Shown here: positions 1 through 64,000 of the stretch, piece after piece | Layout: each line of letters begins with the position of its first letter | Numbering within the stretch: position 1 is the first letter of the stretch | Assembly: GCF_002797535.1 (NCBI RefSeq) | Contig: NZ_PGFD01000001.1 | Coordinates: forward strand, 930,001 to 994,000 | Length of the DNA stretch: 64,000 nt | Reading direction: 5' to 3' | DNA from: Chryseobacterium geocarposphaerae | Lineage (GTDB): Bacteria; Bacteroidota; Bacteroidia; Flavobacteriales; Weeksellaceae | The notes under the pieces: model-generated | Seen by the model: the letters and a program-made list of their open reading frames with translations, nothing else | Told to the model about the DNA's origin: nothing | Database searches by the model: none | Translations under genes and position numbers: made by a program

Positions 1-461
1 AGCAAAATGAAATAAAAGATCAAAAAATTCAGCTGGTTTTAGATGGTATTCAGGATCCAGGCAATTTAGGAACCATTATCCGTTTAGCAGATTGGTTTGG
101 GATAGAACAGATCATTTGCAGTGAGGATACGGTAGATTTTTATAATCCTAAGGTAATCCAGGCTACAATGGGCTCATTTACGAGAGTGAATGTTGTTTAT
201 ACCGCTCTTACACCATACCTTTCCAATACCAAAAACATCAACGTAGGAACAGATATGATAGGAGAGAACCTTTATACTTTTGAAAAACCTGAACATTTAA
301 ATTTAATTTTAGGAAATGAAGGAAACGGGATGCGCCCGGAAACCGAAAAATTACTTCAAAAAAACATCACTATTCCAAGATTCGGAAAATCTCAGTCTAC
401 GGAAAGTCTGAATGTCTCTATGGCTGCAGGAATTATTTTAGGTCAATTATTCTCAAAATAA
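1..461 (+). CDS. TrmH/SpoU-family RNA methyltransferase, 5' truncated by window edge
   Basis: The reading frame is open from base 3, so the gene starts before the window; only its C-terminal SPOUT catalytic domain is visible. The three motifs of SpoU (2'-O-ribose) methyltransferases are present in order: LDGIQDPGNLGTIIR (motif 1), ILGNEGNGM (motif 2) and SLNVSMAAGIIL (motif 3). These form the knot that binds S-adenosylmethionine. The family methylates ribose in tRNA or 23S rRNA; the specific target cannot be told from this fragment. A strong hairpin terminator follows directly. An internal ATG at 168 would cut off motif 1 and is not the start. Confidence 0.9.
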   Translation, partial: QNEIKDQKIQLVLDGIQDPGNLGTIIRLADWFGIEQIICSEDTVDFYNPKVIQATMGSFTRVNVVYTALTPYLSNTKNINVGTDMIGENLYTFEKPEHLNLILGNEGNGMRPETEKLLQKNITIPRFGKSQSTESLNVSMAAGIILGQLFSK

Positions 462-498
462 AAAAGAGGTCAGAAAATAGCATTTCTGACCTCTTTTT
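461..498. terminator. Bidirectional rho-independent terminator
   Basis: A perfect 16-base inverted repeat (461-476 with 483-498, loop 477-482) has an A-rich left flank and a T-rich right flank. It lies between the converging methyltransferase gene and the minus-strand cluster, and its right arm touches the stop codon of the latter, so it can serve both strands. Confidence 0.85.
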
Positions 499-995
499 TA
501 AATCAACTGTTCCAGACTTGAAACACTTTTATTTTTCTGGTATTCTTCCAGTTTTTTTCTTACCATTTTTAATGCAATAGGAGCAATATAGATTAGAGCC
601 GCACCTATTAATTTTTTCTTCCAATTGGAACTTCCCATATTCTTTTTTGCGTAATTTCCTACAAGAGCGGTTACTCCCAGTTTTACCACACTATCCAAAG
701 CGTTTCCTTTAAATGCAGAAGTAGCAATTCCTAAAGCTGTATTCTTATTCATAAATACATCTTTCACTTCAGTAGCAAGTTGCTTGGCAATTACATCTTT
801 TCTTAAAACGATTTTCTCATCTCCATCTTCATCTACTTTCTCCTGCAGATACTGATCCGTAAGTCCGTTCGTAAATGCACTTAAACTTTCTTTTGTATTT
901 TTAAAAGTTAATAGTCCTTCTAAATCATTAATTTCGTTTTTTAATAATTTTTTCTTGATTCTTAACTCCTGTATGCTCTCATATTTTGCACTCAT
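498..995 (-). CDS. Conserved flavobacterial protein of unknown function (stress-cluster partner)
   Basis: This 165-residue protein has no family that I recognise. The N-terminal third (about residues 8-60) is charged and probably helical or coiled coil. The middle has Ala/Gly/Val-rich helices (about 85-118). One short hydrophobic helix near residues 128-145 is followed by a Lys/Arg-rich tail. It lies 3 bases downstream of a holin-like membrane protein gene and in the same direction, with a YtxH gene upstream. This trio resembles YtxH/YqjE-type stress clusters of Bacteroidota, so an envelope-associated role is inferred from position only. Confidence 0.6.
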   Translation of the reverse strand: MSAKYESIQELRIKKKLLKNEINDLEGLLTFKNTKESLSAFTNGLTDQYLQEKVDEDGDEKIVLRKDVIAKQLATEVKDVFMNKNTALGIATSAFKGNALDSVVKLGVTALVGNYAKKNMGSSNWKKKLIGAALIYIAPIALKMVRKKLEEYQKNKSVSSLEQLI

Positions 996-998
996 GGT

Positions 999-1307
999 CT
1001 AATGATTTAAAAATTTTATTACCTTATCTGCTACAGAATATACTATTTTTTGTTTGAAAACTGCAATGAAGATCATAATAACAAAATAAAATGCAGCAAC
1101 AATTAAAAAACCGTAAGAAGTATTATCCAGTGCTTTTCCTATAAGAAATGCTATTCCAAAATTAAAAAGAATAATGAAAAATGCAAAAGCAACCAGCATG
1201 ATGACAAGATAAGTAATAATACCCGCGGAAAGCGAAGATTTCTCCGTAGCTTCCAGTTTCAGCAGATCTATCCTTTTCGATGCATATTCTTTAATAGTTT
1301 CTATCAT
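999..1307 (-). CDS. Holin-X/YqjE-like (DUF1469-type) membrane protein
   Basis: The 102-residue protein has an amphipathic N-terminus (about residues 1-25), then two strong membrane helices (about 30-52 and 60-85), and a short basic tail. This size and topology match the YqjE / putative actinobacterial Holin-X family, which is a chromosomal membrane family and not a true phage holin. It is followed after 3 bases by an unknown protein and preceded by a YtxH gene, the usual company of this family in stress-response clusters. No phage genes are nearby. Confidence 0.65.
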   Translation of the reverse strand: MIETIKEYASKRIDLLKLEATEKSSLSAGIITYLVIMLVAFAFFIILFNFGIAFLIGKALDNTSYGFLIVAAFYFVIMIFIAVFKQKIVYSVADKVIKFLNH

Positions 1308-1324
1308 TGTTTTTGTTTAAAGTT

Positions 1325-1358
1325 ACAAAAAAAGGAACTTTAGTTCACAAAGTTCCTT
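1325..1358 (-). terminator. Terminator after the YtxH gene
   Basis: A ten-base stem (1332-1341 with 1349-1358) is followed on the minus strand by a T-run. It separates the YtxH gene from the two genes downstream, so it may reduce rather than abolish read-through within the cluster. Confidence 0.6.
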
Positions 1359-1386
1359 CTTATAATTTACTCAAAAAATAAATTAT

Positions 1387-1737
1387 TTATGATTTCAGAT
1401 CATTCAATTCTGCTTCTACATCTTTTACAACATCTGTAGTTTTAGCAACTATCTGATCTTTATATTTATCATAGCCATCCTTTACAGTATGAGCTACACT
1501 ATTTGCTGTTTCTTTAAAAGTAGACGAGATACTGCTATACTGATCTTTTACCTTTTCAGAAACTTCTCCGTACTTATTTTTAGCCTGATCTTTCAGATCA
1601 TTTGCTTTATTTTTAATTTTCTTTCTTGTTTCTTTACCTTCTTCCGGAGCATAAAGCATTCCTAAAATAACTCCTGCAGCAGCTCCTGCAAGAAGTCCTG
1701 CTAAAATTCCAGCTGTATTGTTTCCTTTTCTAGACAT
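1387..1737 (-). CDS. YtxH domain-containing protein
   Basis: This 116-residue protein has a Gly/Ala-rich N-terminal membrane helix (about residues 9-30, with GILAGLLAGAAAGVILGMLYAP) followed by a long, highly charged helical region rich in Lys, Asp and Glu. The helix ending in a YAPEEGKETRKKI motif is the hallmark of the YtxH family (also called GvpP-like), linked to general stress in Bacillus; the biochemical role is unknown. It is the first gene of a three-gene minus-strand cluster and is followed by its own hairpin terminator. Confidence 0.8.
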   Translation of the reverse strand: MSRKGNNTAGILAGLLAGAAAGVILGMLYAPEEGKETRKKIKNKANDLKDQAKNKYGEVSEKVKDQYSSISSTFKETANSVAHTVKDGYDKYKDQIVAKTTDVVKDVEAELNDLKS

Positions 1738-1830
1738 TTCTTGTTTTTTTAATAGTTAATAAATTAGTTTTTACGATAAAAATAATTACAATTAACATAC
1801 CAAAGGAAGGAAAAAGGCTATTAAAAATTG

Positions 1831-2505
1831 TTAAATCTTCTGAATATAAGCCAGTATACTTTCTATGGTCTGTTCTTTAGTAAGAAGACTGTTGTCTATG
1901 ACAATGGCATCATCGGCCTGCCTTAATGGCGCAATTTCTCTTTCACTGTCTATTCTGTCACGTTCAATCAGATTGTCTTTTACCTGCTGCTCTTCAGCCT
2001 GTATTCCTAATCCTATAAGTTCCTGATATCTTCTTTTAGTTCTTTCTTCTATACTTGCTGTAAGAAAAAATTTGTAATCTGCATTGGGAAGAACCACCGT
2101 TCCTATATCTCTTCCATCCATAATAACTCCCCCTTTTTCAGCTAAGGAACGCTGAGATTGTAACAGAAAATCTCTGACTTCTTTCTGTTTTGCCACCAAG
2201 CTTACATTATCTGAGACTTCATTGGTTCTAATCGGTTTGGAAATATCAATATGATTAAGAAAAAGAACAAGTTCAGTTCCTACATTTTTAAATTCCAATT
2301 CAATCTGATCAAACGAAGAAAAGAGCTCGTTCAAATTGATTGTTCCATCTTCATTAAGGCAATTCTGAAGAGCAAACCAGGTTACTCCTCTGTAAAGGGC
2401 TCCCGTATCTAAGTGAATCAGTCCAAGTCGTTCAGCAATAACTTTGGATATTGAACTTTTTCCGGTAGATGAGTACCCATCAATTGCGATTACAGGTTTT
2501 TTCAT
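1831..2505 (-). CDS. cmk: Cytidylate kinase
   Basis: Phosphorylates CMP and dCMP to the diphosphates in pyrimidine nucleotide salvage and synthesis in the cytoplasm. The 224-residue length is normal. The P-loop GYSSTGKSS sits at residues 10-18, the nucleotide-binding LDTGALYR at 32-39 and the signature DGRDIGT at 130-136. The gene lies downstream of porQ, with a strong hairpin between them, so it may be expressed both by read-through and from its own promoter. Confidence 0.96.
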   Translation of the reverse strand: MKKPVIAIDGYSSTGKSSISKVIAERLGLIHLDTGALYRGVTWFALQNCLNEDGTINLNELFSSFDQIELEFKNVGTELVLFLNHIDISKPIRTNEVSDNVSLVAKQKEVRDFLLQSQRSLAEKGGVIMDGRDIGTVVLPNADYKFFLTASIEERTKRRYQELIGLGIQAEEQQVKDNLIERDRIDSEREIAPLRQADDAIVIDNSLLTKEQTIESILAYIQKI

Positions 2506-2537
2506 ACCGCAAATTTCAAGAAATTTTCTTAAAAAGC

Positions 2538-2570
2538 AAGAAACCCTAAGAGATTTTCTTAGGGTTTCTT
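2538..2570 (-). terminator. Terminator between porQ and cmk
   Basis: A perfect 13-base stem (2538-2550 with 2558-2570, loop of 7) is followed on the minus strand by GC and a run of five T. It sits just past the porQ stop codon. Confidence 0.75.
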
Positions 2571-2600
2571 CATATTTATATTTAAAATTTCGAATGCTGA

Positions 2601-3593
2601 TTAATATCCGGCATGGCTTGTAAGGTCTACAGAAATTCCTATCTGATTGACATTAGAAGAGTTGTGGTATCTCACATGAGCGTAATCAATCCTGAATCTT
2701 GAAAGCTTAATTCCGAAACCACCTGAAAGACCGGAAAAGTTTCTCTGATCGGCAACGGCCAATTCGTTCCCTCTTTTTACATTATATCCTAATCTTATAT
2801 TGAAGCTTTTTTCCGGGAAAAGTTCAGCTCCGATAGAAAAGTGATCGGCAATCTTTCTTCCGATATTTACTTCCTGGCCGTCTACATTATATTGAGAAGA
2901 GATATCAAACTGCTGGATGTCATGAGCCGTAATCGTAACTGCTAAAGGAATCGTCTTTAAAATCCTTGTATATCCTAAATCTATTCTGAAAGGGAGATTT
3001 TCTCTTGTTCCATTAAATGATTTGAACTGATATCCGAAATTTCTCGCCACCGCAGATACGGTTTCTTTGCTTTTTTTATTGTGATACGTAATTCCTGCCG
3101 TTCCTGAAATGGCAGAAGAGGTGTAATTATCAATTTTTGAAGTGATAAAATTTAGCCCACCTCCAATCGTCCAGTCTTCTTCAAACTGATAAGCATATCC
3201 TGCTCCAATTGCTATATCTGAAGCTGAAAACTCACCATTTTCAAAACCGCTTTCATCTGTTCTGGGAATATTGCCATAACTCATATAACGGGCATTGATA
3301 GTAGCCATATGACCATTCTCAAAATCTTTGGCGTAGGCAATGGTTCCATATTTTGAATCAGCAAGATAAGCTGCTCCGTTCACGGAAAGTTGTTGATCTG
3401 AATCTTTATTGAGTAATGCCGGATTTGCTATTGCAAAGGAAACATCATAATCTCTTATCGTAATTGCATCTCCTCCCAAAGCTGCTTGTCTGGCAGATAC
3501 AGGAATATTTAAGAATGGATAAACATTTGTTCCTGTTTGTGCATAAGAAACAATTCCTGACAGAAATAATGAAAAAATGATAACTTTCTTCAA
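2601..3593 (-). CDS. porQ: Type IX secretion system protein PorQ
   Basis: PorQ is an outer-membrane beta-barrel protein of the T9SS, the Bacteroidota machine that exports proteins carrying a conserved C-terminal domain; it works with PorZ in attachment of cargo to the cell surface. The 330-residue protein begins with a signal peptide (cut after SYAQ, about residue 19) and continues with the PorQ opening YPFLNIPVSARQAALGG and NPALL. The rest is alternating beta-barrel-like sequence. Its position beside cmk is common in flavobacteria. This window also holds probable T9SS cargo (peptidases at 42574 and 57597). Confidence 0.93.
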   Translation of the reverse strand: MKKVIIFSLFLSGIVSYAQTGTNVYPFLNIPVSARQAALGGDAITIRDYDVSFAIANPALLNKDSDQQLSVNGAAYLADSKYGTIAYAKDFENGHMATINARYMSYGNIPRTDESGFENGEFSASDIAIGAGYAYQFEEDWTIGGGLNFITSKIDNYTSSAISGTAGITYHNKKSKETVSAVARNFGYQFKSFNGTRENLPFRIDLGYTRILKTIPLAVTITAHDIQQFDISSQYNVDGQEVNIGRKIADHFSIGAELFPEKSFNIRLGYNVKRGNELAVADQRNFSGLSGGFGIKLSRFRIDYAHVRYHNSSNVNQIGISVDLTSHAGY

Positions 3594-3611
3594 TTCAATT
3601 TATAATTAATG

Positions 3612-3641
3612 CAAAAATAATTCTTTTTCGTATGTATCAAA
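3612..3641 (-). promoter_or_regulatory. Probable porQ promoter
   Basis: On the minus strand a TTTG (3638-3641) and a TATTTTTG (-7 element TAnnTTTG, 3612-3619) are 18 bases apart, the Bacteroidota housekeeping arrangement. It ends 18 bases upstream of the porQ start. Confidence 0.6.
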
Positions 3642-3678
3642 ATATTTAGAACATTATTTACACCTAAATATTTTTCTT

Positions 3679-3706
3679 TTTGCAATATTTTTAATGATTA
3701 TATTTG
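3679..3706 (+). promoter_or_regulatory. Probable pyrH promoter
   Basis: TATATTTG at 3699-3706 fits TAnnTTTG exactly; a TTTG at 3679-3682 lies 16 bases upstream, a slightly short spacer. It would give a leader of about 45 bases for pyrH. Confidence 0.55.
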
Positions 3707-3759
3707 CACCATCAAATTTAAAAGAATTTGGTTCTAAAATAAACTCTTAAAAATAAAAG

Positions 3760-4467
3760 ATGAAATATAAAAGAATCCTTCTAAAACTTAGCGGTGAAGC
3801 CTTAATGGGAAACAGACAATATGGTATTGATAATGAAAGGCTGCAGGAGTATGCTTCGGAGATCAAAAAAGTGGTTGATAAAGGGTGTGAAATCGCTATC
3901 GTAATTGGAGGAGGAAATATTTTCCGTGGAGTAGCCGGAGCTGCGAAAGGAATGGATAGAGTACAGGGCGACTATATGGGAATGTTGGCAACTGTAATCA
4001 ACGGAATGGCTCTACAAGGTGCATTGGAGGATGCAGGAATTAAAACAAGACTTCAGTCTGCTATAGAAATGGATAAAGTAGCTGAACCTTTCATCAAAAG
4101 AAGAGCGGTAAGACATCTTGAAAAAGGCAGAGTAGTTATTTTTGGGGCCGGAACAGGCAACCCATATTTTACTACTGACACGGCAGCTACATTAAGAGCT
4201 ATCGAAATTGGTGCTGATGTAATTTTAAAAGGAACAAGAGTGGACGGAATCTACGACAGCGATCCTGAAAAAAATGAAAACGCCGTAAAATATAATTCAT
4301 TATCTTTCGACGAAGTTTATGCTAAGAATCTTAAAGTAATGGACATGACTGCTTTTACTTTAAGCCACGAAAATAAATTGCCAATTATCGTATTCGATAT
4401 GAATAAAGATGGTAATTTGGAAAGAATTGTTGATGGAGAGAATGTGGGGACTTTAGTGGATTTGTAA
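3760..4467 (+). CDS. pyrH: UMP kinase
   Basis: Converts UMP to UDP with ATP, a regulated step of pyrimidine synthesis. The 235-residue protein shows the amino-acid-kinase fold signatures of bacterial UMP kinases: LKLSGEAL (residues 8-15), GGGN (50-53), [17 protein letters not shown] (66-82) and the [13 protein letters not shown] loop in the second half. It is followed by frr in the same direction, a conserved neighbour pair in bacteria. Confidence 0.97.
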
Positions 4468-4603
4468 ATAAAGAGCCAGGTAAAAAGTAGAAAAGGCCAA
4501 GTAGAATAGAGGTTATAAGGTTTGTAAGTAACTAAACTTTTTACTTATTTCTTTTAACTTGAACCTCATTATAATGTGTAATTTATCAAATTTTTATTAT
4601 ATA

Positions 4604-5158
4604 ATGGAAGAATTAGATCTTATATTAGAATCTGTAAAACAGGACATGGATGCAGCAGTAAAGCATTTGGATCATGCATTTCAAAGAATTAGAGCAGGGC
4701 GTGCTTCTACAACTATGGTTCAGGATGTGATGGTAGAATATTACGGAGCAATGACTCCTATCAACCAGGTTGCAAACGTTTCTATTCCGGATGCGATGAC
4801 AATTTCTATTCAACCTTGGGATGCAAAGGCAATTAATGATATTGAAAAAGCTATCATCAATTCAAATTTAGGTTTTGCACCTTCCAATAACGGAATCAAT
4901 ATTATCCTTAATGTACCGCCTTTAACGGAGGAAAGAAGAAGAGATTTGGCAAAACAGGCTAAAAGTGAAGCTGAACAGACTAAAATTGTGATAAGAAATG
5001 CAAGACAAGACGGTTTAAAGGAACTTAAAAAGCTTGATGGTGTTTCTGAAGATGTTGTAAAAGGAGTGGAAGCAGAAATTCAGGTGCTTACCGACAAATA
5101 TGTTAAACTTTGTGATGAACATTTGAAAGTAAAAGAAGCAGACATCATGAAAGTATAA
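4604..5158 (+). CDS. frr: Ribosome recycling factor
   Basis: Splits post-termination ribosomes together with EF-G. The ATG at 4604 gives the usual length of 184 residues beginning MEELDL; an upstream in-frame start at 4559 would add 15 unrelated residues. Family signatures are visible: the RAGRAST segment near residue 31, VPPLTEERR near 105 and the C-terminal helix carrying KYVKLCDEHLKVKE. The gene is downstream of pyrH and ends in a strong terminator. Confidence 0.96.
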   Translation: MEELDLILESVKQDMDAAVKHLDHAFQRIRAGRASTTMVQDVMVEYYGAMTPINQVANVSIPDAMTISIQPWDAKAINDIEKAIINSNLGFAPSNNGINIILNVPPLTEERRRDLAKQAKSEAEQTKIVIRNARQDGLKELKKLDGVSEDVVKGVEAEIQVLTDKYVKLCDEHLKVKEADIMKV

Positions 5159-5180
5159 CTTTCGCGATAGAATATAATCA

Positions 5181-5212
5181 AAAAAGAGGTTTTCAATTGA
5201 AAACCTCTTTTT
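5181..5212. terminator. Bidirectional terminator after frr
   Basis: A fully self-complementary 32-base palindrome (5181-5212) has A5 and T5 ends and a T-rich right flank. It lies between converging frr and the minus-strand DUF695 gene and can serve both. Confidence 0.85.
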
Positions 5213-5222
5213 TCTTTTTGTT

Positions 5223-6317
5223 TTAGCTATATTTAAACCTGTCGAAAGTCTGCCAGTATTTATCTTTATAAATGTGATATTCAATGTTTAATTGATCTGA
5301 ATATTTGGTTATCATTTCGTGGGTAATCCTGGATGAATCTCTAAATTCTCTGCACGCAAAGAAAATTTCTCTGAGATTATCTGCAGTTTCTCTGCCTATA
5401 TTTAAATAGCCTTCAGTATCGATAAGAACATCATTCAGCTCTTCTTCAAAAGCATTCATTGCATGCATATCTTCTGGATTTGGCAACCCGTTATTGTCTT
5501 TTCCTTCATAACGGATTTCGATCTTTAAAACCCAGGGGTGTGAGGCTTTATGATTCCATTCCAGAACAGTGGTATTGGCAATCGCAAAATAAGGTTTTCC
5601 ATTACTGAGAGCCGCTTCGAAACTTCCCCAACTGTCTTTTTGGGCAGAATACCTTTTATGTTGGTATTTTTGTTCGAATTCGCTTTCTCTCCATACAAGA
5701 TAGTCTTTCAGCTTGGCAATAGGAATAAGTTCTTCATTTTCCTGATCATTTCCTTTTATCTGTAAATGATCAATCATGGTTGCGGAAGATAATTCGCCCA
5801 AAAGATTATTCAGGTAGATATATACTCCGTTTATAATTATATTTTTTTCTGCTTCGCTGAATTTATCGTATACTATTGTAAGATCTATTTCGTCGGGATA
5901 ATTATCATCCTGAGTCGCATAAAAAAACAGATTCTCTGTAGTAAAGGTGTGATTTTCTATTTTTATCTGGAATTTGGAAACATCAACTTCAGGTTTTAGT
6001 GCTGTAAATCTCCAATTATTAATATCAGGAGCTGATTTTATAAGATCTTCTACAAAGACAATATTCTTAATATTTGTATCAGCAGTTAAAATCAGTTCTG
6101 CAGTCTGGCTATCATACATTCCTGTATGAAAATAAACTCCGTCTTTGATCTGATTCAGCTTCGACATCATTGTATCAAAAAAGACTTCTTCTATCTTTTC
6201 TCCGTTATGTATTGTTTTCCAGAGTTTTTTCTGGTGGGCCATAAACCAATCCCAAAAATCTTTGTGGGTAACAATATTTTCGTACTTAGAAGGGAACATT
6301 CTACGTAAAAACTTCAT
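5223..6317 (-). CDS. DUF695 domain-containing protein
   Basis: A 364-residue protein without signal peptide or membrane helices, so probably cytoplasmic. The last 140 residues, with WGSFEAALSNGKPYFAIANT, WVLKIEIRYE and a conserved acidic stretch (FEEELNDVLI), resemble the DUF695 family, whose function is unknown. The N-terminal part carries a pattern seen in related Bacteroidota proteins (WDWFMAHQKKLW). It is a single-gene unit converging on frr. The family assignment is from pattern memory and moderately sure. Confidence 0.65.
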   Translation of the reverse strand: MKFLRRMFPSKYENIVTHKDFWDWFMAHQKKLWKTIHNGEKIEEVFFDTMMSKLNQIKDGVYFHTGMYDSQTAELILTADTNIKNIVFVEDLIKSAPDINNWRFTALKPEVDVSKFQIKIENHTFTTENLFFYATQDDNYPDEIDLTIVYDKFSEAEKNIIINGVYIYLNNLLGELSSATMIDHLQIKGNDQENEELIPIAKLKDYLVWRESEFEQKYQHKRYSAQKDSWGSFEAALSNGKPYFAIANTTVLEWNHKASHPWVLKIEIRYEGKDNNGLPNPEDMHAMNAFEEELNDVLIDTEGYLNIGRETADNLREIFFACREFRDSSRITHEMITKYSDQLNIEYHIYKDKYWQTFDRFKYS

Positions 6318-6344
6318 CTATTTGTGTATCTATTTGTATTAAGA

Positions 6345-6352
6345 CAAAATTA
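6345..6352 (-). promoter_or_regulatory. Possible -7 element for the DUF695 gene
   Basis: TAATTTTG on the minus strand fits TAnnTTTG and ends 28 bases upstream of the start codon. No clear -33 element was seen. Confidence 0.4.
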
Positions 6353-6455
6353 AGAAAGAAGTTTCTAAAAATATTCTTAATTATATTAAATTTTTAAATG
6401 TTTTTAATATTTTTTCATTGAAATTTTTAACACCCCCATTAAATATGAATTCTAT

Positions 6456-7205
6456 TTACCAGCTATTAAGTCCGTTTTCTAAGGCTTTTTTATAATTTTC
6501 TTCATCAAAACTATACAAATCCGGAGATTTATAAGCTCCTCCACGACGCTGCTCATCCAGTTTTCTCAGGATGCCGAGATTTTTAATTTTTCGGTAGAAA
6601 TTTCCCCTGTTCAGTTCTTTTCCTAAGATAGCTTCATATAATTTTTGCAGTTCAGGCAAAGTAAATTTTTCGGGTAGAAGATTATATCCGATAGGCTTAA
6701 TAGAGATTTTTTCCCTTAAAGTAAGTAAAGCCTTTTCAATAATTTCACGGTGGTCCATTGCCAATTCTATCCCAGGAAGCTCACTTAAGTAGATCCATTC
6801 ACAGGTTTCACTCATTTCATCAGCTACAGGATGAAGCTCAGTAGCATTATAAAGCGCATAAAAACCAATGGTAATGAATCTCTGTTTTTGAAACAATGTT
6901 TCATCAAAATCTTCAAAATAAAATTCGCTTCGGTTTTTTTTTCCAAAAACTCCAAATTCTTCAAGATAAGATACCGTTACCCCGGCTCTTTCTTTCAAAA
7001 GTCTTACAATTCCTTCATCCAAATCTTCATCTTTACGAATATAACCTCCGGGAAGCATCCACTGCTTTCTGTAGTTCATTTTAAGAAGCAGAACTTTCAG
7101 TTCATTATTATCGAACCCGAAGATCACGGGATCTGTCGATAAATGGGGCAGGAATATTTCTTTTGCTTCTGAAGACTTATCTAAAAATTGTTGTTTAGAG
7201 TCCAT
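6456..7205 (-). CDS. NrtR-like transcriptional regulator with degenerate Nudix domain
   Basis: The protein (249 residues from the ATG at 7205) has a Nudix-type N-terminal domain (about residues 20-150) and a winged-helix C-terminus (about 170-245, with FTLPELQKLYEAILG and NFYRKIKNLGIL). The Nudix box starting at GYIRKDE keeps G and the first E, but the catalytic REUxEE core reads RLLKER. Hydrolysis is therefore doubtful and ligand sensing more likely. The NrtR family includes sugar-responsive repressors in Bacteroidota. It is divergent from a sugar transporter, its likely target (inference). A -7 element at 7233-7240 excludes an upstream in-frame start at 7235. Confidence 0.82.
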   Translation of the reverse strand: MDSKQQFLDKSSEAKEIFLPHLSTDPVIFGFDNNELKVLLLKMNYRKQWMLPGGYIRKDEDLDEGIVRLLKERAGVTVSYLEEFGVFGKKNRSEFYFEDFDETLFQKQRFITIGFYALYNATELHPVADEMSETCEWIYLSELPGIELAMDHREIIEKALLTLREKISIKPIGYNLLPEKFTLPELQKLYEAILGKELNRGNFYRKIKNLGILRKLDEQRRGGAYKSPDLYSFDEENYKKALENGLNSW

Positions 7206-7232
7206 ACTAAAATACTGGTATAATCTGAAGCA

Positions 7233-7240
7233 CAAAGTTA
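7233..7240 (-). promoter_or_regulatory. -7 element for the NrtR-like regulator
   Basis: TAACTTTG on the minus strand matches TAnnTTTG. It would place the transcript start near 7227, downstream of the alternative start codon at 7235, supporting the ATG at 7205. No clear -33 element. Confidence 0.45.
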
Positions 7241-7398
7241 AGATTTAATTTCCGAGATCATTCTAATTCTACTTCATAGTTTAGTGAAATTTATTTTTTT
7301 CTCACGAATCACATGAATATTTAATAAAAAGTTTGGGATTTAAAAGCATAAAATCAAATAAAAAGGCACTACCTTTAGCCTCTTTTTATTTTAAATGA

Positions 7399-8826
7399 AT
7401 GATTATGACGAATGAAGTAAAAACCAAAAGCAGGAATTACACTGTTCCTCTTATTACCATTACACTTTTATTTTTTATGTGGGGTTTCATTACTTGTATG
7501 AATGACATCCTGATTCCTTATCTGAAACAGCTTTTCAAACTGACTTTTTTTGAATCCATGCTGGTGCAGTTTTGTTTCTTCGGAGCTTATTTTATAGGCT
7601 CATTAATTTATTTCCTGATCTCCACCTCGAGCGGGGATCCCATTAATAAAGTAGGATATAAAAAAGGAATTCTTTTTGGTATTTTCCTGGCGGCTTTAGG
7701 ATGTATTTTATTTTATCCGGCAGCTACTTTTTCTTCTTACGGATTGTTTTTAGGAGCATTGTTCGTATTAGGATTAGGATTCACCGTTTTGCAGATTACG
7801 GCAAATGCCTACGTTTCTCTTTTAGGTTCAGAAGAATCTGCATCCAGCAGACTGAATATGACACAGGCTTTCAATGCATTCGGTACCACTATTGCTCCTG
7901 TTTTGGGAGGACATTTGATTTTTGAATTTTTCTCAGCCGCAGACGGATCTTTCAGTGCGGTTGCAACGAGAATTCCCTATTTAATTTTTGCAGCAATTTT
8001 ACTTTTGGTGGCTTTATTGATTTCAAGAGTGAAGCTTCCGTCTTTTCAGACTTCAGAGGAAGAAATTGAAAAAGGTTTTGGAGCTTTCCAGTTCACTCAC
8101 CTGAAATTCGGAGTTTTTGCCATGTTTTGTTATGTTGGTGGAGAAGTGGCAGTAGGAAGTTTTATCATCAGCTTTTTGGAACAACCTCAGGTCATGAACC
8201 TTAATGAAGTGGTAAGTAAAAACTATCTTTCCCTTTACTGGGGTGGAGCAATGATCGGTCGATTCTTAGGAGCAATCTCTTTGAATCAATCCATTAGTCA
8301 GGCAAAGAAAGCAATTTACATGTTGGCAGCAGCCACATTGGTTTTCCTTGTTATTTTCAGTATTGTAAATTTAACGTTTGCACAAATAAGTTTCTTTTTA
8401 GTATTCATCGTTCTTAATTTTATTGCTTTCTTTATTGGAAAAGCAGCACCGGCAAGAACGCTATCGATCTTTGCAGCCATCAATGTGATCCTGCTTATTT
8501 CTGCAATGGTAAATCACGGAGAAATGGCTATGTACAGCATTTTAGGAATTGGTATTTTCAACTCTATTATGTTTTCGAATATCTATACATTGGCAATTTC
8601 AGGATTAGGAAAATATACCAGCCAGGGTTCTTCGCTAGTCGTAATGGCAATTTTAGGTGGAGCGATTGTTCCTATTTTCCAGGGATATCTTGCTGATCAT
8701 TTTGGAGTACAGCACTCTTTTATCATTCCTGTATTCTGCTATCTGGTGATTTTAATCTTTGGTGCGTACTGCACTAAATATTTAAGTCATGTTCAACATG
8801 ATGCAGATGCAAAATCCGGACATTAA
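7399..8826 (+). CDS. Sugar MFS transporter (glucose/galactose, FucP-like)
   Basis: An inner-membrane proton-linked sugar importer of the major facilitator superfamily. The 475-residue protein has about 12 membrane helices. It carries signatures of the FucP/GluP branch: FFMWGFITCMNDILIPYLK near residue 25, QFCFFGAYF near 55, and GYKKGI between helices 2 and 3. Substrate is probably glucose, galactose or fucose; sequence alone does not decide. It is divergent from an NrtR-like regulator that may control it. A bidirectional terminator follows. Confidence 0.9.
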   Translation: MIMTNEVKTKSRNYTVPLITITLLFFMWGFITCMNDILIPYLKQLFKLTFFESMLVQFCFFGAYFIGSLIYFLISTSSGDPINKVGYKKGILFGIFLAALGCILFYPAATFSSYGLFLGALFVLGLGFTVLQITANAYVSLLGSEESASSRLNMTQAFNAFGTTIAPVLGGHLIFEFFSAADGSFSAVATRIPYLIFAAILLLVALLISRVKLPSFQTSEEEIEKGFGAFQFTHLKFGVFAMFCYVGGEVAVGSFIISFLEQPQVMNLNEVVSKNYLSLYWGGAMIGRFLGAISLNQSISQAKKAIYMLAAATLVFLVIFSIVNLTFAQISFFLVFIVLNFIAFFIGKAAPARTLSIFAAINVILLISAMVNHGEMAMYSILGIGIFNSIMFSNIYTLAISGLGKYTSQGSSLVVMAILGGAIVPIFQGYLADHFGVQHSFIIPVFCYLVILIFGAYCTKYLSHVQHDADAKSGH

Positions 8827-8841
8827 AATTTACTTTATAAT

Positions 8842-8869
8842 AAAAAACCTGCTTAAAAGCAGGTTTTTT
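8842..8869. terminator. Bidirectional terminator after the sugar transporter
   Basis: A 13-base perfect stem (8842-8854 with 8857-8869) is flanked by A6 and T6 and lies between two converging genes. Confidence 0.85.
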
Positions 8870-8892
8870 ATTTATATCTGATTTACCTATAA

Positions 8893-9441
8893 TCAAATTC
8901 GTTTGGTAGCTTTTAATTTAGAATAGAAGAATCCTGTCAACTTTCGAATTGCATAAAAAATAATAACTCCTAATAGGAAACCTGCAATACTACCACTAAG
9001 AGTTCCCACAAAAATTGATGTCTGCAAAGGCCAATAATGGGCAATTTTATTATAAATAATAAAACTTCCAATTCCTAAAATAGTACAGCCAATAGTAGAT
9101 CCACCAATAATGAGAATTCTAAACCCTTTCAGAAATGATTTATTATAAAGTCCAACTAATATGGAACTGGAGACTAATCCTATTGCTATGATCCCAAACA
9201 ATAACAAAAACAGCAATACAGCGATTACAATTCCGATTCCAACACAAATCAGAATGAACATAAGCATGAGAACCATAAAGATAAATAACCCCGGAGCTCC
9301 GTCATAATCTTCATCATATGTTTGATCAACACAATACAGGTTTTTAAAATCAAAAATTAGGGAATGTTCTTGTTGAGCAAAAACACATATAGAAGTAAAA
9401 AATAAAACGATAAAAAGTAAAACTTTACCTGTGTAATTCAT
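8893..9441 (-). CDS. Hypothetical multi-pass membrane protein
   Basis: I do not recognise a family. The 182-residue protein starts with a signal-peptide-like segment ending CVFAQ (about residue 23), then a short extracytoplasmic stretch with DEDYDGAPG. Four strongly hydrophobic helices follow (about residues 50-75, 78-95, 105-130, 145-165) and a Lys/Arg-rich tail. It stands alone between two terminators. The Gly/Ile-rich helices give no clue to transport or enzymatic function. Confidence 0.7.
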   Translation of the reverse strand: MNYTGKVLLFIVLFFTSICVFAQQEHSLIFDFKNLYCVDQTYDEDYDGAPGLFIFMVLMLMFILICVGIGIVIAVLLFLLLFGIIAIGLVSSSILVGLYNKSFLKGFRILIIGGSTIGCTILGIGSFIIYNKIAHYWPLQTSIFVGTLSGSIAGFLLGVIIFYAIRKLTGFFYSKLKATKRI

Positions 9442-9494
9442 CTGCTGGTTATTAGTTTTTTACAAATCTAAACTATATTCAATTGTTCACAAAT

Positions 9495-9522
9495 AAAAAA
9501 TCCGGGTTTTTCCGGATTTTTT
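9495..9522 (-). terminator. Terminator after the LptF/G gene
   Basis: An 11-base stem (9495-9505 with 9512-9522, loop of 6) lies directly past the stop codon of the permease gene, with a T6 run on the minus strand. Confidence 0.8.
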
Positions 9523-9523
9523 A

Positions 9524-10978
9524 TTATTGATATCTTTTGTGTTCTTTACTTTTTGAGAATCTTTTCGTAATAGGTTTCAGAAGAGATTTATATTTTTCAG
9601 CATCAAAAAGCTGGGAATCGGTAAGCGCTTTATAAGTCATCCAGACTCCAAAAGGAAACAGAACCATATTGGGAAGCCAGGAAGCCAGATAAGGGTTCAT
9701 TTTTCCTGCCCAGGCTAAGTTTTCCATTCCAACATTAATAATATAGAAAATGATAAAAATAACGATGGCTATAATTACCGGTAATCCCATTCCACCTTTT
9801 CTGATAATAGATCCTAAACTTGCCCCAATCAAAAAGAATATGACACACGTAAAAGAGTAGGTTACAATTCTCTGCTGATACATAACTACTTTACTAAAGT
9901 ACTTGATACTCGGATTTATTTCACTGTTTTTAGTTTCCAAAGTAGCTTTTAAGTTATCCATTCTGTTATAAGCATTAGAAATCATTTCCAGCTTTTTCTC
10001 ACTTTTTACAGTATCCAGTTTTATCTGCTGTTTTGCGGCTATCTTAGACTTGCTTTTATCCATATAGGTGACCATAGAATTCACCTGATTCAGAACATCT
10101 CCATTTACAGTATTAAAATAAGACGAATTATCTTTTTTACTTTTCTGAATTGTTTTATTAAGCTCACTGTACGTCTGAAAACGGTAGTCGTCCGTGATCT
10201 GTTCTTCCTCAATTGCTTTATTAATAAGCTCGCTGACATCAAAGTGGGAAACCAAAGTATCAAACTTAATAACCTGATCCGGCTGTTTAAGTCTTACATT
10301 TTCTCCTTTACCGGCAAAATTATCTTCAGTTACATAACCATCATACAACTCAAGCTTCAGAAAGTTTTTATTGGCAGGAGTAACAAATTTTCCTTTTTTA
10401 GCAACAATTGTCTGTTGGTTTTCGAAAGTGCTTGCCTTTCTGTGAACAAAAACGCCCTCTATATCTTTTCCGTCTTCTCCGTAAATTTTATCGAACTTCA
10501 CCATGTATCCCGGAAGCTGATCAATAAACTGACCGGGAGTGAAATTCAGTGCCGGCTTAGTCTGGGCAATATTGAAAAGCATATTTTTTGCCTTTCTCTG
10601 GAAATCGGGGATAATATCATTGGAAAAGAAATAGAGCATGATTGCGAGTACCGTAGCAACCCCTAAAAGCGGTGTCATTACTCTGGTTAACGAAATTCCT
10701 GCTGCTTTCATCGCTGCAAGCTCATAACGTTCTCCAAATTCTCCAAAAGACATGATACTCGCCAAAAGTATGGTAAGCGGTAATACCATACTGATAACAC
10801 TTACTCCGAGATAAAACAGAAGCTTAACAATTTGAAAAGTGGTAAGCCCTTTTCCCATAAACTGCCCCAATTGTACCCAGATGATATTGACAATGAATAT
10901 AAAAAACAATACACTGAAAATAAAGAAAAAGGGACCAAAAAAGGTTTTTATGATATAGCGGTCTAATATTTTAAACAT
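9524..10978 (-). CDS. LptF/LptG family permease (lipopolysaccharide export)
   Basis: Inner-membrane component of the LptB2FG ABC transporter that extracts lipopolysaccharide for transport to the outer membrane. The 484-residue protein has the family layout: three N-terminal helices (LDRYIIKTFFGPF start; MVLPLTILLASIMSFGEFGERYELAAMKAAGIS is the conserved coupling region around residues 65-97), a large periplasmic domain (about 120-360), and three C-terminal helices. It is longer than E. coli LptF (about 366) because of an expanded periplasmic part, as usual in Bacteroidota. It is last in a ftsK-lolA-like-lptF/G run. A TAATTTTG at complement 10983-10990, nearly touching the ATG, could be an internal near-leaderless promoter. 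Confidence 0.92.
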   Translation of the reverse strand: MFKILDRYIIKTFFGPFFFIFSVLFFIFIVNIIWVQLGQFMGKGLTTFQIVKLLFYLGVSVISMVLPLTILLASIMSFGEFGERYELAAMKAAGISLTRVMTPLLGVATVLAIMLYFFSNDIIPDFQRKAKNMLFNIAQTKPALNFTPGQFIDQLPGYMVKFDKIYGEDGKDIEGVFVHRKASTFENQQTIVAKKGKFVTPANKNFLKLELYDGYVTEDNFAGKGENVRLKQPDQVIKFDTLVSHFDVSELINKAIEEEQITDDYRFQTYSELNKTIQKSKKDNSSYFNTVNGDVLNQVNSMVTYMDKSKSKIAAKQQIKLDTVKSEKKLEMISNAYNRMDNLKATLETKNSEINPSIKYFSKVVMYQQRIVTYSFTCVIFFLIGASLGSIIRKGGMGLPVIIAIVIFIIFYIINVGMENLAWAGKMNPYLASWLPNMVLFPFGVWMTYKALTDSQLFDAEKYKSLLKPITKRFSKSKEHKRYQ

Positions 10979-11046
10979 TTGCCAAAATTAAAAAAAAAGC
11001 CACAAAGTTGTTCTTTGCGACTTTATATATTTTATAGATATTATAA

Positions 11047-11694
11047 TTACAATTCTGTGATGATATAATTTTTGAACTTATTTTTATCAAAAACAAACAT
11101 GTTAGGATCCAGAGTTTGATTTTCTTTATATTCTTTGATCGAAATAATGGCAATATCTTTATTGTTTCCGTGCTGTTCTAATTTTAACATCTGTTTCTTA
11201 GCAGAATTTACGAAAATGTAAACTGCTTCCAGTCCATTATTCTTTACAGGAGTCAGTTTTATAAAATCAGCACTTACTCCGTCTACAGTTTTTTTACCAT
11301 TATAGGTTACATTATAATCCTTTCTGTACGTTGTCAGATAATTAATAGGGGAGAACATAGCACTGCTACCATTAGGCTTGGCAATGGTAACCTCCATATC
11401 TTCTGTATTGATATTATAGATTTTATTTCCGTCGAAAATCTGTTCCGTTTCCATGATTTTCAGTTTATACTTATCTCCGGCCACATAATAGATTCCAGGC
11501 TCTGTTTTAGAAATCTGTCCATTCACACCGCTACCAAAAGAGAATTTGAAATAAGAATTTTTCTTAGAATTATAATTCGCAGTAACATCATCGAGTATTT
11601 TTTTAGCCTTTGCATCAATTTTTTGTGCACTTGCCAATCCTACTGTTCCCACAACTAAACCACTCAGTATAATTTTTGAAATAATATTTTTCAT
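11047..11694 (-). CDS. lolA: LolA-like outer-membrane lipoprotein carrier protein
   Basis: A 215-residue periplasmic protein with a signal peptide (GLASAQ, about residue 24). The body fits the LolA fold: a string of beta strands including FKFSFGSGVNG, GIYYVAGDKYKLK, IFDGNKIYNI and the C-terminal segment NQTLDPNMFVFDKNKF typical of flavobacterial LolA-like proteins. It is expected to ferry lipoproteins across the periplasm. Flanked by ftsK upstream and an Lpt permease downstream, a grouping that makes sense for envelope assembly during division. The exact substrate is inferred from family. Confidence 0.85.
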   Translation of the reverse strand: MKNIISKIILSGLVVGTVGLASAQKIDAKAKKILDDVTANYNSKKNSYFKFSFGSGVNGQISKTEPGIYYVAGDKYKLKIMETEQIFDGNKIYNINTEDMEVTIAKPNGSSAMFSPINYLTTYRKDYNVTYNGKKTVDGVSADFIKLTPVKNNGLEAVYIFVNSAKKQMLKLEQHGNNKDIAIISIKEYKENQTLDPNMFVFDKNKFKNYIITEL

Positions 11695-11756
11695 TTTTTT
11701 AATTTAATACTATATAGATATTTTAGATTGATAAAGGTTAAACAATCGTTTTTCCT

Positions 11757-14282
11757 TTATTTACGCAGATCCTCCAAAAACTGTTCCAAAGAATGAAGAT
11801 CCCCGATGATTACTTCTCTTGCTTTGGCCCCATTAAATCCTCCAACAATACCGCTTGCCTCAAGTTGGTCCATAATTCTCCCAGCTCTGTTGTATCCTAA
11901 TTTCAATTGTCTTTGGAGCATAGACGTAGAACCTTGTTGTGTAGAAACGATAATTCTTGCCGCTTCTTCAAATAAAGCATCTTTTTCATTCGGATCAAAA
12001 GCTCCAACTGTGCTTGTTGAATCTTCAGAAACATATTCAGGAAGCATAAGCGCAGAAGCATAGCCTTTTTGTTCTCCGATAAATTCTGCCAGTCTTTCCA
12101 CTTCAGGAGTATCTACAAAAGCACACTGAAGTCTTAAAATTTCATTTCCGTTAAAATAAAGCATATCTCCTTTACCAATCAGCTGGTCTGCACCCGGAGA
12201 ATCCAGAATCGTTCTGGAGTCTACACTCGAAATTACCCTGAATGCTGCTCTTGCAGGGAAGTTAGCTTTAATCATCCCTGTAATAACGTTTACAGAAGGT
12301 CTTTGTGTAGCAACAATTAAATGGATACCAACCGCTCTTGCAAGCTGTGCCAATCTCGCAATCGGCAATTCCACTTCTTTTCCGGCAGTCATAATCAAAT
12401 CAGCAAACTCATCTACTACCAAAACAATATACGGTAAATATCGGTGTCCGTTTTCGGGATTAAGCTTTCTTTCAGAGAATTTTTTATTGTATTCTTTTAA
12501 ATTTTTACAAAACGCATTTTTAAGCAGATCATATCTGGTATCCATCTCTATACAAAGAGAGTTCAGCGTATTAATTACTTTATTGGTATCCGTAATGATA
12601 GCTTCTTCTGCATCCGGAAGTTTGGCTAAATAATGTCTTTCAATTTTTGAATATAAAGAAAGTTCTACTTTTTTAGGATCTACCATAACGAATTTCAATT
12701 CGCTAGGATGTTTTTTATAGAGTAGGGAAGTTAAGATCGCATTAATACCTACTGATTTTCCCTGACCTGTTGCACCCGCCATTAGCAAGTGAGGCATTTT
12801 TGATAAATCAGCCATGAAGATCTCATTAGAAATCGTTTTCCCGAAAACCACAGGAAGATCCATATCAGTATTCTGGAATTTCTGGGAAGCAATCACCGAA
12901 CGCATGGAAACCATGGTAGGATTTTTTCTCGGCACCTCAATTCCAATCGTTCCTTTCCCCGGCATCGGAGCTATAATTCTGATTCCTAAAGCAGATAAGT
13001 TCAATGCAATATCATCCTGAAGCTTTTTAATTGCCGCAACTCTGATCCCTGCTTCAGGTACAATTTCGTATAAAGTAACTGTAGGGCCAATCGTAGCTTT
13101 AATTTCAGCAATTCCTACATTAAAGTTTTTAAGAAGGCCTACAATTTTATTTTTGTTTTCTTCTAATTCTTCCTTATTGATAGAAATTTCTTCATTTCCG
13201 TAATCCTTTAAAAGATCTACAGGTGGCATCTGGAAATTAGCCAGATCCAGTTTATGATCATATAGCCCATGTTTTTCTACAAGTTCCTGCGATTTCTTAT
13301 CCGACTCGTCCAACACATCAATAACCGGAGCAACTTCTACATTAAATTTAATATTCTCATCACTTTGAGCTAAAGGTTTTGAAGGAGTAATATCAAAAGC
13401 TTCCGAAGGACTTGCAACAGGAGTTGAAGGTTTGGTATTAAGATTTAAATTGATAGACTGAGTGATTTCTTTATCATTTTCAAATGAAGTCTTATTGGGA
13501 GTAGAAATCGTTTCAATAACAGGAGAAGAAGGGATTTCTGTAAAATCTTTTGCCAGATCTACAGGTTCTTCAGGAAGTTTCGGACTTACCATTTCGGTAA
13601 CGGTAATCGTGTTATTTTCTTCAATTTCATCCTCCAGTTCTTCATCCGCTTCAAAATTATCATCAGAACTAGGCATCATAGATTTTACTCTTCCGATAGT
13701 ATTTTCGTTAATTTCATCCAATTTTGCTTTTACAGCACTCGGACGCAGATTGAATTCCAAAATAAAATATAAAGCAATACTTGCCGCTAATACCAACCAC
13801 ATTCCAACATCTCCAATAAGGGCATTCAAAGAATCCATGATCTGATAACCATAAACTCCGCTTAATACTCCTCCCTGATGTTTTGTAAATGCAGCGCCAA
13901 AGAAAATAGGAAGCCAGCAAATGAAAAACAAAGAATGTCCAATTGTTTTCCACGGCTTGAAATAATTCTTTTTCAAAATAAGAGTTCCAAAAACAAATAC
14001 CAGAAATGCGATGATAAAAGAAGCAATCCCGATACTTTCAAAAATAAAAATATTGCCTAGCCAATCTCCAACTTTTCCAAAAAGATTAGATGATTTTATG
14101 GTTTTATCAAGCATGGTTCCTGCCTGACTCTGGTCTGATTTCCAATTCATCAGATAGGAGATGAACGAAAACGTAAGGATAATGGAGAAAAGTATAAATA
14201 CAAGCCCGAAGAATATACGCGGCTTCGATAATATTTTGCCTTTATCAGGCGATTCCTGTGTTTTTGTTTGCGTCTTATTCAT
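11757..14282 (-). CDS. ftsK: DNA translocase FtsK/SpoIIIE
   Basis: A septum-anchored DNA pump that clears and aligns chromosome termini at division. The 841-residue protein has four membrane helices at the N-terminus (about residues 20-45, 75-100, 110-130, 155-175), an acidic, Pro/Ser/Thr-rich linker (about 195-330), then the motor: Walker A GATGQGKSVG near residue 502 and Walker B VLVVDEFADL near 618. The C-terminal winged-helix gamma domain (about 775-841, with RQLKLGYNRAGRIMDQLE) recognises polar KOPS-like sequences. It heads the envelope run ftsK-lolA-lptF/G. Confidence 0.97.
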   Translation of the reverse strand: MNKTQTKTQESPDKGKILSKPRIFFGLVFILFSIILTFSFISYLMNWKSDQSQAGTMLDKTIKSSNLFGKVGDWLGNIFIFESIGIASFIIAFLVFVFGTLILKKNYFKPWKTIGHSLFFICWLPIFFGAAFTKHQGGVLSGVYGYQIMDSLNALIGDVGMWLVLAASIALYFILEFNLRPSAVKAKLDEINENTIGRVKSMMPSSDDNFEADEELEDEIEENNTITVTEMVSPKLPEEPVDLAKDFTEIPSSPVIETISTPNKTSFENDKEITQSINLNLNTKPSTPVASPSEAFDITPSKPLAQSDENIKFNVEVAPVIDVLDESDKKSQELVEKHGLYDHKLDLANFQMPPVDLLKDYGNEEISINKEELEENKNKIVGLLKNFNVGIAEIKATIGPTVTLYEIVPEAGIRVAAIKKLQDDIALNLSALGIRIIAPMPGKGTIGIEVPRKNPTMVSMRSVIASQKFQNTDMDLPVVFGKTISNEIFMADLSKMPHLLMAGATGQGKSVGINAILTSLLYKKHPSELKFVMVDPKKVELSLYSKIERHYLAKLPDAEEAIITDTNKVINTLNSLCIEMDTRYDLLKNAFCKNLKEYNKKFSERKLNPENGHRYLPYIVLVVDEFADLIMTAGKEVELPIARLAQLARAVGIHLIVATQRPSVNVITGMIKANFPARAAFRVISSVDSRTILDSPGADQLIGKGDMLYFNGNEILRLQCAFVDTPEVERLAEFIGEQKGYASALMLPEYVSEDSTSTVGAFDPNEKDALFEEAARIIVSTQQGSTSMLQRQLKLGYNRAGRIMDQLEASGIVGGFNGAKAREVIIGDLHSLEQFLEDLRK

Positions 14283-14626
14283 AATATCAATGTGGGCAAA
14301 TTTAATGTTTTTTAGACATTAAAAGATAATTTTGATTTCTAAATTTTAGATTCTAATTTAATAGTATTTTATTAAAAAGACGTGCTTTTTTAATTGAAAT
14401 TTGAATAGCTTTTATTCTTAAACATATAGACAGTTATAATAAGTCTCATAGCTTTTATTAATCATCATCAATAGGTTATTAATAATTAAATTTTTCTCAA
14501 GATATTTTTCACTATTAAGAACGAATCAAAATAAGGTTTTAAGGGCTTTGAACTGACAAATGACAGTTTTTTTTATCAACCTTTTCATTAATCATCCTTA
14601 TTTTTGCATGTCAAGTATATAACATC
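14283..14626. other. Divergent intergenic region between ftsK and ccsBA
   Basis: This 344-base AT-rich gap contains no gene that I can support. On its left a TAAATTTG (-7 type) lies on the minus strand at 14297-14304, 15 bases upstream of ftsK. On its right TATTTTTG lies on the plus strand at 14599-14606, 20 bases upstream of ccsBA. The central 250 bases hold only AT-rich sequence with several TTAATCAT-like words and no convincing hairpin or small reading frame. Confidence 0.6.
14599..14606 (+). promoter_or_regulatory. -7 element of the ccsBA promoter
   Basis: TATTTTTG fits TAnnTTTG; the start codon follows 20 bases later. A -33 TTG was not found at the right distance. Confidence 0.45.
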
Positions 14627-17600
14627 ATGAAGAAGATCCAGGATATTCTTATTTCAACCAGGACAATGGCTGTATTGCTGCTGGTTTATGCATTTGCGAT
14701 GGCTTATGCAACGTTCTTAGAAAACGACTACGGAACACCTACAGCAAAAGCACTCATCTACGAAGCTAAATGGTTTGAATTCATCATGCTTCTGCTTATT
14801 TTAAACTTCATCGGAAATATCGGAAGATACAGACTTTGGAAAAAAGAGAAATGGCCGGTACTGGTTTTTCACTTAGCCTTTATCTTTATTTTTATCGGGG
14901 GTGCTATCACGAGATACATCAGTTTTGAAGGAACAATGCACATCAGAGAAGGAGAAACTTCCAACGAAATTGTGACCGACAAAAACTTCCTTAAAATTCA
15001 GATTGAAGAAAAAGGTGACGTTCTTAATTATCAGGATATTCCTTATTTAATGTCTCCTCTGCACAAAAATCTTGAAGCTACTTATGATTTTCACGGAAAA
15101 GAAGTGAAAGTGATCGCAAAAAAGTATGTTCAAAGAAAGAAAGACAGCTTATTGGCTGATGCAAATGGAGCAGAGTATCTACATTTGGTTTCGACAGGAA
15201 ATACAGGAAGACAAAATATCTACATCAAACCGGGAGAAACAAAATCAATCAACGGAACATTGGTAACTTTCAACAGACCTATTGAAGGAGCGGTTGAATT
15301 TAAAAATGAAAACGGACAGTTATTCATTAAAACTCCGGTGGATGCAGCCTATATGACGATGGCGACTAAAGCTACAGGAAATACGGTAAAAGATCAGTTC
15401 CAGCCTCTTGCTTTAAGAAGCTTATACACCATCAATGAATTAAAATTAGTTGTTCCTGAAGGATTGAAGAAAGGAACACTAATGGCTATTGAAGGAGACA
15501 GAAAAAAGGACCAGAATGTTCCGGATATGCTTACCGTTGAACTTCAGGGCCCTAAAACAAAACAATTAGTAGATTTATCTGTTGAAAAAGGAAACCCAAA
15601 TGCTTATAAGCAAGTGACTATGGATGGATTGAACATCATGGTTGGATTCGGACCAAAGATCTACAATACACCTTTTGCACTGAAATTAGATGATTTCGTA
15701 ATGGAAACTTACCCTGGAAGTTCATCTCCAAGTGCATATGAAAGTCATGTAAAAATCATTGATGAAGGAAAAGAAACTCCTTATAAAATATATATGAACC
15801 ACGTTCTTAATCATAAAGGTTACCGTTTTTTCCAGTCAAGTTTCGATCCGGACAGAATGGGAACTGTACTTTCTGTAAATCACGATTATTGGGGAACTCT
15901 GATTTCTTATATCGGTTATGCTTTATTGTTTGGAGGAATGTTCTTTATATTCTTCTGGAAAGGAACCCATTTCTGGAAGCTTAATAAAATGCTGAAAGAT
16001 GTTAACAAGAAAAGAACTGCAGCGGTATTGTTGTTATTTTTAAGCTTAGGTTTCAATGCTCAGAAAATTGAAACTCACGGAACAACAGACGGAAGCAGAG
16101 AACACATGCACGTAGAAGGAGAAAATCATAATCACACTCCTACATCTGAAGCGGTTCAGCCACAAGGCGCACAGCCATTCAAAAAAATGAAAATGGTTTC
16201 TGCAGACGAGATCATTGCAAGAAATAAGATCAGTAAAGAGCACGCAGATAAATTCGGTTATCTTTTGGTTCAGAATATTGAGGGAAGAATTGTTCCTATC
16301 AATACTGAAGCCTTAGATGTTTTAAGAAAATTATACAAAAAAGACGAATTCAAAGGAACTGACGGAAAGTATCTGACGGCTAACCAATGGTTTTTATCTG
16401 TCAATACAGATACACCAAGCTGGACCATGGTTCCGATGATTAAAATCGGGCCAAAAGGAGGTGATGAATTAATGAAAAAAACAAAAGCCAATGAAGACGG
16501 CTATACTTCATTAATGAATCTTTTCCCGGCAGATGCCAATGGAAATTTAACATATATCCTTGAACACGATTACAACACAGCCTTCCGTAAAAAACCGGCA
16601 GAACAGACCAATTATGATAAAGAAGTAATTGCTGTAAACGAAAGAGTTCAGATTTTTAATGAATTCTTTAGCGGTCAGTTTATGAGAATTGTTCCTGTGA
16701 AAAATGATGCAAACCACACTTGGCATTCTTGGCTTGATCAGAAATTTGAACCGGATATGGAATCTCAGCAAGTAATGGGACCCTATTTTGCAGAAGTATT
16801 GCAAGCTCAGCAATCAGGAAACTGGAGTAAAGCAGATAAAGAGTTAGCAAAGCTTTCAGACTATCAGCAGAAATGGGGGAAAGCTGTAGTTCCTGCAAAA
16901 TCTAAAGTAGATCTTGAAGTTTTCATGAATGAAGTGAATCTTAACTTCAAATTGTTGATCTTCTATACAATTATTGGAGGGTTACTGTTAATCTTAGGTT
17001 TTGTAGAATTATTCAAACCTAAAAAAGTTTTAAATAAAATCATCAAAGCAATTATTGCCCTTGGAATTATCGGCTACGTTTTCCATTTCTTAGGATTGGT
17101 GGCAAGATGGTATATTTCGGGACACGCACCTTGGAGTAACGGTTACGAAGCTATTATCTTCATTTCTTGGGTAGGTATTACTGCAGGTTTATTGTTATAC
17201 AGAAACTCAAACGCATTGATTCCCGCAGCAGGATTTATGGTTGCAGTAATCATGATGGGATTTGCTCACGGAGGTTCAGCGCTTGATCCGCAGATCACTC
17301 CGCTTGTCCCTGTATTGAAATCATATTGGCTAATTGTTCACGTAGCAATCATTACATCAAGTTACGGTTTCTTTGCCTTATCAATGATTATAGCCGTACT
17401 CAGTTTAGTATTCTATATTATATCTAATAAAGAAACATACAAAATTCACCACGACACCACATTGAAAGAATTGGCAATTGTGTCTGAAATGTCTTTAACA
17501 ATAGGTTTGTTTGCTTTAACGGTAGGTAACTTCTTAGGAGGAATCTGGGCAAACGAATCCTGGGGAAGATACTGGAGCTGGGATCCAAAAGAAACATGGG

Positions 17601-17872
17601 CATTTATTTCAATCATGGTATATGCTTTTGTATTACACATGAGATTAGTTCCGGGACTAAGAAGCAGATGGGCTATTCACGTGGCAACAATGTTTGCCTT
17701 CTGTTCAATGGTAATGACGTATTTTGGAGTTAATTATTACTTAAGCGGACTTCACTCTTATGCAGCAGGAGATCCTGTTCCGGTTCCGGCTTGGGTATAT
17801 ATAGGATTAGCAACAATGTTAGCCTTATCTATTGCTTCTTACTTTAAATTTAAAGCATTGACTAAAAAATAA
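14627..17872 (+). CDS. ccsA: Fused ResB-CcsA cytochrome c biogenesis protein (system II)
   Basis: The 1081-residue membrane protein joins both halves of the system II heme-delivery and ligation complex. The ResB/CcsB half (about residues 1-450) has N-terminal helices, a large extracytoplasmic domain and a following helix. The CcsA half (about 770-1081) carries the heme-handling WWD motif WGRYWSWDPKETWAF (about residues 975-990) and conserved histidines, for example in RWYISGHAPWSNGYE. Between them, around residues 484-505, is a His-rich stretch containing HMHVEGENHNH, then a soluble domain (about 520-740). Such fusions are known in Bacteroidota. It attaches heme to CxxCH apocytochromes outside the inner membrane. 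Confidence 0.95.
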   Translation: MKKIQDILISTRTMAVLLLVYAFAMAYATFLENDYGTPTAKALIYEAKWFEFIMLLLILNFIGNIGRYRLWKKEKWPVLVFHLAFIFIFIGGAITRYISFEGTMHIREGETSNEIVTDKNFLKIQIEEKGDVLNYQDIPYLMSPLHKNLEATYDFHGKEVKVIAKKYVQRKKDSLLADANGAEYLHLVSTGNTGRQNIYIKPGETKSINGTLVTFNRPIEGAVEFKNENGQLFIKTPVDAAYMTMATKATGNTVKDQFQPLALRSLYTINELKLVVPEGLKKGTLMAIEGDRKKDQNVPDMLTVELQGPKTKQLVDLSVEKGNPNAYKQVTMDGLNIMVGFGPKIYNTPFALKLDDFVMETYPGSSSPSAYESHVKIIDEGKETPYKIYMNHVLNHKGYRFFQSSFDPDRMGTVLSVNHDYWGTLISYIGYALLFGGMFFIFFWKGTHFWKLNKMLKDVNKKRTAAVLLLFLSLGFNAQKIETHGTTDGSREHMHVEGENHNHTPTSEAVQPQGAQPFKKMKMVSADEIIARNKISKEHADKFGYLLVQNIEGRIVPINTEALDVLRKLYKKDEFKGTDGKYLTANQWFLSVNTDTPSWTMVPMIKIGPKGGDELMKKTKANEDGYTSLMNLFPADANGNLTYILEHDYNTAFRKKPAEQTNYDKEVIAVNERVQIFNEFFSGQFMRIVPVKNDANHTWHSWLDQKFEPDMESQQVMGPYFAEVLQAQQSGNWSKADKELAKLSDYQQKWGKAVVPAKSKVDLEVFMNEVNLNFKLLIFYTIIGGLLLILGFVELFKPKKVLNKIIKAIIALGIIGYVFHFLGLVARWYISGHAPWSNGYEAIIFISWVGITAGLLLYRNSNALIPAAGFMVAVIMMGFAHGGSALDPQITPLVPVLKSYWLIVHVAIITSSYGFFALSMIIAVLSLVFYIISNKETYKIHHDTTLKELAIVSEMSLTIGLFALTVGNFLGGIWANESWGRYWSWDPKETWAFISIMVYAFVLHMRLVPGLRSRWAIHVATMFAFCSMVMTYFGVNYYLSGLHSYAAGDPVPVPAWVYIGLATMLALSIASYFKFKALTKK

Positions 17873-17890
17873 TTCTTAAAATCATCAATA

Positions 17891-17921
17891 AAAAATCCCG
17901 GGAAGTTGTCCCGGGATTTTT
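17891..17921 (+). terminator. Terminator after ccsBA
   Basis: A 13-base stem (17891-17903 with 17909-17921) with a GC core of CCCGGG is followed by a T-run, 18 bases after the stop codon. Confidence 0.88.
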
Positions 17922-18026
17922 TTTGCCGGTGAGCTATGCAAATAAAAATTCAAGGAATATAAAAATTATTCAAAAATTAATAATACCTTTATGATATCAA
18001 AATAATATCAAATTAAAATTTACACC

Positions 18027-18893
18027 ATGGAAAAAGTTTTAAAACCAATGTCCGGCTATTTAGCTTTAGTAATATGCTTAATACTTTTCGTAGCCGCTAT
18101 TTATCTTTTCATAACAGGAGTTGACAGGAACATTACTTTCGTTGTCCTTTCTGTCCTTTGTTTTCTTGCATTTTGTTTCTTCATGAAAGGATTGATGATT
18201 ATCCAGCCTAACCACTCAAGAGTATTGAACTTTTTTGGAAAATATGTAGGAACCGTAAAAGAGAACGGGTTGTTTTTCATCAACCCATTATATTCCTCTC
18301 AAAGAATCAGCTTACGTTCGGAGAACCTTCAGGGGCAAACTTTAAAGGTAAATGACAAAATGGGAAACCCGATTGAAATTGCCGTTGTTATCGTATGGAA
18401 AGTTGGAGATACTTACAAAGCTGCTTTTGATGTAGAACGGTATTCGGACTTTGTGAAAATGCAGAGTGAAGCTGCTGTACGTCATTTAGCGATGAGCTTT
18501 CCTTATGACAATCTGGAAGACGATCATGCTCCAATTACCTTAAGAGAAGGAGGAGACAAGATCAATTCAATCCTGGAGCAGGAACTTACAGACCGACTTT
18601 CAAAAGCAGGAATCGTCATTCAGGAAGCCAGAATTTCGCATCTTGCTTATGCATCAGAAATTGCAGGAGCAATGCTTCAGAGACAACAGGCAACAGCCAT
18701 TGTAGCAGCGAGAACTAAAATTGTTGAAGGAGCAGTTGGAATGGTCGATTTAGCTTTAAAAAAACTATCCGAAGAAAATATTGTAGAGCTGGATGACGAA
18801 AGAAAAGCTGCTATGGTAAGCAATTTAATGGTTGTTTTATGTGGTGAGAAAGCGGCTACACCTATCTTAAATGCAGGAACTTTGTATAATTGA
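18027..18893 (+). CDS. SPFH/band 7 domain protein (stomatin-like)
   Basis: A 288-residue membrane-anchored scaffold-type protein. Two membrane helices open it (about residues 10-32 and 36-55), followed by the SPFH core from VLNFFGKYVGTVKENGLFFINP (about 67 onward). Then comes SLRSENLQGQTLKVND, the EAAVRHLA segment, and an Ala-rich coiled region (ISHLAYASEIAGAMLQRQQA, about 205-225). SPFH proteins oligomerise at membranes and organise microdomains; the client is unknown. It is paired with a small ribbon-helix-helix protein gene 53 bases downstream, a recurrent arrangement in Bacteroidota, suggesting shared regulation. Confidence 0.9.
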   Translation: MEKVLKPMSGYLALVICLILFVAAIYLFITGVDRNITFVVLSVLCFLAFCFFMKGLMIIQPNHSRVLNFFGKYVGTVKENGLFFINPLYSSQRISLRSENLQGQTLKVNDKMGNPIEIAVVIVWKVGDTYKAAFDVERYSDFVKMQSEAAVRHLAMSFPYDNLEDDHAPITLREGGDKINSILEQELTDRLSKAGIVIQEARISHLAYASEIAGAMLQRQQATAIVAARTKIVEGAVGMVDLALKKLSEENIVELDDERKAAMVSNLMVVLCGEKAATPILNAGTLYN

Positions 18894-18946
18894 TCTGTCG
18901 TTTCAACAAAAATCTGCATTAAGCCAATAATTAGAAAATTAAAAAA

Positions 18947-19135
18947 ATGAAATCAGATAAAACTCAAGCTTCTTCCGAAAACAAAAGCAAAAAATCTTTT
19001 GTGATCAGGATAGATGAGTCTACTTACAAACTTCTGGAAAAATGGGCCAATGATGAATTCAGAAGTGTAAATGGACAGATTGAGTACTTGCTTCATCAAA
19101 ACTTAATCAACTCCGGAAGAAAGAAAAAAGAATAA
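18947..19135 (+). CDS. Arc-type ribbon-helix-helix DNA-binding protein
   Basis: The 62-residue protein has a polar, Lys/Ser-rich N-terminus (about 1-16) then an Arc/MetJ-like ribbon-helix-helix: strand KSFVIRIDES, helix TYKLLEKWANDEF, turn RSVNGQ and helix IEYLLHQNLI. Such proteins bind DNA as dimers through the strand. The gene follows the SPFH gene in the same direction and there is no toxin gene next to it, so it is probably a regulator of the SPFH unit rather than an antitoxin (inference). Confidence 0.82.
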   Translation: MKSDKTQASSENKSKKSFVIRIDESTYKLLEKWANDEFRSVNGQIEYLLHQNLINSGRKKKE

Positions 19136-19150
19136 ATTTTATTTAGACAC

Positions 19151-19212
19151 TGACATTTCGACGAAGGAGAAATCCATTAAATCTTGAAAATTCTTCACTC
19201 AGGATGGCCAGA
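19151..19212. repeat. Dispersed intergenic repeat, copy A
   Basis: The block begins TGACATTTCGACGAAGGAG and ends with TTCTTCACTCAGGATGG. Its left part matches the reverse complement of the right end of the element at 55905-55972 (GTCGAAATGACA side), and its right part matches the reverse complement of the element at 30081 (ATTCTGAATGA / GAAGAATCT words). It looks like one degenerate copy of a dispersed palindromic family. Confidence 0.6.
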
Positions 19213-19234
19213 AATTAAAAATGTTTAATAAAGA

Positions 19235-19260
19235 AAAAGCAGAGAAAATTCTCTGCTTTT
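19235..19260. terminator. Bidirectional terminator
   Basis: A ten-base stem (19235-19244 with 19251-19260, loop AAAATT), A-rich on the left and T-rich on the right, lies between the RHH gene and the converging small membrane protein gene. Confidence 0.75.
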
Positions 19261-19282
19261 TACATTCCATATATCAATTAAA

Positions 19283-19480
19283 TTAATCAAAAATTGTCGT
19301 AAAATAATTACTGATTACCGTCCAGAAATTTTTACCCAGAAAATAAATAAGGGTAGAAGTAATGATTCCCTTCACCGTAAAGAATATAATACCTCCGATT
19401 CCAAACTTCTTCACAAGACTTTTCCATTTGGAATTTTTCTTTACTTCTTCAGATTCTTTTACATCTTTATTATTTTCCAT
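19283..19480 (-). CDS. Small single-pass membrane protein of unknown function
   Basis: A 65-residue protein: a highly charged N-terminal 25 residues (many Lys and Glu), then a membrane helix (about residues 27-50, GIGGIIFFTVKGIITSTLIYFLG) and a short aromatic tail. No recognised family. It is a lone gene, convergent with the RHH gene and divergent from the lysine-catabolism operon. It is plausible as a real gene because it has its own terminator at the 3' side; function unknown. Confidence 0.55.
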   Translation of the reverse strand: MENNKDVKESEEVKKNSKWKSLVKKFGIGGIIFFTVKGIITSTLIYFLGKNFWTVISNYFTTIFD

Positions 19481-19563
19481 TTCTGAAACTCAAATATTTA
19501 CCTTACAAAGATAATCACGTTTATAATTAGTCCAAATAAAAAATAAGTTAAAAAAAATTAAAT

Positions 19564-19593
19564 TTTGAGTTCCGTATAATATTTTTATCTTTA
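19564..19593 (+). promoter_or_regulatory. Probable promoter of the lysine-catabolism operon
   Basis: TTTG (19564-19567) and TATCTTTA (19586-19593) are 18 bases apart; the second differs from TAnnTTTG only in the last base. The first gene begins 24 bases later. Confidence 0.5.
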
Positions 19594-19617
19594 GAGAAAA
19601 CGAAAAGTAAAATTTTT

Positions 19618-21168
19618 ATGTCTAAAAAAATAAAGGATTTCGGAATCGAAAAAACACTGAAAAACTTAGGAATTAAAGAGGAAAACAAAGGAACTTCGGT
19701 AGGCGGAAAATATTTCGCATCAGGAAAAACAATAGAAAGTTTTTCACCTGTAGATGGTAATTTGATTGCCAAAATCAAAACTTCCGGAGAATCAGATTAT
19801 GATAAGGTAATTGAAACGGCAGAAAAAGCATTTAAAGAATTCAGGTTGATTCCGGCTCCTAAAAGAGGAGAAATTGTAAGACAACTGGGACAAAAGTTAA
19901 GACAATATAAAGACGACCTTGGGAAGCTGGTTTCTTATGAAATGGGTAAGTCTTTGCAGGAAGGCTTAGGAGAAGTTCAGGAAATGATCGATATCTGTGA
20001 CTTTGCAGTGGGAGTTTCCAGACAGCTTCACGGTTATACGATGCATTCGGAAAGACCGGGACACAGAATGTACGAACAATATCATCCGCTTGGAATTGTA
20101 GGAATTATCACAGCATTCAACTTTCCGGTAGCAGTTTGGTCATGGAATACGGCTTTAGCATGGATTTGTGGCAATGTTACCATTTGGAAACCTTCAGAAA
20201 AAACGCCACTTTGTGCTATTGCCTGCCAAAATATAATGAATGAGGTTTTAAAGGAAAATAATCTTCCGGAAGGAATTTCAAGTGTATTGGTTGCTGATCA
20301 TGAAATCGGGCAGAAATTAGTGGATGATAAAAGAATATCTTTAGTTTCTTTCACGGGTTCTACAAGAGTTGGAAGAATGGTTTCTACCAATGTTGCCCAG
20401 AGATTCGGAAAATCAATCCTTGAATTGGGAGGAAATAACGCTATTATTATTTCTAAAGATGCAGATATTGACATGTCGATCATCGGAGCTGTTTTCGGAG
20501 CAGTTGGAACCGCGGGACAAAGATGTACTTCCACGAGAAGACTAATCATTCACGAAAGTGTTTATGATGAAGTAAAAAACAGACTGGTAAAAGCTTACGG
20601 ACAATTAAAGATCGGGAATCCATTAGATGAAACCAATCATGTGGGACCGCTTATCGATACAGATGCGGTAAACATGTATCAGGAAGCCATTAAAAAAGGT
20701 AAAAAAGAAGGCGCAAAATTCATTGTTGAAGGTGAAGTTTTAAAAGGAAAAGGATATGAGTCCGGTTGTTATGTAAAGCCTTGCATCGCTGAAGTGAAGA
20801 ATTCTTACGAGATCGTTCAGCACGAGACTTTCGCACCGATTTTATATTTAATTAAATACAAAACACTGGAAGAAGCGATTGCCATTCAGAATGATGTTCC
20901 TCAAGGATTATCATCTGCAATCATGACGCAGAACTTAAGAGAAGCAGAATTATTCCTTTCTCATGCAGGTTCAGACTGTGGAATTGCCAACGTAAACATC
21001 GGAACATCCGGAGCAGAAATCGGAGGAGCTTTCGGTGGTGAAAAAGAAACAGGAGGTGGTAGAGAATCGGGTTCAGACGTTTGGAAATACTATATGAGAA
21101 GACAAACCAACACTATTAATTATACAACACAACTTCCTTTAGCACAAGGAATTAAATTTGATTTATAA
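19618..21168 (+). CDS. amaB: L-piperidine-6-carboxylate / aminoadipate semialdehyde dehydrogenase (ALDH7-type)
   Basis: An NAD(P)-dependent aldehyde dehydrogenase of 516 residues. Catalytic residues are visible: the ELGGNNA segment with Glu269 and the GQRCTSTRRL segment with nucleophile Cys303; the cofactor-binding SFTGSTRVGR lies near 242. The ALDH7-like character and the adjacent lysine 6-transaminase indicate it oxidises alpha-aminoadipate semialdehyde (in equilibrium with piperidine-6-carboxylate) to alpha-aminoadipate, the second step of lysine degradation. Substrate is inferred from context and family. It is followed by lat after 97 bases containing an inverted repeat (21193-21202 with 21246-21255). 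Confidence 0.9.
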   Translation: MSKKIKDFGIEKTLKNLGIKEENKGTSVGGKYFASGKTIESFSPVDGNLIAKIKTSGESDYDKVIETAEKAFKEFRLIPAPKRGEIVRQLGQKLRQYKDDLGKLVSYEMGKSLQEGLGEVQEMIDICDFAVGVSRQLHGYTMHSERPGHRMYEQYHPLGIVGIITAFNFPVAVWSWNTALAWICGNVTIWKPSEKTPLCAIACQNIMNEVLKENNLPEGISSVLVADHEIGQKLVDDKRISLVSFTGSTRVGRMVSTNVAQRFGKSILELGGNNAIIISKDADIDMSIIGAVFGAVGTAGQRCTSTRRLIIHESVYDEVKNRLVKAYGQLKIGNPLDETNHVGPLIDTDAVNMYQEAIKKGKKEGAKFIVEGEVLKGKGYESGCYVKPCIAEVKNSYEIVQHETFAPILYLIKYKTLEEAIAIQNDVPQGLSSAIMTQNLREAELFLSHAGSDCGIANVNIGTSGAEIGGAFGGEKETGGGRESGSDVWKYYMRRQTNTINYTTQLPLAQGIKFDL

Positions 21169-21265
21169 AAAATTAATTTAACCGTTTAAGTTATTTAAAG
21201 ATTTTAAAATTTATAGCTGAGTCTTTTTAATTTTTAAATCTTTAGATCTTTAAATCACATACAAT

Positions 21266-22594
21266 ATGGAACACACAACAATTGATATACAAGCAAATAA
21301 AGTAAAAGAAACCGTAGGAAAACATGTTTTGGCAGATGGCTTTGATTTCGTAATGGATATTGAAAAATCTCACGGTTCTTGGCTGTACGATAAGCTTACC
21401 AACAGAGAATATTTAGACATGTTCTCGATGTTCGCCTCGGCTTCCGTTGGCTATAACCATCCATATATCATTGAGAAATCAGCATGGTTAGGGAAAATGG
21501 CCGTTAATAAACCAACTTTGGCAGATGTTTATTCCGAAGAATATGCACATTTTTTAGAAGTTTTTGAAAGAGTCGTAATTCCTGAAGAATTGCAGTACGC
21601 TTTTTTTATTGAAGGAGGAACTTTAGGAGTTGAAAACGCAATGAAAGCTTGCTTCGACTGGAAAACCAGAAAGAATTTTGAAAAAGGCCTTAACCAGGAA
21701 GCCGGAATCTGCATTCATTTCAGACAGGCATTCCACGGAAGAAGTGGTTATACATTAAGCTTAACAAATACTTCAGATCCTAGAAAATATCAATATTTCC
21801 CGATGTTTGACTGGCCAAGAATTCTTAATCCTAAATTAACTTTCCCAATCACAGAGGAAAACCTGGAGGAAACGATCAAGAATGAAAGACTGGCTTTAAT
21901 TCAGATTGAAGAGGCTATTCTGATGAATTCGGATAAAGTAGCCTGTATCATTATTGAGCCTATTCAGGCAGAAGGTGGTGATAATCATTTCAGAGACGAG
22001 TTCTTATTAGGATTGAGAAAAATCTGTGATGATAATGAGATTTTATTGATCTTCGACGAAGTTCAGACCGGGATCGGAATTACAGGAAAAATGTGGGCTT
22101 TCCAGCACTTCACAGCCAAACCGGACATTATTTCTTTCGGAAAAAAAGCACAGGTTTGCGGGGTTTTAGCGAATAAAGAGAAATTTGATGAAATACCCAA
22201 TAACGTTTTCAGAGAAAGTTCAAGAATCAATTCTACCTTCGGAGGAAACTTTATCGATATGCTGCGTTTTCAGTTGGTAATGGAGGTGATTGAAAAAGAA
22301 AATTTAGTAGAAAACGCAAGAATTGTAGGAGATTATTTATTGGAAGAATTAAAAAAATTAGCAGAAAAATATCCTGATAAATTATCAAACGCAAGAGGAA
22401 GAGGATTGATGTGTGCTATTGATCTTCCAACTTCTGAACAAAGAAATATATTAAGAGATGAACTCTGGAATGACGGAATGATTATTCTTTCCTGTGGAGA
22501 TCAGTCACTTAGATTCAGACCTCATTTAAATGTAACCAAGGAAGAAATCAAGCTTGCTATAGATAAAATCGAAAATAATATTAACAAAATTTAA
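21266..22594 (+). CDS. lat: L-lysine 6-transaminase
   Basis: A PLP-dependent class III aminotransferase of 442 residues that moves the epsilon-amino group of lysine to 2-oxoglutarate, giving alpha-aminoadipate semialdehyde. Visible features: FIEGGTLGVENAMKACFDWK (PLP phosphate-binding region), IIEPIQAEGGD, IFDEVQTGIG with the PLP-binding Asp, and SFGKKAQVCG carrying the catalytic lysine (Lys294 by analogy with the mycobacterial enzyme). The LAT-specific Lys-Ala/Thr-Gln-Val-Cys-Gly segment separates it from ornithine aminotransferases. Operon with the upstream dehydrogenase. Confidence 0.93.
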   Translation: MEHTTIDIQANKVKETVGKHVLADGFDFVMDIEKSHGSWLYDKLTNREYLDMFSMFASASVGYNHPYIIEKSAWLGKMAVNKPTLADVYSEEYAHFLEVFERVVIPEELQYAFFIEGGTLGVENAMKACFDWKTRKNFEKGLNQEAGICIHFRQAFHGRSGYTLSLTNTSDPRKYQYFPMFDWPRILNPKLTFPITEENLEETIKNERLALIQIEEAILMNSDKVACIIIEPIQAEGGDNHFRDEFLLGLRKICDDNEILLIFDEVQTGIGITGKMWAFQHFTAKPDIISFGKKAQVCGVLANKEKFDEIPNNVFRESSRINSTFGGNFIDMLRFQLVMEVIEKENLVENARIVGDYLLEELKKLAEKYPDKLSNARGRGLMCAIDLPTSEQRNILRDELWNDGMIILSCGDQSLRFRPHLNVTKEEIKLAIDKIENNINKI

Positions 22595-22655
22595 AATCCG
22601 GATTTGGGATTTTAAAAAATTTGTCATATATTTAGATACTCAAACGGAAAAGAAT

Positions 22656-22886
22656 ATGGAAAGAAGCACAAGAGTATCAGTTTTTGAAAGTGACAAACCC
22701 TCAGAAATTCAGTTAATCAAATCTAAATTGGACGACGCGCAGATTACAAATGCGGTAGAAAACAATTATCTGACTTTTACGACAACGCCTACGGCAACTT
22801 CGCTAAAAGTAATGGTAGATTTGCAGGATGAGAAGAAAGCATTTGACATCATAGATGCTTATCTTCAACAAAGTGAAAATCAATAA
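22656..22886 (+). CDS. DUF2007 domain-containing protein
   Basis: A 76-residue protein with the DUF2007 pattern: an initial strand VSVFESDKPSEIQLIKSKLDDAQI and a later LKVMVDLQDEKKAFDIIDAYL. The fold resembles small regulatory alpha/beta domains related to PII-like or putative signal-transducing proteins; function is unproven. It trails lat by 61 bases in the same direction and before a terminator, so it is likely co-transcribed with the lysine-catabolism genes. Whether it senses something for that pathway is speculation. Confidence 0.8.
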   Translation: MERSTRVSVFESDKPSEIQLIKSKLDDAQITNAVENNYLTFTTTPTATSLKVMVDLQDEKKAFDIIDAYLQQSENQ

Positions 22887-22921
22887 AAAACAATTTCATA
22901 ATTTTAAATTTTACTACTTCG

Positions 22922-22958
22922 AACCGAAAATTAATTTCAATTAGTTTTCGGTTTTTTA
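22922..22958 (+). terminator. Terminator of the lysine-catabolism operon
   Basis: A nine-base stem (22922-22930 with 22945-22953) closes a loop that can itself pair partly, followed by a T-run. It is 35 bases past the DUF2007 stop codon. Confidence 0.75.
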
Positions 22959-23079
22959 ATTATTCAAATTTTAAAGTGGGTTAAATCATTAAAGATGCTT
23001 GCCGAAGTATCCCAAACACATAAACCAATAATTTTTTATTTAATTAAAAATTAATCTTTTAATTGAAATTTTCACAGCA

Positions 23080-23592
23080 ATGAATTCAGAAATTAAATTA
23101 AGAAAGGCAGAAATTGAAGACAGAGATATAATCTGGAGTATTTTGCAGCAGGCCATTGAAAGACGAAGACAAGACGGAAGTACACAATGGCAGCAAGGTT
23201 ATCCCAACCTGGATACGGTAGAAAGCGATATTGAAAAAGGATTCGGATATGTACTGACCGTAGATGGTGAAATTGCAGTGTACAGTGCGTTGATCCTTAA
23301 TGATGAGCCTGCTTACAGCACCATAGAAGGAGCCTGGCTGAGCAATGGAGAATTTGTTGTGGTACATCGGGTAGCTGTAGATGAAAAGTTTGCAGGAGAG
23401 GGAATGGTGAAAAAGCTGTTTGACCACATTGAAGAATTCACTAAATCCAATGGTATTCAGAGTGTTAAAGTTGATACCAACTTCGACAATATTGCCATGT
23501 TGAAAATTCTTGAAGGAAAGGGATATTCTTATTGTGGAGAGGTTTGTTTGGCCGGCGGAATGAGAAAAGCTTTTGAGAAGATTATAATTTAA
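23080..23592 (+). CDS. GNAT family N-acetyltransferase
   Basis: A 170-residue cytoplasmic acetyltransferase. The GNAT fold is visible: N-terminal IKLRKAEIEDRDIIW (strand 1 and helix 1), FVVVHRVAVDEKFAGEGMVKKLFDHIEEF (strand 4 plus the acetyl-CoA pyrophosphate-binding loop, here GEGMVKK) and VKVDTNFDNIAMLKILEGKGY (motif B). Acceptor substrate unknown. A single gene: a terminator lies upstream and a weak hairpin (23632-23638 with 23650-23656) downstream. Confidence 0.88.
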   Translation: MNSEIKLRKAEIEDRDIIWSILQQAIERRRQDGSTQWQQGYPNLDTVESDIEKGFGYVLTVDGEIAVYSALILNDEPAYSTIEGAWLSNGEFVVVHRVAVDEKFAGEGMVKKLFDHIEEFTKSNGIQSVKVDTNFDNIAMLKILEGKGYSYCGEVCLAGGMRKAFEKIII

Positions 23593-23684
23593 TCAAAAAG
23601 TTAAATCAACTTTCATTGAATTTTTAAAAGGCCCAATATTGAGAAACTCTATTGGGTTTGTTCGTTTAGTTCTGAACTAATTTT

Positions 23685-23692
23685 TACATTTG
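23685..23692 (+). promoter_or_regulatory. -7 element of the efflux operon promoter
   Basis: TACATTTG fits TAnnTTTG exactly. The nearest TTTG (23657-23660) is 24 bases upstream, slightly too far. The element contains the alternative TTG start at 23690, which rules that start out and supports the ATG at 23708 with a very short leader. Confidence 0.5.
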
Positions 23693-23707
23693 CTCAAATT
23701 ATATACC

Positions 23708-24163
23708 ATGCATAAGAGTATAGAAATTGACGAAAAAATTTTTCAGGATGCTGTAAAGTTCTATGGCACCATTTTCAACGTACCTCCACTAGCTTCAAAA
23801 ATTTATGCCTACCTGCTTTTCGATTATGAAAAGGTGGGGATTACTTTTGATGAATTTGTGGAAGTTCTTTCTGCAAGCAAAAGCTCGGTTTCTACAAGTA
23901 TTTCTTTACTACTGAAAGCCCAGCTCATTGTAGATCATAATAAAATGGACGAACGAAAGCGGTATTTTTTCATCAATGACGAATATAAGAAGATAAGATT
24001 TGAAAAAATAGTTCAAAAGATGCAAGACGAATTAAAACTACTAGATGACTTAGATCAATTTAAAAAAAATCATGACGATGTGTACAATGAAAAAATAGAG
24101 GCTTACAAAGCGCTCTTAAATAAAAACATACTTAATATTCAGGAATCTCTTAATAAACTATAA
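23708..24163 (+). CDS. GbsR/MarR-type transcriptional regulator of the efflux operon
   Basis: A 151-residue cytoplasmic regulator. A winged helix-turn-helix spans about residues 30-90: PPLASKIYAYLLF, ITFDEFVEVLSASKSSVSTSISLLLKAQLI (recognition helix in KSSVSTSISLLL) and the wing DERKRYFFI. The C-terminal half is a charged helical dimerisation region. The pattern is that of GbsR-like MarR relatives that often head RND efflux operons in Bacteroidota. It is one base upstream of the adaptor gene, so it probably represses the operon and itself (inference). Confidence 0.85.
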   Translation: MHKSIEIDEKIFQDAVKFYGTIFNVPPLASKIYAYLLFDYEKVGITFDEFVEVLSASKSSVSTSISLLLKAQLIVDHNKMDERKRYFFINDEYKKIRFEKIVQKMQDELKLLDDLDQFKKNHDDVYNEKIEAYKALLNKNILNIQESLNKL

Positions 24164-24164
24164 A

Positions 24165-25349
24165 ATGAACAGTAAACTAGTTATACTTTCTATTGCAGCG
24201 CTTTCACTCACTGCCTGCAAAAAAGAAGCTCCGAAGCAGGATGGTGCAAAACCATATCCTGTAGTGAATGTGGAGGCAAAAAATATAGTCGGATATCAGA
24301 CTTTTCCCGCTACCATTCAGGGAAAAATAAATAATGATGTTCGCGCTAAAATACAGGGGTATATTACACAGGTTTTAGTAGACGAGGGACAGTACGTTAC
24401 AAAAGGTCAGCCTTTGTTCCGTCTTGAAACCAATATTTTAAACGAAAATGCAGCCGCTTCTAAAGCAGGAATCGGTGCCGCAGAATCTAATATTGCAGCA
24501 GCTCAGGCTTCTGTGAATGCAGCTCAGGTGGAAGTGAACAAACTAAAACCACTTGTTCAGAAAAATATCATCAGTAATGTTCAGCTACAAACTGCCCAAG
24601 CAAATTTAGCTCAGGCTCAGGCTCAGTTACAGCAGGCTAATGCCGCTAAAAGACAAGCTGTTGCTAACTATAAAGGAGTAGAAGCCAATATCGAATATTC
24701 TATCATCCGTGCGCCTATTTCCGGAGTTATCGGGAAGCTTCCCTTAAAAGTAGGAAGTTTAGTAGGGCCTACCGATCAGACTCCTTTAACCACAATTTCA
24801 GATACTTCACAATTATACGCTTACTTTTCAATGAATGAAAAGGAGTATTTTGATTTCCTTGAAAAATCTCCGGGTGCTTCTTTATCTGAAAAGATTAAAA
24901 ATCTGCCTATGGTAGAATTGCAATTAGCCAACGGAAGTATTTACGGAGAAAAGGGGAGAATTGAAACCATGACAGGACAGATTGATGCTACAACGGGTAC
25001 CATTCAGTTCAGAGTCGGGTTCTCCAATCCTCAAAAACTGTTGAGTAATGGTAATAGCGGTACCATCAGACTTCCAAAAACCTATGAAAATGTTTTAGTA
25101 GTTCCTGAAAGTGCTACCTACGAACAACAAGGTATTGTTTACGTTTACAAAGTGGAAAAAGATACTGCTAAGAATGTTGTGGTAAATGTGATCGACAGAA
25201 TCGACAATTTGGCCCTGATCAAATCAGGCGTCAACAAAGGTGAAACGATCATTGCTGCAGGTATCGGAGGTTTGAAACCAGGAACAGCAGTTATTAAAAA
25301 GCCTATAAAAATGGATAGTCTTGTTCAATCTATAAAACCGAAATTCTAA
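24165..25349 (+). CDS. RND efflux periplasmic adaptor (AcrA/MexA-like)
   Basis: A membrane-fusion lipoprotein linking the inner-membrane pump to the outer-membrane channel. The 394-residue protein has a signal peptide with lipobox (LSLTAC, Cys at residue 18), the lipoyl/biotinyl-like half-motifs around RAKIQGYITQVLVDEGQYVTKGQPLF (about 62-87) and IEYSIIRAPISGVIGKLPLKVGSLVG (about 174-199), and an Ala/Gln-rich coiled-coil hairpin between them (about 100-165). Beta-barrel and membrane-proximal domains follow. One base separates it from genes on both sides, indicating tight translational coupling in the operon. Confidence 0.95.
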   Translation: MNSKLVILSIAALSLTACKKEAPKQDGAKPYPVVNVEAKNIVGYQTFPATIQGKINNDVRAKIQGYITQVLVDEGQYVTKGQPLFRLETNILNENAAASKAGIGAAESNIAAAQASVNAAQVEVNKLKPLVQKNIISNVQLQTAQANLAQAQAQLQQANAAKRQAVANYKGVEANIEYSIIRAPISGVIGKLPLKVGSLVGPTDQTPLTTISDTSQLYAYFSMNEKEYFDFLEKSPGASLSEKIKNLPMVELQLANGSIYGEKGRIETMTGQIDATTGTIQFRVGFSNPQKLLSNGNSGTIRLPKTYENVLVVPESATYEQQGIVYVYKVEKDTAKNVVVNVIDRIDNLALIKSGVNKGETIIAAGIGGLKPGTAVIKKPIKMDSLVQSIKPKF

Positions 25350-25350
25350 A

Positions 25351-28300
25351 ATGATTAAAAATTTTATAAACAGACCGGTTTTATCCACGGTAATCTCAAT
25401 CCTGATTGTGATTCTCGGGGTTTTGGGATTGATCTCGCTGCCGGTTACACAGTATCCTGATATTGCACCTCCTACAGTAAGTGTTTCTGCAAACTACACA
25501 GGAGCCAATGCGGAAACTGTGATGAAGAGTGTTGTGGTACCATTGGAAGAGCAGATCAACGGGGTAGAAGGTATGGATTACATCACTTCTTCAGCCGGAA
25601 ATGACGGGTCAGCTCAGATTCAGGTATTCTTTAAACAGGGAATCGACCCGGATATTGCTGCGGTAAACGTACAAAACCGTGTAACCAGAGCAACTCCTTT
25701 ATTACCAAGTGAAGTTACACGTTCCGGAGTAGTAACCCAAAAGCAACAGACAAGTGCCTTGATGTATATGTCTTTCTATTCTGAAAACAAAGATTTAGAT
25801 GATGTATATCTTCAAAACTTCCTGAATATTAATATTATTCCAAACTTAAAAAGGATTAACGGGGTAGGTGACGCCAATGTTTTCGGAGGTAAAAATTACT
25901 CGATGAGAGTTTGGCTGGATCCTGCTAAAATGGCAGCTTACGGAGTAACTCCAACCGATGTTACCAATGCAATCAATGAGCAGAGTAGAGAAGCGGCTGC
26001 AGGTTCTATCGGACAGAACAGTGGAAGCTCTTTCGAATACATCATTAAATATGTTGGTAAATTCAACGATAAGGCACAATATGATAATATCATCATAAAA
26101 GCTCTTCCTGACGGACAAAACCTTATGCTTAAAGATGTTGCCAAAGTGGAACTGGCGGGTCAGTCTTACACAGGGATCGGTGAAAACGGGAACAACCCAT
26201 CTATCAGTATGGGGATCTTCCAGACACCGGGTTCAAACGCTCAGGAGATCATTAAAAATATTAAAGCCTATCTAAAATCTGCAGAAGGAAGCTTTCCTCA
26301 GGGAATTAAATATACGTTCAACTTTGATACGAATGAATTCCTGGATGCATCCATCGAAAAAGTGGTTCATACCCTAATCGAAGCATTTATATTAGTATTT
26401 ATTGTAGTATTTATTTTCCTTCAGGATTTCAGATCTACGCTGATTCCGGCAATTGCGGTTCCGGTTTCCATTGTGGGAGCATTTTTCTTCCTGAATTTAT
26501 TTGGATATTCCTTAAACCTGTTAACGTTATTTGCCTTGGTATTGGCAATCGGTATCGTTGTGGATGACGCGATTGTCGTCGTCGAAGCCGTTCACGCCAA
26601 GATGGAACACGGTATTTCCGATGCTAAAAAAGCAACCGTAGAAGCAATGGATGAGATTACAGGGGCAATTATTTCAATTACCTTAGTAATGGCGGCGGTA
26701 TTTGTTCCGGTAACGTTTATTACAGGACCAACCGGAGTATTCTATCAACAGTTCGGGATCACACTCATTATTGCGATTATCATTTCTGCGATTAATGCCT
26801 TGACTTTGAGTCCGGTTTTATGTTCCCTATTCCTAAAACCTCACGAAGCACATCATGCAGAATATAAGAATCTGAACTTCCTTCAAAAATTCTTCTATAA
26901 GTTTAATATTGCTTTTAAAACAGCTACCGAACGTTATGGAAAAGGATTTGTATTCTTATTGAGACATAAATGGGTGACACTAATCATTTTTGCGATAACT
27001 GCAGGAATCTTATATTGGGCAAGTTCTACCATGAAAAAAGGTTTCGTACCTACAGAAGACAGAGGGATCATTTTTACTGATGTTCAGCTTCCTCCGGGAG
27101 CCTCTATGGAAAGAACATACAACGCGTTGAAAACTCTTCAGGCAAAAGCCTTAAAAGTTCCGGGAGTACAAAACGTTACAATTTCTACAGGTAGAGGTTT
27201 CTTATCAGGAAACGGTAGTAACAACGGTCTTGCCTTCATCAAACTGAAGCCGTTTGAAGAGCGGAAAAAAGACGGGCAGACTTCTGAAGATATCACGAAA
27301 AAATTATTCGGAATTTCAGGAGCCGTTCCTGATGCAAAAGTAGTATTCTTCCAGCCACCAAGTGTACCCGGTTTCGGTAACAGTGCCGGTTTTGAGATGG
27401 TATTATTGGATAAATCAGGGGGAGAATATGCAGACTTAGACAATAAAATGAATGAATTCATCGGGAAACTGATGCAAAGACCTGAAATTGAATTTGCACA
27501 GTCTTCATTCAATACAAAATATCCTCAGTACGAAATGCAGGTAAATGTACCATTGGCTAAACAGATGGGAGTTTCCGTTAGTGATATCCTGGCTACTATG
27601 CAGGGCTATATCGGAGGTATTTATACTGCCGACTTTACCAAATATGGAAAACAGTTCAGGGTAATGGTTCAGGCTCTTCCTGATAACAGAAAAAGTATTG
27701 AAAACCTTAATGAACTGTATGTAAAAACAGGATCAGGAGTAATGTCACCGATTTCTCAGTTCGTTTCGATGAAAAAAGCGTACGGACCACAATCCGTAAG
27801 CCGTTACAACCTGTTTACTTCAGTAAAAATTACGGGAGCAAATTCTGCAGGATACAGTTCCGGGGATGCTATTACAGCCGTTCAGCAGGTTGCTGATGAA
27901 ACTTTGAACCAAAATTATGCTGTAGAATTCACAGGATTAACGAGAGAAGAATTAAATTCAGGATCTCAGACCTTATTGATCTTCGGATTAAGTTTGATTT
28001 TTGTTTATTTCATCCTTTCTGCACAATATGAAAGTTATATTCTTCCGCTTATCGTAGTAATTTCTCTTCCTCTTGGGGTAATGGGAGCTTACTTCGGACA
28101 GAAAATCATGGGCCTGGAAAATAACATTTATTTCCAGATTGCCCTGATCATGTTGGTTGGATTATTGGCTAAAAATGCTATTCTGATTGTAGAATTTGCT
28201 GTCCAGAGAAGACACCATGGTGAAACGATTGTGATGTCTGCCATTAATGCTGCAAAAGCGAGATTAAGACCAATCCTGATGACCTCATTTGCATTTATCT

Positions 28301-28497
28301 TCGGTTTATTGCCACTGGTTTTGGCAAGTGGGATCGGTGCGGTTGGTAACCGTTCAATTGCAACCGGTGCAGCAATAGGATTGTTGATAGGAACTATTTT
28401 AGGATTATTCGTAATTCCTGTATTATACGTGATTTTCGAATACTTACAGGAAAAAATTAAACCTATCAAAAAAGAAGAAATCAATTTAGCAGAATAA
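25351..28497 (+). CDS. RND efflux permease (AcrB/HAE1-like)
   Basis: The 1048-residue proton-driven inner-membrane pump matches AcrB in length. It has the N-terminal helix (FINRPVLSTVISILIVILG), two periplasmic porter/docking regions, and two clusters of membrane helices (about residues 338-560 and 860-1035). The proton-relay aspartates are visible in GIVVDDAIVVVEAV (about residues 400-413, Asp-Asp pair), as is the conserved AKNAILIVEFA late in the protein. It likely exports hydrophobic drugs, bile-like or dye compounds; substrates cannot be read from sequence. Middle gene of the regulator-adaptor-pump-channel operon. Confidence 0.97.
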   Translation: MIKNFINRPVLSTVISILIVILGVLGLISLPVTQYPDIAPPTVSVSANYTGANAETVMKSVVVPLEEQINGVEGMDYITSSAGNDGSAQIQVFFKQGIDPDIAAVNVQNRVTRATPLLPSEVTRSGVVTQKQQTSALMYMSFYSENKDLDDVYLQNFLNINIIPNLKRINGVGDANVFGGKNYSMRVWLDPAKMAAYGVTPTDVTNAINEQSREAAAGSIGQNSGSSFEYIIKYVGKFNDKAQYDNIIIKALPDGQNLMLKDVAKVELAGQSYTGIGENGNNPSISMGIFQTPGSNAQEIIKNIKAYLKSAEGSFPQGIKYTFNFDTNEFLDASIEKVVHTLIEAFILVFIVVFIFLQDFRSTLIPAIAVPVSIVGAFFFLNLFGYSLNLLTLFALVLAIGIVVDDAIVVVEAVHAKMEHGISDAKKATVEAMDEITGAIISITLVMAAVFVPVTFITGPTGVFYQQFGITLIIAIIISAINALTLSPVLCSLFLKPHEAHHAEYKNLNFLQKFFYKFNIAFKTATERYGKGFVFLLRHKWVTLIIFAITAGILYWASSTMKKGFVPTEDRGIIFTDVQLPPGASMERTYNALKTLQAKALKVPGVQNVTISTGRGFLSGNGSNNGLAFIKLKPFEERKKDGQTSEDITKKLFGISGAVPDAKVVFFQPPSVPGFGNSAGFEMVLLDKSGGEYADLDNKMNEFIGKLMQRPEIEFAQSSFNTKYPQYEMQVNVPLAKQMGVSVSDILATMQGYIGGIYTADFTKYGKQFRVMVQALPDNRKSIENLNELYVKTGSGVMSPISQFVSMKKAYGPQSVSRYNLFTSVKITGANSAGYSSGDAITAVQQVADETLNQNYAVEFTGLTREELNSGSQTLLIFGLSLIFVYFILSAQYESYILPLIVVISLPLGVMGAYFGQKIMGLENNIYFQIALIMLVGLLAKNAILIVEFAVQRRHHGETIVMSAINAAKARLRPILMTSFAFIFGLLPLVLASGIGAVGNRSIATGAAIGLLIGTILGLFVIPVLYVIFEYLQEKIKPIKKEEINLAE

Positions 28498-28507
28498 AAT
28501 TAAGTTC

Positions 28508-28558
28508 GTTTAAGGTTTTGTGTTCAAAGTTTAACGACCAGAATGCGAAACCTTAAAC
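28508..28558. repeat. Intra-operon inverted repeat
   Basis: GTTTAAGGTTT (28508-28518) and its exact complement (28548-28558) flank a 29-base AT-rich loop in the short gap between pump and channel genes. It lacks a T-run, so it is more likely an mRNA-stability hairpin or repeat relic than a terminator. Confidence 0.5.
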
Positions 28559-28581
28559 ATAAAACTTTAAACTTTTAAAGA

Positions 28582-29997
28582 ATGAAGAGTTTATTAAACA
28601 TCATAAAAGGAATAACATTTTCAGTCGCAATTCTTGCTGCCGTATCATCTTGTATGGCAAGAAAAGAATACCACAGACCCGATAATGTTGTTGACGAAAA
28701 ACTGTACCGCACAGATATGCTTCCTGCTGACAGTACAAACATTTCGAATGTTTCCTGGAGAGAGATCTTCACAGATCCTATTCTTCAGGGACATATTTCA
28801 AAGGCTTTGGAAAACAACCTCGATATAAGAATTGCTTTACAGAGCATCAATTCTGCAGAGGCTTATCTAAAACAAAGTAAAGCAGCTTATGAGCCAACAG
28901 TAACGGTTGGTCCCGGCTACACTTTCCAGACCCAGTCTTTGAATACACAGACCGGACAGCTATTCGGGCAGAGAAGATATATCAACCAGCTTGACCTTAC
29001 AGCAAGTATCGGTTTTGAAGCTGATCTTTGGGGAAAATTAAAAGCCCAGGAAAAAGCTCAGTTGGCGAATTATTTAGGGACAGTTGCTGCCCACAAAGCC
29101 GTAAAAAGTGATTTGATTGCTTCTATTGCTTCTGCTTATTATCAGTTATTGACTTTTGATGAACAGAAAAAAATCATCACAGAAACCATTAAAGTTCGTG
29201 AGCAAAATTTAGAAACCACCAAAGCTTTAAAAGTCTCAGGAACTGTTACAGAAGTTGCTGTGCAACAGAGTGAAGCTTTAGTGTATAATGCAAAATCCTT
29301 ATTAATTGACATCGATACCCAGATTCAATTATTGGAAAATACAATGAGTTTATTAATGGGAGAACCTTCTCATTCGGTTGAACGATCTTCTTTGGCTGCT
29401 CAGAATGTTCCGATTGATTTAAAATTAGGATACCCTGCTCAGCTCTTATCAAACAGACCGGACGTAATGAGAGCGGAATACAACTTAATGAACGCTTTTG
29501 AACTGACCAACTCTGCCAAAGCTCAGTTTTATCCGACTTTAAAAATCACAGGAAACGGAGGTTTGCAATCCATGGATATTGATCACCTTTTCAGTGTCAA
29601 TTCTTTATTTGCTAGTGTTGTAGCAGGTTTAGCACAACCTATTTTAAACAAAAGAACCATCAAAACCAACTATGAAGTAAGCCTTGCCAATCAGGAAACG
29701 GCCTATCTGAATTTCAGAAAAACAGTTCTTACTGCCGGAAAAGAAGTTTCTGATGCAATTCGTGTATTCTCGGTTCAGGATTCTTATATAGAGCTAAAAC
29801 AAAAAGAACTGGATTCCTATAAAAAATCTGTAGATTACTCCCAGGAATTGGTAAACTACGGGATGGCCAATTATCTTGAAGTACTCAATGCAAGTGTCAA
29901 TTCATTAAATGCAGAGTTGAATATTGCCAATGCAAAATACAGCAAAATGAAAGCAGGAGTAGAGCTTTATCAGGCTCTAGGAGGCGGTTGGAAATAA
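28582..29997 (+). CDS. Outer-membrane efflux channel (TolC/OprM, NodT family) lipoprotein
   Basis: The 471-residue protein completes the tripartite efflux system. It has a signal peptide with lipobox (AVSSC, Cys near residue 24), typical of NodT/OprM-type channels. Two homologous long-helix repeats follow: the first includes NLDIRIALQSINSAEAYLKQSK, the second PAQLLSNRPDVMRAEYNLMNAFE, where LLxxRPDVxxAE is the classic family signature. An Ala-rich coiled coil follows each. It ends in KAGVELYQALGGGWK, the usual end of this family, and a terminator follows. Confidence 0.95.
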   Translation: MKSLLNIIKGITFSVAILAAVSSCMARKEYHRPDNVVDEKLYRTDMLPADSTNISNVSWREIFTDPILQGHISKALENNLDIRIALQSINSAEAYLKQSKAAYEPTVTVGPGYTFQTQSLNTQTGQLFGQRRYINQLDLTASIGFEADLWGKLKAQEKAQLANYLGTVAAHKAVKSDLIASIASAYYQLLTFDEQKKIITETIKVREQNLETTKALKVSGTVTEVAVQQSEALVYNAKSLLIDIDTQIQLLENTMSLLMGEPSHSVERSSLAAQNVPIDLKLGYPAQLLSNRPDVMRAEYNLMNAFELTNSAKAQFYPTLKITGNGGLQSMDIDHLFSVNSLFASVVAGLAQPILNKRTIKTNYEVSLANQETAYLNFRKTVLTAGKEVSDAIRVFSVQDSYIELKQKELDSYKKSVDYSQELVNYGMANYLEVLNASVNSLNAELNIANAKYSKMKAGVELYQALGGGWK

Positions 29998-30018
29998 TTT
30001 CTGATATCTAAAGTAATT

Positions 30019-30054
30019 AAAACGTGTATTGATTAACTTCAATGCACGTTTTTT
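30019..30054 (+). terminator. Terminator of the efflux operon
   Basis: A 14-base stem with one G-T pair (30019-30032 with 30039-30052) is followed by a short T-run, 22 bases after the channel gene stop codon. Confidence 0.75.
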
Positions 30055-30080
30055 ATTAATGAGAACTAAAATCAAATCGT

Positions 30081-30121
30081 CTGTCATTCTGAATGAAATG
30101 AAGTATAGTGAAGAATCTCAC
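30081..30121. repeat. Dispersed intergenic repeat, copy B (partial)
   Basis: The stretch starts CTGTCATTCTGAATGAAATG and ends GAAGAATCTCA. It matches the left part of the element at 55905 (TGTCATTCT-AATGAAATG-AGAATCT) and the reverse complement of part of the one at 19151. It sits in a 236-base gap that is otherwise AT-rich up to the promoter at 30187. Confidence 0.6.
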
Positions 30122-30186
30122 TTTATTTGTTATGATTAATTAAATAACTTATTATCAACATCTTAAATATAATTTTACATTTTCAC

Positions 30187-30220
30187 TTGCATATATGTAG
30201 CTAACTACGTAGTTTTGTAC
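30187..30220 (+). promoter_or_regulatory. Promoter with overlapping operator-like palindrome for GNAT-MarR operon
   Basis: TTG (30187-30189) and TAGTTTTG (30210-30217) are 20 bases apart. In the spacer lies TATATGTAG (30192-30200), and the perfect palindrome ACTACGTAGT (30204-30213) overlaps the -7 element. The arrangement suits repression by the MarR protein encoded downstream. The same TATATGTAG and TAnTTTTGTAC words recur in the promoter at 31326-31359. Confidence 0.6.
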
Positions 30221-30233
30221 GCAAATTAATACA

Positions 30234-30722
30234 ATGTTAGAAATTAAAACAATAAACAATACCTATTCAGAATCAATCATTGATTTAATTTTGAATATCC
30301 AACAAAAAGAATTTAATGTTCCGATCACAATAGAAGATCAGCCCGATCTTATGCAAATCGAAGAATTCTATGTCACCAGTGGCGGAAATTTTTGGGGAGC
30401 TTTCATAGATGGAGAACTTGTAGGAACCATTGCTTTGGTGAAGTTTGATAAAAATGCTGCTGCCATCCGAAAGATGTTTGTAAAAAAAGAATGCAGAGGA
30501 AAAGAACATAATATTGCCCAGCAATTATTAGAAGTCCTCATTGCTTACTGTCATGAAAACGGAATAGAAGAAGTATATTTGGGAACCGTATCGATACTCA
30601 AAGCTGCTTTACGTTTTTACGAACGTAATCATTTTAAAATAATTAACAAGGAAGAGCTTCCTGCAAAATTCCCTTTGATGAGTGCCGATAATGTATTTTG
30701 TTTTCTTGATCTAAAATCATAA
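30234..30722 (+). CDS. GNAT family N-acetyltransferase (MarR-linked)
   Basis: A 162-residue acetyltransferase. The acetyl-CoA fold is seen in GAFIDGELVGTIALVKFDKNAAAIRKMFVKKECRGKEHNIAQQLLEVLI, where RGKEHNIAQQLL takes the place of the usual Q/RxxGxG/A loop, and in VYLGTVSILKAALRFYERNHF. The start of the protein (about residues 1-25) is the alpha1 region. It is 3 bases upstream of a MarR gene; in other bacteria these two domains occur fused in one protein, which suggests they act together. Acceptor unknown. Confidence 0.88.
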   Translation: MLEIKTINNTYSESIIDLILNIQQKEFNVPITIEDQPDLMQIEEFYVTSGGNFWGAFIDGELVGTIALVKFDKNAAAIRKMFVKKECRGKEHNIAQQLLEVLIAYCHENGIEEVYLGTVSILKAALRFYERNHFKIINKEELPAKFPLMSADNVFCFLDLKS

Positions 30723-30725
30723 CCT

Positions 30726-31205
30726 ATGAATATTATAAATGAATCCGGAACCCTTGCGTTATCTACTCGTTTGCAACGCCTCAGTGAGCAGTTACGCAAA
30801 GACGGAGCCTTAGTTTATAAAGAATTCGGAATCGATTTTGAGCCCAAATGGTTTCCGGTTGTTTTTACCTTGCATCATAAACAGACACTAAGTGTTGTAG
30901 AAATTGCCAATGAAATAGGGTATACCCATCCTTCTACCATCAGTCTTTTAAAAGAGCTTGAAAAACAGCAAATAATTCAGTCTAAAAAAGATAAAACCGA
31001 TGAACGAAAACGTCTGATAGAATTGGCTCCGAAAGGAATAGAACTGATAGAGAAAATGAAACCGGTCTGGGAAATCATTTCAAAAGTATTGGGCGAAATA
31101 TCAGATAATGAAAATCATTTACTCAAAGCCATTAATGAAGCGGAAGAAAAAATTGCAAATCAATCGTTTTTACAGAGGGTTTTGCAATTTAAAAATTCCC
31201 AATAA
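30726..31205 (+). CDS. MarR family transcriptional regulator
   Basis: The 159-residue protein has the MarR winged helix: FTLHHKQTLSVVEIANEIGYTHPSTISLLKELEKQQII (helix-turn-helix about residues 50-87) followed by the wing with the DERKRLIELAPKG signature. Flanking helices form the dimer interface. MarR proteins are usually ligand-relieved repressors. Its likely operator is the palindrome overlapping the promoter of its own operon at 30192-30213; a second similar site precedes the tRNA gene downstream (inference). Confidence 0.9.
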   Translation: MNIINESGTLALSTRLQRLSEQLRKDGALVYKEFGIDFEPKWFPVVFTLHHKQTLSVVEIANEIGYTHPSTISLLKELEKQQIIQSKKDKTDERKRLIELAPKGIELIEKMKPVWEIISKVLGEISDNENHLLKAINEAEEKIANQSFLQRVLQFKNSQ

Positions 31206-31325
31206 TAAAGCTGACAAATTGATAGTTAAATGATTTTCTTTTTGCTGTTTCATTCAAATAACTTTTCAAAAAATGATGATTATATAGTTAATAAAGCAAC
31301 TTGTTAAAGAAAATTAAATAAAAAA

Positions 31326-31359
31326 TTTGTATATGTAGTTTAAATACTTACTTTTGTAC
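31326..31359 (+). promoter_or_regulatory. Promoter of tRNA-Ala, sharing words with the GNAT-MarR promoter
   Basis: TTTG (31326-31329) and TACTTTTG (31349-31356) are 19 bases apart, close to ideal. The spacer contains TATATGTAG (31330-31338), identical to the one at 30192-30200, and the -7 element continues TAC as in that promoter. It lies 24 bases upstream of the tRNA. Confidence 0.65.
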
Positions 31360-31383
31360 CGTTTCAGAATGTTGATGACAAAT

Positions 31384-31457
31384 GGGGGATTGGCGCAGTT
31401 GGCTAGCGCGTTTGACTGGCAGTCAAAAGGTCACGGGTTCGAATCCCGTATTCTCCA
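31384..31457 (+). tRNA. tRNA-Ala (anticodon GGC)
   Basis: A 74-base cloverleaf folds fully. The acceptor arm GGGGGAT pairs with ATTCTCC and includes a G3-U70 wobble, the alanine identity element. The D stem is GCGC/GCGC, the anticodon stem TTTGA/TCAAA with loop CTGGCAG (anticodon GGC, 31417-31419 region), and the T stem ACGGG/CCCGT with TTCGAAT loop. Discriminator base is A; CCA is not encoded (CAA follows), so it is added after transcription. Confidence 0.94.
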
Positions 31458-31494
31458 CAATTTTGAATTTATTTCATAAAACTTTTATTATACT

Positions 31495-31869
31495 ATGAAG
31501 AAACTTTTTTTTCTCTTATTAACAGCTTTTTTATTTATCGGATGTAACTCGGATGACGACAGCATTTATGATTTTATCGGAACTTGGCATGGAACCTATG
31601 AAGGAAGTGATAAAGGGGTGTGGAATATTGTTGTTGCAGATGATGGAAAAGTTACCGGAACAATGCATTCTGATGTGAATCAGGAAAATTACAATATTTC
31701 CGGGAATGTTAGTTCTTCCGGAGACATAAATGCGGTGGTAGGTCTTCCGTCAGACGGAGAATTCAGAGGCAATCTTACCACTGATAAAAAGGGAAGCGGA
31801 ACTTGGGTAAATTCAGTTCCTACCCCTGGAAGATCAGGAACATGGCAGGGTGAAAAAGATAAAAATTAA
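31495..31869 (+). CDS. Small lipoprotein of unknown function
   Basis: A 124-residue protein with a lipoprotein signal peptide (FLFIGC, Cys at residue 17) followed by NSDDDS, an acidic linker typical of Bacteroidota surface lipoproteins. The mature part (about 25-120) is all beta, with Gly-rich strands such as GTWHGTYEG, GKVTGTMHS, GNLTTDKKGSGTW and a repeated G-T-W pattern. It resembles small lipocalin- or calycin-like beta barrels, but I cannot name a family. The gene starts 38 bases after the tRNA and may share its transcript. Confidence 0.75.
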   Translation: MKKLFFLLLTAFLFIGCNSDDDSIYDFIGTWHGTYEGSDKGVWNIVVADDGKVTGTMHSDVNQENYNISGNVSSSGDINAVVGLPSDGEFRGNLTTDKKGSGTWVNSVPTPGRSGTWQGEKDKN

Positions 31870-31886
31870 AATTTAAGAATATATAT

Positions 31887-31914
31887 AAAAACCGGAAAAT
31901 GATTTCCGGTTTTT
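31887..31914 (+). terminator. Terminator after the small lipoprotein
   Basis: A 12-base stem (31887-31898 with 31903-31914, loop ATGA) is followed by a T-run. Confidence 0.85.
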
Positions 31915-31974
31915 TTTATTTTCCAAACTGTTTAATTTAACAGTTTCCGAATAAGATATAATACACTAAATTTA

Positions 31975-31982
31975 TATATTTG
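31975..31982 (+). promoter_or_regulatory. -7 element of the NlpC/P60 gene
   Basis: TATATTTG matches TAnnTTTG. It overlaps an alternative in-frame TTG start at 31980, excluding that start and supporting the ATG at 32010. No clear -33 element. Confidence 0.5.
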
Positions 31983-32009
31983 CAATACATCATTAACAAT
32001 CGGAAGCGC

Positions 32010-32570
32010 ATGAAATTGGGATTACTTGAAAATCATCTGAGAATAAAGCAACTATCTGTTTTACTGATTATGTCCTCAATTATCATTTCCTGCGGAAGCT
32101 CAAAAAGCGCTGCTGAAAAAAATAAATCTGTAACAAGAACAGAAAATCTTAGAAGGCTTGATTCAAAATTTGATGGCAAAGTATCTAAATCCATCAATTC
32201 CCTCTTAAAAGATGCTGAAAAATATATTGGAACACCTTATAAGTTCGGAGGAAACACATCTTCCGGTTTCGATTGTTCAGGATTTACCGTAAAAGTATTT
32301 GAAGAAAACGATTTCAAACTTCCCAGAAGATCTTCAGATCAGGCTTTAGCCGGAGAAAAGATTGACATCACAGAAGTAAAACCGGGGGATCTTTTATTCT
32401 TTGCAACAGCAGGAGGAAGCAGGGTTTCCCATGTAGGAATCGTTCATGACATCGGAAATGACGGTGAAGTTAAATTTATTCATGCTTCTACCTCAAAAGG
32501 AGTGATTATTTCTTCACTCAACGAAAAATACTGGAATAAGGCTTATCTTCACGCTCAAAGGGTCTTATAA
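32010..32570 (+). CDS. NlpC/P60 family peptidoglycan endopeptidase lipoprotein
   Basis: A C40-family cysteine peptidase that cleaves peptide bonds in peptidoglycan stems, expected in the periplasm on the outer membrane. From the ATG at 32010 it is 186 residues, with a lipoprotein signal (IIISCGSSKS, Cys near 28). The catalytic domain (about 65-186) shows YIGTPYKFGGNTSSGFDCSGF with the nucleophile Cys in DCSGF, the PGDLLFF strand, SHVGIV with the catalytic His, and the FIHAST segment with the third polar residue. Confidence 0.92.
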   Translation: MKLGLLENHLRIKQLSVLLIMSSIIISCGSSKSAAEKNKSVTRTENLRRLDSKFDGKVSKSINSLLKDAEKYIGTPYKFGGNTSSGFDCSGFTVKVFEENDFKLPRRSSDQALAGEKIDITEVKPGDLLFFATAGGSRVSHVGIVHDIGNDGEVKFIHASTSKGVIISSLNEKYWNKAYLHAQRVL

Positions 32571-32687
32571 CTCTACATTTATAAGATTGATTTTTTAGAT
32601 AATTACATTTTTAATAAAACAGTAAAAAACGACAGAATATTCAAATTTTTATAACTTTCACGGTTCAAAATAAGATCAACTTTTTTG

Positions 32688-32695
32688 TATCTTTG
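32688..32695 (+). promoter_or_regulatory. -7 element of the dapD promoter
   Basis: TATCTTTG is a consensus form of TAnnTTTG, 25 bases upstream of the dapD start. A TTG at the -33 distance was not seen. Confidence 0.5.
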
Positions 32696-32720
32696 GCGAA
32701 ATTAATTTTAAACAAGAAAC

Positions 32721-33533
32721 ATGTCGTTACAACAAACTATTGAAAACATCTGGGACAACAGAGATTTATTGCAGAATGAAGACAGCCAAAAGGCTATAAG
32801 AGAGGTTATTTCTTTGGTTGATAAAGGAGAGCTTCGTACAGCTGAGCCTACGGAAAACGGATGGCAGGTGAATGAATGGGTGAAAAAAGCTGTCGTAATG
32901 TATTTCCCGATCCAGAAAATGGAAACTATCGAAGTAGGTCCGTTTGAATTTCATGATAAAATGCCTTTGAAGAGAAACTATGCTGAAAAAGGAGTAAGAG
33001 TTGTACCACATGCTATTGCAAGAGAAGGAGCTTATATTGCTCCGGGAGTTATTATGATGCCTTCTTACGTAAACATCGGAGCTTACGTAGATTCGGGAAC
33101 AATGGTTGATACTTGGGCTACAGTGGGAAGCTGTGCACAAATTGGTAAAAACGTTCACTTAAGTGGTGGTGTTGGTATCGGTGGTGTGCTAGAACCGCTT
33201 CAGGCTGCTCCGGTAATCATTGAAGACGACTGTTTCATCGGATCAAGATGTATTGTAGTTGAAGGAGTTCACGTAGAAAAAGAAGCCGTTTTAGGAGCTA
33301 ATGTTGTATTAACAGCTTCAACTAAAATTATTGACGTTACAGGTCCGGAACCTATTGAAATCAAAGGAAGAGTTCCTGCACGTTCAGTAGTAATTCCAGG
33401 AAGTTACACAAAACAATATCCGGCAGGAGAATATCAGGTTCCTTGTGCTTTGATCATTGGACAGAGAAAAGAATCTACAGATAAAAAAACATCTCTTAAC
33501 GATGCATTGAGAGATAACAATGTAGCAGTTTAA
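32721..33533 (+). CDS. dapD: 2,3,4,5-tetrahydropyridine-2,6-dicarboxylate N-succinyltransferase
   Basis: Transfers succinyl from succinyl-CoA to tetrahydrodipicolinate in the lysine and diaminopimelate pathway. The 270-residue length and the left-handed beta-helix of hexapeptide repeats (about residues 100-220, e.g. IAREGAYIAPGVIMMPSYV, IGKNVHLSGGVGIGGVLEP) are those of the succinylase-branch DapD. The conserved stretch GAYVDSGTMVDTWATVGSCAQIGKN contains active-site residues. The window thus contains both a lysine-making step and a lysine-degrading pair (19618-22594). Confidence 0.96.
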   Translation: MSLQQTIENIWDNRDLLQNEDSQKAIREVISLVDKGELRTAEPTENGWQVNEWVKKAVVMYFPIQKMETIEVGPFEFHDKMPLKRNYAEKGVRVVPHAIAREGAYIAPGVIMMPSYVNIGAYVDSGTMVDTWATVGSCAQIGKNVHLSGGVGIGGVLEPLQAAPVIIEDDCFIGSRCIVVEGVHVEKEAVLGANVVLTASTKIIDVTGPEPIEIKGRVPARSVVIPGSYTKQYPAGEYQVPCALIIGQRKESTDKKTSLNDALRDNNVAV

Positions 33534-33548
33534 ATTCACAGTAAAACT

Positions 33549-34223
33549 ATGGCCATTCCTAAACAGATCTTTCAGACTTTTAAAACCGATAAGCTGCCTT
33601 GGCTTACGAGGTTTCATATTAAAAGAATGCTTAAGAAAAATCCTGAATATCAATATCATTTCTATGATGATAAAAGGATAACCGAATTCTTTAAAGATGA
33701 ATTTCCGCCTGAATATCTGAAAGCCTACAACAGGCTGACTATAGGAGCGGCTAAGGCAGATTTTTTCAGATATGCCATCCTGTACAAAAAAGGAGGAGTA
33801 TATTTGGATATCGACAGCGGAATCAATATTCCATTACGAAAACTGATTCGCGAAGATGATACTGCATTAGTGACGGATGAAGATCCTCCAACATATTATG
33901 TACAATGGGGTCTGGTGTATGAAGCCGGACACCCATTTCTACAAAGAACATTGGAGAACATCATGGAAAACATTAAAAATAATCCATATCCTCACAATGT
34001 TCATAAAACCACAGGTCCAACTGTTTATACAGACTCAATTAAAGAATGTCTTAAAGAAAATCCAAATATTCCTCACCGGTTTTTGGGGCCTCACTATGAC
34101 AATAAAATGCAGTTCAAGTATAAACTTGGTAAATTCTTCCTTTATAAAGACAAATCCGAACACTGGAAAAAGAAACAACTGACTCAAAACATCATAAGAC
34201 CGGAGAATGAAGATAGCTTATGA
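33549..34223 (+). CDS. GT32-like glycosyltransferase (OCH1/capsule type)
   Basis: A 224-residue cytoplasmic or membrane-associated glycosyltransferase. The signature AAKADFFRYAILYKKGGVYLDID contains the DxD metal and nucleotide-sugar binding motif (Asp87, Asp89) of the DXD-containing sugar-binding family (GT32-like). The start MAIPKQIFQTFKT is also typical of that family. It begins 15 bases after dapD and overlaps the next glycosyltransferase gene by 17 bases, so the pair probably acts on the same surface glycan. Donor and acceptor are unknown. Confidence 0.88.
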   Translation: MAIPKQIFQTFKTDKLPWLTRFHIKRMLKKNPEYQYHFYDDKRITEFFKDEFPPEYLKAYNRLTIGAAKADFFRYAILYKKGGVYLDIDSGINIPLRKLIREDDTALVTDEDPPTYYVQWGLVYEAGHPFLQRTLENIMENIKNNPYPHNVHKTTGPTVYTDSIKECLKENPNIPHRFLGPHYDNKMQFKYKLGKFFLYKDKSEHWKKKQLTQNIIRPENEDSL

Positions 34224-35307
34224 TGCAAAGCGTTTTTTCCATAACACATCAGGATTAGGAAACTATTCCCGCGATCTGGTCCGTATTTTATCAAAATATT
34301 TTCCGGAAAACGAATATATTTTATTGCATAAAAACAAATCAGATAGAGGCAAAGAAATTTTAGAAAATCCCAATGTTCATTTTGTTGAAACCTCCAAAGG
34401 AAATATGTCCCGACAGTTTAAAATGGGGAAGGATGCACAAAAACAAAATGCAGACATTTTCCATGGATTATCGGGTGAGTTATCCTTAAAATGGGATAAA
34501 AAACCGATCAAAAAAGTTGTGACGATTCATGACCTGATATTCGTTCGATATCCTCAATATTATTCATTTTTTGACCGGAAAATTCATTTTTGGAAGTTTA
34601 AAAAAGCCGCGAAATCTGCCGATAAAATCATTGCGATCTCAGAACAGACCAAAAGAGATATTATACAGTTTTTAAAAATTCCTGAATCTAAGATCGAAGT
34701 GATTTATCAGGGTTGCCATAAAGCTTTTAAAGAACAGCAACCCGAAGAATTTATCCGGCAAACAAAGGAAAAATTTAGCCTTCCCGAAAGATTTATTTTA
34801 AATGTCGGAACCATCGAAGACCGGAAGAATCTTTTAAACATTGTCAAAGGAATCAACGGAACCCATATTCCTTTGGTTGTAGTCGGAAAAAAAACAAAAT
34901 ACTTTCAGAAAATAGCTGGTTTTATTCAAAAGAATAAGATGGAAAAGCAGATTCATTTTTTAGAAGGTGTTTCTATGGACGAATTGGCTGTTATTTATAA
35001 ATTAGCCGATATTTTTGTTTATCCAAGTTTTTTTGAAGGTTTCGGAATCCCTGTGATAGAAGCACTTTTCTCAAAAACGGTTACCATTACAAGCAATACA
35101 AGCTGCCTTCCGGAAGCAGGAGGGCCCGATTCTGTGTATATTGATCCTAAAAATCATTTGGATATTCAGTCAAAAATAAAATTTTTATGGGAGAACGAAT
35201 CCGAAAGAAAACGCCGTGCTGAAAAGAGTTTTGAGTTCGTTCAGAAGTTCAATGACGAGCCTATTGCCAACGAAGTAATGACGCTTTACAGAAAAATTAT
35301 TTCGTAA
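34207..35307 (+). CDS. GT4-family glycosyltransferase
   Basis: A 366-residue GT-B-fold glycosyltransferase. The N-terminal domain contains GLGNYSRDLVRIL, a typical GT4 opening. The C-terminal domain has ILNVGTIEDRKNL (start of the donor-binding half, about residue 196) and PSFFEGFGIPVIEALFSKT (the EX7E signature, about residues 275-293), then NTSCLPEAGG. It resembles mannosyl- or rhamnosyl-type transferases of polysaccharide synthesis. Translation is probably coupled to the upstream GT32 gene by the 17-base overlap. Confidence 0.93.
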   Translation: MKIAYDAKRFFHNTSGLGNYSRDLVRILSKYFPENEYILLHKNKSDRGKEILENPNVHFVETSKGNMSRQFKMGKDAQKQNADIFHGLSGELSLKWDKKPIKKVVTIHDLIFVRYPQYYSFFDRKIHFWKFKKAAKSADKIIAISEQTKRDIIQFLKIPESKIEVIYQGCHKAFKEQQPEEFIRQTKEKFSLPERFILNVGTIEDRKNLLNIVKGINGTHIPLVVVGKKTKYFQKIAGFIQKNKMEKQIHFLEGVSMDELAVIYKLADIFVYPSFFEGFGIPVIEALFSKTVTITSNTSCLPEAGGPDSVYIDPKNHLDIQSKIKFLWENESERKRRAEKSFEFVQKFNDEPIANEVMTLYRKIIS

Positions 35308-35312
35308 AATTC

Positions 35313-35342
35313 TTGCGGGATTAAAAATTAGTCCTACATTTG
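35313..35342 (+). promoter_or_regulatory. Promoter of the his operon
   Basis: TTG (35313-35315) and TACATTTG (35335-35342) are 19 bases apart, an excellent match to the Bacteroidota consensus. The leader peptide begins 19 bases after the -7 element. Confidence 0.75.
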
Positions 35343-35360
35343 TACCACAAAATTTCAACA

Positions 35361-35411
35361 ATGAAACCCAATTTTTTAACAGTACATCATTATTACCATC
35401 ATATCTGCTAG
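35361..35411 (+). CDS. hisL: Histidine operon leader peptide
   Basis: A 16-residue reading frame, MKPNFLTVHHYYHHIC, begins just after the his promoter. Codons 9-14 are CAT CAT TAT TAC CAT CAT: four histidines interrupted by two tyrosines, the hallmark of a translation-coupled attenuator. Its TAG stop (35409-35411) overlaps a segment AGACGG (35410-35415) complementary to the left arm of the downstream terminator. When charged tRNA-His is scarce, a ribosome stalled on the His codons leaves this segment free to pair with CCGTCT (35460-35465) and stop the terminator forming. The mechanism is inferred from the sequence layout. Confidence 0.9.
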   Translation: MKPNFLTVHHYYHHIC

Positions 35412-35454
35412 ACGGAATTGATTGAGATATACTATGTTAAAAATCAAAATAATT

Positions 35455-35487
35455 AAAAACCGTCTGAGTAAATAGACGGTTTTTTTG
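35455..35487 (+). terminator. Attenuator terminator of the his operon
   Basis: An 11-base stem (35455-35465 with 35474-35484) with core CCGTCT/AGACGG and a T7 run. Its left arm can instead pair with AGACGG at 35410-35415 in the leader peptide region; the two structures exclude each other. Confidence 0.9.
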
Positions 35488-35557
35488 TTTCTAAATTTAT
35501 CCCGGGAAATTTTTTCAATTCAACCATTTTTATTTGCTCAGACCCAACAAAAGTGAA

Positions 35558-36415
35558 ATGAGTAAATTAAAAATAGCCATACAAAAAAGCGGACGGCTTT
35601 ACGAAGAATCTCTTCAGCTTCTCAAAGACTGTGGGATTTTCATCAACAACGGAAAAGATCAGCTCAAAGTTTCTGTAGACAATTTCCCGATGGAAATCAT
35701 GTATCTGCGTAATTCCGACATACCTCAATATCTGGAAGACGGAGTAGTGGACATTGCCATTGTCGGGGAAAATCTTTTAGTCGAAAAACAAAAAAATATT
35801 GAAATCATTCAGCCTCTTGGGTTTTCAAAATGCAGGATTTCTCTGGCCATTCCAAAGGAAATTGAAACAGATGATATCAATTATTTTCAGGGAAAAAAGA
35901 TTGCTACCTCTTATCCAAATACCCTTAAAAACTTTCTTCAGAAAAATAATGTTTCAGCCGATATCCACATCATTTCTGGCTCAGTAGAAATAGCTCCCAA
36001 TATCGGTCTTGCCGATGGAATCTGTGATATTGTAAGCTCAGGAAGCACCTTATTTAAAAATGGCTTGAGAGAAACCATAACACTTTTAAAATCAGAAGCT
36101 GTACTGGCAAAAACATCACAGTTAAGCCCGCAAAAAGTATCCATTTTAGAAAAATTTTCATTCAGAATCAAAGCGGTCCTAAAGGCGAAAAACTCAAAAT
36201 ATATCCTGATGAATGTTCCGAATGAGAAGATTGAACTCATTTCCAAAACACTCCCTGTTCTTAAAAGTCCTACTGTAATTCCATTGGCAGAAAAAGGGTG
36301 GAGCAGCATTCATTCGGTGATTGATGAAGAACGTTTTTGGGAAGTCATAGACGAACTTAAAGAAAAAGGAGCTCAAGATATTTTAATAATCCCAATCGAT
36401 AAAATGGTCATTTAA
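35558..36415 (+). CDS. hisG: ATP phosphoribosyltransferase
   Basis: First step of histidine synthesis: joins ATP and PRPP. The ATG at 35558 gives 285 residues beginning MSKLKIAIQKSGRL; an upstream TTG at 35534 would add eight unrelated residues. Signatures: IAIVGENLL (about residue 69), LGLADGICDIVSSGSTL (PRPP-binding motif, about 150-166). The long form carries the C-terminal ACT-like regulatory domain (about 215-285), which mediates histidine feedback in this family. First gene after the attenuator. Confidence 0.96.
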   Translation: MSKLKIAIQKSGRLYEESLQLLKDCGIFINNGKDQLKVSVDNFPMEIMYLRNSDIPQYLEDGVVDIAIVGENLLVEKQKNIEIIQPLGFSKCRISLAIPKEIETDDINYFQGKKIATSYPNTLKNFLQKNNVSADIHIISGSVEIAPNIGLADGICDIVSSGSTLFKNGLRETITLLKSEAVLAKTSQLSPQKVSILEKFSFRIKAVLKAKNSKYILMNVPNEKIELISKTLPVLKSPTVIPLAEKGWSSIHSVIDEERFWEVIDELKEKGAQDILIIPIDKMVI

Positions 36416-36416
36416 T

Positions 36417-37709
36417 ATGCAAATTAATAAATATCCTGAAAGAAAATCATGGTCGGAACTGATAAAGAGACCGGTTATTAAGCGTGAAGAAATCACAGAA
36501 ATTATATCTCAAATCTTCCAAAAAGTTAAAGAAAATGGAGATCAGGCATTAATTGATTTCAATAAAAAATTTGATGGGGCAGAAATTAAAAACATAAAAG
36601 TTTCTGAAAAAGAAATCGAAAATGCAGAAAGCCTAATCAGCAACGAATTAAAAGAAGCTATTCAGCAGGCAAAAGAAAATATAACAAAATTCCACGCTTC
36701 ACAAATTACTGCAGTAGAAAAGATTGAAACTACGAAAGGAGTGGTTTGCTGGAGAGAAAACAGAGCTATTGAAAAAGTTGGAATTTACATTCCCGGAGGA
36801 ACAGCCCCCTTGTTTTCAACGGTCTTAATGCTTGCTATTCCTGCTCAATTAGCAGGTTGCAAAGAAATCATTCTATGTACGCCTCCGGATAAAAACGGAA
36901 ATATCAATCCTGCTATTTTATATACCGCCAAGCTTTGCGGAGTGACTCAAATTTTTAAAACAGGCGGAGCACAGGCAATTGCAGCCATGGCATTAGGAAC
37001 TGAAAGCATTTCCAATGTGTATAAAATTTTCGGACCTGGAAATCAATACGTTGTAGCTGCGAAAGAATTTGCTCAAAACTATAATGTAGCGATTGATATG
37101 CCTGCAGGACCAAGCGAAGTGTTGGTCATTGCAGATGAAAAGGCAATTCCGGCATTCTGTGCCGCAGATCTGCTTTCGCAGGCTGAACACGGAAGCGACA
37201 GTCAGGTGATTTTTCTTTCCACAGATGAAGAAATTTTTAACCAAACCATTGAAGAAACAGAAAAACAGCTTAAAGAGTTGCCCAGAAATCAATTGGCAAA
37301 AGAAGCCTTAAAAAACAGTCATTTCATATTATTAGATACCGTTAATGAAGCTTTGGAACTCAGCAATTTATATGCTCCAGAACACTTGATTTTAGCATTG
37401 GAAGACTTTGAAAAGTATATCCCCAACATTCAAAATGCGGGTTCGGTTTTCCTGGGAAATTATTCCTGTGAAAGTGCGGGTGATTATGCAAGCGGAACCA
37501 ACCACACCCTTCCAACCAACGGATTCGCAAAGAATTATAGCGGAGTTTCTTTAGACAGTTTTGTAAAGAAGATTACATTCCAGAATTTATCACAAAAAGG
37601 ACTTCAAAATTTAGGAAAAACAATAGAAATCATGGCAGAAGCAGAAGGATTATTTGCACACAAAAATGCCGTAAGTATCAGATTAAAACAAGAAAATGAA
37701 AGAGTTTAA
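36417..37709 (+). CDS. hisD: Histidinol dehydrogenase
   Basis: Catalyses the last two oxidations, histidinol to histidine, with NAD and zinc. The 430-residue protein shows VGIYIPGGTAPLFSTVLM (about 121-138), GPGNQYVVAAKE (about 203) and the family signature IDMPAGPSEVLVIADE. The zinc and catalytic residues appear in SQAEHGSDSQ and, later, SAGDYASGTNHTLPTNG. One base separates it from hisG; its end overlaps hisC by 14 bases. Confidence 0.97.
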   Translation: MQINKYPERKSWSELIKRPVIKREEITEIISQIFQKVKENGDQALIDFNKKFDGAEIKNIKVSEKEIENAESLISNELKEAIQQAKENITKFHASQITAVEKIETTKGVVCWRENRAIEKVGIYIPGGTAPLFSTVLMLAIPAQLAGCKEIILCTPPDKNGNINPAILYTAKLCGVTQIFKTGGAQAIAAMALGTESISNVYKIFGPGNQYVVAAKEFAQNYNVAIDMPAGPSEVLVIADEKAIPAFCAADLLSQAEHGSDSQVIFLSTDEEIFNQTIEETEKQLKELPRNQLAKEALKNSHFILLDTVNEALELSNLYAPEHLILALEDFEKYIPNIQNAGSVFLGNYSCESAGDYASGTNHTLPTNGFAKNYSGVSLDSFVKKITFQNLSQKGLQNLGKTIEIMAEAEGLFAHKNAVSIRLKQENERV

Positions 37710-38730
37710 TATCAATAATTTAGTAAGAAAAAACATCTTAGAATTACAGCCTTATATTAGCTTCAGGGATAACAATGAATTTGTCAATCCTGTTTTACTG
37801 GATGCTAATGAAAGTCCTTTTGGTGAGCTGAATCGTTATCCTGATTCTACTCAGAAAATATTAAAGCAGAAGCTTTCTGAGATCAAAAATATTCCTGTTG
37901 ATCAGATTGCAGTAGGAAATGGAAGTGATGAATTAATTGATTTAATCATAAAGGTTTTTTGTGAGCCTAAAAAAGACTCAATTTTAATGATGAATCCATC
38001 GTTTGCAATGTATGGTTTTTATGCTTCTATTAATGAAAATAAAGTCATCAAACTAGATTTAAATGAAAATTTTGAGATCGTAAAAGATGATTTTATTGCC
38101 ATTTCAAATGATATTAAATGCAAAATATTTTTCCTATGCTCACCAAATAACCCAACCGGAAATTCTATAGAAGACATTGAATTCTACATTCAAAACTTCA
38201 ATGGTATTGTAGTGGTTGATGAAGCCTATATAGAATTCTCAGGAAAAAAATCATGTACTGAACTATTAGAGAAGTATCCTAATCTGATTGTTCTTCAGAC
38301 TTTTTCAAAGGCTTGGGGAATGGCTGGAGCGAGGGTCGGGATTGCTTATTCCTCCCAGGAAATTATAAAGTTAATCAACACTGTAAAAGCACCTTACAAT
38401 GTCAATTTTTTAAGTTTAAATAAAACAATTGAAATCATTAATAAACAAGAAGTTGTAAAATCAAATATAGAAAACACTTTAAATGAAATCGCCTGGCTTA
38501 AAAATGAATTTCAGTCTGTAAAATGTATTAAAAAAGTATATCCAACGGATGCCAATTTCTTTCTCATTGAGTTTGAAAACGTAGAAAAAGTCCATGGAAA
38601 ACTATTGGAAAATGAAATTCTGACCAGCAAAAGAAGTCCACAAATTTCTAACTGTATCAGAATTAATGTCGGAAATCGGGAAGAAAACACTCAATTAATT
38701 CAAATTTTAAAACAGTTCGAAACCTTATAG
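37696..38730 (+). CDS. hisC: Histidinol-phosphate aminotransferase
   Basis: A PLP enzyme converting imidazole-acetol phosphate to histidinol phosphate. The 344-residue protein has LDANESPFGELNRYPD near the start, FLCSPNNPTGN with the substrate-carboxylate region, VVVDEAYIEFSG (PLP Asp and Tyr) and TFSKAWGMAGARVG with the catalytic lysine (about residue 203). The start at 37696 overlaps the end of hisD by 14 bases. A 12-base hairpin spans its stop codon. Confidence 0.96.
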   Translation: MKEFNINNLVRKNILELQPYISFRDNNEFVNPVLLDANESPFGELNRYPDSTQKILKQKLSEIKNIPVDQIAVGNGSDELIDLIIKVFCEPKKDSILMMNPSFAMYGFYASINENKVIKLDLNENFEIVKDDFIAISNDIKCKIFFLCSPNNPTGNSIEDIEFYIQNFNGIVVVDEAYIEFSGKKSCTELLEKYPNLIVLQTFSKAWGMAGARVGIAYSSQEIIKLINTVKAPYNVNFLSLNKTIEIINKQEVVKSNIENTLNEIAWLKNEFQSVKCIKKVYPTDANFFLIEFENVEKVHGKLLENEILTSKRSPQISNCIRINVGNREENTQLIQILKQFETL

Positions 38731-38752
38731 GTTTTAAAAACCTATAAGGTTT
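38720..38752 (+). repeat. Inverted repeat at the hisC-hisB junction
   Basis: AAACCTTATAGG (38720-38731) and its exact complement (38741-38752) form a 12-base stem with a 9-base loop overlapping the hisC stop codon. No T-run follows, so it is not a classical terminator; an mRNA-processing hairpin or a dispersed palindrome is likelier. Confidence 0.65.
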
Positions 38753-38791
38753 GATAAAGTAAAAAAATAACAGATTGACAATTATTTAGAA

Positions 38792-39886
38792 ATGAAAAAA
38801 GTATTGTTTATAGACCGCGACGGAACATTAATCATAGAACCGCCAACAGATTTCCAGGTAGATTCTTTAGAGAAACTGGAATTTTACCCGGGTGTTTTTC
38901 AAAATCTTTCAAAAATTGCCAAAGAATTAGACTTTGAATTGGTTATGGTAACCAATCAGGATGGATTGGGAACGGAGAGTTTTCCTTATGAAGATTTTAT
39001 AAAACCTCATGAAAAGATGCTCCAAACGTTAAAAAATGAAGGAATTGTTTTTAGCGATATTTTGATTGATAAAAGTTTTGAAAGTGAAAACTTACCCACC
39101 AGAAAACCGGGAATCGGGATGTTGGGAAAGTATATCTACGGAGATTATGATCTTGAAAATTCCTTCGTAATCGGGGATCGGTTGACAGATATTCAGCTGG
39201 CCAAAAATTTAGGTTCAAAAGCGATTTTCGTTAATAAGGTTCTGAATGAAAATGCAGAATTAACAACTGAAAGCTGGACTGAAATCTATCAATATTTAAA
39301 GCAAATTCCGCGAAAATCTAAAGTCTCAAGAAAAACCAATGAAACCGATATTGAAATTGAAGTCAATCTTGACGGAAGTGGAAATTCCGAAATCTCAACG
39401 GGATTATATTTTTTTGATCATATGTTGGAGCAGATTTCGAAACACGGCAATTTAGATCTAAAGATTAAAGTAAATGGGGATTTACAGGTTGATGAGCACC
39501 ACACAATCGAAGACACGGGAATTGTGTTAGGAGAGGCTATTTTAAAAGCGTTAGGAAAGAAAAAAGGAATTGAAAGATATGGTTTCCTGCTTCCGATGGA
39601 TGATTGTCTGGCTCAGGTTGCCCTTGATTTTGGAGGACGTTCTTGGTTAGTCTGGAACGCTGACTTTAAACGTGAAAAAATAGGCGATGTTCCGACCGAA
39701 ATGTTTGAGCATTTCTTTAAATCTTTTACCGATTCTGCTAAATGTAATCTCAACATCAAAGTGGAAGGAGAAAATGAACACCACAAGATTGAATCTATTT
39801 TTAAAGCCTTCGCAAAAGCAATCAAAATGGCAGTCAACCAATCTGATCATAATTTTAATTTACCCTCAACAAAAGGAAGTTTATAG
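38792..39886 (+). CDS. hisB: Bifunctional histidinol-phosphatase / imidazoleglycerol-phosphate dehydratase
   Basis: A 364-residue fusion. The N-terminal HAD-type phosphatase (about residues 1-165) has FIDRDGTL with the nucleophile Asp, VTNQDGLG, and the KPGIGM and [10 protein letters not shown] motifs. The C-terminal IGPD dehydratase (about 170-364) has [24 protein letters not shown] (metal-binding His/Glu) and a second [13 protein letters not shown] motif. Both reactions of the pathway, steps 7 and 9, sit on one chain, as in E. coli. It is followed by hisH after one base. Confidence 0.97.
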
Positions 39887-39887
39887 C

Positions 39888-40466
39888 ATGATAGCAATTA
39901 TAAAATACAACGGCGGAAACGTAAATTCTGTACAGAATGCCTTGAACAGACTGGAAGCAGAATCCATCATTACCGATGATTTTGAGCTGATCAGGAAAGC
40001 AGATAAAGTAATTTTTCCGGGAGTTGGCGAAGCATCTTCCACCATGAAAAGCTTAAAGGAAAGAGGCTTGAATAAGCTAATTCCGGCATTGAAACAGCCC
40101 GTTTTGGGAATTTGCCTGGGAATGCAGCTGATGTGTAAAAATAATGAGGAAGGAAATACAGTAGGAATGGGAATTTTCGATATTAATGTAAAAAGATTTC
40201 CTGCAAAAGATGTCGTTCCGCATATGGGATGGAATACCATTTCGGGCATAAACTCAGGGTTATTCTCAGGGGTTGAAGAGAAAAGTGATGTTTATTTTGT
40301 TCATAGCTATTATTGTGAACTCTCAGAGAATACAACTTCGGTTTGTGATTATATTTTACCGTTCAGCGCGTCTTTGCAAAAAGATAATTTTTATGCAATG
40401 CAGTTTCACCCTGAAAAGTCCGGGAAAATTGGATGTCAACTTTTGAATAACTTTTTAAAACTTTAA
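39888..40466 (+). CDS. hisH: Imidazole glycerol phosphate synthase, glutamine amidotransferase subunit
   Basis: Releases ammonia from glutamine and feeds it to HisF. The ATG at 39888, one base after hisB, gives the normal 192 residues; a longer in-frame frame from 39687 lies inside hisB and is not real. Class I amidotransferase motifs: [21 protein letters not shown] with the nucleophile Cys (about residue 79), PHMGWN and the FHPEKSG catalytic His-Glu pair near the end. Confidence 0.96.
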
Positions 40467-40468
40467 CC

Positions 40469-41191
40469 ATGAAAATTATCCCTGCAATTGATATTATTGA
40501 CGGAAAATGTGTACGCCTCTCAAAAGGAGATTACAAAACGAAAAAAATATACAATGAAAATCCGGTAGAAGTAGCCAAAGAATTTGAAAGTTTCGGGATT
40601 AAGTTTCTGCACTTGGTTGATTTGGATGGCGCAAAATCCAAGCATATTGTCAATCAGAAAGTATTGGAAAATATTGCTGGAGAAACTTCATTAGAGATTG
40701 ATTTCGGAGGTGGTTTAAAAACCTTAGAGGATATTGAGATTGCTTTTAATTCAGGAGCAAAACAAATTACGATTGGAAGTATCGCCGTTCAAAACCCTGA
40801 ATTTTGTTTTGATCTCATTAAAAAGTATGGTTCAGAAAAAATTATTTTAGGGGCAGATTGTGACAACAGAAAAATAAAAACTTCCGGCTGGCTGGAAGAA
40901 AGTAATCAGGATGTCATTGATTTTATTCTTAAGTATCAGAAAGAAGGTGTAAAAAATGTAATCTGTACAGATATTTCAAAAGACGGAATGTTGGAAGGAG
41001 CTTCAACCGATTTATACAAAGAAATTTTAAGTCAAACTTCCATTCAATTGGTTGCAAGTGGCGGAATTTCGAAGATTGAAGATGTTTATGAAATGAAAGA
41101 AATCAGGTGTTCTGGAACAATTATCGGGAAAGCGATTTATGAAGGAAGAATTAAATTAAAAGAACTGCAAAAATTTATTGAAAATGCTTAA
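40469..41191 (+). CDS. hisA: Phosphoribosylformimino-5-aminoimidazole carboxamide ribotide isomerase
   Basis: A 240-residue TIM-barrel Amadori-type isomerase of histidine synthesis. [17 protein letters not shown] contains the catalytic Asp8; the second acid lies in [12 protein letters not shown] (about residue 128-139 region of this half-barrel). Two phosphate-binding half-barrel motifs are visible ([11 protein letters not shown] and [11 protein letters not shown]). Two bases after hisH; overlaps hisF by 8 bases. Confidence 0.96.
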
Positions 41192-41936
41192 GAAGAGAAT
41201 TATTCCATGTCTGGATATCAAAGATGGAACGACGGTGAAAGGAATCAATTTTGAAGGGTTACGAAACGCCGGAGATCCCATAGAATTAGCAAAAAAATAC
41301 GAAGAAGAAGGCGCCGACGAATTGGTTTTTCTGGATATTACCGCAACAATCGAAAAACGAAAAACTTTCGCTGAATTGGTGAAGGAGATTGCCCAGGAAT
41401 TGAGTATTCCTTTTACCGTAGGTGGTGGAATTTCGACCATTGAAGATGTCAGAAAATTACTGGAAGCCGGAGCAGATAAAATAAGCATCAATTCTTCTGT
41501 AGTTAAAAATCCGCAGTTAATTTCTGACCTGGCGAAAGAATTCGGAAGTCAATGTATTGTTGTTGCCATTGATACGAAATTTGTCGATAATTCTGATTGG
41601 GTTCATGTGAAAGGAGGTCGGGAAATGACCAATTTAAAAACGTTGGATTGGGCAAAAAAAGCAGAAGAATTGGGAGCGGGAGAGATTCTTTTAACTTCTA
41701 TGGATGGAGACGGAACAAAAAATGGTTTTGACTTGAGAATTACAAAATTGATTTCCGAAAACGTAAATATCCCCGTAATTGCTTCCGGTGGAGCCGGAAA
41801 AATTGAGGACTTTGAGGAGGTCTTTAAACACACAAAAGCAACCGGAACTTTAGCAGCAAGTATTTTCCATTTTGGAGAAGTAAAAATCGGAGATTTGAAA
41901 GATGGATTGAAAACTAAAAAAATTGCAGTACGATGA
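41184..41936 (+). CDS. hisF: Imidazole glycerol phosphate synthase, cyclase subunit
   Basis: Cyclises PRFAR with ammonia from HisH to imidazole glycerol phosphate and AICAR. The ATG at 41184 gives 250 residues beginning [15 protein letters not shown], with Asp11-type catalytic acid; a TTG two codons earlier (41178) is less likely. Further signatures are [35 protein letters not shown] (second catalytic Asp) and [11 protein letters not shown]. Its start overlaps hisA, its end overlaps hisIE by 4 bases (ATGA), so translation is tightly coupled. Confidence 0.96.
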
Positions 41937-42520
41937 ACATAAATTTTAATAAAGGTGGAGGTTTAGTTCCTGTTATTATTCAGGATGACAGAACATTGCA
42001 GGTGCTCATGTTAGGATATATGAATGAGGAAGCTTTTGAAAAGACAAAAAACGAAGGAATTGTCACATTTTTCAGCCGTTCAAAAAACAAACTTTGGACG
42101 AAAGGGGAAGAATCGGGAAATTTTTTAACGGTAAAAAGTATTGATATTGATTGTGATCAGGATACAATTTTAATTAAAACCGTTCCTAAAAATATAGTCT
42201 GTCATTCCGGAAGTTTCAGTTGCTTCGGCAACAAAAGCTATAAAGGCTTTCTATATGAATTGGAGGAAAAAATCAACCAGAGAATTGATGAAGAAATTGA
42301 AGATTCTTACACGTACTCATTATTTCAAAAGGGAATCAATAAAATGGCCCAAAAAGTAGGAGAGGAAGCTGTGGAATTGGTGATAGAAGCTAAAGACAAT
42401 AATGATTACTTGTTTAAGAATGAAGCAGCAGATTTACTTTATCATTATTTGATTTTATTAAAAGCCAAGAATATGAGTTTAGAAAATATTGAGGAAATAT
42501 TACTGGAACGTAACAAATAA
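41933..42520 (+). CDS. hisIE: Bifunctional phosphoribosyl-AMP cyclohydrolase / phosphoribosyl-ATP pyrophosphohydrolase
   Basis: A 195-residue fusion of steps 2 and 3. The N-terminal HisI domain (about 1-105) has [32 protein letters not shown] and the metal cysteines in DIDCDQDT and [13 protein letters not shown]. The C-terminal HisE domain (about 110-195) has [28 protein letters not shown], the MazG-like helices of pyrophosphohydrolases. Last gene of the operon; its start overlaps hisF by 4 bases. Confidence 0.96.
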
Positions 42521-42535
42521 TATAAAGTATTTGCT

Positions 42536-42572
42536 GATTTTTTTCGGCGGGCAAAGCCCGCCGAAAAAAATC
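42536..42572. repeat. GC-rich perfect hairpin at the end of the his operon
   Basis: A perfect 17-base stem (42536-42552 with 42556-42572) with loop AAA, core CGGCGGGC/GCCCGCCG, in very AT-rich surroundings. On both strands the T-run precedes and the A-run follows the GC core, opposite to a normal intrinsic terminator. It lies between converging hisIE and the M28 peptidase gene, where a terminator would be expected. It may block transcription as a long hairpin or be a dispersed palindromic repeat. Confidence 0.75.
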
Positions 42573-42573
42573 A

Positions 42574-43740
42574 CTATTTAATTAAGAATTTTCTCACCGC
42601 AGTTTTATCTTCTGATTTGATAATGCCTAAATAAGCTCCCTTTTTCAACATTGAAACATTGATCTTTGTTTCATTTTCTGTTTTAAGCAAAGATCTTCCG
42701 GATAAATCCGTAATCTCAAAATTAAAATTCCTGATATCCTTAGGAAGCTCAATATTAAGAATATCTTTCGCAGGAATAGGATAAATTCTAACTGCATCAA
42801 GTTTATTGATCGTAATATCAGTTGTTCCCAATGTTGTACTAGCAATTGCAAAATGCTGAAGAGCACCCACCGAAGCTTTTCCTACATTATAAACATAAGT
42901 AGGATCCACATTCGCAAAAGTATCATTTACCGTATGTTCATTATGACTTCTTACCGTTTCATAAAAGCCGGTGATAATATCTCCTTGGTTTTCAAAAGGC
43001 ATATAATCTGAAGAATAAGCATTGGACATATTCGTCAGGAGCGGAGAATATAACGTAGTACAAGTTGCCAATTGCTGCGTAAAAGAGAGAGACGCAGCAT
43101 CATTTCCTGATTGGCCGCTCTGATCACTTTCACAATTAATCGTATTGTTTGTATTTCCAATTTTTCCACCTACCTGATCAATATTAAATACTACACGTAA
43201 GTTCAGCTGACGAACATTATTCTGGAATACCACATTATTTACATAGTGAGTACTTCCTACCAATCCCTGTTCTTCCCCTGAAAAGTGAATAAATTTAATA
43301 GAGTATTCCGTAGGAACATCTTTCAGGATTCTTGCCGCTTCAAGTATGATGGAAGTTCCGCTTCCGTTATCGCTTACACCAGGTCCTACGATCGTATCAT
43401 AATGACCACAGATGATAACATAAATATTAGGATATAAAGTTCCTGTTTTCGTAATGATCAGATTTTTCGATGTAGAGCTTCCATAAGTAAAAGAATCTTC
43501 CGTAATCTGGCTTGCATTATAGCCAAACGATTGGTATTTTGCTTTTAACCAATTCAAGGCATCAGTATTCGCCGTAGAACCGGTAGTTTTTACTCCTAAA
43601 TTACCAAACTCTTGCAAAAGTGTCGTAACATTCGTTTGGGAAACCTGATTGGCTCTCGTTTGATAAGCCTGTATAAAACTTTGTGCCTTACTGCAAAACC
43701 CGATAATTGATAAAAATAGGAGAGTACTGATCTTTTTCAC
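42574..43740 (-). CDS. Secreted M28-family aminopeptidase with T9SS sorting domain
   Basis: A zinc peptidase exported by the type IX system. The 388-residue protein has a signal peptide (to FCSKAQ, residue 20), then the M28 domain: GHYDT (residues 112-116, His ligand), GVSDNGSG (121-128, bridging Asp124), SGEEQGL (154-160, catalytic Glu and ligand), FNIDQVGG and a late His in SHNEHTVND. The last 70 residues (RIYPIPAKDILNIELP ... DLSGRSLL ... LKKGAYLGIIKSEDKTAVRKFLIK) are a T9SS type A C-terminal domain. It is probably extracellular or cell-surface and removed from the tail on secretion. Confidence 0.92.
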   Translation of the reverse strand: MKKISTLLFLSIIGFCSKAQSFIQAYQTRANQVSQTNVTTLLQEFGNLGVKTTGSTANTDALNWLKAKYQSFGYNASQITEDSFTYGSSTSKNLIITKTGTLYPNIYVIICGHYDTIVGPGVSDNGSGTSIILEAARILKDVPTEYSIKFIHFSGEEQGLVGSTHYVNNVVFQNNVRQLNLRVVFNIDQVGGKIGNTNNTINCESDQSGQSGNDAASLSFTQQLATCTTLYSPLLTNMSNAYSSDYMPFENQGDIITGFYETVRSHNEHTVNDTFANVDPTYVYNVGKASVGALQHFAIASTTLGTTDITINKLDAVRIYPIPAKDILNIELPKDIRNFNFEITDLSGRSLLKTENETKINVSMLKKGAYLGIIKSEDKTAVRKFLIK

Positions 43741-43776
43741 TGGAAATTCTCGATTTTAAACTTTATTAATAAATGA

Positions 43777-43808
43777 CAAATGTAGATAATAAAAAAATCC
43801 CGAGCAAA
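43777..43808 (-). promoter_or_regulatory. Probable promoter of the M28 peptidase gene
   Basis: On the minus strand TTTG (43805-43808) and TACATTTG (43777-43784) are 20 bases apart. The -33 element lies in the loop of the rplT terminator hairpin. Confidence 0.55.
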
Positions 43809-43821
43809 AAACCCGGGATTT
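43791..43821 (-). terminator. Terminator after rplT
   Basis: An eight-base stem (43795-43802 with 43814-43821, CCCG core) followed on the minus strand by a T7 run, 24 bases past the rplT stop codon. Confidence 0.75.
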
Positions 43822-43844
43822 ATATTGATAACAAAAATTTTACA

Positions 43845-44189
43845 TTATTTTACTTGATCTACAACTGCTTTGAAAGCTTCAGGGTGATTCATTGCTAAAT
43901 CTGCTAAAACTTTTCTGTTAAGCTCAATGTTGTTCTTTTTAAGAGCTCCCATAAATTGAGAGTAAGACATTCCGTGCTCTCTAGCTCCCGCGTTGATACG
44001 AGTAATCCAAAGTGCTCTGAAGTTTCTTTTCTTCTCTTTTCTACCACGGTAAGCATATTGCATTGCTTTTTCTACCGCGTTTTTAGCTACAGTCCAAACG
44101 TTCTTTCTTCTACCGAAAAAACCTTTAGCTTGCTTAAAAATTTTCTTTCTGCGTGCTCTTGAAGCTACGGCATTTACTGATCTTGGCAT
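43845..44189 (-). CDS. rplT: 50S ribosomal protein L20
   Basis: A 114-residue basic rRNA-binding protein needed early in 50S assembly. It begins [30 protein letters not shown], the unmistakable L20 start, and has the [17 protein letters not shown] segment. It is the last gene of the thrS-infC-rpmI-rplT cluster, 121 bases after rpmI. L20 represses its own operon in E. coli; whether it does here cannot be seen. Confidence 0.98.
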
Positions 44190-44310
44190 AATTTAAATTG
44201 TTTTTTTGAAATGTGCGGTAAACTGTTTCATTACTCTTAGCTGCTCCATTTCAGGGTTAAATTGTTGAATTTGTTTGAATTCTTATAAACCGAATATAGA
44301 TTTATAAAAA

Positions 44311-44508
44311 CTACTTAATGGCTAATTGACGTTGAACGCTTTTCTCATCCACTTTAGCTACGTAAGAAGTAGTAGTAAGATTTCTCTTCTGCTTAGTTTC
44401 TTTCTTAGTTAAGATGTGGCTTTTGTAAGCATTTTTTCTTTTGATCTTACCTGTTCCAGTAAGAGCAAAACGCTTTTTAGCACCTGATTTCGTTTTTAAT
44501 TTTGGCAT
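44311..44508 (-). CDS. rpmI: 50S ribosomal protein L35
   Basis: A 65-residue basic ribosomal protein: [20 protein letters not shown] is the L35 start, and [16 protein letters not shown] follows. Between infC and rplT as in most bacteria. A -7 element (44582-44589) and a terminator-like hairpin (44658-44686) upstream suggest that rpmI-rplT have their own promoter in addition to read-through. Confidence 0.98.
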
Positions 44509-44581
44509 TGTTTTGCTTTTTATTGTTTTGTTATCAATATCTGTCTTGGCTATTCCTAAACATTTCAGGAATAATAGTCTG

Positions 44582-44589
44582 CAAAATTA
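44582..44589 (-). promoter_or_regulatory. Possible internal promoter for rpmI-rplT
   Basis: TAATTTTG on the minus strand fits TAnnTTTG. The leader it would make (about 65 bases) contains a 7-base inverted repeat (44551-44557 with 44567-44573). No clear -33 element. Confidence 0.4.
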
Positions 44590-44657
44590 AGAAAAAAAAA
44601 TGAGACTGAAAAAGAAATTTTCCACAACCAAGAATCCAAGATATGTAGAATATACAA

Positions 44658-44686
44658 AAAAGAGACTTCATTCAGAAATCTCTTTT
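44658..44686 (-). terminator. Terminator-like hairpin between infC and rpmI
   Basis: An eight-base stem (44658-44665 with 44679-44686) with a 13-base loop and a T-run on the minus strand, about 46 bases after the infC stop codon. It would partly uncouple infC from rpmI-rplT. Confidence 0.55.
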
Positions 44687-44731
44687 GTATGATCTTTTCA
44701 GCAGTATGTTACTTCTGAAAATTGTTTTGAA

Positions 44732-45232
44732 TTATTTAGCCGGCTTTTTAGGACTCATCATCATAATCATTCTTTTCCCTTCAAGCTTAGGAAGCTGGTC
44801 TACTTTTCCTACATGCTCCAATTCCTGAGCAAGTTTCAGAAGTAAGATCTCACCCTGATCTTTAAAGATAATCGAACGGCCTTTAAAAAATACGTAGGTC
44901 TTTAGTTTTGAACCTTCTTCAAGGAATTTTTCAGCGTGCTTTTTCTTGAATTCGTAGTCATGCTCATCAGTCTGAGGTCCGAAACGGATTTCTTTTACAA
45001 CTACTTTTACCTGCTTAGCTTTAAGCTCCTTTTGCTTTTTCTTTTGCTCGTATAAGAACTTTTTATAGTCCAATACTCTTGCAATAAATGGTTCAGCCTT
45101 ATCGGAAATTACTACAAGATCCAATTCTTGTTCCTGAGCAATCTGTCTTGCTTTGTCAATTGGATAAACTCCCGGCTCTACGTTATCGCCCACTAAACGA
45201 AGCTCTCTCACACGAATTTTATCGTTGATCAA
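44732..45232 (-). CDS. infC: Translation initiation factor IF-3 (start codon unusual)
   Basis: IF-3 binds the 30S subunit, keeps it free of 50S and rejects wrong start codons. The domain order is typical: N-domain [42 protein letters not shown], Lys-rich linker [17 protein letters not shown]-domain [25 protein letters not shown]. No ATG exists at the 5' end. A TTG at 45232 gives 166 residues, but the frame stays open for 24 more codons and reads a basic IF-3-like extension ([19 protein letters not shown]), so initiation may be at a near-cognate codon such as ATA at 45292, giving about 186 residues. E. coli infC also uses a rare start (AUU) for autoregulation. Confidence 0.93.
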
Positions 45233-45381
45233 GTGAGCGTCCTCTTGTACCGGACGTCTCTGTGGGCCCCTGTTGTTAAATCTTTGTGCTATTGTATTAT
45301 AATTTTATTGGTTAACTTCTATTTTATTAATCATTCTGAATAAAATTAATTTTAAAAGTATTCGGAATGATATTTTTAGAT

Positions 45382-47319
45382 TTAAGCATTAAACTCAAAT
45401 CCTGTTTTTGATGCTTCTTTGAAATAAGTAACGAAATCTTCAATCTTCATTACTCCTAAATCACCTTCACCACGTCTTCTTACAGAAATTGTGCCATCAT
45501 TTTCTTCATTTTCTCCCACTACAATCATGAACGGAATCTTCTTCAATTCTGCATCACGGATTTTTTTACCCGTTTTCTCATTTCTGTCATCAATTAGTCC
45601 GCTAATATCGTGATTTTCCAGTAATTGAGAAACTTTTTTAGCATAATCTACATATTTCTCACTGATTGGCAAGATGATAAATTGATCCGGAGCCAGCCAT
45701 AATGGGAAATCTCCAGCTGTATTTTCAATCAAAATCGCAATAAACCTTTCCATAGAACCAAATGGTGCTCTGTGGATCATTACCGGTCTGTGCTTTTCAC
45801 CATCGTTTCCTGTATACCAAAGATCGAATCTTTCCGGTAAGTTATAATCCACCTGAATGGTTCCAAGCTGCCATTTTCTGCCTAAAGCATCTTTCACCAT
45901 GAAATCCAGTTTAGGGCCATAGAATGCAGCTTCTCCGTATTCGGTTACAGTATTTAAGCCTTTTTCAGTAGCAGCCGTTACAATTGCATTTTCAGCTTTC
46001 TCCCAATTTTCATCGGTTCCGATATATTTTTCTTTATTATCCGGATCTCTTAATGAAATTTGTGCCGTAAAATCAGCAAAGCCTAATGACCCGAAAACAT
46101 AAAGAACCAAATCGATCGTTTTCTTAAATTCATCCATCAACTGATCCGGAGTACAGAATAAATGTGCATCATCCTGAGTAAATCCACGAACCCTTGTTAA
46201 TCCATGAAGTTCTCCACTTTGCTCATATCTGTATACCGTACCAAATTCTGCATATCTTTTTGGTAAATCTCTATAGCTCCATTGCGAAGTTTTGTAGATT
46301 TCACAGTGGTGAGGACAGTTCATTGGCTTCAGCAAGAATTCTTCTCCTTCGTTTGGGGTTTTAATCGGCTGGAAGCTGTCTGCTCCGTACTTATCCCAGT
46401 GTCCTGAAGTTACATATAATTCTTTTGCTCCAATGTGTGGAGAAATTACAAATTCGTAACCTGCTTTTTTCTGAGCTTCTGAAAGGAAATTCTCTAATTT
46501 CTTTCTTAAAGCTGCTCCTTTTGGCAACCATAAAGGTAATCCCTGACCAACTTTTTCAGAAAAAGCAAAAATTCCCAGTTCTTTACCTAATTTTCTGTGA
46601 TCTCTTTTTTTAGCTTCTTCTAAAAGCTCCAGATATTCTGTTAAATCTTTCTGCTTTGGGAAAGAAATACCGTAAACTCTTGTTAGCTGAGGATTTTTTT
46701 CGTTTCCTCTCCAGTATGCTCCTGCTGCATTTAAAACTTTGAACGCTTTTACAATGCTTGTATTCGGAATATGTCCTCCACGACAAAGATCAGTGAAATT
46801 GTCGTGAGTTACGAAAGTGATTTCTCCATCATTCAGATTAGAGATCAGTTCCACTTTATAAGGATTATCCGCATATACTTTTAAAGCTTCTTCTTTAGAA
46901 ACAGGGTATAATGAGAATGTTGAGCCTTTCTTAGCGTTTTCCAACACTTTTTTCTCAATTTTCTCAAAATCTTTATCAGATAAACTCTCGTCACCGAAAT
47001 CTACATCATAATAGAATCCTTTTTCTATGGCAGGACCAATTGTCAACTTAGCATTAGGATAAAATTCAAGGATAGCCTGCGCCAAAAGGTGGGCAGAAGA
47101 ATGCCAGAAAGCTTTCTTTCCAAGATCATCATTCCAGGTCAACAATTGTACCGTAGCATCCGTGGTTATAGGTGTGGTCGTCTCTACTTGTTTGTCGTTT
47201 ACAACTGCGGAGATGGTATTTCTAGCCAATCCCTCGCTTATAGATTTTGCCACATCTAGCGGAGTAACTCCCGCCTCGAATTCTCTGACACTATTGTCTG
47301 GAAGTGTAATTTTTATCAT
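45382..47319 (-). CDS. thrS: Threonyl-tRNA synthetase
   Basis: A class II synthetase charging tRNA-Thr. The 645-residue protein has the TGS domain (about 1-61), the editing domain with [10 protein letters not shown] (HxxxH, about 75-84) and GFYYDVDF, the second editing motif CRGGHIPNT (about 179), then the catalytic core: motif 2 region [26 protein letters not shown] (about 360-390), zinc ligand Cys in MNCPHHCE, and motif 3 [11 protein letters not shown]. The anticodon-binding domain closes it. It heads the thrS-infC-rpmI-rplT cluster; TATTTTTG on the minus strand at 47344-47351 is a likely -7 element. Confidence 0.98.
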
Positions 47320-47343
47320 TGTTTACTAAGAAATTTTAAGATG

Positions 47344-47351
47344 CAAAAATA
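47344..47351 (-). promoter_or_regulatory. -7 element of the thrS promoter
   Basis: TATTTTTG on the minus strand fits TAnnTTTG and ends 25 bases upstream of the thrS start. No -33 TTG was found at the right distance. Confidence 0.45.
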
Positions 47352-47412
47352 CGCATTTTTTAGTTAAAATACTATATCCGCACCTACTTAAACCCAGAAT
47401 TAATATTAAATA

Positions 47413-47565
47413 ATGAAAAAAATATTTTTAGTATTCTCAATTACAATTTCCATATTCAGTTTTTCCCAGAAAAAATCATCAAAATTTTCAGTGACTTATA
47501 ACAAAAATATTGAAACCTATTTTCTTGCAGAACCATTAAGTTTAAAGAATATTAAGCCACTTTGA
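47413..47565 (+). pseudogene. Remnant of a secreted protein gene
   Basis: A short frame encodes 50 residues: a clear signal peptide (MKKIFLVFSITISIFSFSQ, residues 1-19) and about 30 mature residues (KKSSKFSVTYNKNIETYFLAEPLSL...) before a TGA. The frame continues for 19 sense codons after that stop, then a TAA. It looks like the 5' end of a larger secreted-protein gene (the IETYFLAE words recall DUF4932-like proteins, weakly) that has been truncated. Could also be a real small secreted peptide. Confidence 0.45.
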
Positions 47566-47629
47566 TTCAAAATCTATCTTAATAATGAAATCTTAACATT
47601 TTCAAAATTAAAGAATTACGTTTAAGAAA

Positions 47630-49174
47630 TCAACGTCTTCTTTTATATCTTACTTTTTCCTTTATAATTTCAATCACATCCACATTTCTTACTTTGGATT
47701 TTACCCAACCGTGAATATCTATATAAAACAAAGATCTACGATAATATTCATTCTCAGCAAAAACCTCTAGCTTCTTATCAAATTCTTTAAAGGAATTCAA
47801 TTGTTTGTCCGGGGTTAAATTATTCAGGTTTTTAAAGAATTTAATGCTTTCAAAATGAAACTCATCCGGCTTTTTCATTTTTTTTGTGAATTTTGAAGCC
47901 GCTTTTATAAACTCATCATAATCTTCATCATTACCCGACTCATGTTTTGCCATTAAAATCAGAATTCTTGTATGGAACAGCAGGTCTTCCTGCACATTTC
48001 CTTTAGATTCAATGACTTTTAATGAATATTTTATCGACTCTTTAAACTTCTTACTACCAAAAAACATGGCTGCCATTTTCAGGTAAAGAATCATGAAATG
48101 ATGCTCATCTATTTTATCACGGAATCTTTCCATTTTAAGTTCAATTTCCGGAATCAGCTTAGAGCCGGAAAAGAATTCACCTTTCACAAAGTGAATGTTC
48201 ATTAAGGTATTATAATAGGTCAGAAAGACAAGTGATTGAATATTTTCATTTTGAGCAAAACTTGAAGAATGAACAATTTCATTAAATTCATTGAAGCTGT
48301 CTTCCAGAATATCAATATTTCCATATAAAAACAGGATTTTCAGGAGGTAGGTATTTCCTTTAATGTACCATACAGGATGACTTACAATCATGTCCGGATT
48401 TTTGTGAAATAAATCCACCCACTGATAAGCATACTTTAATGTGTATTTATATTCCTGAAGCAATTGGTTCTTCCAGACATGCGCTTTAAAATACCATAAT
48501 TTCTCAGTAAAATTCAGTTTTTCAAAATTAATCTTCTGAATCTGAGCATTAAATATTTCCATAATTTCAGCTCTGTCTTCATCATTTTTCACATAACCAT
48601 GCGTCAGCATTTCACTGTACAATTTCAGTGACAGATTGGACAGTTCCGTAGCATAATGGTTTTGTTTACTGATTTCGGTAGACTGTTGGATCAATTCCTC
48701 TGCACGACCTTCAATACTTCGCGTAATAAACTGTGATTCAATTACTTTCTCCAGATTTATAATTTCCGAAGCAATACTTTTTTCGTCTAAACCTAAAGCC
48801 GATTGTTTCGTTTTATCTAAAATCTTCAGTGCTTGTTTATAAAGTCCTTTCTGATATAAAATATTCGCAAAATCAAGCTGCTCACGGAGTTGTATTCTAT
48901 AGTTCTGATGACTGGGATTCATTCTTAAACTCACCAAAATCTGTTTATAAAGATGAGCTTTTAGATTTGACAGTTGCTGTTTGGTTGAAATTTTCTTCTC
49001 AATAATGATATTTTCATCATATTCCTTCATCTTATCAATCTCTGAAAATAAGAGAAGAAATTTAGCATCCACATTAATCCCGAGACGGTTTACATAGAGC
49101 TTGAATTGCCTTTTTTCAGAGGTTGTTAATGACTTAATCAATACAAATAAAAAATCTTTCTGCAATTCTGCCAT
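47630..49174 (-). CDS. Flavobacterial helical-repeat protein of unknown function
   Basis: A 514-residue protein without signal peptide or membrane helix. It starts with FLFVLIKSLTTSEKRQFKLYVNRLG, a stretch I associate with conserved flavobacterial proteins of unknown function. The rest is a chain of amphipathic helices resembling TPR-like repeats (for example DFANILYQKGLYKQALKILDKTKQSA and YLKMAAMFFGSKKFKESIKYSLKVIES). It ends in a strongly basic tail (KEKVRYKRRR), which might bind nucleic acid. It stands alone between the thrS cluster and the leu operon. Function unknown. Confidence 0.8.
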   Translation of the reverse strand: MAELQKDFLFVLIKSLTTSEKRQFKLYVNRLGINVDAKFLLLFSEIDKMKEYDENIIIEKKISTKQQLSNLKAHLYKQILVSLRMNPSHQNYRIQLREQLDFANILYQKGLYKQALKILDKTKQSALGLDEKSIASEIINLEKVIESQFITRSIEGRAEELIQQSTEISKQNHYATELSNLSLKLYSEMLTHGYVKNDEDRAEIMEIFNAQIQKINFEKLNFTEKLWYFKAHVWKNQLLQEYKYTLKYAYQWVDLFHKNPDMIVSHPVWYIKGNTYLLKILFLYGNIDILEDSFNEFNEIVHSSSFAQNENIQSLVFLTYYNTLMNIHFVKGEFFSGSKLIPEIELKMERFRDKIDEHHFMILYLKMAAMFFGSKKFKESIKYSLKVIESKGNVQEDLLFHTRILILMAKHESGNDEDYDEFIKAASKFTKKMKKPDEFHFESIKFFKNLNNLTPDKQLNSFKEFDKKLEVFAENEYYRRSLFYIDIHGWVKSKVRNVDVIEIIKEKVRYKRRR

Positions 49175-49287
49175 TGTAAATTTATAGAATTTAAAGCACT
49201 GTTATTCAAATAATTAGATTTAAAAATCAATATTTTGAGTATTGTAATTTTTATAGAAACCGAAAATTAAAAACCTTTTCAACTTTC

Positions 49288-49295
49288 TAGTTTTG
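49288..49295 (+). promoter_or_regulatory. -7 element of the leu operon
   Basis: TAGTTTTG matches TAnnTTTG, 26 bases upstream of leuA. No leader peptide with Leu codons or attenuator hairpin was seen in the 147-base gap. Confidence 0.4.
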
Positions 49296-49321
49296 AATCA
49301 AAATTAAGTAAAAACTTCATT

Positions 49322-50485
49322 ATGAATTCCGAAAAAGTCGAAATTTTTGATACCACATTGCGTGATGGAGAGCAGGTTCCGGGGTGTAAATTAAATACCG
49401 AACAAAAATTAATTATCGCTGAAAAACTGGACGAGCTGGGTGTAGATGTTATCGAAGCCGGTTTTCCAATTTCCAGCCCAGGAGATTTTCATTCGGTTTC
49501 TGAGATTTCAAAACTGGTAAAAAACGCGAAGGTTTGCGGATTGACAAGAGCCAATCAAAAAGACATCGATACGGCTGCAGAAGCTTTAAGATATGCTAAA
49601 AGACCAAGAATACATACAGGAATCGGAACTTCGGATTCTCATATTAAATTCAAATTCAATTCGAACAGGGAAGATATTATCGAAAGGGCTGTTCAGGCTG
49701 TAAAATATGCTAAAACCTTCGTAGAAGATGTAGAGTTCTATGCCGAAGATGCAGGAAGAACAGATAACGAATATTTGGCAAAAGTTTGTGAAGCTGTAAT
49801 CAAAGCCGGAGCTACAGTGCTGAATATTCCAGACACAACCGGATATTGTTTACCCGAAGAATATGGGAAAAAAATAAAATTTTTGAGAGAGAATGTAAAT
49901 GGCATTGACAAGGCAATTCTGTCTTGTCACTGTCATAACGATTTGGGAATGGCAACCGCAAATTCTATTGCAGGAATCGTAAACGGAGCCAGACAGATCG
50001 AATGTACCATCAACGGACTTGGAGAAAGAGCCGGAAATACAGCTTTGGAAGAAGTGGTAATGATTCTCAGACAACATACACACTTAAAATTATATACTGA
50101 CGTTCAGTCCAAAATGCTCAACCCTATGAGCATTTTGGTTTCTGAATTGATGGGAATGCCGGTTCAGCCTAACAAAGCAATTGTCGGCTCAAATGCTTTT
50201 GCCCACAGTTCAGGAATTCATCAGGATGGTGTCATCAAAAACAGAGAAACGTACGAAATCATAGATCCGGAAGAAGTAGGGGTAAATGCATCTACAATTG
50301 TCTTAACAGCAAGAAGCGGACGTTCAGCTTTAGCCTACAGATTCAAGCATATCGGTTTTGATGTTACTAAAAACGAGCTTGATTTTTTATATCAGGAATT
50401 TCTGAAAGTCGCCGATATGAAAAAAGAAGTCAACAATGATGATTTAAGCTCTATCATCGAAAGAGTGACAAAAAAAATAGGGTAG
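49322..50485 (+). CDS. leuA: 2-isopropylmalate synthase, short form
   Basis: Condenses acetyl-CoA with 2-oxoisovalerate, the first committed step to leucine. The 387-residue protein contains the DRE-TIM barrel: [12 protein letters not shown] (residues 9-20), [15 protein letters not shown] with the metal-binding HxH (about 200), and [17 protein letters not shown] (about 226-243). It stops after the lid region and lacks the C-terminal leucine-binding regulatory domain of the approximately 520-residue enzymes. Homocitrate or citramalate synthase are alternatives by fold, but the following leuC-leuD-leuB genes support leucine. Confidence 0.92.
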
Positions 50486-50515
50486 GATAATTGATTTAAA
50501 TGTGTTAAAATTAAA

Positions 50516-51898
50516 ATGAACAACGATAAAAAAACTCTTTTTGACAAAGTTTGGGATGCCCACGTTGTAGAAACGATTCCGGACGGACCTCAAATTATAT
50601 ACATCGACAAACATCTGATTCACGAAGTAACAAGTCCACAGGCTTTTGCAGAACTGGAATCCAGAAACTTAAAAATATTCAGACCCAAACAGATTGTTGC
50701 TACAGCCGATCACAATGTTCCGACACTGGATCAGGACAAACCGATCCGTGATGATTCTTCTAGAAATCAGGTTGAACAATTAACGGAAAATTGCAGAAAA
50801 AATAATATCGAGCTCTACGGATTAGGACATCAATATCAAGGGATTGTCCACATCATTGCTCCGGAATTAGGCGTTACACAGCCTGGAATGAGTATTGTCT
50901 GTGGTGATAGTCATACTTCAACGCATGGTGCTTTTGGTTCTATTGCTTTTGGCATCGGGACCAGTCAGGTGGCACAGGTTTTTGCGAGCCAATGTCTACT
51001 GCTGAACAAACCAAAATCAATGAGAATTACTGTAAATGGTAAACTCAATAAGAATGTTCAGCCTAAAGATGTGATTTTATATATCATATCAAAAGTAGGA
51101 ACTGATGGCGGAACAGGATATTTTTGTGAATATGCCGGAAATGTTTTCGAAGAAATGTCGATGGAAGGCAGAATGACTGTTTGTAATATGAGCATTGAAA
51201 TGGGAGCCAGAGGCGGAATGATTGCTCCTGATGAAACCACTTTCAACTATGTCAAAGGCAGGACTTTCGCTCCAAAAGAAGAAGAATGGGAAGAGAAACT
51301 AGAATATTGGAAAACTCTAAAAACAGATGATGAAGCGGTTTTTGATGCAGAATTTTCTTTCGATGCTTCTGAAATTTATCCGATGGTAACTTACGGAACC
51401 AATCCTGGGATGGGAATTTCTATCAACCAGAGCATTCCGAATCCGCAAAATGAATCTGAGGAAAAAGCTTTGAAATATATGGGTTTAAAAGCCGGACAAG
51501 TTCTTTCCGATATTAAAGTTAATTATGTTTTCATCGGAAGCTGCACGAATGCAAGAATTGAAGATTTCCGTTCAGCAGCCAATTATATTAAAGGAAAAAG
51601 CAAGTCAGAACACGTTCAGGCTTTAATTGTTCCGGGTTCTCAACAGGTGGTAAAACAGATTTTTGAAGAAGGATTAGACAAAATTTTCAATGAAGCCGGT
51701 TTCCAGATCAGGCAACCAGGATGTTCCGCATGTTTAGCTATGAATGATGATAAAATTCCGGAAGGAGAGTACTGTGTCTCCACTTCCAACAGGAATTTTG
51801 AGGGAAGGCAAGGACAAGGAGCCCGAACCATTTTAGCAAGCCCTTTAACAGCTGCAAAGGTTGCCATTGAAGGGAAAATATCAGTTTTTGAAAACTAA
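50516..51898 (+). CDS. leuC: 3-isopropylmalate dehydratase large subunit
   Basis: An aconitase-family enzyme isomerising 2- to 3-isopropylmalate together with LeuD. The 460-residue length is right. Iron-sulfur ligands are visible in [13 protein letters not shown] (one Cys, about residue 344) and GCSACLAMN (two Cys, about 404-407). Other signatures: [24 protein letters not shown] and [19 protein letters not shown]. It follows leuA by 30 bases. Confidence 0.97.
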
Positions 51899-52015
51899 TG
51901 ATAAAGTGAATTTATTTCTTCATAAGTGAAAGGTAAGAGGTGAATATAAAAACAATTAAAATTCACCATTGACTTGCAAAGCAAAATTCACATTTCACAT
52001 TAATAATTTAACACA

Positions 52016-52615
52016 ATGCAAAAATTAGTCATTATAAAATCCCGGGCAATTCCTTTGCCGGTTGAAAATATAGATACAGACCAGATTATTCCTGCCAGGT
52101 TTTTAAAAAGTATTGATAAAAACGGTTTCGGAGATAATCTTTTCAGAGACTGGCGTTATAATGTTCATACGAATGAGCCTAATCCCGATTTCGTTTTGAA
52201 TAATCCGACATACAGCGGTGAAATCCTTGTAGCAGGAAATAATTTCGGTTGTGGAAGCAGTCGTGAACACGCTGCCTGGTCTTTAACAGATTATGGTTTT
52301 AAGGTCGTTATTTCAAGTTTTTTTGCTGATATTTTTAAGGGAAATGCTTTAAATAACGGATTATTGCCGGTAAAAGTTTCAGAAGAATTTTTAAAAGAAA
52401 TCCTGAACGATATTACCGAAAATCCCGAAAAGGAAATTCTGGTAGATGTTGAGCAACAAACCATTACTTTCAACGATAAAAGCGAAAGTTTTGAAATTGA
52501 TTCGTATAAAAAAATATGCCTGATGAACGGTTATGATGATATTGATTTTTTAATAAGCAGAAAACAGGCAATCCAGGAATTTGAATTAAAGACACAAAAA
52601 GTATATGAAAACTGA
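52016..52615 (+). CDS. leuD: 3-isopropylmalate dehydratase small subunit
   Basis: The swivel-domain partner of LeuC. The 199-residue protein shows [14 protein letters not shown] (residues 19-32), [21 protein letters not shown] (about 78-98) and an [20 protein letters not shown] segment, all family hallmarks. Its end overlaps the leuB start by 11 bases. The 117-base gap after leuC holds only AT-rich sequence with a loosely repeated TTCAC/GTGAA pattern. Confidence 0.97.
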
Positions 52616-53726
52616 TTTTAAAATTGCCGTTCTTCCGGGAGACGGAATAGGACCGGAAGTGGTGAACGAAAGCATTAAAATTTTAGATGCAATTGCTGAG
52701 GCTTTTCACTATAAATTCGAATTTAAATATGGATTGGTGGGAGCAGAAGCCATTTTTAAAACTGGAAATCCGTTACCGGATGAAACTTTAGAAATCTGTA
52801 AAGAATCTGATGCGGTGCTTTTCGGGGCTATCGGAGATCCTGCATTTGATAATAATCCGGATGCGAAAGTTCGTCCTGAACAGGGATTATTGAAACTTCG
52901 CAAAGAGCTTGGTCTTTTTGCCAACATAAGACCCTTGAAAACATATAATTCTTTGATTGAAAAAAGCCCTTTGAAAAAAGAGATTATTGAAGGAACAGAT
53001 ATTCAGATTTTCAGGGAACTGGTGAGCGGAATTTATTTTGGAGAAAAGTTTACGGATGAAGAAGTAGGGTACGCTTATGATATCTGTAAGTATAACCGTG
53101 ATGAAATTGCTCCAATTGTTCATATGGCTTTTCAGGAAGCTCAAAAAAGAAGAAAAAAATTAACCTTAATCGATAAGGCCAATGTTTTGGATACTTCCAG
53201 ATTATGGAGAAAAATCTGTAAGGAAATTGCAACAGAATATCCTGATGTGGAACTTGGTTTCATGTTTGTAGATAACGCAGCCATGCAGTTGATTTTAAAT
53301 CCGAAACAGTTTGATGTGATTGTTACAGAAAATATGTTTGGGGATATTATTTCTGATGAAGCGAGTGTAATCGGAGGTTCTATCGGCTTACTTCCGTCCG
53401 CTTCTATTGGAAATGAAAATGCTATGTTTGAACCTATTCACGGTTCTTATCCACAAGCAAAAGGGAAGGGAATTGCCAATCCGATCGCTTCAATTTTGAG
53501 TACAGCAATGATGCTTGACTATTTAAAACTGGATCATGCTGCTGAAAAACTAAAAGAATCTGTAGAACATGCTATAGAAAATAAATATGTCACCATCGAT
53601 CTCAATGCAGAACAGCCTTATTCAACCGATGAAGTAGGAAGTTTCATTGCAGATTATATCAAATATTCTGAAAAAACATATTATAATTTCGAGAATGTAA
53701 AACTTGGAAAATCTACAATCGTGTAA
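52605..53726 (+). CDS. leuB: 3-isopropylmalate dehydrogenase
   Basis: An NAD-dependent oxidative decarboxylase giving 2-oxoisocaproate. The 373-residue protein has [12 protein letters not shown] near the start, [24 protein letters not shown], the substrate and metal site in [14 protein letters not shown] and the signature [25 protein letters not shown]. Last gene of the leu operon. There is no clear terminator after it, only an inverted repeat at 53738-53803. Confidence 0.97.
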
Positions 53727-53737
53727 TAAAGTGATCT

Positions 53738-53803
53738 GTCAATTTTGCTTCGTGAGTCAATAGTCAAATAGTTAGGGGTAATTCACGAGCGAAGCGAATT
53801 GAC
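53738..53803. repeat. Imperfect intergenic inverted repeat downstream of leuB
   Basis: GTCAATTTTGCTTCGTGA (53738-53755) and TCACGAGCGAAGCGAATTGAC (53783-53803) are imperfect complements around a 27-base spacer. The arms contain GCTTCG/CGAAGC cores. There is no T-run. It has the look of a dispersed palindromic element of flavobacterial intergenic regions. Confidence 0.6.
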
Positions 53804-53855
53804 CACTGTCAGTTCATTACTATGTTTGACTTTTATTTTTATATTTTTTTTTGAA

Positions 53856-53888
53856 AAAAGGTTTGGTCTCCATGAGACCGAACCTTTT
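53856..53888 (-). terminator. Terminator of the MazG-thioredoxin-DUF4230 operon
   Basis: A 15-base stem with one G-T pair (53856-53870 with 53874-53888, loop CAT) is followed on the minus strand by a T-rich tract, just downstream of the small hydrophilic protein gene. Confidence 0.8.
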
Positions 53889-53895
53889 GTATAAT

Positions 53896-54087
53896 TTAAG
53901 ATTTCTCTTTTGTATTATCTGTTTTTCCGGATTTGTTTTTTGAAGATTCCTGAACATCTTCTTTATCAATATCAGGTGGGTTCGTTTTTTTTGACGAAGC
54001 AGGAATATTGGGAAAATCCTGATTTTGTTTCTTTGTTTCTGCATTGTTCGCAGATTCTTTTCCTTTTTTATTTTCTTTTGAGTCCAT
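53896..54087 (-). CDS. Small hydrophilic protein of unknown function
   Basis: A 63-residue, extremely polar protein rich in Lys, Asn, Glu, Asp and Ser (MDSKENKKGKESANNAETKK...), with no hydrophobic core, so likely disordered. No known family. It starts 12 bases after the DUF4230 gene in the same direction and ends before a good terminator, which supports expression. An alternative 74-residue frame on the same strand (53820-54044) runs through the terminator and is not favoured. Confidence 0.6.
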   Translation of the reverse strand: MDSKENKKGKESANNAETKKQNQDFPNIPASSKKTNPPDIDKEDVQESSKNKSGKTDNTKEKS

Positions 54088-54099
54088 AATTTTTGAATT

Positions 54100-54705
54100 T
54101 TATAGTCCTAAAATACCCAGCTTACCGGTCTGGTCTTCTATACTATAATTCAAAGCCTTTGCCAAAACGAAAATATTATTCAGATTTTCCATTAATTGTT
54201 TATGCCCTTCGGATCTTAATTTATTCTGATCTACAGATTTAACGGCAGTTTCTTTTGCTTTCTGGGTAACGTTTCTGATATCTTTTTCAGAAATCCTGTT
54301 AAAAAAAGAGTCATCCAACGATTGAATCTCCACACTCGGTGTAATTCTTATATCAGCTTCCGGAAGATCTGTAATGACCAGTTTTTTATTAATGGAATCA
54401 ACCTTAATCTTCATTTTATTAAGATCGTAAGAAACCTGCGCATTGGTCTTGGTATACGTAATAATGCTGTTGCTGGAAACTTCTTTTCCAAAAAATTCGT
54501 ACCCCATTTTGGTTTTCTGCATGGAAGAAAAGTTCTGCTCGATCACCACCATTTTATTCATTTTGGAAATCTGATTGGTCAGAATGTAATAATCTGACTG
54601 CTCAGTTTTTCCGCCAAGATTCAAACAGGATTTCAATCCAAAAAATAATAAAACCATCAACAGGGCTCCTGCTATGAACGGTATTATGAATCTGGTATTT
54701 TTCAA
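54100..54705 (-). CDS. DUF4230 domain-containing protein
   Basis: A 201-residue protein with one N-terminal membrane helix (about residues 6-27) and an extracytoplasmic body. The body has the DUF4230 pattern: KMVVIEQNFSS, a central strand region SYDLNKMKIKVDSINKKLVITDLPEADI, and helices near RNVTQKAKETAVKSV. Family function is unknown. It is 5 bases downstream of the thioredoxin-like gene, so the two are co-transcribed. Confidence 0.8.
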   Translation of the reverse strand: MKNTRFIIPFIAGALLMVLLFFGLKSCLNLGGKTEQSDYYILTNQISKMNKMVVIEQNFSSMQKTKMGYEFFGKEVSSNSIITYTKTNAQVSYDLNKMKIKVDSINKKLVITDLPEADIRITPSVEIQSLDDSFFNRISEKDIRNVTQKAKETAVKSVDQNKLRSEGHKQLMENLNNIFVLAKALNYSIEDQTGKLGILGL

Positions 54706-54710
54706 ACCTG

Positions 54711-55274
54711 TTATTTTAAAATTTCGTTGATTACAGACTGGTCATCTTTCTTCAGAATATTCACCAAATCTCTTTCAATATATCCTGTGGTTGGCATTTC
54801 TATGATTCTTCCGATTTCTTTCCCATATTTTTCAACAATAATCGTAGGAACTTTCTGAATATTGTAACGGCCTTCGTCTCCTGTTGGAGATTCTTTCTTA
54901 CGATTCACCGCAATAATCGTCAGTTTATTTTCCGGATATTTTACTTCTTCCAGAATTTTCATTAGCCTCGGGAAATCTCTATGACTGTCCTCACACCATG
55001 TCCCCATGAAAACCGTAATATTATAAGAATTGATTTTATCCTTTTTAAGATCATTAATTGCTTTCTGATCCATTGCATATTCATCATGCTCTTTCACATA
55101 CCAGTCTGCATACGGAGCTTTCAGGAACTGATCTTTTAGCTGGTTTCCTAAAAGCATTTTGCCGTCATTTGTTGTTTCAACCTCTCGGTTTACGACTACT
55201 TTTTGAGCACTGACCTGCTGAGCTGTAAAAGCCAAACAGGAAATAACGGCAACATTTGTAATGAGTTTTTTCAT
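54711..55274 (-). CDS. Exported thioredoxin-like protein
   Basis: A 187-residue protein with a signal peptide (to QQVSAQ, about residue 23) and a thioredoxin fold: FMGTWCEDSHRDFPRLMKILEEV (about residues 89-111), then KLTIIAVNRKKESP, and the cis-Pro segment KVPTIIVEKYGKEIGRI. The active-site region has a single Cys in WCEDSH rather than CxxC, so disulfide exchange by the usual two-Cys mechanism is not possible. It may have a one-cysteine or non-redox role. One base separates it from the MazG-like gene upstream. Confidence 0.85.
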   Translation of the reverse strand: MKKLITNVAVISCLAFTAQQVSAQKVVVNREVETTNDGKMLLGNQLKDQFLKAPYADWYVKEHDEYAMDQKAINDLKKDKINSYNITVFMGTWCEDSHRDFPRLMKILEEVKYPENKLTIIAVNRKKESPTGDEGRYNIQKVPTIIVEKYGKEIGRIIEMPTTGYIERDLVNILKKDDQSVINEILK

Positions 55275-55275
55275 A

Positions 55276-55743
55276 TTATTTTTCGATAATTGTCTTCAAA
55301 TCAGCCGGAGAATAATATTTATTTTTCAGGACTTTATGATCTGCCTGTCTGTAAACATTAAATTTCTCACCCGATTTTTCATAAAATGATTCTACGTCTT
55401 TTGCTTTGTAAAACTCAACCGTTTCCTGTGCCTGTTCTTCATTATCGCAAGCTTTTGACATATTGGAACGCTGAACTTCGTTGAATAGTTCTACAAATTT
55501 GCTGCCAAGTCCGAATTCCAATACAGCACCACTCAAAACATATTGTAGATCGCATAATGCATCCGCAATTTCTACAATGTTGTTATCTGCAATCGCCTGT
55601 TTCAATTCGTTTAGCTCTTCCTGTAAAAGCTCAACTCTAAGATTGCATCTTTCCGGTGAAGGAATTTGTGGGGTATCTAAAATAGGGGCTTTAAAAGTGG
55701 TGTGGAATTCTGCTACCTGGTTCAGACTATCAATTTTATCCAT
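55276..55743 (-). CDS. MazG/HisE-like nucleoside triphosphate pyrophosphohydrolase
   Basis: A 155-residue cytoplasmic all-alpha NTP pyrophosphatase. The motif LLQEELNELKQAIADNNIVEIADALCDLQYVL (about residues 38-69) contains the ExxE and ExxD metal-binding acids of the MazG superfamily. Such enzymes remove damaged or excess nucleotides; the substrate is unknown. First gene of a minus-strand operon with a thioredoxin-like, a DUF4230 and a small protein gene. HisE is already present as part of hisIE, so a histidine role is unlikely. Confidence 0.87.
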   Translation of the reverse strand: MDKIDSLNQVAEFHTTFKAPILDTPQIPSPERCNLRVELLQEELNELKQAIADNNIVEIADALCDLQYVLSGAVLEFGLGSKFVELFNEVQRSNMSKACDNEEQAQETVEFYKAKDVESFYEKSGEKFNVYRQADHKVLKNKYYSPADLKTIIEK

Positions 55744-55762
55744 GAATATTTTTTATTTAAAG

Positions 55763-55795
55763 CAAATATAAAAAACGATTTCGGAAAATATACAA
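55763..55795 (-). promoter_or_regulatory. Probable promoter of the MazG-like operon
   Basis: On the minus strand TTG (55793-55795) and TATATTTG (55763-55770) are 22 bases apart; the start codon follows 19 bases after the -7 element. Confidence 0.5.
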
Positions 55796-55849
55796 CATCT
55801 CTTGGAATAAAATCCCATCCTGCTGAATTACTGTATCTTCTAATTAAAA

Positions 55850-55876
55850 AAATCCACAGTTGTAAGCCGTGGATTT
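55850..55876 (-). terminator. Terminator downstream of the CxxC protein gene
   Basis: An eight-base stem (55850-55857 with 55869-55876) with a T7 run on the minus strand. It ends transcripts coming from 56408 and isolates the operon starting at 55743. Confidence 0.65.
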
Positions 55877-55904
55877 AATTAAATTATCTGATAATAATAT
55901 GTAT

Positions 55905-55972
55905 TGTCATTCTCAATGAAATGCAGAATCTTTTTGATAATAATTTAGATTTCTCCTTTTGTCGAAATGACA
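55905..55972. repeat. Dispersed intergenic repeat, copy C (full palindromic form)
   Basis: The element begins TGTCATTCTCAATGAAATG and ends TTTTGTCGAAATGACA, so its ends (TGTCATT and AATGACA) are inverted. Internal words AGAATCT and AGATTTCTCC recur, in the opposite sense, in the copy at 19151-19212, and the left half recurs at 30081. It is 16 bases from the stop codon of the CxxC protein gene. Confidence 0.65.
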
Positions 55973-55988
55973 GAAAATTAATTCTATT

Positions 55989-56408
55989 TTAAATTATTTC
56001 CTGATATTCCCAAATGCCTGAAAGATTTAAAACCGTTAATCCCGGCTGTTTTTCTCCATAACTGAAAACCCCTATATAATTGGATTGACAAGATTCACAC
56101 TTTGTTCCAAAATATAACGTAGGCAGCTCATTCACCGTTAATTCCCCAAAATGAATTCTTCCGGGTGATGTTTTCGTTACCATATTGTTCTTTAAAAGAT
56201 CTATTTTAGGTAGTACTTTATCTTCATTATAGAGCTGAAAAATTGGGAATCCCGATTCATAAGGGGTAATGTCAACTGTATTTACATGACCACACTTATT
56301 GCACGTGAATTTCACTACTGCCGACGGACTCATCTCATCGTTGATAAAATAGTTTTTTGCAATAAAGGCTTTCTTGCCTAGAATTACTTTATTTGATATT
56401 GAATGCAT
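55989..56408 (-). CDS. Protein with two CxxC pairs next to the TNT-like lipoprotein
   Basis: A 139-residue protein without signal peptide. Two CxxC pairs (Cys36/Cys39 in FTCNKCGH and Cys104/Cys107 in TKCESCQS) probably bind a zinc ion. The intervening region is beta-rich. No named family is recognised. It begins 12 bases after the TNT-like lipoprotein gene and in the same direction, so the two are probably co-transcribed. By position it might be an immunity or accessory protein, but nothing in the sequence proves that. Confidence 0.65.
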   Translation of the reverse strand: MHSISNKVILGKKAFIAKNYFINDEMSPSAVVKFTCNKCGHVNTVDITPYESGFPIFQLYNEDKVLPKIDLLKNNMVTKTSPGRIHFGELTVNELPTLYFGTKCESCQSNYIGVFSYGEKQPGLTVLNLSGIWEYQEII

Positions 56409-56420
56409 TGGGCTTGTTTA

Positions 56421-57128
56421 TTATTGTATCACCGTACCAACCAGGCTATTGTACTTTCCACTCGGACTTTTTTTTATGGTGATTTTTACATATCCTTCTT
56501 CCGCTAATTTATTCCATGTTTTTTGATAACCCGTTGTAATATCAATCGGAATTTTCCACATCGTCTGTTTTCCTCCTCCAACTTGACCAAACCAAGGGAT
56601 AACATCAGCAGTTTGAGATTTGAAAGGTAATAAATTATTTAACACATCGATCTCGTAATAGAAATCATATGCGGTTTCAGGCTGGTTTAAAGCTCTTTGT
56701 GAGAAAGTATAGACATATCCGTTGATAATAGGGCTTGTAAAACTTCCTCCTAAAGTAGGAACTCCAGTTCCGTTATAAGTACCGACAGCACCGCTGTATC
56801 TGTCAAACTTTTGTCCTGCCTGAAAAGAAACATCATCAACAATATTATATCCTCCGTTGGCAGGTGGCCATCCTCCATTCAAATTATTAACTTTAAAAAG
56901 AGCCTCCAATTCTCCCCATTTCCCCTGTCTGTAAAGTTCAAATATATAGTCTCTTGTCTGCTGATCTACTTTTCCGCCTGTATCGTAAGTTGCAGCAAAT
57001 TCGTTGGCACTTTTGTAGAATACGGTTTTAACAGGCGGGATATCCGTTTCTGCATCGTTATCCGAACTACAAGCTATAGAAAGAAAAGCCGTTGATAAAA
57101 AAAATAAATACTTAAATAAATGTTTCAT
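56421..57128 (-). CDS. Lipoprotein with TNT-like (NAD glycohydrolase) domain
   Basis: The 235-residue protein has a lipoprotein signal peptide (LSIAC, Cys20) and an acidic linker. The mature part matches the tuberculosis necrotizing toxin (TNT, DUF4237) layout: WPPANGGY (87-94), FQAGQKFDRYSG with Arg110, SFTSPIINGYVYTFSQRAL with Arg145, and the signature IPWFGQVGGGKQ (177-188) with Gln188 at the place of the catalytic Gln of TNT. The family hydrolyses NAD+ to ADP-ribose and nicotinamide. Export as a lipoprotein, rather than fusion to a secretion module, is notable. Assignment is by motif pattern, and activity is inferred. Confidence 0.78.
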   Translation of the reverse strand: MKHLFKYLFFLSTAFLSIACSSDNDAETDIPPVKTVFYKSANEFAATYDTGGKVDQQTRDYIFELYRQGKWGELEALFKVNNLNGGWPPANGGYNIVDDVSFQAGQKFDRYSGAVGTYNGTGVPTLGGSFTSPIINGYVYTFSQRALNQPETAYDFYYEIDVLNNLLPFKSQTADVIPWFGQVGGGKQTMWKIPIDITTGYQKTWNKLAEEGYVKITIKKSPSGKYNSLVGTVIQ

Positions 57129-57552
57129 ATAAATGTTTTAAATTATGTAAATAGAAGAAGTGAGCCCTCAGCTCACCTCAAAGCTTGTCAAGAAAAGATT
57201 TCGTATACGGTTTCTTCTCCATTTTTTATAGGAGACGCTTTATATGCAACAGATTTTTCAAATCATTTGAAATGAAAGTGTATGGTAAAAATCTAAGAAA
57301 ACAATATTACCTATTTGCTAAAAATATATTTTAGAACTTCCCTAAAAGACAAGTCAGGTAGGCGGTACAATAAGAATAATTCCGGCGATAAAATTAAATA
57401 AAAATTCATTCATCCGTGACTTTTGTTTGATGAAATTATAATTTTTATAGGCATAATGATTTATAAAAGGAAAATTCACATTTTCATTAACCTGATTATA
57501 AATCTATTAATTACAAGAAAAAGAAAAAAAAGATCTTTTATAAAATAAAAAA
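57129..57552. other. Intergenic region upstream of the TNT-like gene
   Basis: This AT-rich stretch of over 400 bases has no reading frame that I can support. It contains a 17-base palindrome, TTTCAAAT-C-ATTTGAAA (57256-57272), which could be an operator, and no obvious TAnnTTTG promoter near the gene start. The right end is the terminator of the metalloprotease gene. Confidence 0.5.
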
Positions 57553-57574
57553 ACTGCCTGTTTTCACAGGCAGT
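57553..57574 (-). terminator. Terminator of the metalloprotease gene
   Basis: An eight-base stem (57553-57560 with 57567-57574, core CTGCCTG) with an A-rich left flank giving a T7 run on the minus strand, 22 bases after the stop codon. Confidence 0.75.
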
Positions 57575-57596
57575 CACACATAATGTAATAATGGTA

Positions 57597-60530
57597 TTAG
57601 TTTTTGATGAATCTTTTAGACACTTCACCAATCTGAATAATATAAGCACCTTTGATAAGACTGCTCACATTAACAGAACCTCTTTCAAGTTTTCCTGATT
57701 TAATTAGTTTTCCACCCATATCGAAGATTTTATAGTCTTCAGAAGCCGAATTTGAAATATTTAATACATCTCTTGCCGGATTCGGATACAGTTTAATATC
57801 AGTTATTATATCTTTAGTATCAAGTAAATCTCCTCTTCCTGACGAAACAATGTTCAAAGTATAGTCTTCAACTTGTCCATACGTATATGATCCACAAGAC
57901 GATGTTGGAACAGAACTGTATTTCATCATCACTCTCATTCTTGTAGTTCCTAAAGTTGCCGTAGCAGGAATAGTAATTGATCCTGTAGCCGGACTCGTTG
58001 TAGAACCCGCTTTAGACCAAGCTAATTCTCCACTGTCTGCGAAATCGCCATCCTTATTGTAGTCAATATAAACTGCGTAAGCTTCACTATATTTTGTAGA
58101 AGTCCAGGTTGGAGTTACAGAAATAGTATATGCACTACCTCTTGCTACATTTGTAGAAACTGAAGTAAAGTCTTCATATCCTGCTGTTCCCGTAGAAGTA
58201 TTATTAATGGTTCCGAAGCTTACATTTCCAATTCTTTCATCAGCTGTATTGGTTGCTGATGCTGTACAATAGCTTACTGAAGTACCTGCAAGAGTGGTAA
58301 CAGAAACGGTGTTGCTTGCTGCTGAAACATTTCCTGCCGCATCTTTTGCCTTTACAGTAAAGCTGTAGGTTGTAGAAGGAGTCAAGCTTGTTACAGTATA
58401 AGAAGTAGATGTTGTGGAACCGATCAATGAAGAACCTTGATAAACATCGTAACCTGTAACCGCTACGTTATCTGTTGCTCCTGACCAAGAAAGATTTGTG
58501 CTTGTAGAAGTAGTGCCTGAAGCTGCTAATGTAGGGGCTGTAGGAGCCACAGTATCCGAAGATCCTGAACCTGCATTTACAGTAATATTTGCGTTATTTA
58601 CATCGAAGAAAATATGATTGGAACCTTTCACCATGATTCTTCCTGTAGTTGTAGAAACATTCGGAATCATTACAGCTTCGCTTCCATCATTTGGAGTTCC
58701 TGCCAATAGAGTAGTCCACGTATTTCCGCTGTCTGTGGACCAAAGAATATCTACATTTGCTGCGTTTACATTGTTAGTCGTAGTTCCCGCTACATTCCAG
58801 GTTATGGTTTGAGAAGTACCTCCCGAATAGGTTGTTGCCGTATTTTGTGAACTCACACTGAAAGGTCCGGCTGTACTATTTACAGTAATTACTGCATCAT
58901 CTGAATTATTTCCGGAACCTCCGGCTCTGTTGTCTCGAACCGTAAATCTGAAGTTATAAGTTCTTGCTACATTAGATAAAGCTTCCACTGTAATTTCAGA
59001 ACCGGCAGTTGTAGTTGCTCCTGCCAATACAGAAGCCATTCTTGGAAAATATCTAGTTGGAGTTGTTTGTGGAGTCCAGGATCTGAAAGTCGGTCCGGAA
59101 GCTTTTGTTGCACTAGCAGCCGAACTTGCTCCTGTTTGTGAGGAAGAAGCATTATCCATTTGTTCCCAAATATAAGTCAATGAATCTCCGTTCGCATCAG
59201 TTCCTGCTCCGGTTAACATAAATGGCGTTCCTTTCGGAATGGTATAATCTGAACCTGCATTTGCTGTTGGAATTGAATTTCCTGTGGCAGTATTTACAGA
59301 GCAGGTTTTAGCTTTGATATTATTCGTAATCTGCTGGATACTGATGGCATGGAAGAAAGCATCCGAATGCGGCTGAATATCCTGGCTTGTAATTCCTGCA
59401 TATCCCATAATCGTTGATCCCGATCCCGGTTCCATGTTTGCTCCCGTCCCTTCATTATTCATTGAGAAGGTATGGTTTCCACCAAACTGATGCCCCATTT
59501 CATGAGCCACATAATCTATATCAAAATTATCACCTGAAGGAATTGCATCTGCAGGAGAGGTATAACCGCTTCCTTTTGAACCATTGGTACAGATACAACC
59601 TATACAACCTGCATTTCCGCCTCCTCCGGAAGCACCAAACAAGTGTCCGATATCATAATTTGCCTCACCAATAACTGAAGTTAAAGTAGATTGAAGCTGA
59701 GAATTCCAGTTGCTCATTCCTGAGGCCGGAGAATATGGATCAGAAGAAGCGCTTGTATAAATTACAGCGTCATTATTAGCAATTAACACCATTCTTGCAG
59801 CAAAATCTTTTTCAAATACACCGTTGACACGGGTCATTGTATTATTCATTGCGGCTAAAGCAAGCGCTTTAGTTCCCCCAAAATAAGTAGTGTATTCTCC
59901 GGTACACGATAGTGCCAGTCTGAATGTTCTCAACACTGCATCATCTGCGTTCGGCCTTGCAGCAAGATTTGTTGTACCTGCAGCTCCTTTTTGAGCGACA
60001 TCAATTACGGTGCATTCAAATTTACTCAGATCATCTTTTTTATCAGATTTTTTGTACACTACATAAGTAGAAAGATCTTTTGTATAAGGCTCGATGAAAA
60101 CTGCAGATTTATCTCCGTAGATTTCCATTGAAGACAAGCCCAAAGGAGAAATACTAAAGTAAACTGTAGAATTAGGATCTTCTAAGCCCGTTCCTATATA
60201 CGACTTGATTTCGGGGTATTTTGCGGCCAATGCAGGATCAAAATTCGAATTTTCTCTTACTTTAAAGCTTTCCATTTTTCCTTCAGAATTCGGGAAAGAA
60301 ATAATGATTTCTGATTTTTCTCCTGCCGCCAGTCTCTTAGGGGCTTTTACAAGAGCGTTCTTCAGTCCGTTTATATCCAAACTGAAAATCTTGGGAGTCG
60401 TAATAGAAGACTTGTTTTCAAAAATTTCCGAAGTTGTTTTTCTAGAACTTTCAGACCAAAGACGGTCGGTCTGCGCAAAAGAAATTCCTGAGATCAGAAG
60501 TACTCCGATCATCGATAGTTGTTTTCTCAT
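57597..60530 (-). CDS. T9SS-exported reprolysin-like metalloprotease
   Basis: A large secreted zinc protease, 977 residues from the ATG at 60530. Order of parts: signal peptide (to ISFAQ, about 20); propeptide-like region to about 190; metzincin protease with HEMGHQFGGNH (His343, 347, 353; HExxHxxGxxH) and a Met-turn MGYAG. Then beta domains, a fibronectin type III module (about 655-745, DTVAPTAPTLAASG...), a GEVED-type module (about 760-890, with YSEAYAVYIDYNKDGDF), and a T9SS type A C-terminal domain ending IQIGEVSKRFIKN. An in-frame TTG at 60560 lies inside the -7 element, so it is not the start. Confidence 0.92.
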   Translation of the reverse strand: MRKQLSMIGVLLISGISFAQTDRLWSESSRKTTSEIFENKSSITTPKIFSLDINGLKNALVKAPKRLAAGEKSEIIISFPNSEGKMESFKVRENSNFDPALAAKYPEIKSYIGTGLEDPNSTVYFSISPLGLSSMEIYGDKSAVFIEPYTKDLSTYVVYKKSDKKDDLSKFECTVIDVAQKGAAGTTNLAARPNADDAVLRTFRLALSCTGEYTTYFGGTKALALAAMNNTMTRVNGVFEKDFAARMVLIANNDAVIYTSASSDPYSPASGMSNWNSQLQSTLTSVIGEANYDIGHLFGASGGGGNAGCIGCICTNGSKGSGYTSPADAIPSGDNFDIDYVAHEMGHQFGGNHTFSMNNEGTGANMEPGSGSTIMGYAGITSQDIQPHSDAFFHAISIQQITNNIKAKTCSVNTATGNSIPTANAGSDYTIPKGTPFMLTGAGTDANGDSLTYIWEQMDNASSSQTGASSAASATKASGPTFRSWTPQTTPTRYFPRMASVLAGATTTAGSEITVEALSNVARTYNFRFTVRDNRAGGSGNNSDDAVITVNSTAGPFSVSSQNTATTYSGGTSQTITWNVAGTTTNNVNAANVDILWSTDSGNTWTTLLAGTPNDGSEAVMIPNVSTTTGRIMVKGSNHIFFDVNNANITVNAGSGSSDTVAPTAPTLAASGTTSTSTNLSWSGATDNVAVTGYDVYQGSSLIGSTTSTSYTVTSLTPSTTYSFTVKAKDAAGNVSAASNTVSVTTLAGTSVSYCTASATNTADERIGNVSFGTINNTSTGTAGYEDFTSVSTNVARGSAYTISVTPTWTSTKYSEAYAVYIDYNKDGDFADSGELAWSKAGSTTSPATGSITIPATATLGTTRMRVMMKYSSVPTSSCGSYTYGQVEDYTLNIVSSGRGDLLDTKDIITDIKLYPNPARDVLNISNSASEDYKIFDMGGKLIKSGKLERGSVNVSSLIKGAYIIQIGEVSKRFIKN

Positions 60531-60557
60531 ATAATCTTTATTTTGTTTGTGGAATAT

Positions 60558-60591
60558 CAAAGCTAATAAATTTTATATTACGAAAAACAAA
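60558..60591 (-). promoter_or_regulatory. Promoter of the metalloprotease gene
   Basis: On the minus strand TTTG (60588-60591) and TAGCTTTG (60558-60565) are 22 bases apart. The start codon at 60530 follows 27 bases later. Confidence 0.55.
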
Positions 60592-60679
60592 TTTTTTTAA
60601 GAAATTTTTAGATTATTCATTTAAAATATTATGCAATGCATTAAAAATAGTTTAAATATTATATTCTCATAAAAAGAAA

Positions 60680-60706
60680 ATAGCATACGTATTTTGCGTA
60701 TGCTAT
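60680..60706 (-). terminator. Terminator after the DinB gene
   Basis: A ten-base stem (60680-60689 with 60697-60706) followed on the minus strand by a T-rich tract, 38 bases past the stop codon. Confidence 0.7.
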
Positions 60707-60743
60707 TCAATTATAATAAGATAATTCTAAATTTCTAAGATTT

Positions 60744-61241
60744 CTAAGACTTGTCGTCTGCTGTTGGTCCGTATAATCCGGGAACTTTATTTCCTGTAGA
60801 TCTTAAATAAACGACCAATTCTCCTCTGTGATGATACAAATGATTGTAAAGGAACGAGCGAATTACCTGAATTTTCGGCATAGGAGGGAAGAGTACGTTT
60901 CCGTTCATTTCCATTGTCCATTCGTTGAAATAAGTCCCTTCGTCTGAGTTTTTCAAAGCTTTCTGAGCTTTAGCTACATTTTCTTCAAACTTAGCCACAA
61001 TATTTTCAGCTTTGGAAATATCTCCTTTGTCATATTGATACGTTCCCATATCAAAAACATCCTGATTAAAGGTATATTCAAACCAGTTATAGACCTCTGA
61101 AATATGAGAAGCCAACTGAGCTGCGGTCCAATTAATTTCAGACGGCCTCCAGTCTAAAGCGCTATCAGGAATTGCTTTCAAAAGTTTTCGGGTATTTTCT
61201 GCTTCATGCAAAAACTCACCCAACAAAGCCTGCTTAATCAT
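60744..61241 (-). CDS. DinB family protein
   Basis: A 165-residue four-helix protein of the DinB/YfiT metalloenzyme superfamily. Metal-binding histidines are seen in QLASHISEVYNW (helix 2) and in FLYNHLYHHRGELVVYL (HxxxH, about residues 132-149). Members include thiol-dependent transferases; this one has no assigned reaction. It starts 16 bases after an acyl-CoA dehydrogenase gene, so it is probably in the same transcript. Confidence 0.9.
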   Translation of the reverse strand: MIKQALLGEFLHEAENTRKLLKAIPDSALDWRPSEINWTAAQLASHISEVYNWFEYTFNQDVFDMGTYQYDKGDISKAENIVAKFEENVAKAQKALKNSDEGTYFNEWTMEMNGNVLFPPMPKIQVIRSFLYNHLYHHRGELVVYLRSTGNKVPGLYGPTADDKS

Positions 61242-61257
61242 TTGTCTATGTTTTAAA

Positions 61258-62397
61258 TTATTTTGTGATATCTCTACCGATCACTAATCTTTGAATCTCA
61301 GAAGTACCTTCTCCGATGGTGCAAAGTTTAGAATCTCTGTAGAATTTCTCAGCCGGGAAATCTTTTGTATATCCGTATCCCCCGAAAATCTGAACTGCGT
61401 TATTAGCAATTCTTACACAAGCTTCAGAAGCATATAATTTTGCCATAGCTCCTTCTTTTGTCATTTTTTGCTTAGCATTCTTCAATGTTGCCGCTCTTTG
61501 AATCAAAAGTTCAGCAGCATCGATTTCAGTTGCCATATCTGCCAACATAAAATTGATAGCCTGGAACTCAGAAATTGATTTTCCGAACTGATGTCTTTCT
61601 TTAGCATATTTTAAAGCTGATTTATAAGCTCCTCTAGCTGTTCCTAAACTTAATGCAGCAATAGAAATCCTACCTCCGTCAAGAATTTTCATAGCCTGCT
61701 TGAAACCTTCACCCACTTCTCCTAAACGGTGAGAATCCGGTACACGAACGTTATCGAAGATTAACTCCGCAGTTTCCGAAGCTCTCATTCCCAATTTATT
61801 TTCTTTTTTACCGGAAGTAAAACCATGCATACCTTTTTCTAAAACAAAAGCCGTCGAGTTATTTTTAGCTCCTTTTTCACCTGTTCTTGTCATTACCACA
61901 GCAATATCGCCAGAGATCGCGTGAGTAATAAAGTTTTTAGCTCCATTAATGATCCAGTCATCTCCGTCTCTTACCGCTGTTGTAGACATGCCTCCTGAAT
62001 CTGAACCTGTATTATGTTCTGTTAACCCCCAAGCTCCAATTACTTTACCTGAAGCCAACTGAGGAAGCCATTTATTTCTTTGCTCTTCATTTCCAAATTC
62101 GTAGATATGATTGGTACAAAGAGAGTTGTGAGCCGCCACAGAAAGACCGATAGAAGGATCTACCTGAGAAATCTCATCAAGAATTGCAACATATTCATGA
62201 TAACCAAGACCAGAACCTCCGTACTGCTCAGGAACAACAATCCCCATAAAACCCATCTCACCTAACTGATGAAACAAATCTTTAGGAAAAGTCTGGCTTT
62301 CATCCCACTCCATAATATTAGGTCTGATATTCTTCTCAGCAAACTCTCTTGCTGTTTCCGCTATCATTTTAATGTTGTCAATAGTCTCTGTATTCAT
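61258..62397 (-). CDS. Acyl-CoA dehydrogenase
   Basis: An FAD enzyme of fatty acid or branched-chain amino acid degradation, 379 residues. Signatures: WGLTEHNTGSDSGG (FAD and substrate site, about residues 123-136), NKLGMRASETAELIFDNVRVP, ALKYAKERHQFGKSISEFQAI, and the C-terminal QIFGGYGYTKDFPAEKFYRDSKLCTIGEGTSEIQRLVIGR with the catalytic Glu region. It resembles short-chain (butyryl-CoA-type) enzymes; chain length preference cannot be fixed. A strong promoter precedes it, and dinB follows. Confidence 0.95.
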   Translation of the reverse strand: MNTETIDNIKMIAETAREFAEKNIRPNIMEWDESQTFPKDLFHQLGEMGFMGIVVPEQYGGSGLGYHEYVAILDEISQVDPSIGLSVAAHNSLCTNHIYEFGNEEQRNKWLPQLASGKVIGAWGLTEHNTGSDSGGMSTTAVRDGDDWIINGAKNFITHAISGDIAVVMTRTGEKGAKNNSTAFVLEKGMHGFTSGKKENKLGMRASETAELIFDNVRVPDSHRLGEVGEGFKQAMKILDGGRISIAALSLGTARGAYKSALKYAKERHQFGKSISEFQAINFMLADMATEIDAAELLIQRAATLKNAKQKMTKEGAMAKLYASEACVRIANNAVQIFGGYGYTKDFPAEKFYRDSKLCTIGEGTSEIQRLVIGRDITK

Positions 62398-62417
62398 AAT
62401 AGATAATAGTTAGTTCC

Positions 62418-62448
62418 CAAAGATAAATAAATTGACGGAACGCCCAAA
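62418..62448 (-). promoter_or_regulatory. Promoter of the acyl-CoA dehydrogenase gene
   Basis: On the minus strand TTTG (62445-62448) and TATCTTTG (62418-62425) are 19 bases apart, a near-perfect Bacteroidota promoter. The start codon follows 20 bases later. Confidence 0.7.
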
Positions 62449-62563
62449 AAAATTATTTCCTCCATAGTAATTTATAAACAAAGCTTTAGTTTTCAATTTT
62501 TTACATTCTAATATTTAATGATTTTTTAATAAATTTTTCTTAAAAATAAGTTTAATAATTTAC

Positions 62564-62571
62564 TAATTTTG
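62564..62571 (+). promoter_or_regulatory. -7 element of the endonuclease gene
   Basis: TAATTTTG matches TAnnTTTG, 17 bases upstream of the ATG at 62589. No clear -33 element. Confidence 0.45.
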
Positions 62572-62588
62572 CTTCCCAATACTAAAAC

Positions 62589-64000
62589 ATGAAAAAACTT
62601 CTACTTTCTGTAATTTTGATTTCATCATATCTTGCAGCGCAAGCTCCTGCAGGGTATTATGATGGTACAACCGGATTAACCGGCTACGCACTGAAATCAA
62701 AGCTTCATGATATTATTTCTGCCAAGAATATCAACTGGCATTACAGTGATCTCACCAATTATTACAACCAGACTGATTTAGATAAATATTATGATTACGG
62801 CCCAAGCAATACGACTATTTTATTAGATATCTACTCTGAAATCCCTACAGGACCGGATGCTTATGAATATACAACCGCAAATATTATCGGAAGTGCAAGT
62901 GCAGAAGGACAGGGTTGGAACCGGGAACACATGATGCCCCAAAGTACATTTTACAGTAATTACCCAATGTATTCCGATTTATTCTATGTGGTTCCTACAG
63001 ATGCGAGAATAAACCAATTAAGAAGCAATTACCCTTATGGAATCGTGGGTTCCACTATATATTATACATTTACCAACACTTCAAAAATCGGGAACTGTGC
63101 CATTCCCGGAATAACTTATACAGGACGAGTTTATGAGCCTATTAATGAATTTAAAGGTGATGTAGCCAGAAGTTTACTGTATTTTGCCGTAAGGTACGAA
63201 GGTAAATTAGGAACTTTTAATTTCAACAACAATACAAATCCCGCTTCTGACACTAATCCTCTGGATGGGACGGAAGAAAGAGGTTATGATCCGGCTTATA
63301 TTGCCATGCTTCTTCAGTGGCATCAACAAGATCCGGTTTCTCAAAGGGAAATCGACAGAAACAATGCAGTATATGTTATACAGAAAAACAGAAATCCTTT
63401 TATTGATAATCCAGCTTGGGTAAATGCAATCTGGGGGCAAACTCCCGATACTGTGGCTCCGCAGGCTCCCACCAACTTAAGTGTAACACAAAACAGTGCT
63501 TATTTTACAACATTAAGCTGGGCTCCGAGTTCAAGTACGGATGTAATCGGTTATAAGATCTACCAGAACGGAACTTTGGTTGGAGCAACGAAAAACGCAA
63601 CCTTTAGTGTAGATCATCTGACACCTTCAACAGCTTATACTTTTACCGTTAAAGCTTATGACAACGGATACCTGCTTTCTTCCGACAGTAATATTGCCTC
63701 TACCACAACCTTAGCTTCAGATATCTATGCTAAAGATCTGATGGTTACAAAATACCTGGAAGGAACTTCAAATAATAAAGGATTAGAAATTACCAATAAA
63801 ACAGGACATCCTGTAAACCTGAGCGATTATAGATTATCTATTCAGTTTTCAAGCGGAAGCAACTATTATTTTCCCGACCCATACGAATTGGAAGGAATTG
63901 TTCAGAATAACGAAACATTCGTAGTGCTGCATCCTGAAGCTAATTTTTCCTGCTACAGCATCAATCAGGCAAAATTTGTAACAGCAGCTCCGCAAATGAC
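62589..64000 (+). CDS. Secreted endonuclease I-family nuclease, 3' end beyond window
   Basis: The frame is open from the ATG at 62589 to the window end, about 470 residues so far. A signal peptide (to SYLAAQ, about residue 18) precedes an endonuclease I domain (about 20-280) with YYDGTTGLTGYALKSKLHDII and the metal-finger motif GWNREHMMPQS (about residues 112-122), as in EndA/NucM-type nucleases. Then come a fibronectin type III module (about 285-375, DTVAPQAPTNLSV...) and a lamin-tail-like beta domain (from about 383, with KGLEITNKTGHPVNLSDY). A T9SS C-terminal domain is likely after the window end but cannot be seen. Confidence 0.9.
   Translation, partial: MKKLLLSVILISSYLAAQAPAGYYDGTTGLTGYALKSKLHDIISAKNINWHYSDLTNYYNQTDLDKYYDYGPSNTTILLDIYSEIPTGPDAYEYTTANIIGSASAEGQGWNREHMMPQSTFYSNYPMYSDLFYVVPTDARINQLRSNYPYGIVGSTIYYTFTNTSKIGNCAIPGITYTGRVYEPINEFKGDVARSLLYFAVRYEGKLGTFNFNNNTNPASDTNPLDGTEERGYDPAYIAMLLQWHQQDPVSQREIDRNNAVYVIQKNRNPFIDNPAWVNAIWGQTPDTVAPQAPTNLSVTQNSAYFTTLSWAPSSSTDVIGYKIYQNGTLVGATKNATFSVDHLTPSTAYTFTVKAYDNGYLLSSDSNIASTTTLASDIYAKDLMVTKYLEGTSNNKGLEITNKTGHPVNLSDYRLSIQFSSGSNYYFPDPYELEGIVQNNETFVVLHPEANFSCYSINQAKFVTAAPQM

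Follow-up and report, generated by a model that had tools for sequence, protein, structure and literature searches.

The his attenuator of Salmonella and E. coli (presumably Rfam family RF00514) has several parts in common with the leader that precedes hisG in the window, i.e., the entire 64,000-nt stretch of Chryseobacterium geocarposphaerae DNA analyzed here. According to the cited part of its description, that attenuator combines a His-rich leader peptide, a terminator before hisG, an antiterminator that forms when the ribosome stalls, and default termination in the absence of translation (PMC4046918); each of these features has an observed or predicted counterpart in the window. The two systems differ in the number and arrangement of their parts. 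Specifically, the Salmonella/E. coli leader contains seven consecutive His codons and six segments (A to F) (PMC4046918), whereas the window leader contains four His codons, in two pairs split by two Tyr codons, and four segments, plus an additional one, segment 5. RF00514 has no match in the window, even at a loose threshold (E up to 10).

According to the relevant passage of a 2013 review, translational regulation of the completed his mRNA has not been reported for E. coli and S. typhimurium (PMC3896937). The same review describes the hisD leader of Corynebacterium glutamicum, which is similar to the present one in having two alternative folds and a proposed translational control, with the terminator fold also hiding the ribosome binding site of the first gene. 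In contrast to the window locus, it has no His leader peptide, a T-box-like element has been proposed for it, and the hidden sequence is a Shine-Dalgarno sequence (PMC3896937). No T-box family matches the region upstream of the his operon in Rfam searches at the gathering and at loose thresholds.

The Bacteroid-trp RNA precedes trp genes. Its family (RF01692), listed in the cited passage as a probable cis-regulatory RNA in Bacteroidetes (PMC2864571), shows no covariance model match in the window or at the trp leader of the same genome. A single sentence on Flavobacterium psychrophilum, a member of the same order, mentions strong clues of leader-peptide attenuators upstream of amino-acid operons; these would be devices of the same kind, and the passage names no operon or structure (PMC9723704). 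Newly described his attenuators of Firmicutes share leader peptides with His codons as well as terminator and antiterminator hairpins, but they come from another phylum, have three to five His codons, and include no part similar to segment 5 in the portion of the account cited here (PMC9413887). The cited part of a 2021 survey that covers the his genes of Bacteroidota contains one mention of attenuation, which concerns enterobacteria (PMC8305728). An earlier prediction of Bacteroidetes his attenuators may be contained in the comparative attenuation study that Lopatovskaya and colleagues published in 2010, as cited in PMC4833913.

Taken as a whole, the comparisons described below point to the his leader being a ribosome-mediated transcription attenuator of the his operon, to which we assign a probability of approximately 0.88. 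The leader and the 1:2, 2:3, 3:4, and 3L:5 pairings (numbered as in Table 1) are supported by sequence comparison. Segment 5 is a new part of this otherwise known attenuator type.

His-rich leader peptide and its distribution

Direct reading of the sequence at 35313-35487 confirms every element listed in the preliminary description: a promoter, a 16-codon leader, AGACGG over its stop codon, and a terminator that shares CCGTCT (Table 1). The TTG-N19-TACATTTG arrangement is presumably a promoter of the Bacteroidota type, and a TACATTTG-like box is kept among the genus rows listed. Open reading frames that read as other his genes extend to approximately position 42520; hisG is the one checked by a profile match. 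The 178-nt stretch folds better than its own dinucleotide shuffles (z of -3.6, with 1 of 200 shuffles as good), its terminator sequence exists in a single genomic copy at up to 3 mismatches, and no Rfam family matches the 35313-35487 region at its gathering score. A small inverted repeat is also found in the interval between the terminator and segment 5 (window positions 35487-35531), for example, TTTCCTGAATTCTCCTCAGAAA in many members of the genus.

Table 1. Elements of the his leader and their positions in the window
Feature	Positions	Strand	Basis or remark
Promoter TTG-N19-TACATTTG	35313..35342	+	TTG at 35313-35315, 19 nt, TACATTTG at 35335-35342; direct reading
Leader peptide ORF MKPNFLTVHHYYHHIC and stop	35361..35411	+	ATG at 35361, 16 codons, TAG at 35409-35411; 113/113 genus loci
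Segment 1, outer left arm of leader hairpin, TTTTTAACAG	35373..35382	+	Compensatory UA to CG and AU to GC
His codons 9-10, invariant pair	35385..35390	+	112/112 counted genus loci; L012, outside that count, also HH
Inner left arm of leader hairpin, codons 12-16	35395..35407	+	RNAalifold consensus
Segment 2, AGACGG, antiterminator arm over stop codon	35410..35415	+	100% of cells pair with segment 3
Inner right arm of leader hairpin, CGGAATTGATTGAG	35413..35426	+	RNAalifold consensus
Outer right arm of leader hairpin, ATGTTAAAAA	35434..35443	+	Compensatory changes
Segment 3, CCGTCT, terminator left arm and antiterminator partner	35460..35465	+	In 113/113 genus loci
Segment 3L, GTCTGAGTAAAT, terminator upper left arm and loop, partner of segment 5	35462..35473	+	Alignment, cross-genus covariation, genus count
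Segment 4, AGACGG, terminator right arm	35474..35479	+	Direct reading and alignment
Terminator hairpin, CCGTCT GAGTAAAT AGACGG	35460..35479	+	Followed by T7; whole, CCGTCTGAGTAAATAGACGG-T7, 35460-35486
Terminator U-tract (T7)	35480..35486	+	Direct reading
Segment 5, ATTTGCTCAGAC, complement of segment 3L and of hisG start	35532..35543	+	Pairing counts, folds, covariation
Segment 6, hisG start, ATGAGTAAATTAAAAATA, pairs with segment 5 and preceding U-rich bases	35558..35575	+	Folds
hisG, first his operon gene, protein start MSKLK	35558..36415	+	ORF and profile match

Within the genus, hisG is present in 113 of 118 genomes. The 113 upstream regions that were read comprise the window's own, 111 from the genus search, and that of G251; G090, whose contig starts 250 nt before the match, was dropped. 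All 113 contain a His-rich leader, detected by pattern in 112 and by eye in L023 (HHYYYH), together with CCGTCT. Thus, relatives devoid of the His codons or of the complementarity, which the preliminary description had named as evidence against attenuation, are not found in the genus. One locus, L012, has a terminator right arm that reads GAACGG and is absent from the counts that need the terminator pattern, including the codon table. In the 112 loci counted, codons 9 and 10 are always His, and CAT accounts for 483 of the 491 His codons of the genus leaders. A His-rich short ORF is not a chance feature of such regions, as the pattern fits 194 of 214 hisG upstreams, whereas among dinucleotide shuffles it fits 20 of 1070 and among reverse complements 2 of 214.

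The two Tyr codons had been thought to possibly widen the signal to tyrosine. Codon 11 is indeed Tyr in 110 of the 112 counted loci, and a ribosome stalled there would leave AGACGG free too. However, this conservation within the genus is explained by common ancestry, codon 11 is Leu in one member and His in another, and codon 12 is His in 63 loci and Tyr in 49. Leaders of other genera mostly contain unbroken runs of His, often followed by Phe or Tyr, with Tyr found inside the run in a few cases (L041 and L060). An extension of the signal to tyrosine is therefore very improbable, and we reject it. Two kinds of exceptional loci were seen in the genus. In L016, L020, and L023, the leader lacks its usual stop codon and continues through the antiterminator segment (e.g., HHYHYHLCPDGIDW), so that the ribosome would finish further downstream; in G063 and G093, the hisG frame is broken by stops, which may reflect a frameshift or an assembly error.

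Outside the genus, a set of 102 loci (the window and 101 nongenus loci, with families coded by f-numbers) contains a His leader by pattern in 83 loci, 74 of which also have the terminator. The leader is found in 34 of 35 loci of the same family. In the same order, it is present in all 21 loci of f2-f4, f7, and f13-f15 and in 3 of 4 loci of f9; in the same class, it is present in all 8 loci of f17-f19, f22, and f23. Outside the class, it is found in 8/8 loci of f28, 8/8 of f35, and the one locus of f33, and it is missing from the single loci of f24-f27, f29, f31, f32, and f37 and from two loci of f30. With a false rate of the leader pattern of about 2% (20/1070 shuffles), the lone leader matches without a terminator (L096, L097, and L112) may be due to chance. 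The hisG gene itself is absent from half of the genomes searched, namely, 40 of 80 in the same family and 39 of 79 in the same order.

Two families display their own variants. All seven loci of f16, from 0.6-Mb genomes (L067, L069, L070, L073, L075, L077, and L080), have hisG without a His leader, and a scan shows that all seven keep a terminator-like hairpin before hisG. These genomes appear to be those of insect endosymbionts, where his regulation was probably lost upon genome reduction, which would make them a natural negative control. In the f35 loci (L092, L094, L104, L106, L109, L111, L208, and L210), the leaders have at least 8 His codons (e.g., MNRKNLHTTHLHHGVHHLHQGHHHA), segment 2 is absent, and hisG is not preceded by a convincing terminator, with a weak hairpin present in 4/8. 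The f35 leader is perhaps a His sensor of a different design that acts on translation.

A further set consists of 79 usable named loci, nearly all from Flavobacteriaceae or Flavobacteriales by title, which come from the best 80 of at least 590. The leader is found by pattern in 75 of the 79, and the terminator is found in 74 of these 75. Three of the four loci that are leaderless by pattern (L250, L273, and L292) show a two-His leader by eye, and L285 has none; judged by eye, the two His codons followed by a terminator-like hairpin look like weakened sensors. Named loci were dropped because of a short upstream sequence (L243), too little sequence after the terminator (L282, L297, and L302), or no terminator found (L251).

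Alternative hairpins of the leader RNA

The terminator (3:4) pairing is present in 23/23 genus rows, which represent the 112 loci and were chosen below a similarity cut. The antiterminator (2:3) pairing of AGACGG with CCGTCT is kept in the same 23 rows; the only changes there are G-U swaps, owing to the invariance of segment 3 in the genus. Across genera, the two partners change together, from AGACGG/CCGTCT in the window to CTCAAGCGA/CGTTTGAG in L033, CAGGTAG/CTACCTG in L095, GGGTAAGC/GCTTACCC in L110, and GCGGTAGGC/GCTTACCGC in L062. The comparison of hisG upstreams that had been suggested as a check of histidine attenuation thus supports it, with the His codons kept and the 2:3 partners covarying among genera. 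In the 102-locus set, a segment 2 complement is supported at p<=0.05 by mononucleotide shuffles in 61 of the 74 loci with leader and terminator. Dinucleotide shuffles support it in 37 of 41 genus representatives, and 2:3 reaches p<=0.05 in 66 of 71 named loci. Swapping the partners among 21 genus representatives changes the mean 2:3 energy from -12.0 to -9.9 kcal/mol (sd of swaps, 3.6).

A ribosome extends about 12-15 nt to the 3' side of its decoding site. Counted from the first His codon of the run, segment 2 begins after 15-36 nt (median, 24) in 61/61 loci, a set selected for a supported segment 2 by a search that itself started 6 nt past the first His. In 60 of these 61 loci, as judged from distances, segment 2 is close enough to the stop codon to be covered by a ribosome located there.

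The perfect 2:3 and 3:4 pairings, both of which use CCGTCT, would suit a minimal two-state attenuator without a leader (pause) hairpin, as the preliminary description had it. However, the genus consensus fold (RNAalifold) contains a conserved inner hairpin, which joins His codons 12-14 to the nucleotides immediately 3' of AGACGG and also occupies the CGG of that segment. Outside it, codons 5-7 pair with TGTTAAA in an outer helix. The outer helix shows compensatory double changes, UA to CG in L003 and AU to GC in L009. When it is counted jointly with the terminator, the covariation score is higher than in all 500 shuffles, and there are 5 double-changed cells, a number reached by 28/500 shuffles. 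By itself, the outer helix is weak, which fits the two-state device: it varies little, its last pair fails in 13/23 rows, and its duplex energy is at p<=0.05 against dinucleotide shuffles in 30 of 95 distinct pairs, with the window (p 0.109) not among them. Its own partners are still better (mean, -11.6 kcal/mol) than swapped ones (-9.1 kcal/mol; sd 2.3), and the leader-to-terminator regions fold at z<=-1 in 31 of 38 genus representatives. A device without a leader hairpin is therefore highly unlikely, and it is rejected here on account of the conserved leader hairpin that covers AGACGG.

From this arrangement, we infer the positions of the ribosome and the response to histidine. When histidyl-tRNA is short, the ribosome would stall at His codons 9-10. 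Its footprint would then take in the leader hairpin's left arm and leave AGACGG exposed, and segment 2 would pair with segment 3 and block the terminator. When histidine is ample, the ribosome would reach the stop codon and cover AGACGG, and the 3:4 hairpin would terminate transcription. In the absence of translation, the leader hairpin would tie up AGACGG, and the terminator would form as well. Equilibrium folding with the edge of a stalled ribosome gives mean P34 values of 0.84-0.86 and P23 values of 0.13-0.14. As 3:4 dominates at equilibrium even in this case, the switch must be kinetic, decided while RNA polymerase passes.

Segment 5 and the terminator loop

Segment 5 was missed in the preliminary description. 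In the window, it is found 14 nt before hisG and is complementary to the loop and the upper left arm of the terminator; across the genus, it ends 13-19 nt before the ATG. All eight core pairs of the 3L:5 helix are formed in 113/113 genus loci with nine versions of segment 5, and every change in its core keeps the pairing with the invariant GTCTGAGT. Over 12 positions, there are 12 pairs in 68 loci, 11 in 36, and 10 in 9. In the genus alignment, the helix is 95.2% paired, compared with 9-40% when it is slid. Its covariation score in the genus is modestly above that of the shuffles (reached by 7/500), because segment 3 does not vary.

Across the Flavobacteriales, both strands of 3L:5 change. The loop and segment 5 are found as GAGTAAA/TTTACTC, GAGTACA/TGTACTC, GAGCACA/TGTGCTC, GAGCAAA/TTTGTTC, GAGACAA/TTGTTTC, GAGCAGT/GCTGCTC, and GAACA/TGTTC, and the arm and segment 5 are found as GTCT/AGAC, GTTT/AAAC, and GCCT/AGG. 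In 44 distinct rows, one per distinct core, after 5 of 49 composite rows (L062, L063, L064, L086, and L276) had been dropped as misanchored, double changes are seen at 10 of 12 pairs, which is reached by 9/500 shuffles. There are 89 double-changed cells versus 37.7 (sd 4.8) in shuffles, and the covariation score is reached by 0/500. The locus's own 3L:5 partners form at least 11 of 12 pairs in 82 of 122 loci (124 minus 2 with no anchor or too short), a level that 11.4% of swapped partners and 2.6% of dinucleotide shuffles attain. Choosing the segment 5 register by best match favors pairing, and both controls were given the same freedom. In the 102-locus set, 73 loci are testable for 3L:5, and 43 of them reach p<=0.01, including the window and 30 of 34 loci of the same family; the pairing is not seen in f9, f14, f18, f19, f22, f28, or f35 of that set. 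Among 40 genus representatives, 18 reach p<=0.05 by dinucleotide shuffles, and the pairing is significant in 36 of 71 named loci.

Segment 5 does not appear to be a general companion of terminators, a possibility that is rejected because the trp and ilv leaders of the same genome contain nothing like it (p of 0.80 and 0.53, respectively, by mononucleotide shuffles) and the his terminator is unique in the genome. Another candidate role, that of a promoter or DNA site, would have segment 5 and its two look-alikes serve as binding sites of a DNA-binding regulator instead of RNA segments. Such a role would be in line with a span of about 120 bp that contains two copies of TGAGTAAAT and one of its complement and with the rarity of the 12-mer ATTTRCTCAGAC, which has three genomic copies when both strands are counted, two of them at the his leader. 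A binding site would be expected to retain its sequence, whereas segment 5 differs from genus to genus together with its partners and, within the genus, varies in its core just between pairing-compatible bases. A regulator site is thus extremely unlikely and was rejected on these grounds. Elsewhere in the genome, ATTTGCTCAGAC has one copy, G000:C1:2074135-2074146 (L307).

The literature on Bacteroidetes attenuation, on trans-acting attenuator RNA, and on his initiation, as retrieved by searches directed at these subjects and not at segment 5, contained no such element.

The 3L:5 helix shares bases with the terminator and antiterminator helices and is therefore mutually exclusive with both. In some genera, the 2:3 pairing also uses the GAG of the loop, so that 3L:5 must displace segment 2 there.

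The hisG start and the genome setting

In the genus, segment 5 and the U-rich bases preceding it also pair with AUGAGUAAAUUAAAAAUA, the start of hisG. Local folds without the leader and terminator give a probability above 0.5 for the AUG being paired with segment 5 in 112 of 113 genus loci. As segment 5 is complementary to both, the terminator loop resembles the hisG start, and the two compete for segment 5. In L041 and L197, all three elements have changed, with ATGAACAAA in hisG, TTTGTTCA in segment 5, and TGAGCAAA or TGAACAA in the loop; similarly, several Flavobacterium loci combine ATGAGTACA in hisG with TGTACTCA and TGAGTACA. The 5:6 pairing is significant in 33 of 71 named loci. Five others (L257, L269, L270, L279, and L288) keep 3L:5 (p 0.005-0.015) without a significant 5:6. 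Codon 3 of hisG is changed in 14 of the 112 genus loci with a readable start; in L011, L116, L122, and L145, the codon-3-changed loci among the 23 representatives, segment 5 has no matching change. Since 3L:5 is kept in loci without a significant 5:6, it is the more constant of the two pairings, and some lineages have 5:6 in addition. The converse view, with 5:6 as the core from which 3L:5 is derived, fails on the five named loci.

Folds of 23 species with one helix enforced leave the AUG paired in 22/23 cases with 3:4, in 21/23 with 2:3, and in 10/23 with 3L:5. The mean cost of opening the hisG start in these folds is 7.7, 5.1, and 1.1 kcal/mol, respectively, and the mean energies are -37.4, -32.1, and -29.8 kcal/mol, with 3L:5 the least stable. 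Thus, in these models, antitermination alone would not open hisG, and folding energies alone do not favor the opening by 3L:5, so that a translational layer would need kinetic capture. The cited part of a study of Flavobacterium johnsoniae finds mRNAs less paired from -20 to +20 and initiation lowered by structure (PMC6847099), which means that a hairpin over the AUG should matter.

An mRNA that extends past the terminator would carry segment 5, which could pair with 3L or, in the window's genus, with the hisG start. We infer the following direction for the translational layer. In mRNA that has leaked through a formed terminator, 5:6 would close hisG. Upon antitermination, segment 3 and the loop would be freed, 3L would capture the emerging segment 5, and the hisG start would open. 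A tentative reading, rather less likely than not, is that the Flavobacteriales his attenuator is a coupled double lock, in which the reading of histidine codons sets transcription and then, via segment 5, hisG translation. In this reading, the terminator loop would carry a copy of the hisG start region, with segment 5 complementary to both. If segment 5 works in this way, a second control point would be added to a textbook system. If the double lock is real, initiation would be gated by hiding the start codon itself, in a phylum without Shine-Dalgarno sequences.

TRAP control of trp in B. subtilis uses a protein sensor and sequesters a Shine-Dalgarno sequence. As with TRAP, one RNA decision in the his leader would affect transcription as well as the first gene's start. 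The sensor here, in contrast, would be the ribosome, and Bacteroidetes mRNAs lack Shine-Dalgarno sequences according to the cited passage (PMC6847099).

It is also possible, if uncertain, that 3L:5 performs no switching and merely makes the readthrough mRNA more compact or more stable or protects the AU-rich stretch that precedes hisG. This would account for the five named loci that keep 3L:5 without a significant 5:6, for the distance between the end of segment 5 and the ATG in the genus, and for the 3L:5 fold not being the most stable one, which fits badly with an equilibrium switch. Such a passive role is at odds with the mutual exclusion of 3L:5 and the terminator and antiterminator helices and with segment 5 covering the start codon in nearly all of the local folds of the genus.

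Rather unlikely, in our view, is an action in trans, whereby the terminated leader RNA would bind segment 5 of the his mRNA through its loop GAGUAAAU in the manner of a small RNA. The pairing of a loop and upper stem with a linear target before hisG would suit such an action, and there is a precedent, in the cited passage, in rnTrpL of Sinorhizobium meliloti, a trans-acting RNA that likewise stems from a leader-peptide attenuator (PMC7298713). The rnTrpL target, however, is the mRNA of another operon (trpDC), whereas the complementary target of the his leader lies in the same transcript (PMC7298713). In the window's genus, moreover, freeing the hisG start by the terminated RNA would turn hisG on at high histidine, which makes little sense.

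The same genome encodes additional leader peptides of this kind. L215, on the reverse strand, contains the leader MINSNNKFWWWHSNSSSGLKLYSCC with WWW before a trpE-like gene; L216 contains MNNTIIILVIFVIIGFRW with IIILVIFVII before ilvD; and L221 contains MNFLRNISDISIPDFSIPEGNFVSIIATTTTTTP with ATTTTTT before a thrA-like fused gene, which has an aspartokinase-like start and a homoserine dehydrogenase domain. Terminator-like hairpins are seen by eye 3' of the trp and ilv leaders, and L215-L218 have no Rfam match near the gathering score of any family. Together with the his leader, these trp, ilv, and thr leaders suggest that attenuation is a common mode of amino-acid control in this genome; it is probably not special to his.

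A leader-peptide attenuator requires the ribosome to be close to RNA polymerase. The presence of hisG attenuators, with helices that covary and distances that fit, in many families of Bacteroidota therefore argues for transcription-translation coupling in the phylum, which becomes testable with a single reporter.

A separate observation in the window, at 45232-45295 on the minus strand, concerns an ORF that we take to be infC-like. There is no ATG, GTG, or TTG between its upstream in-frame stop and the extended frame, which reads AAT TAT AAT ACA ATA GCA CAA AGA. Translation of this ORF may begin at a rare codon, for instance ATA; in infC, a rare start codon serves self-control.
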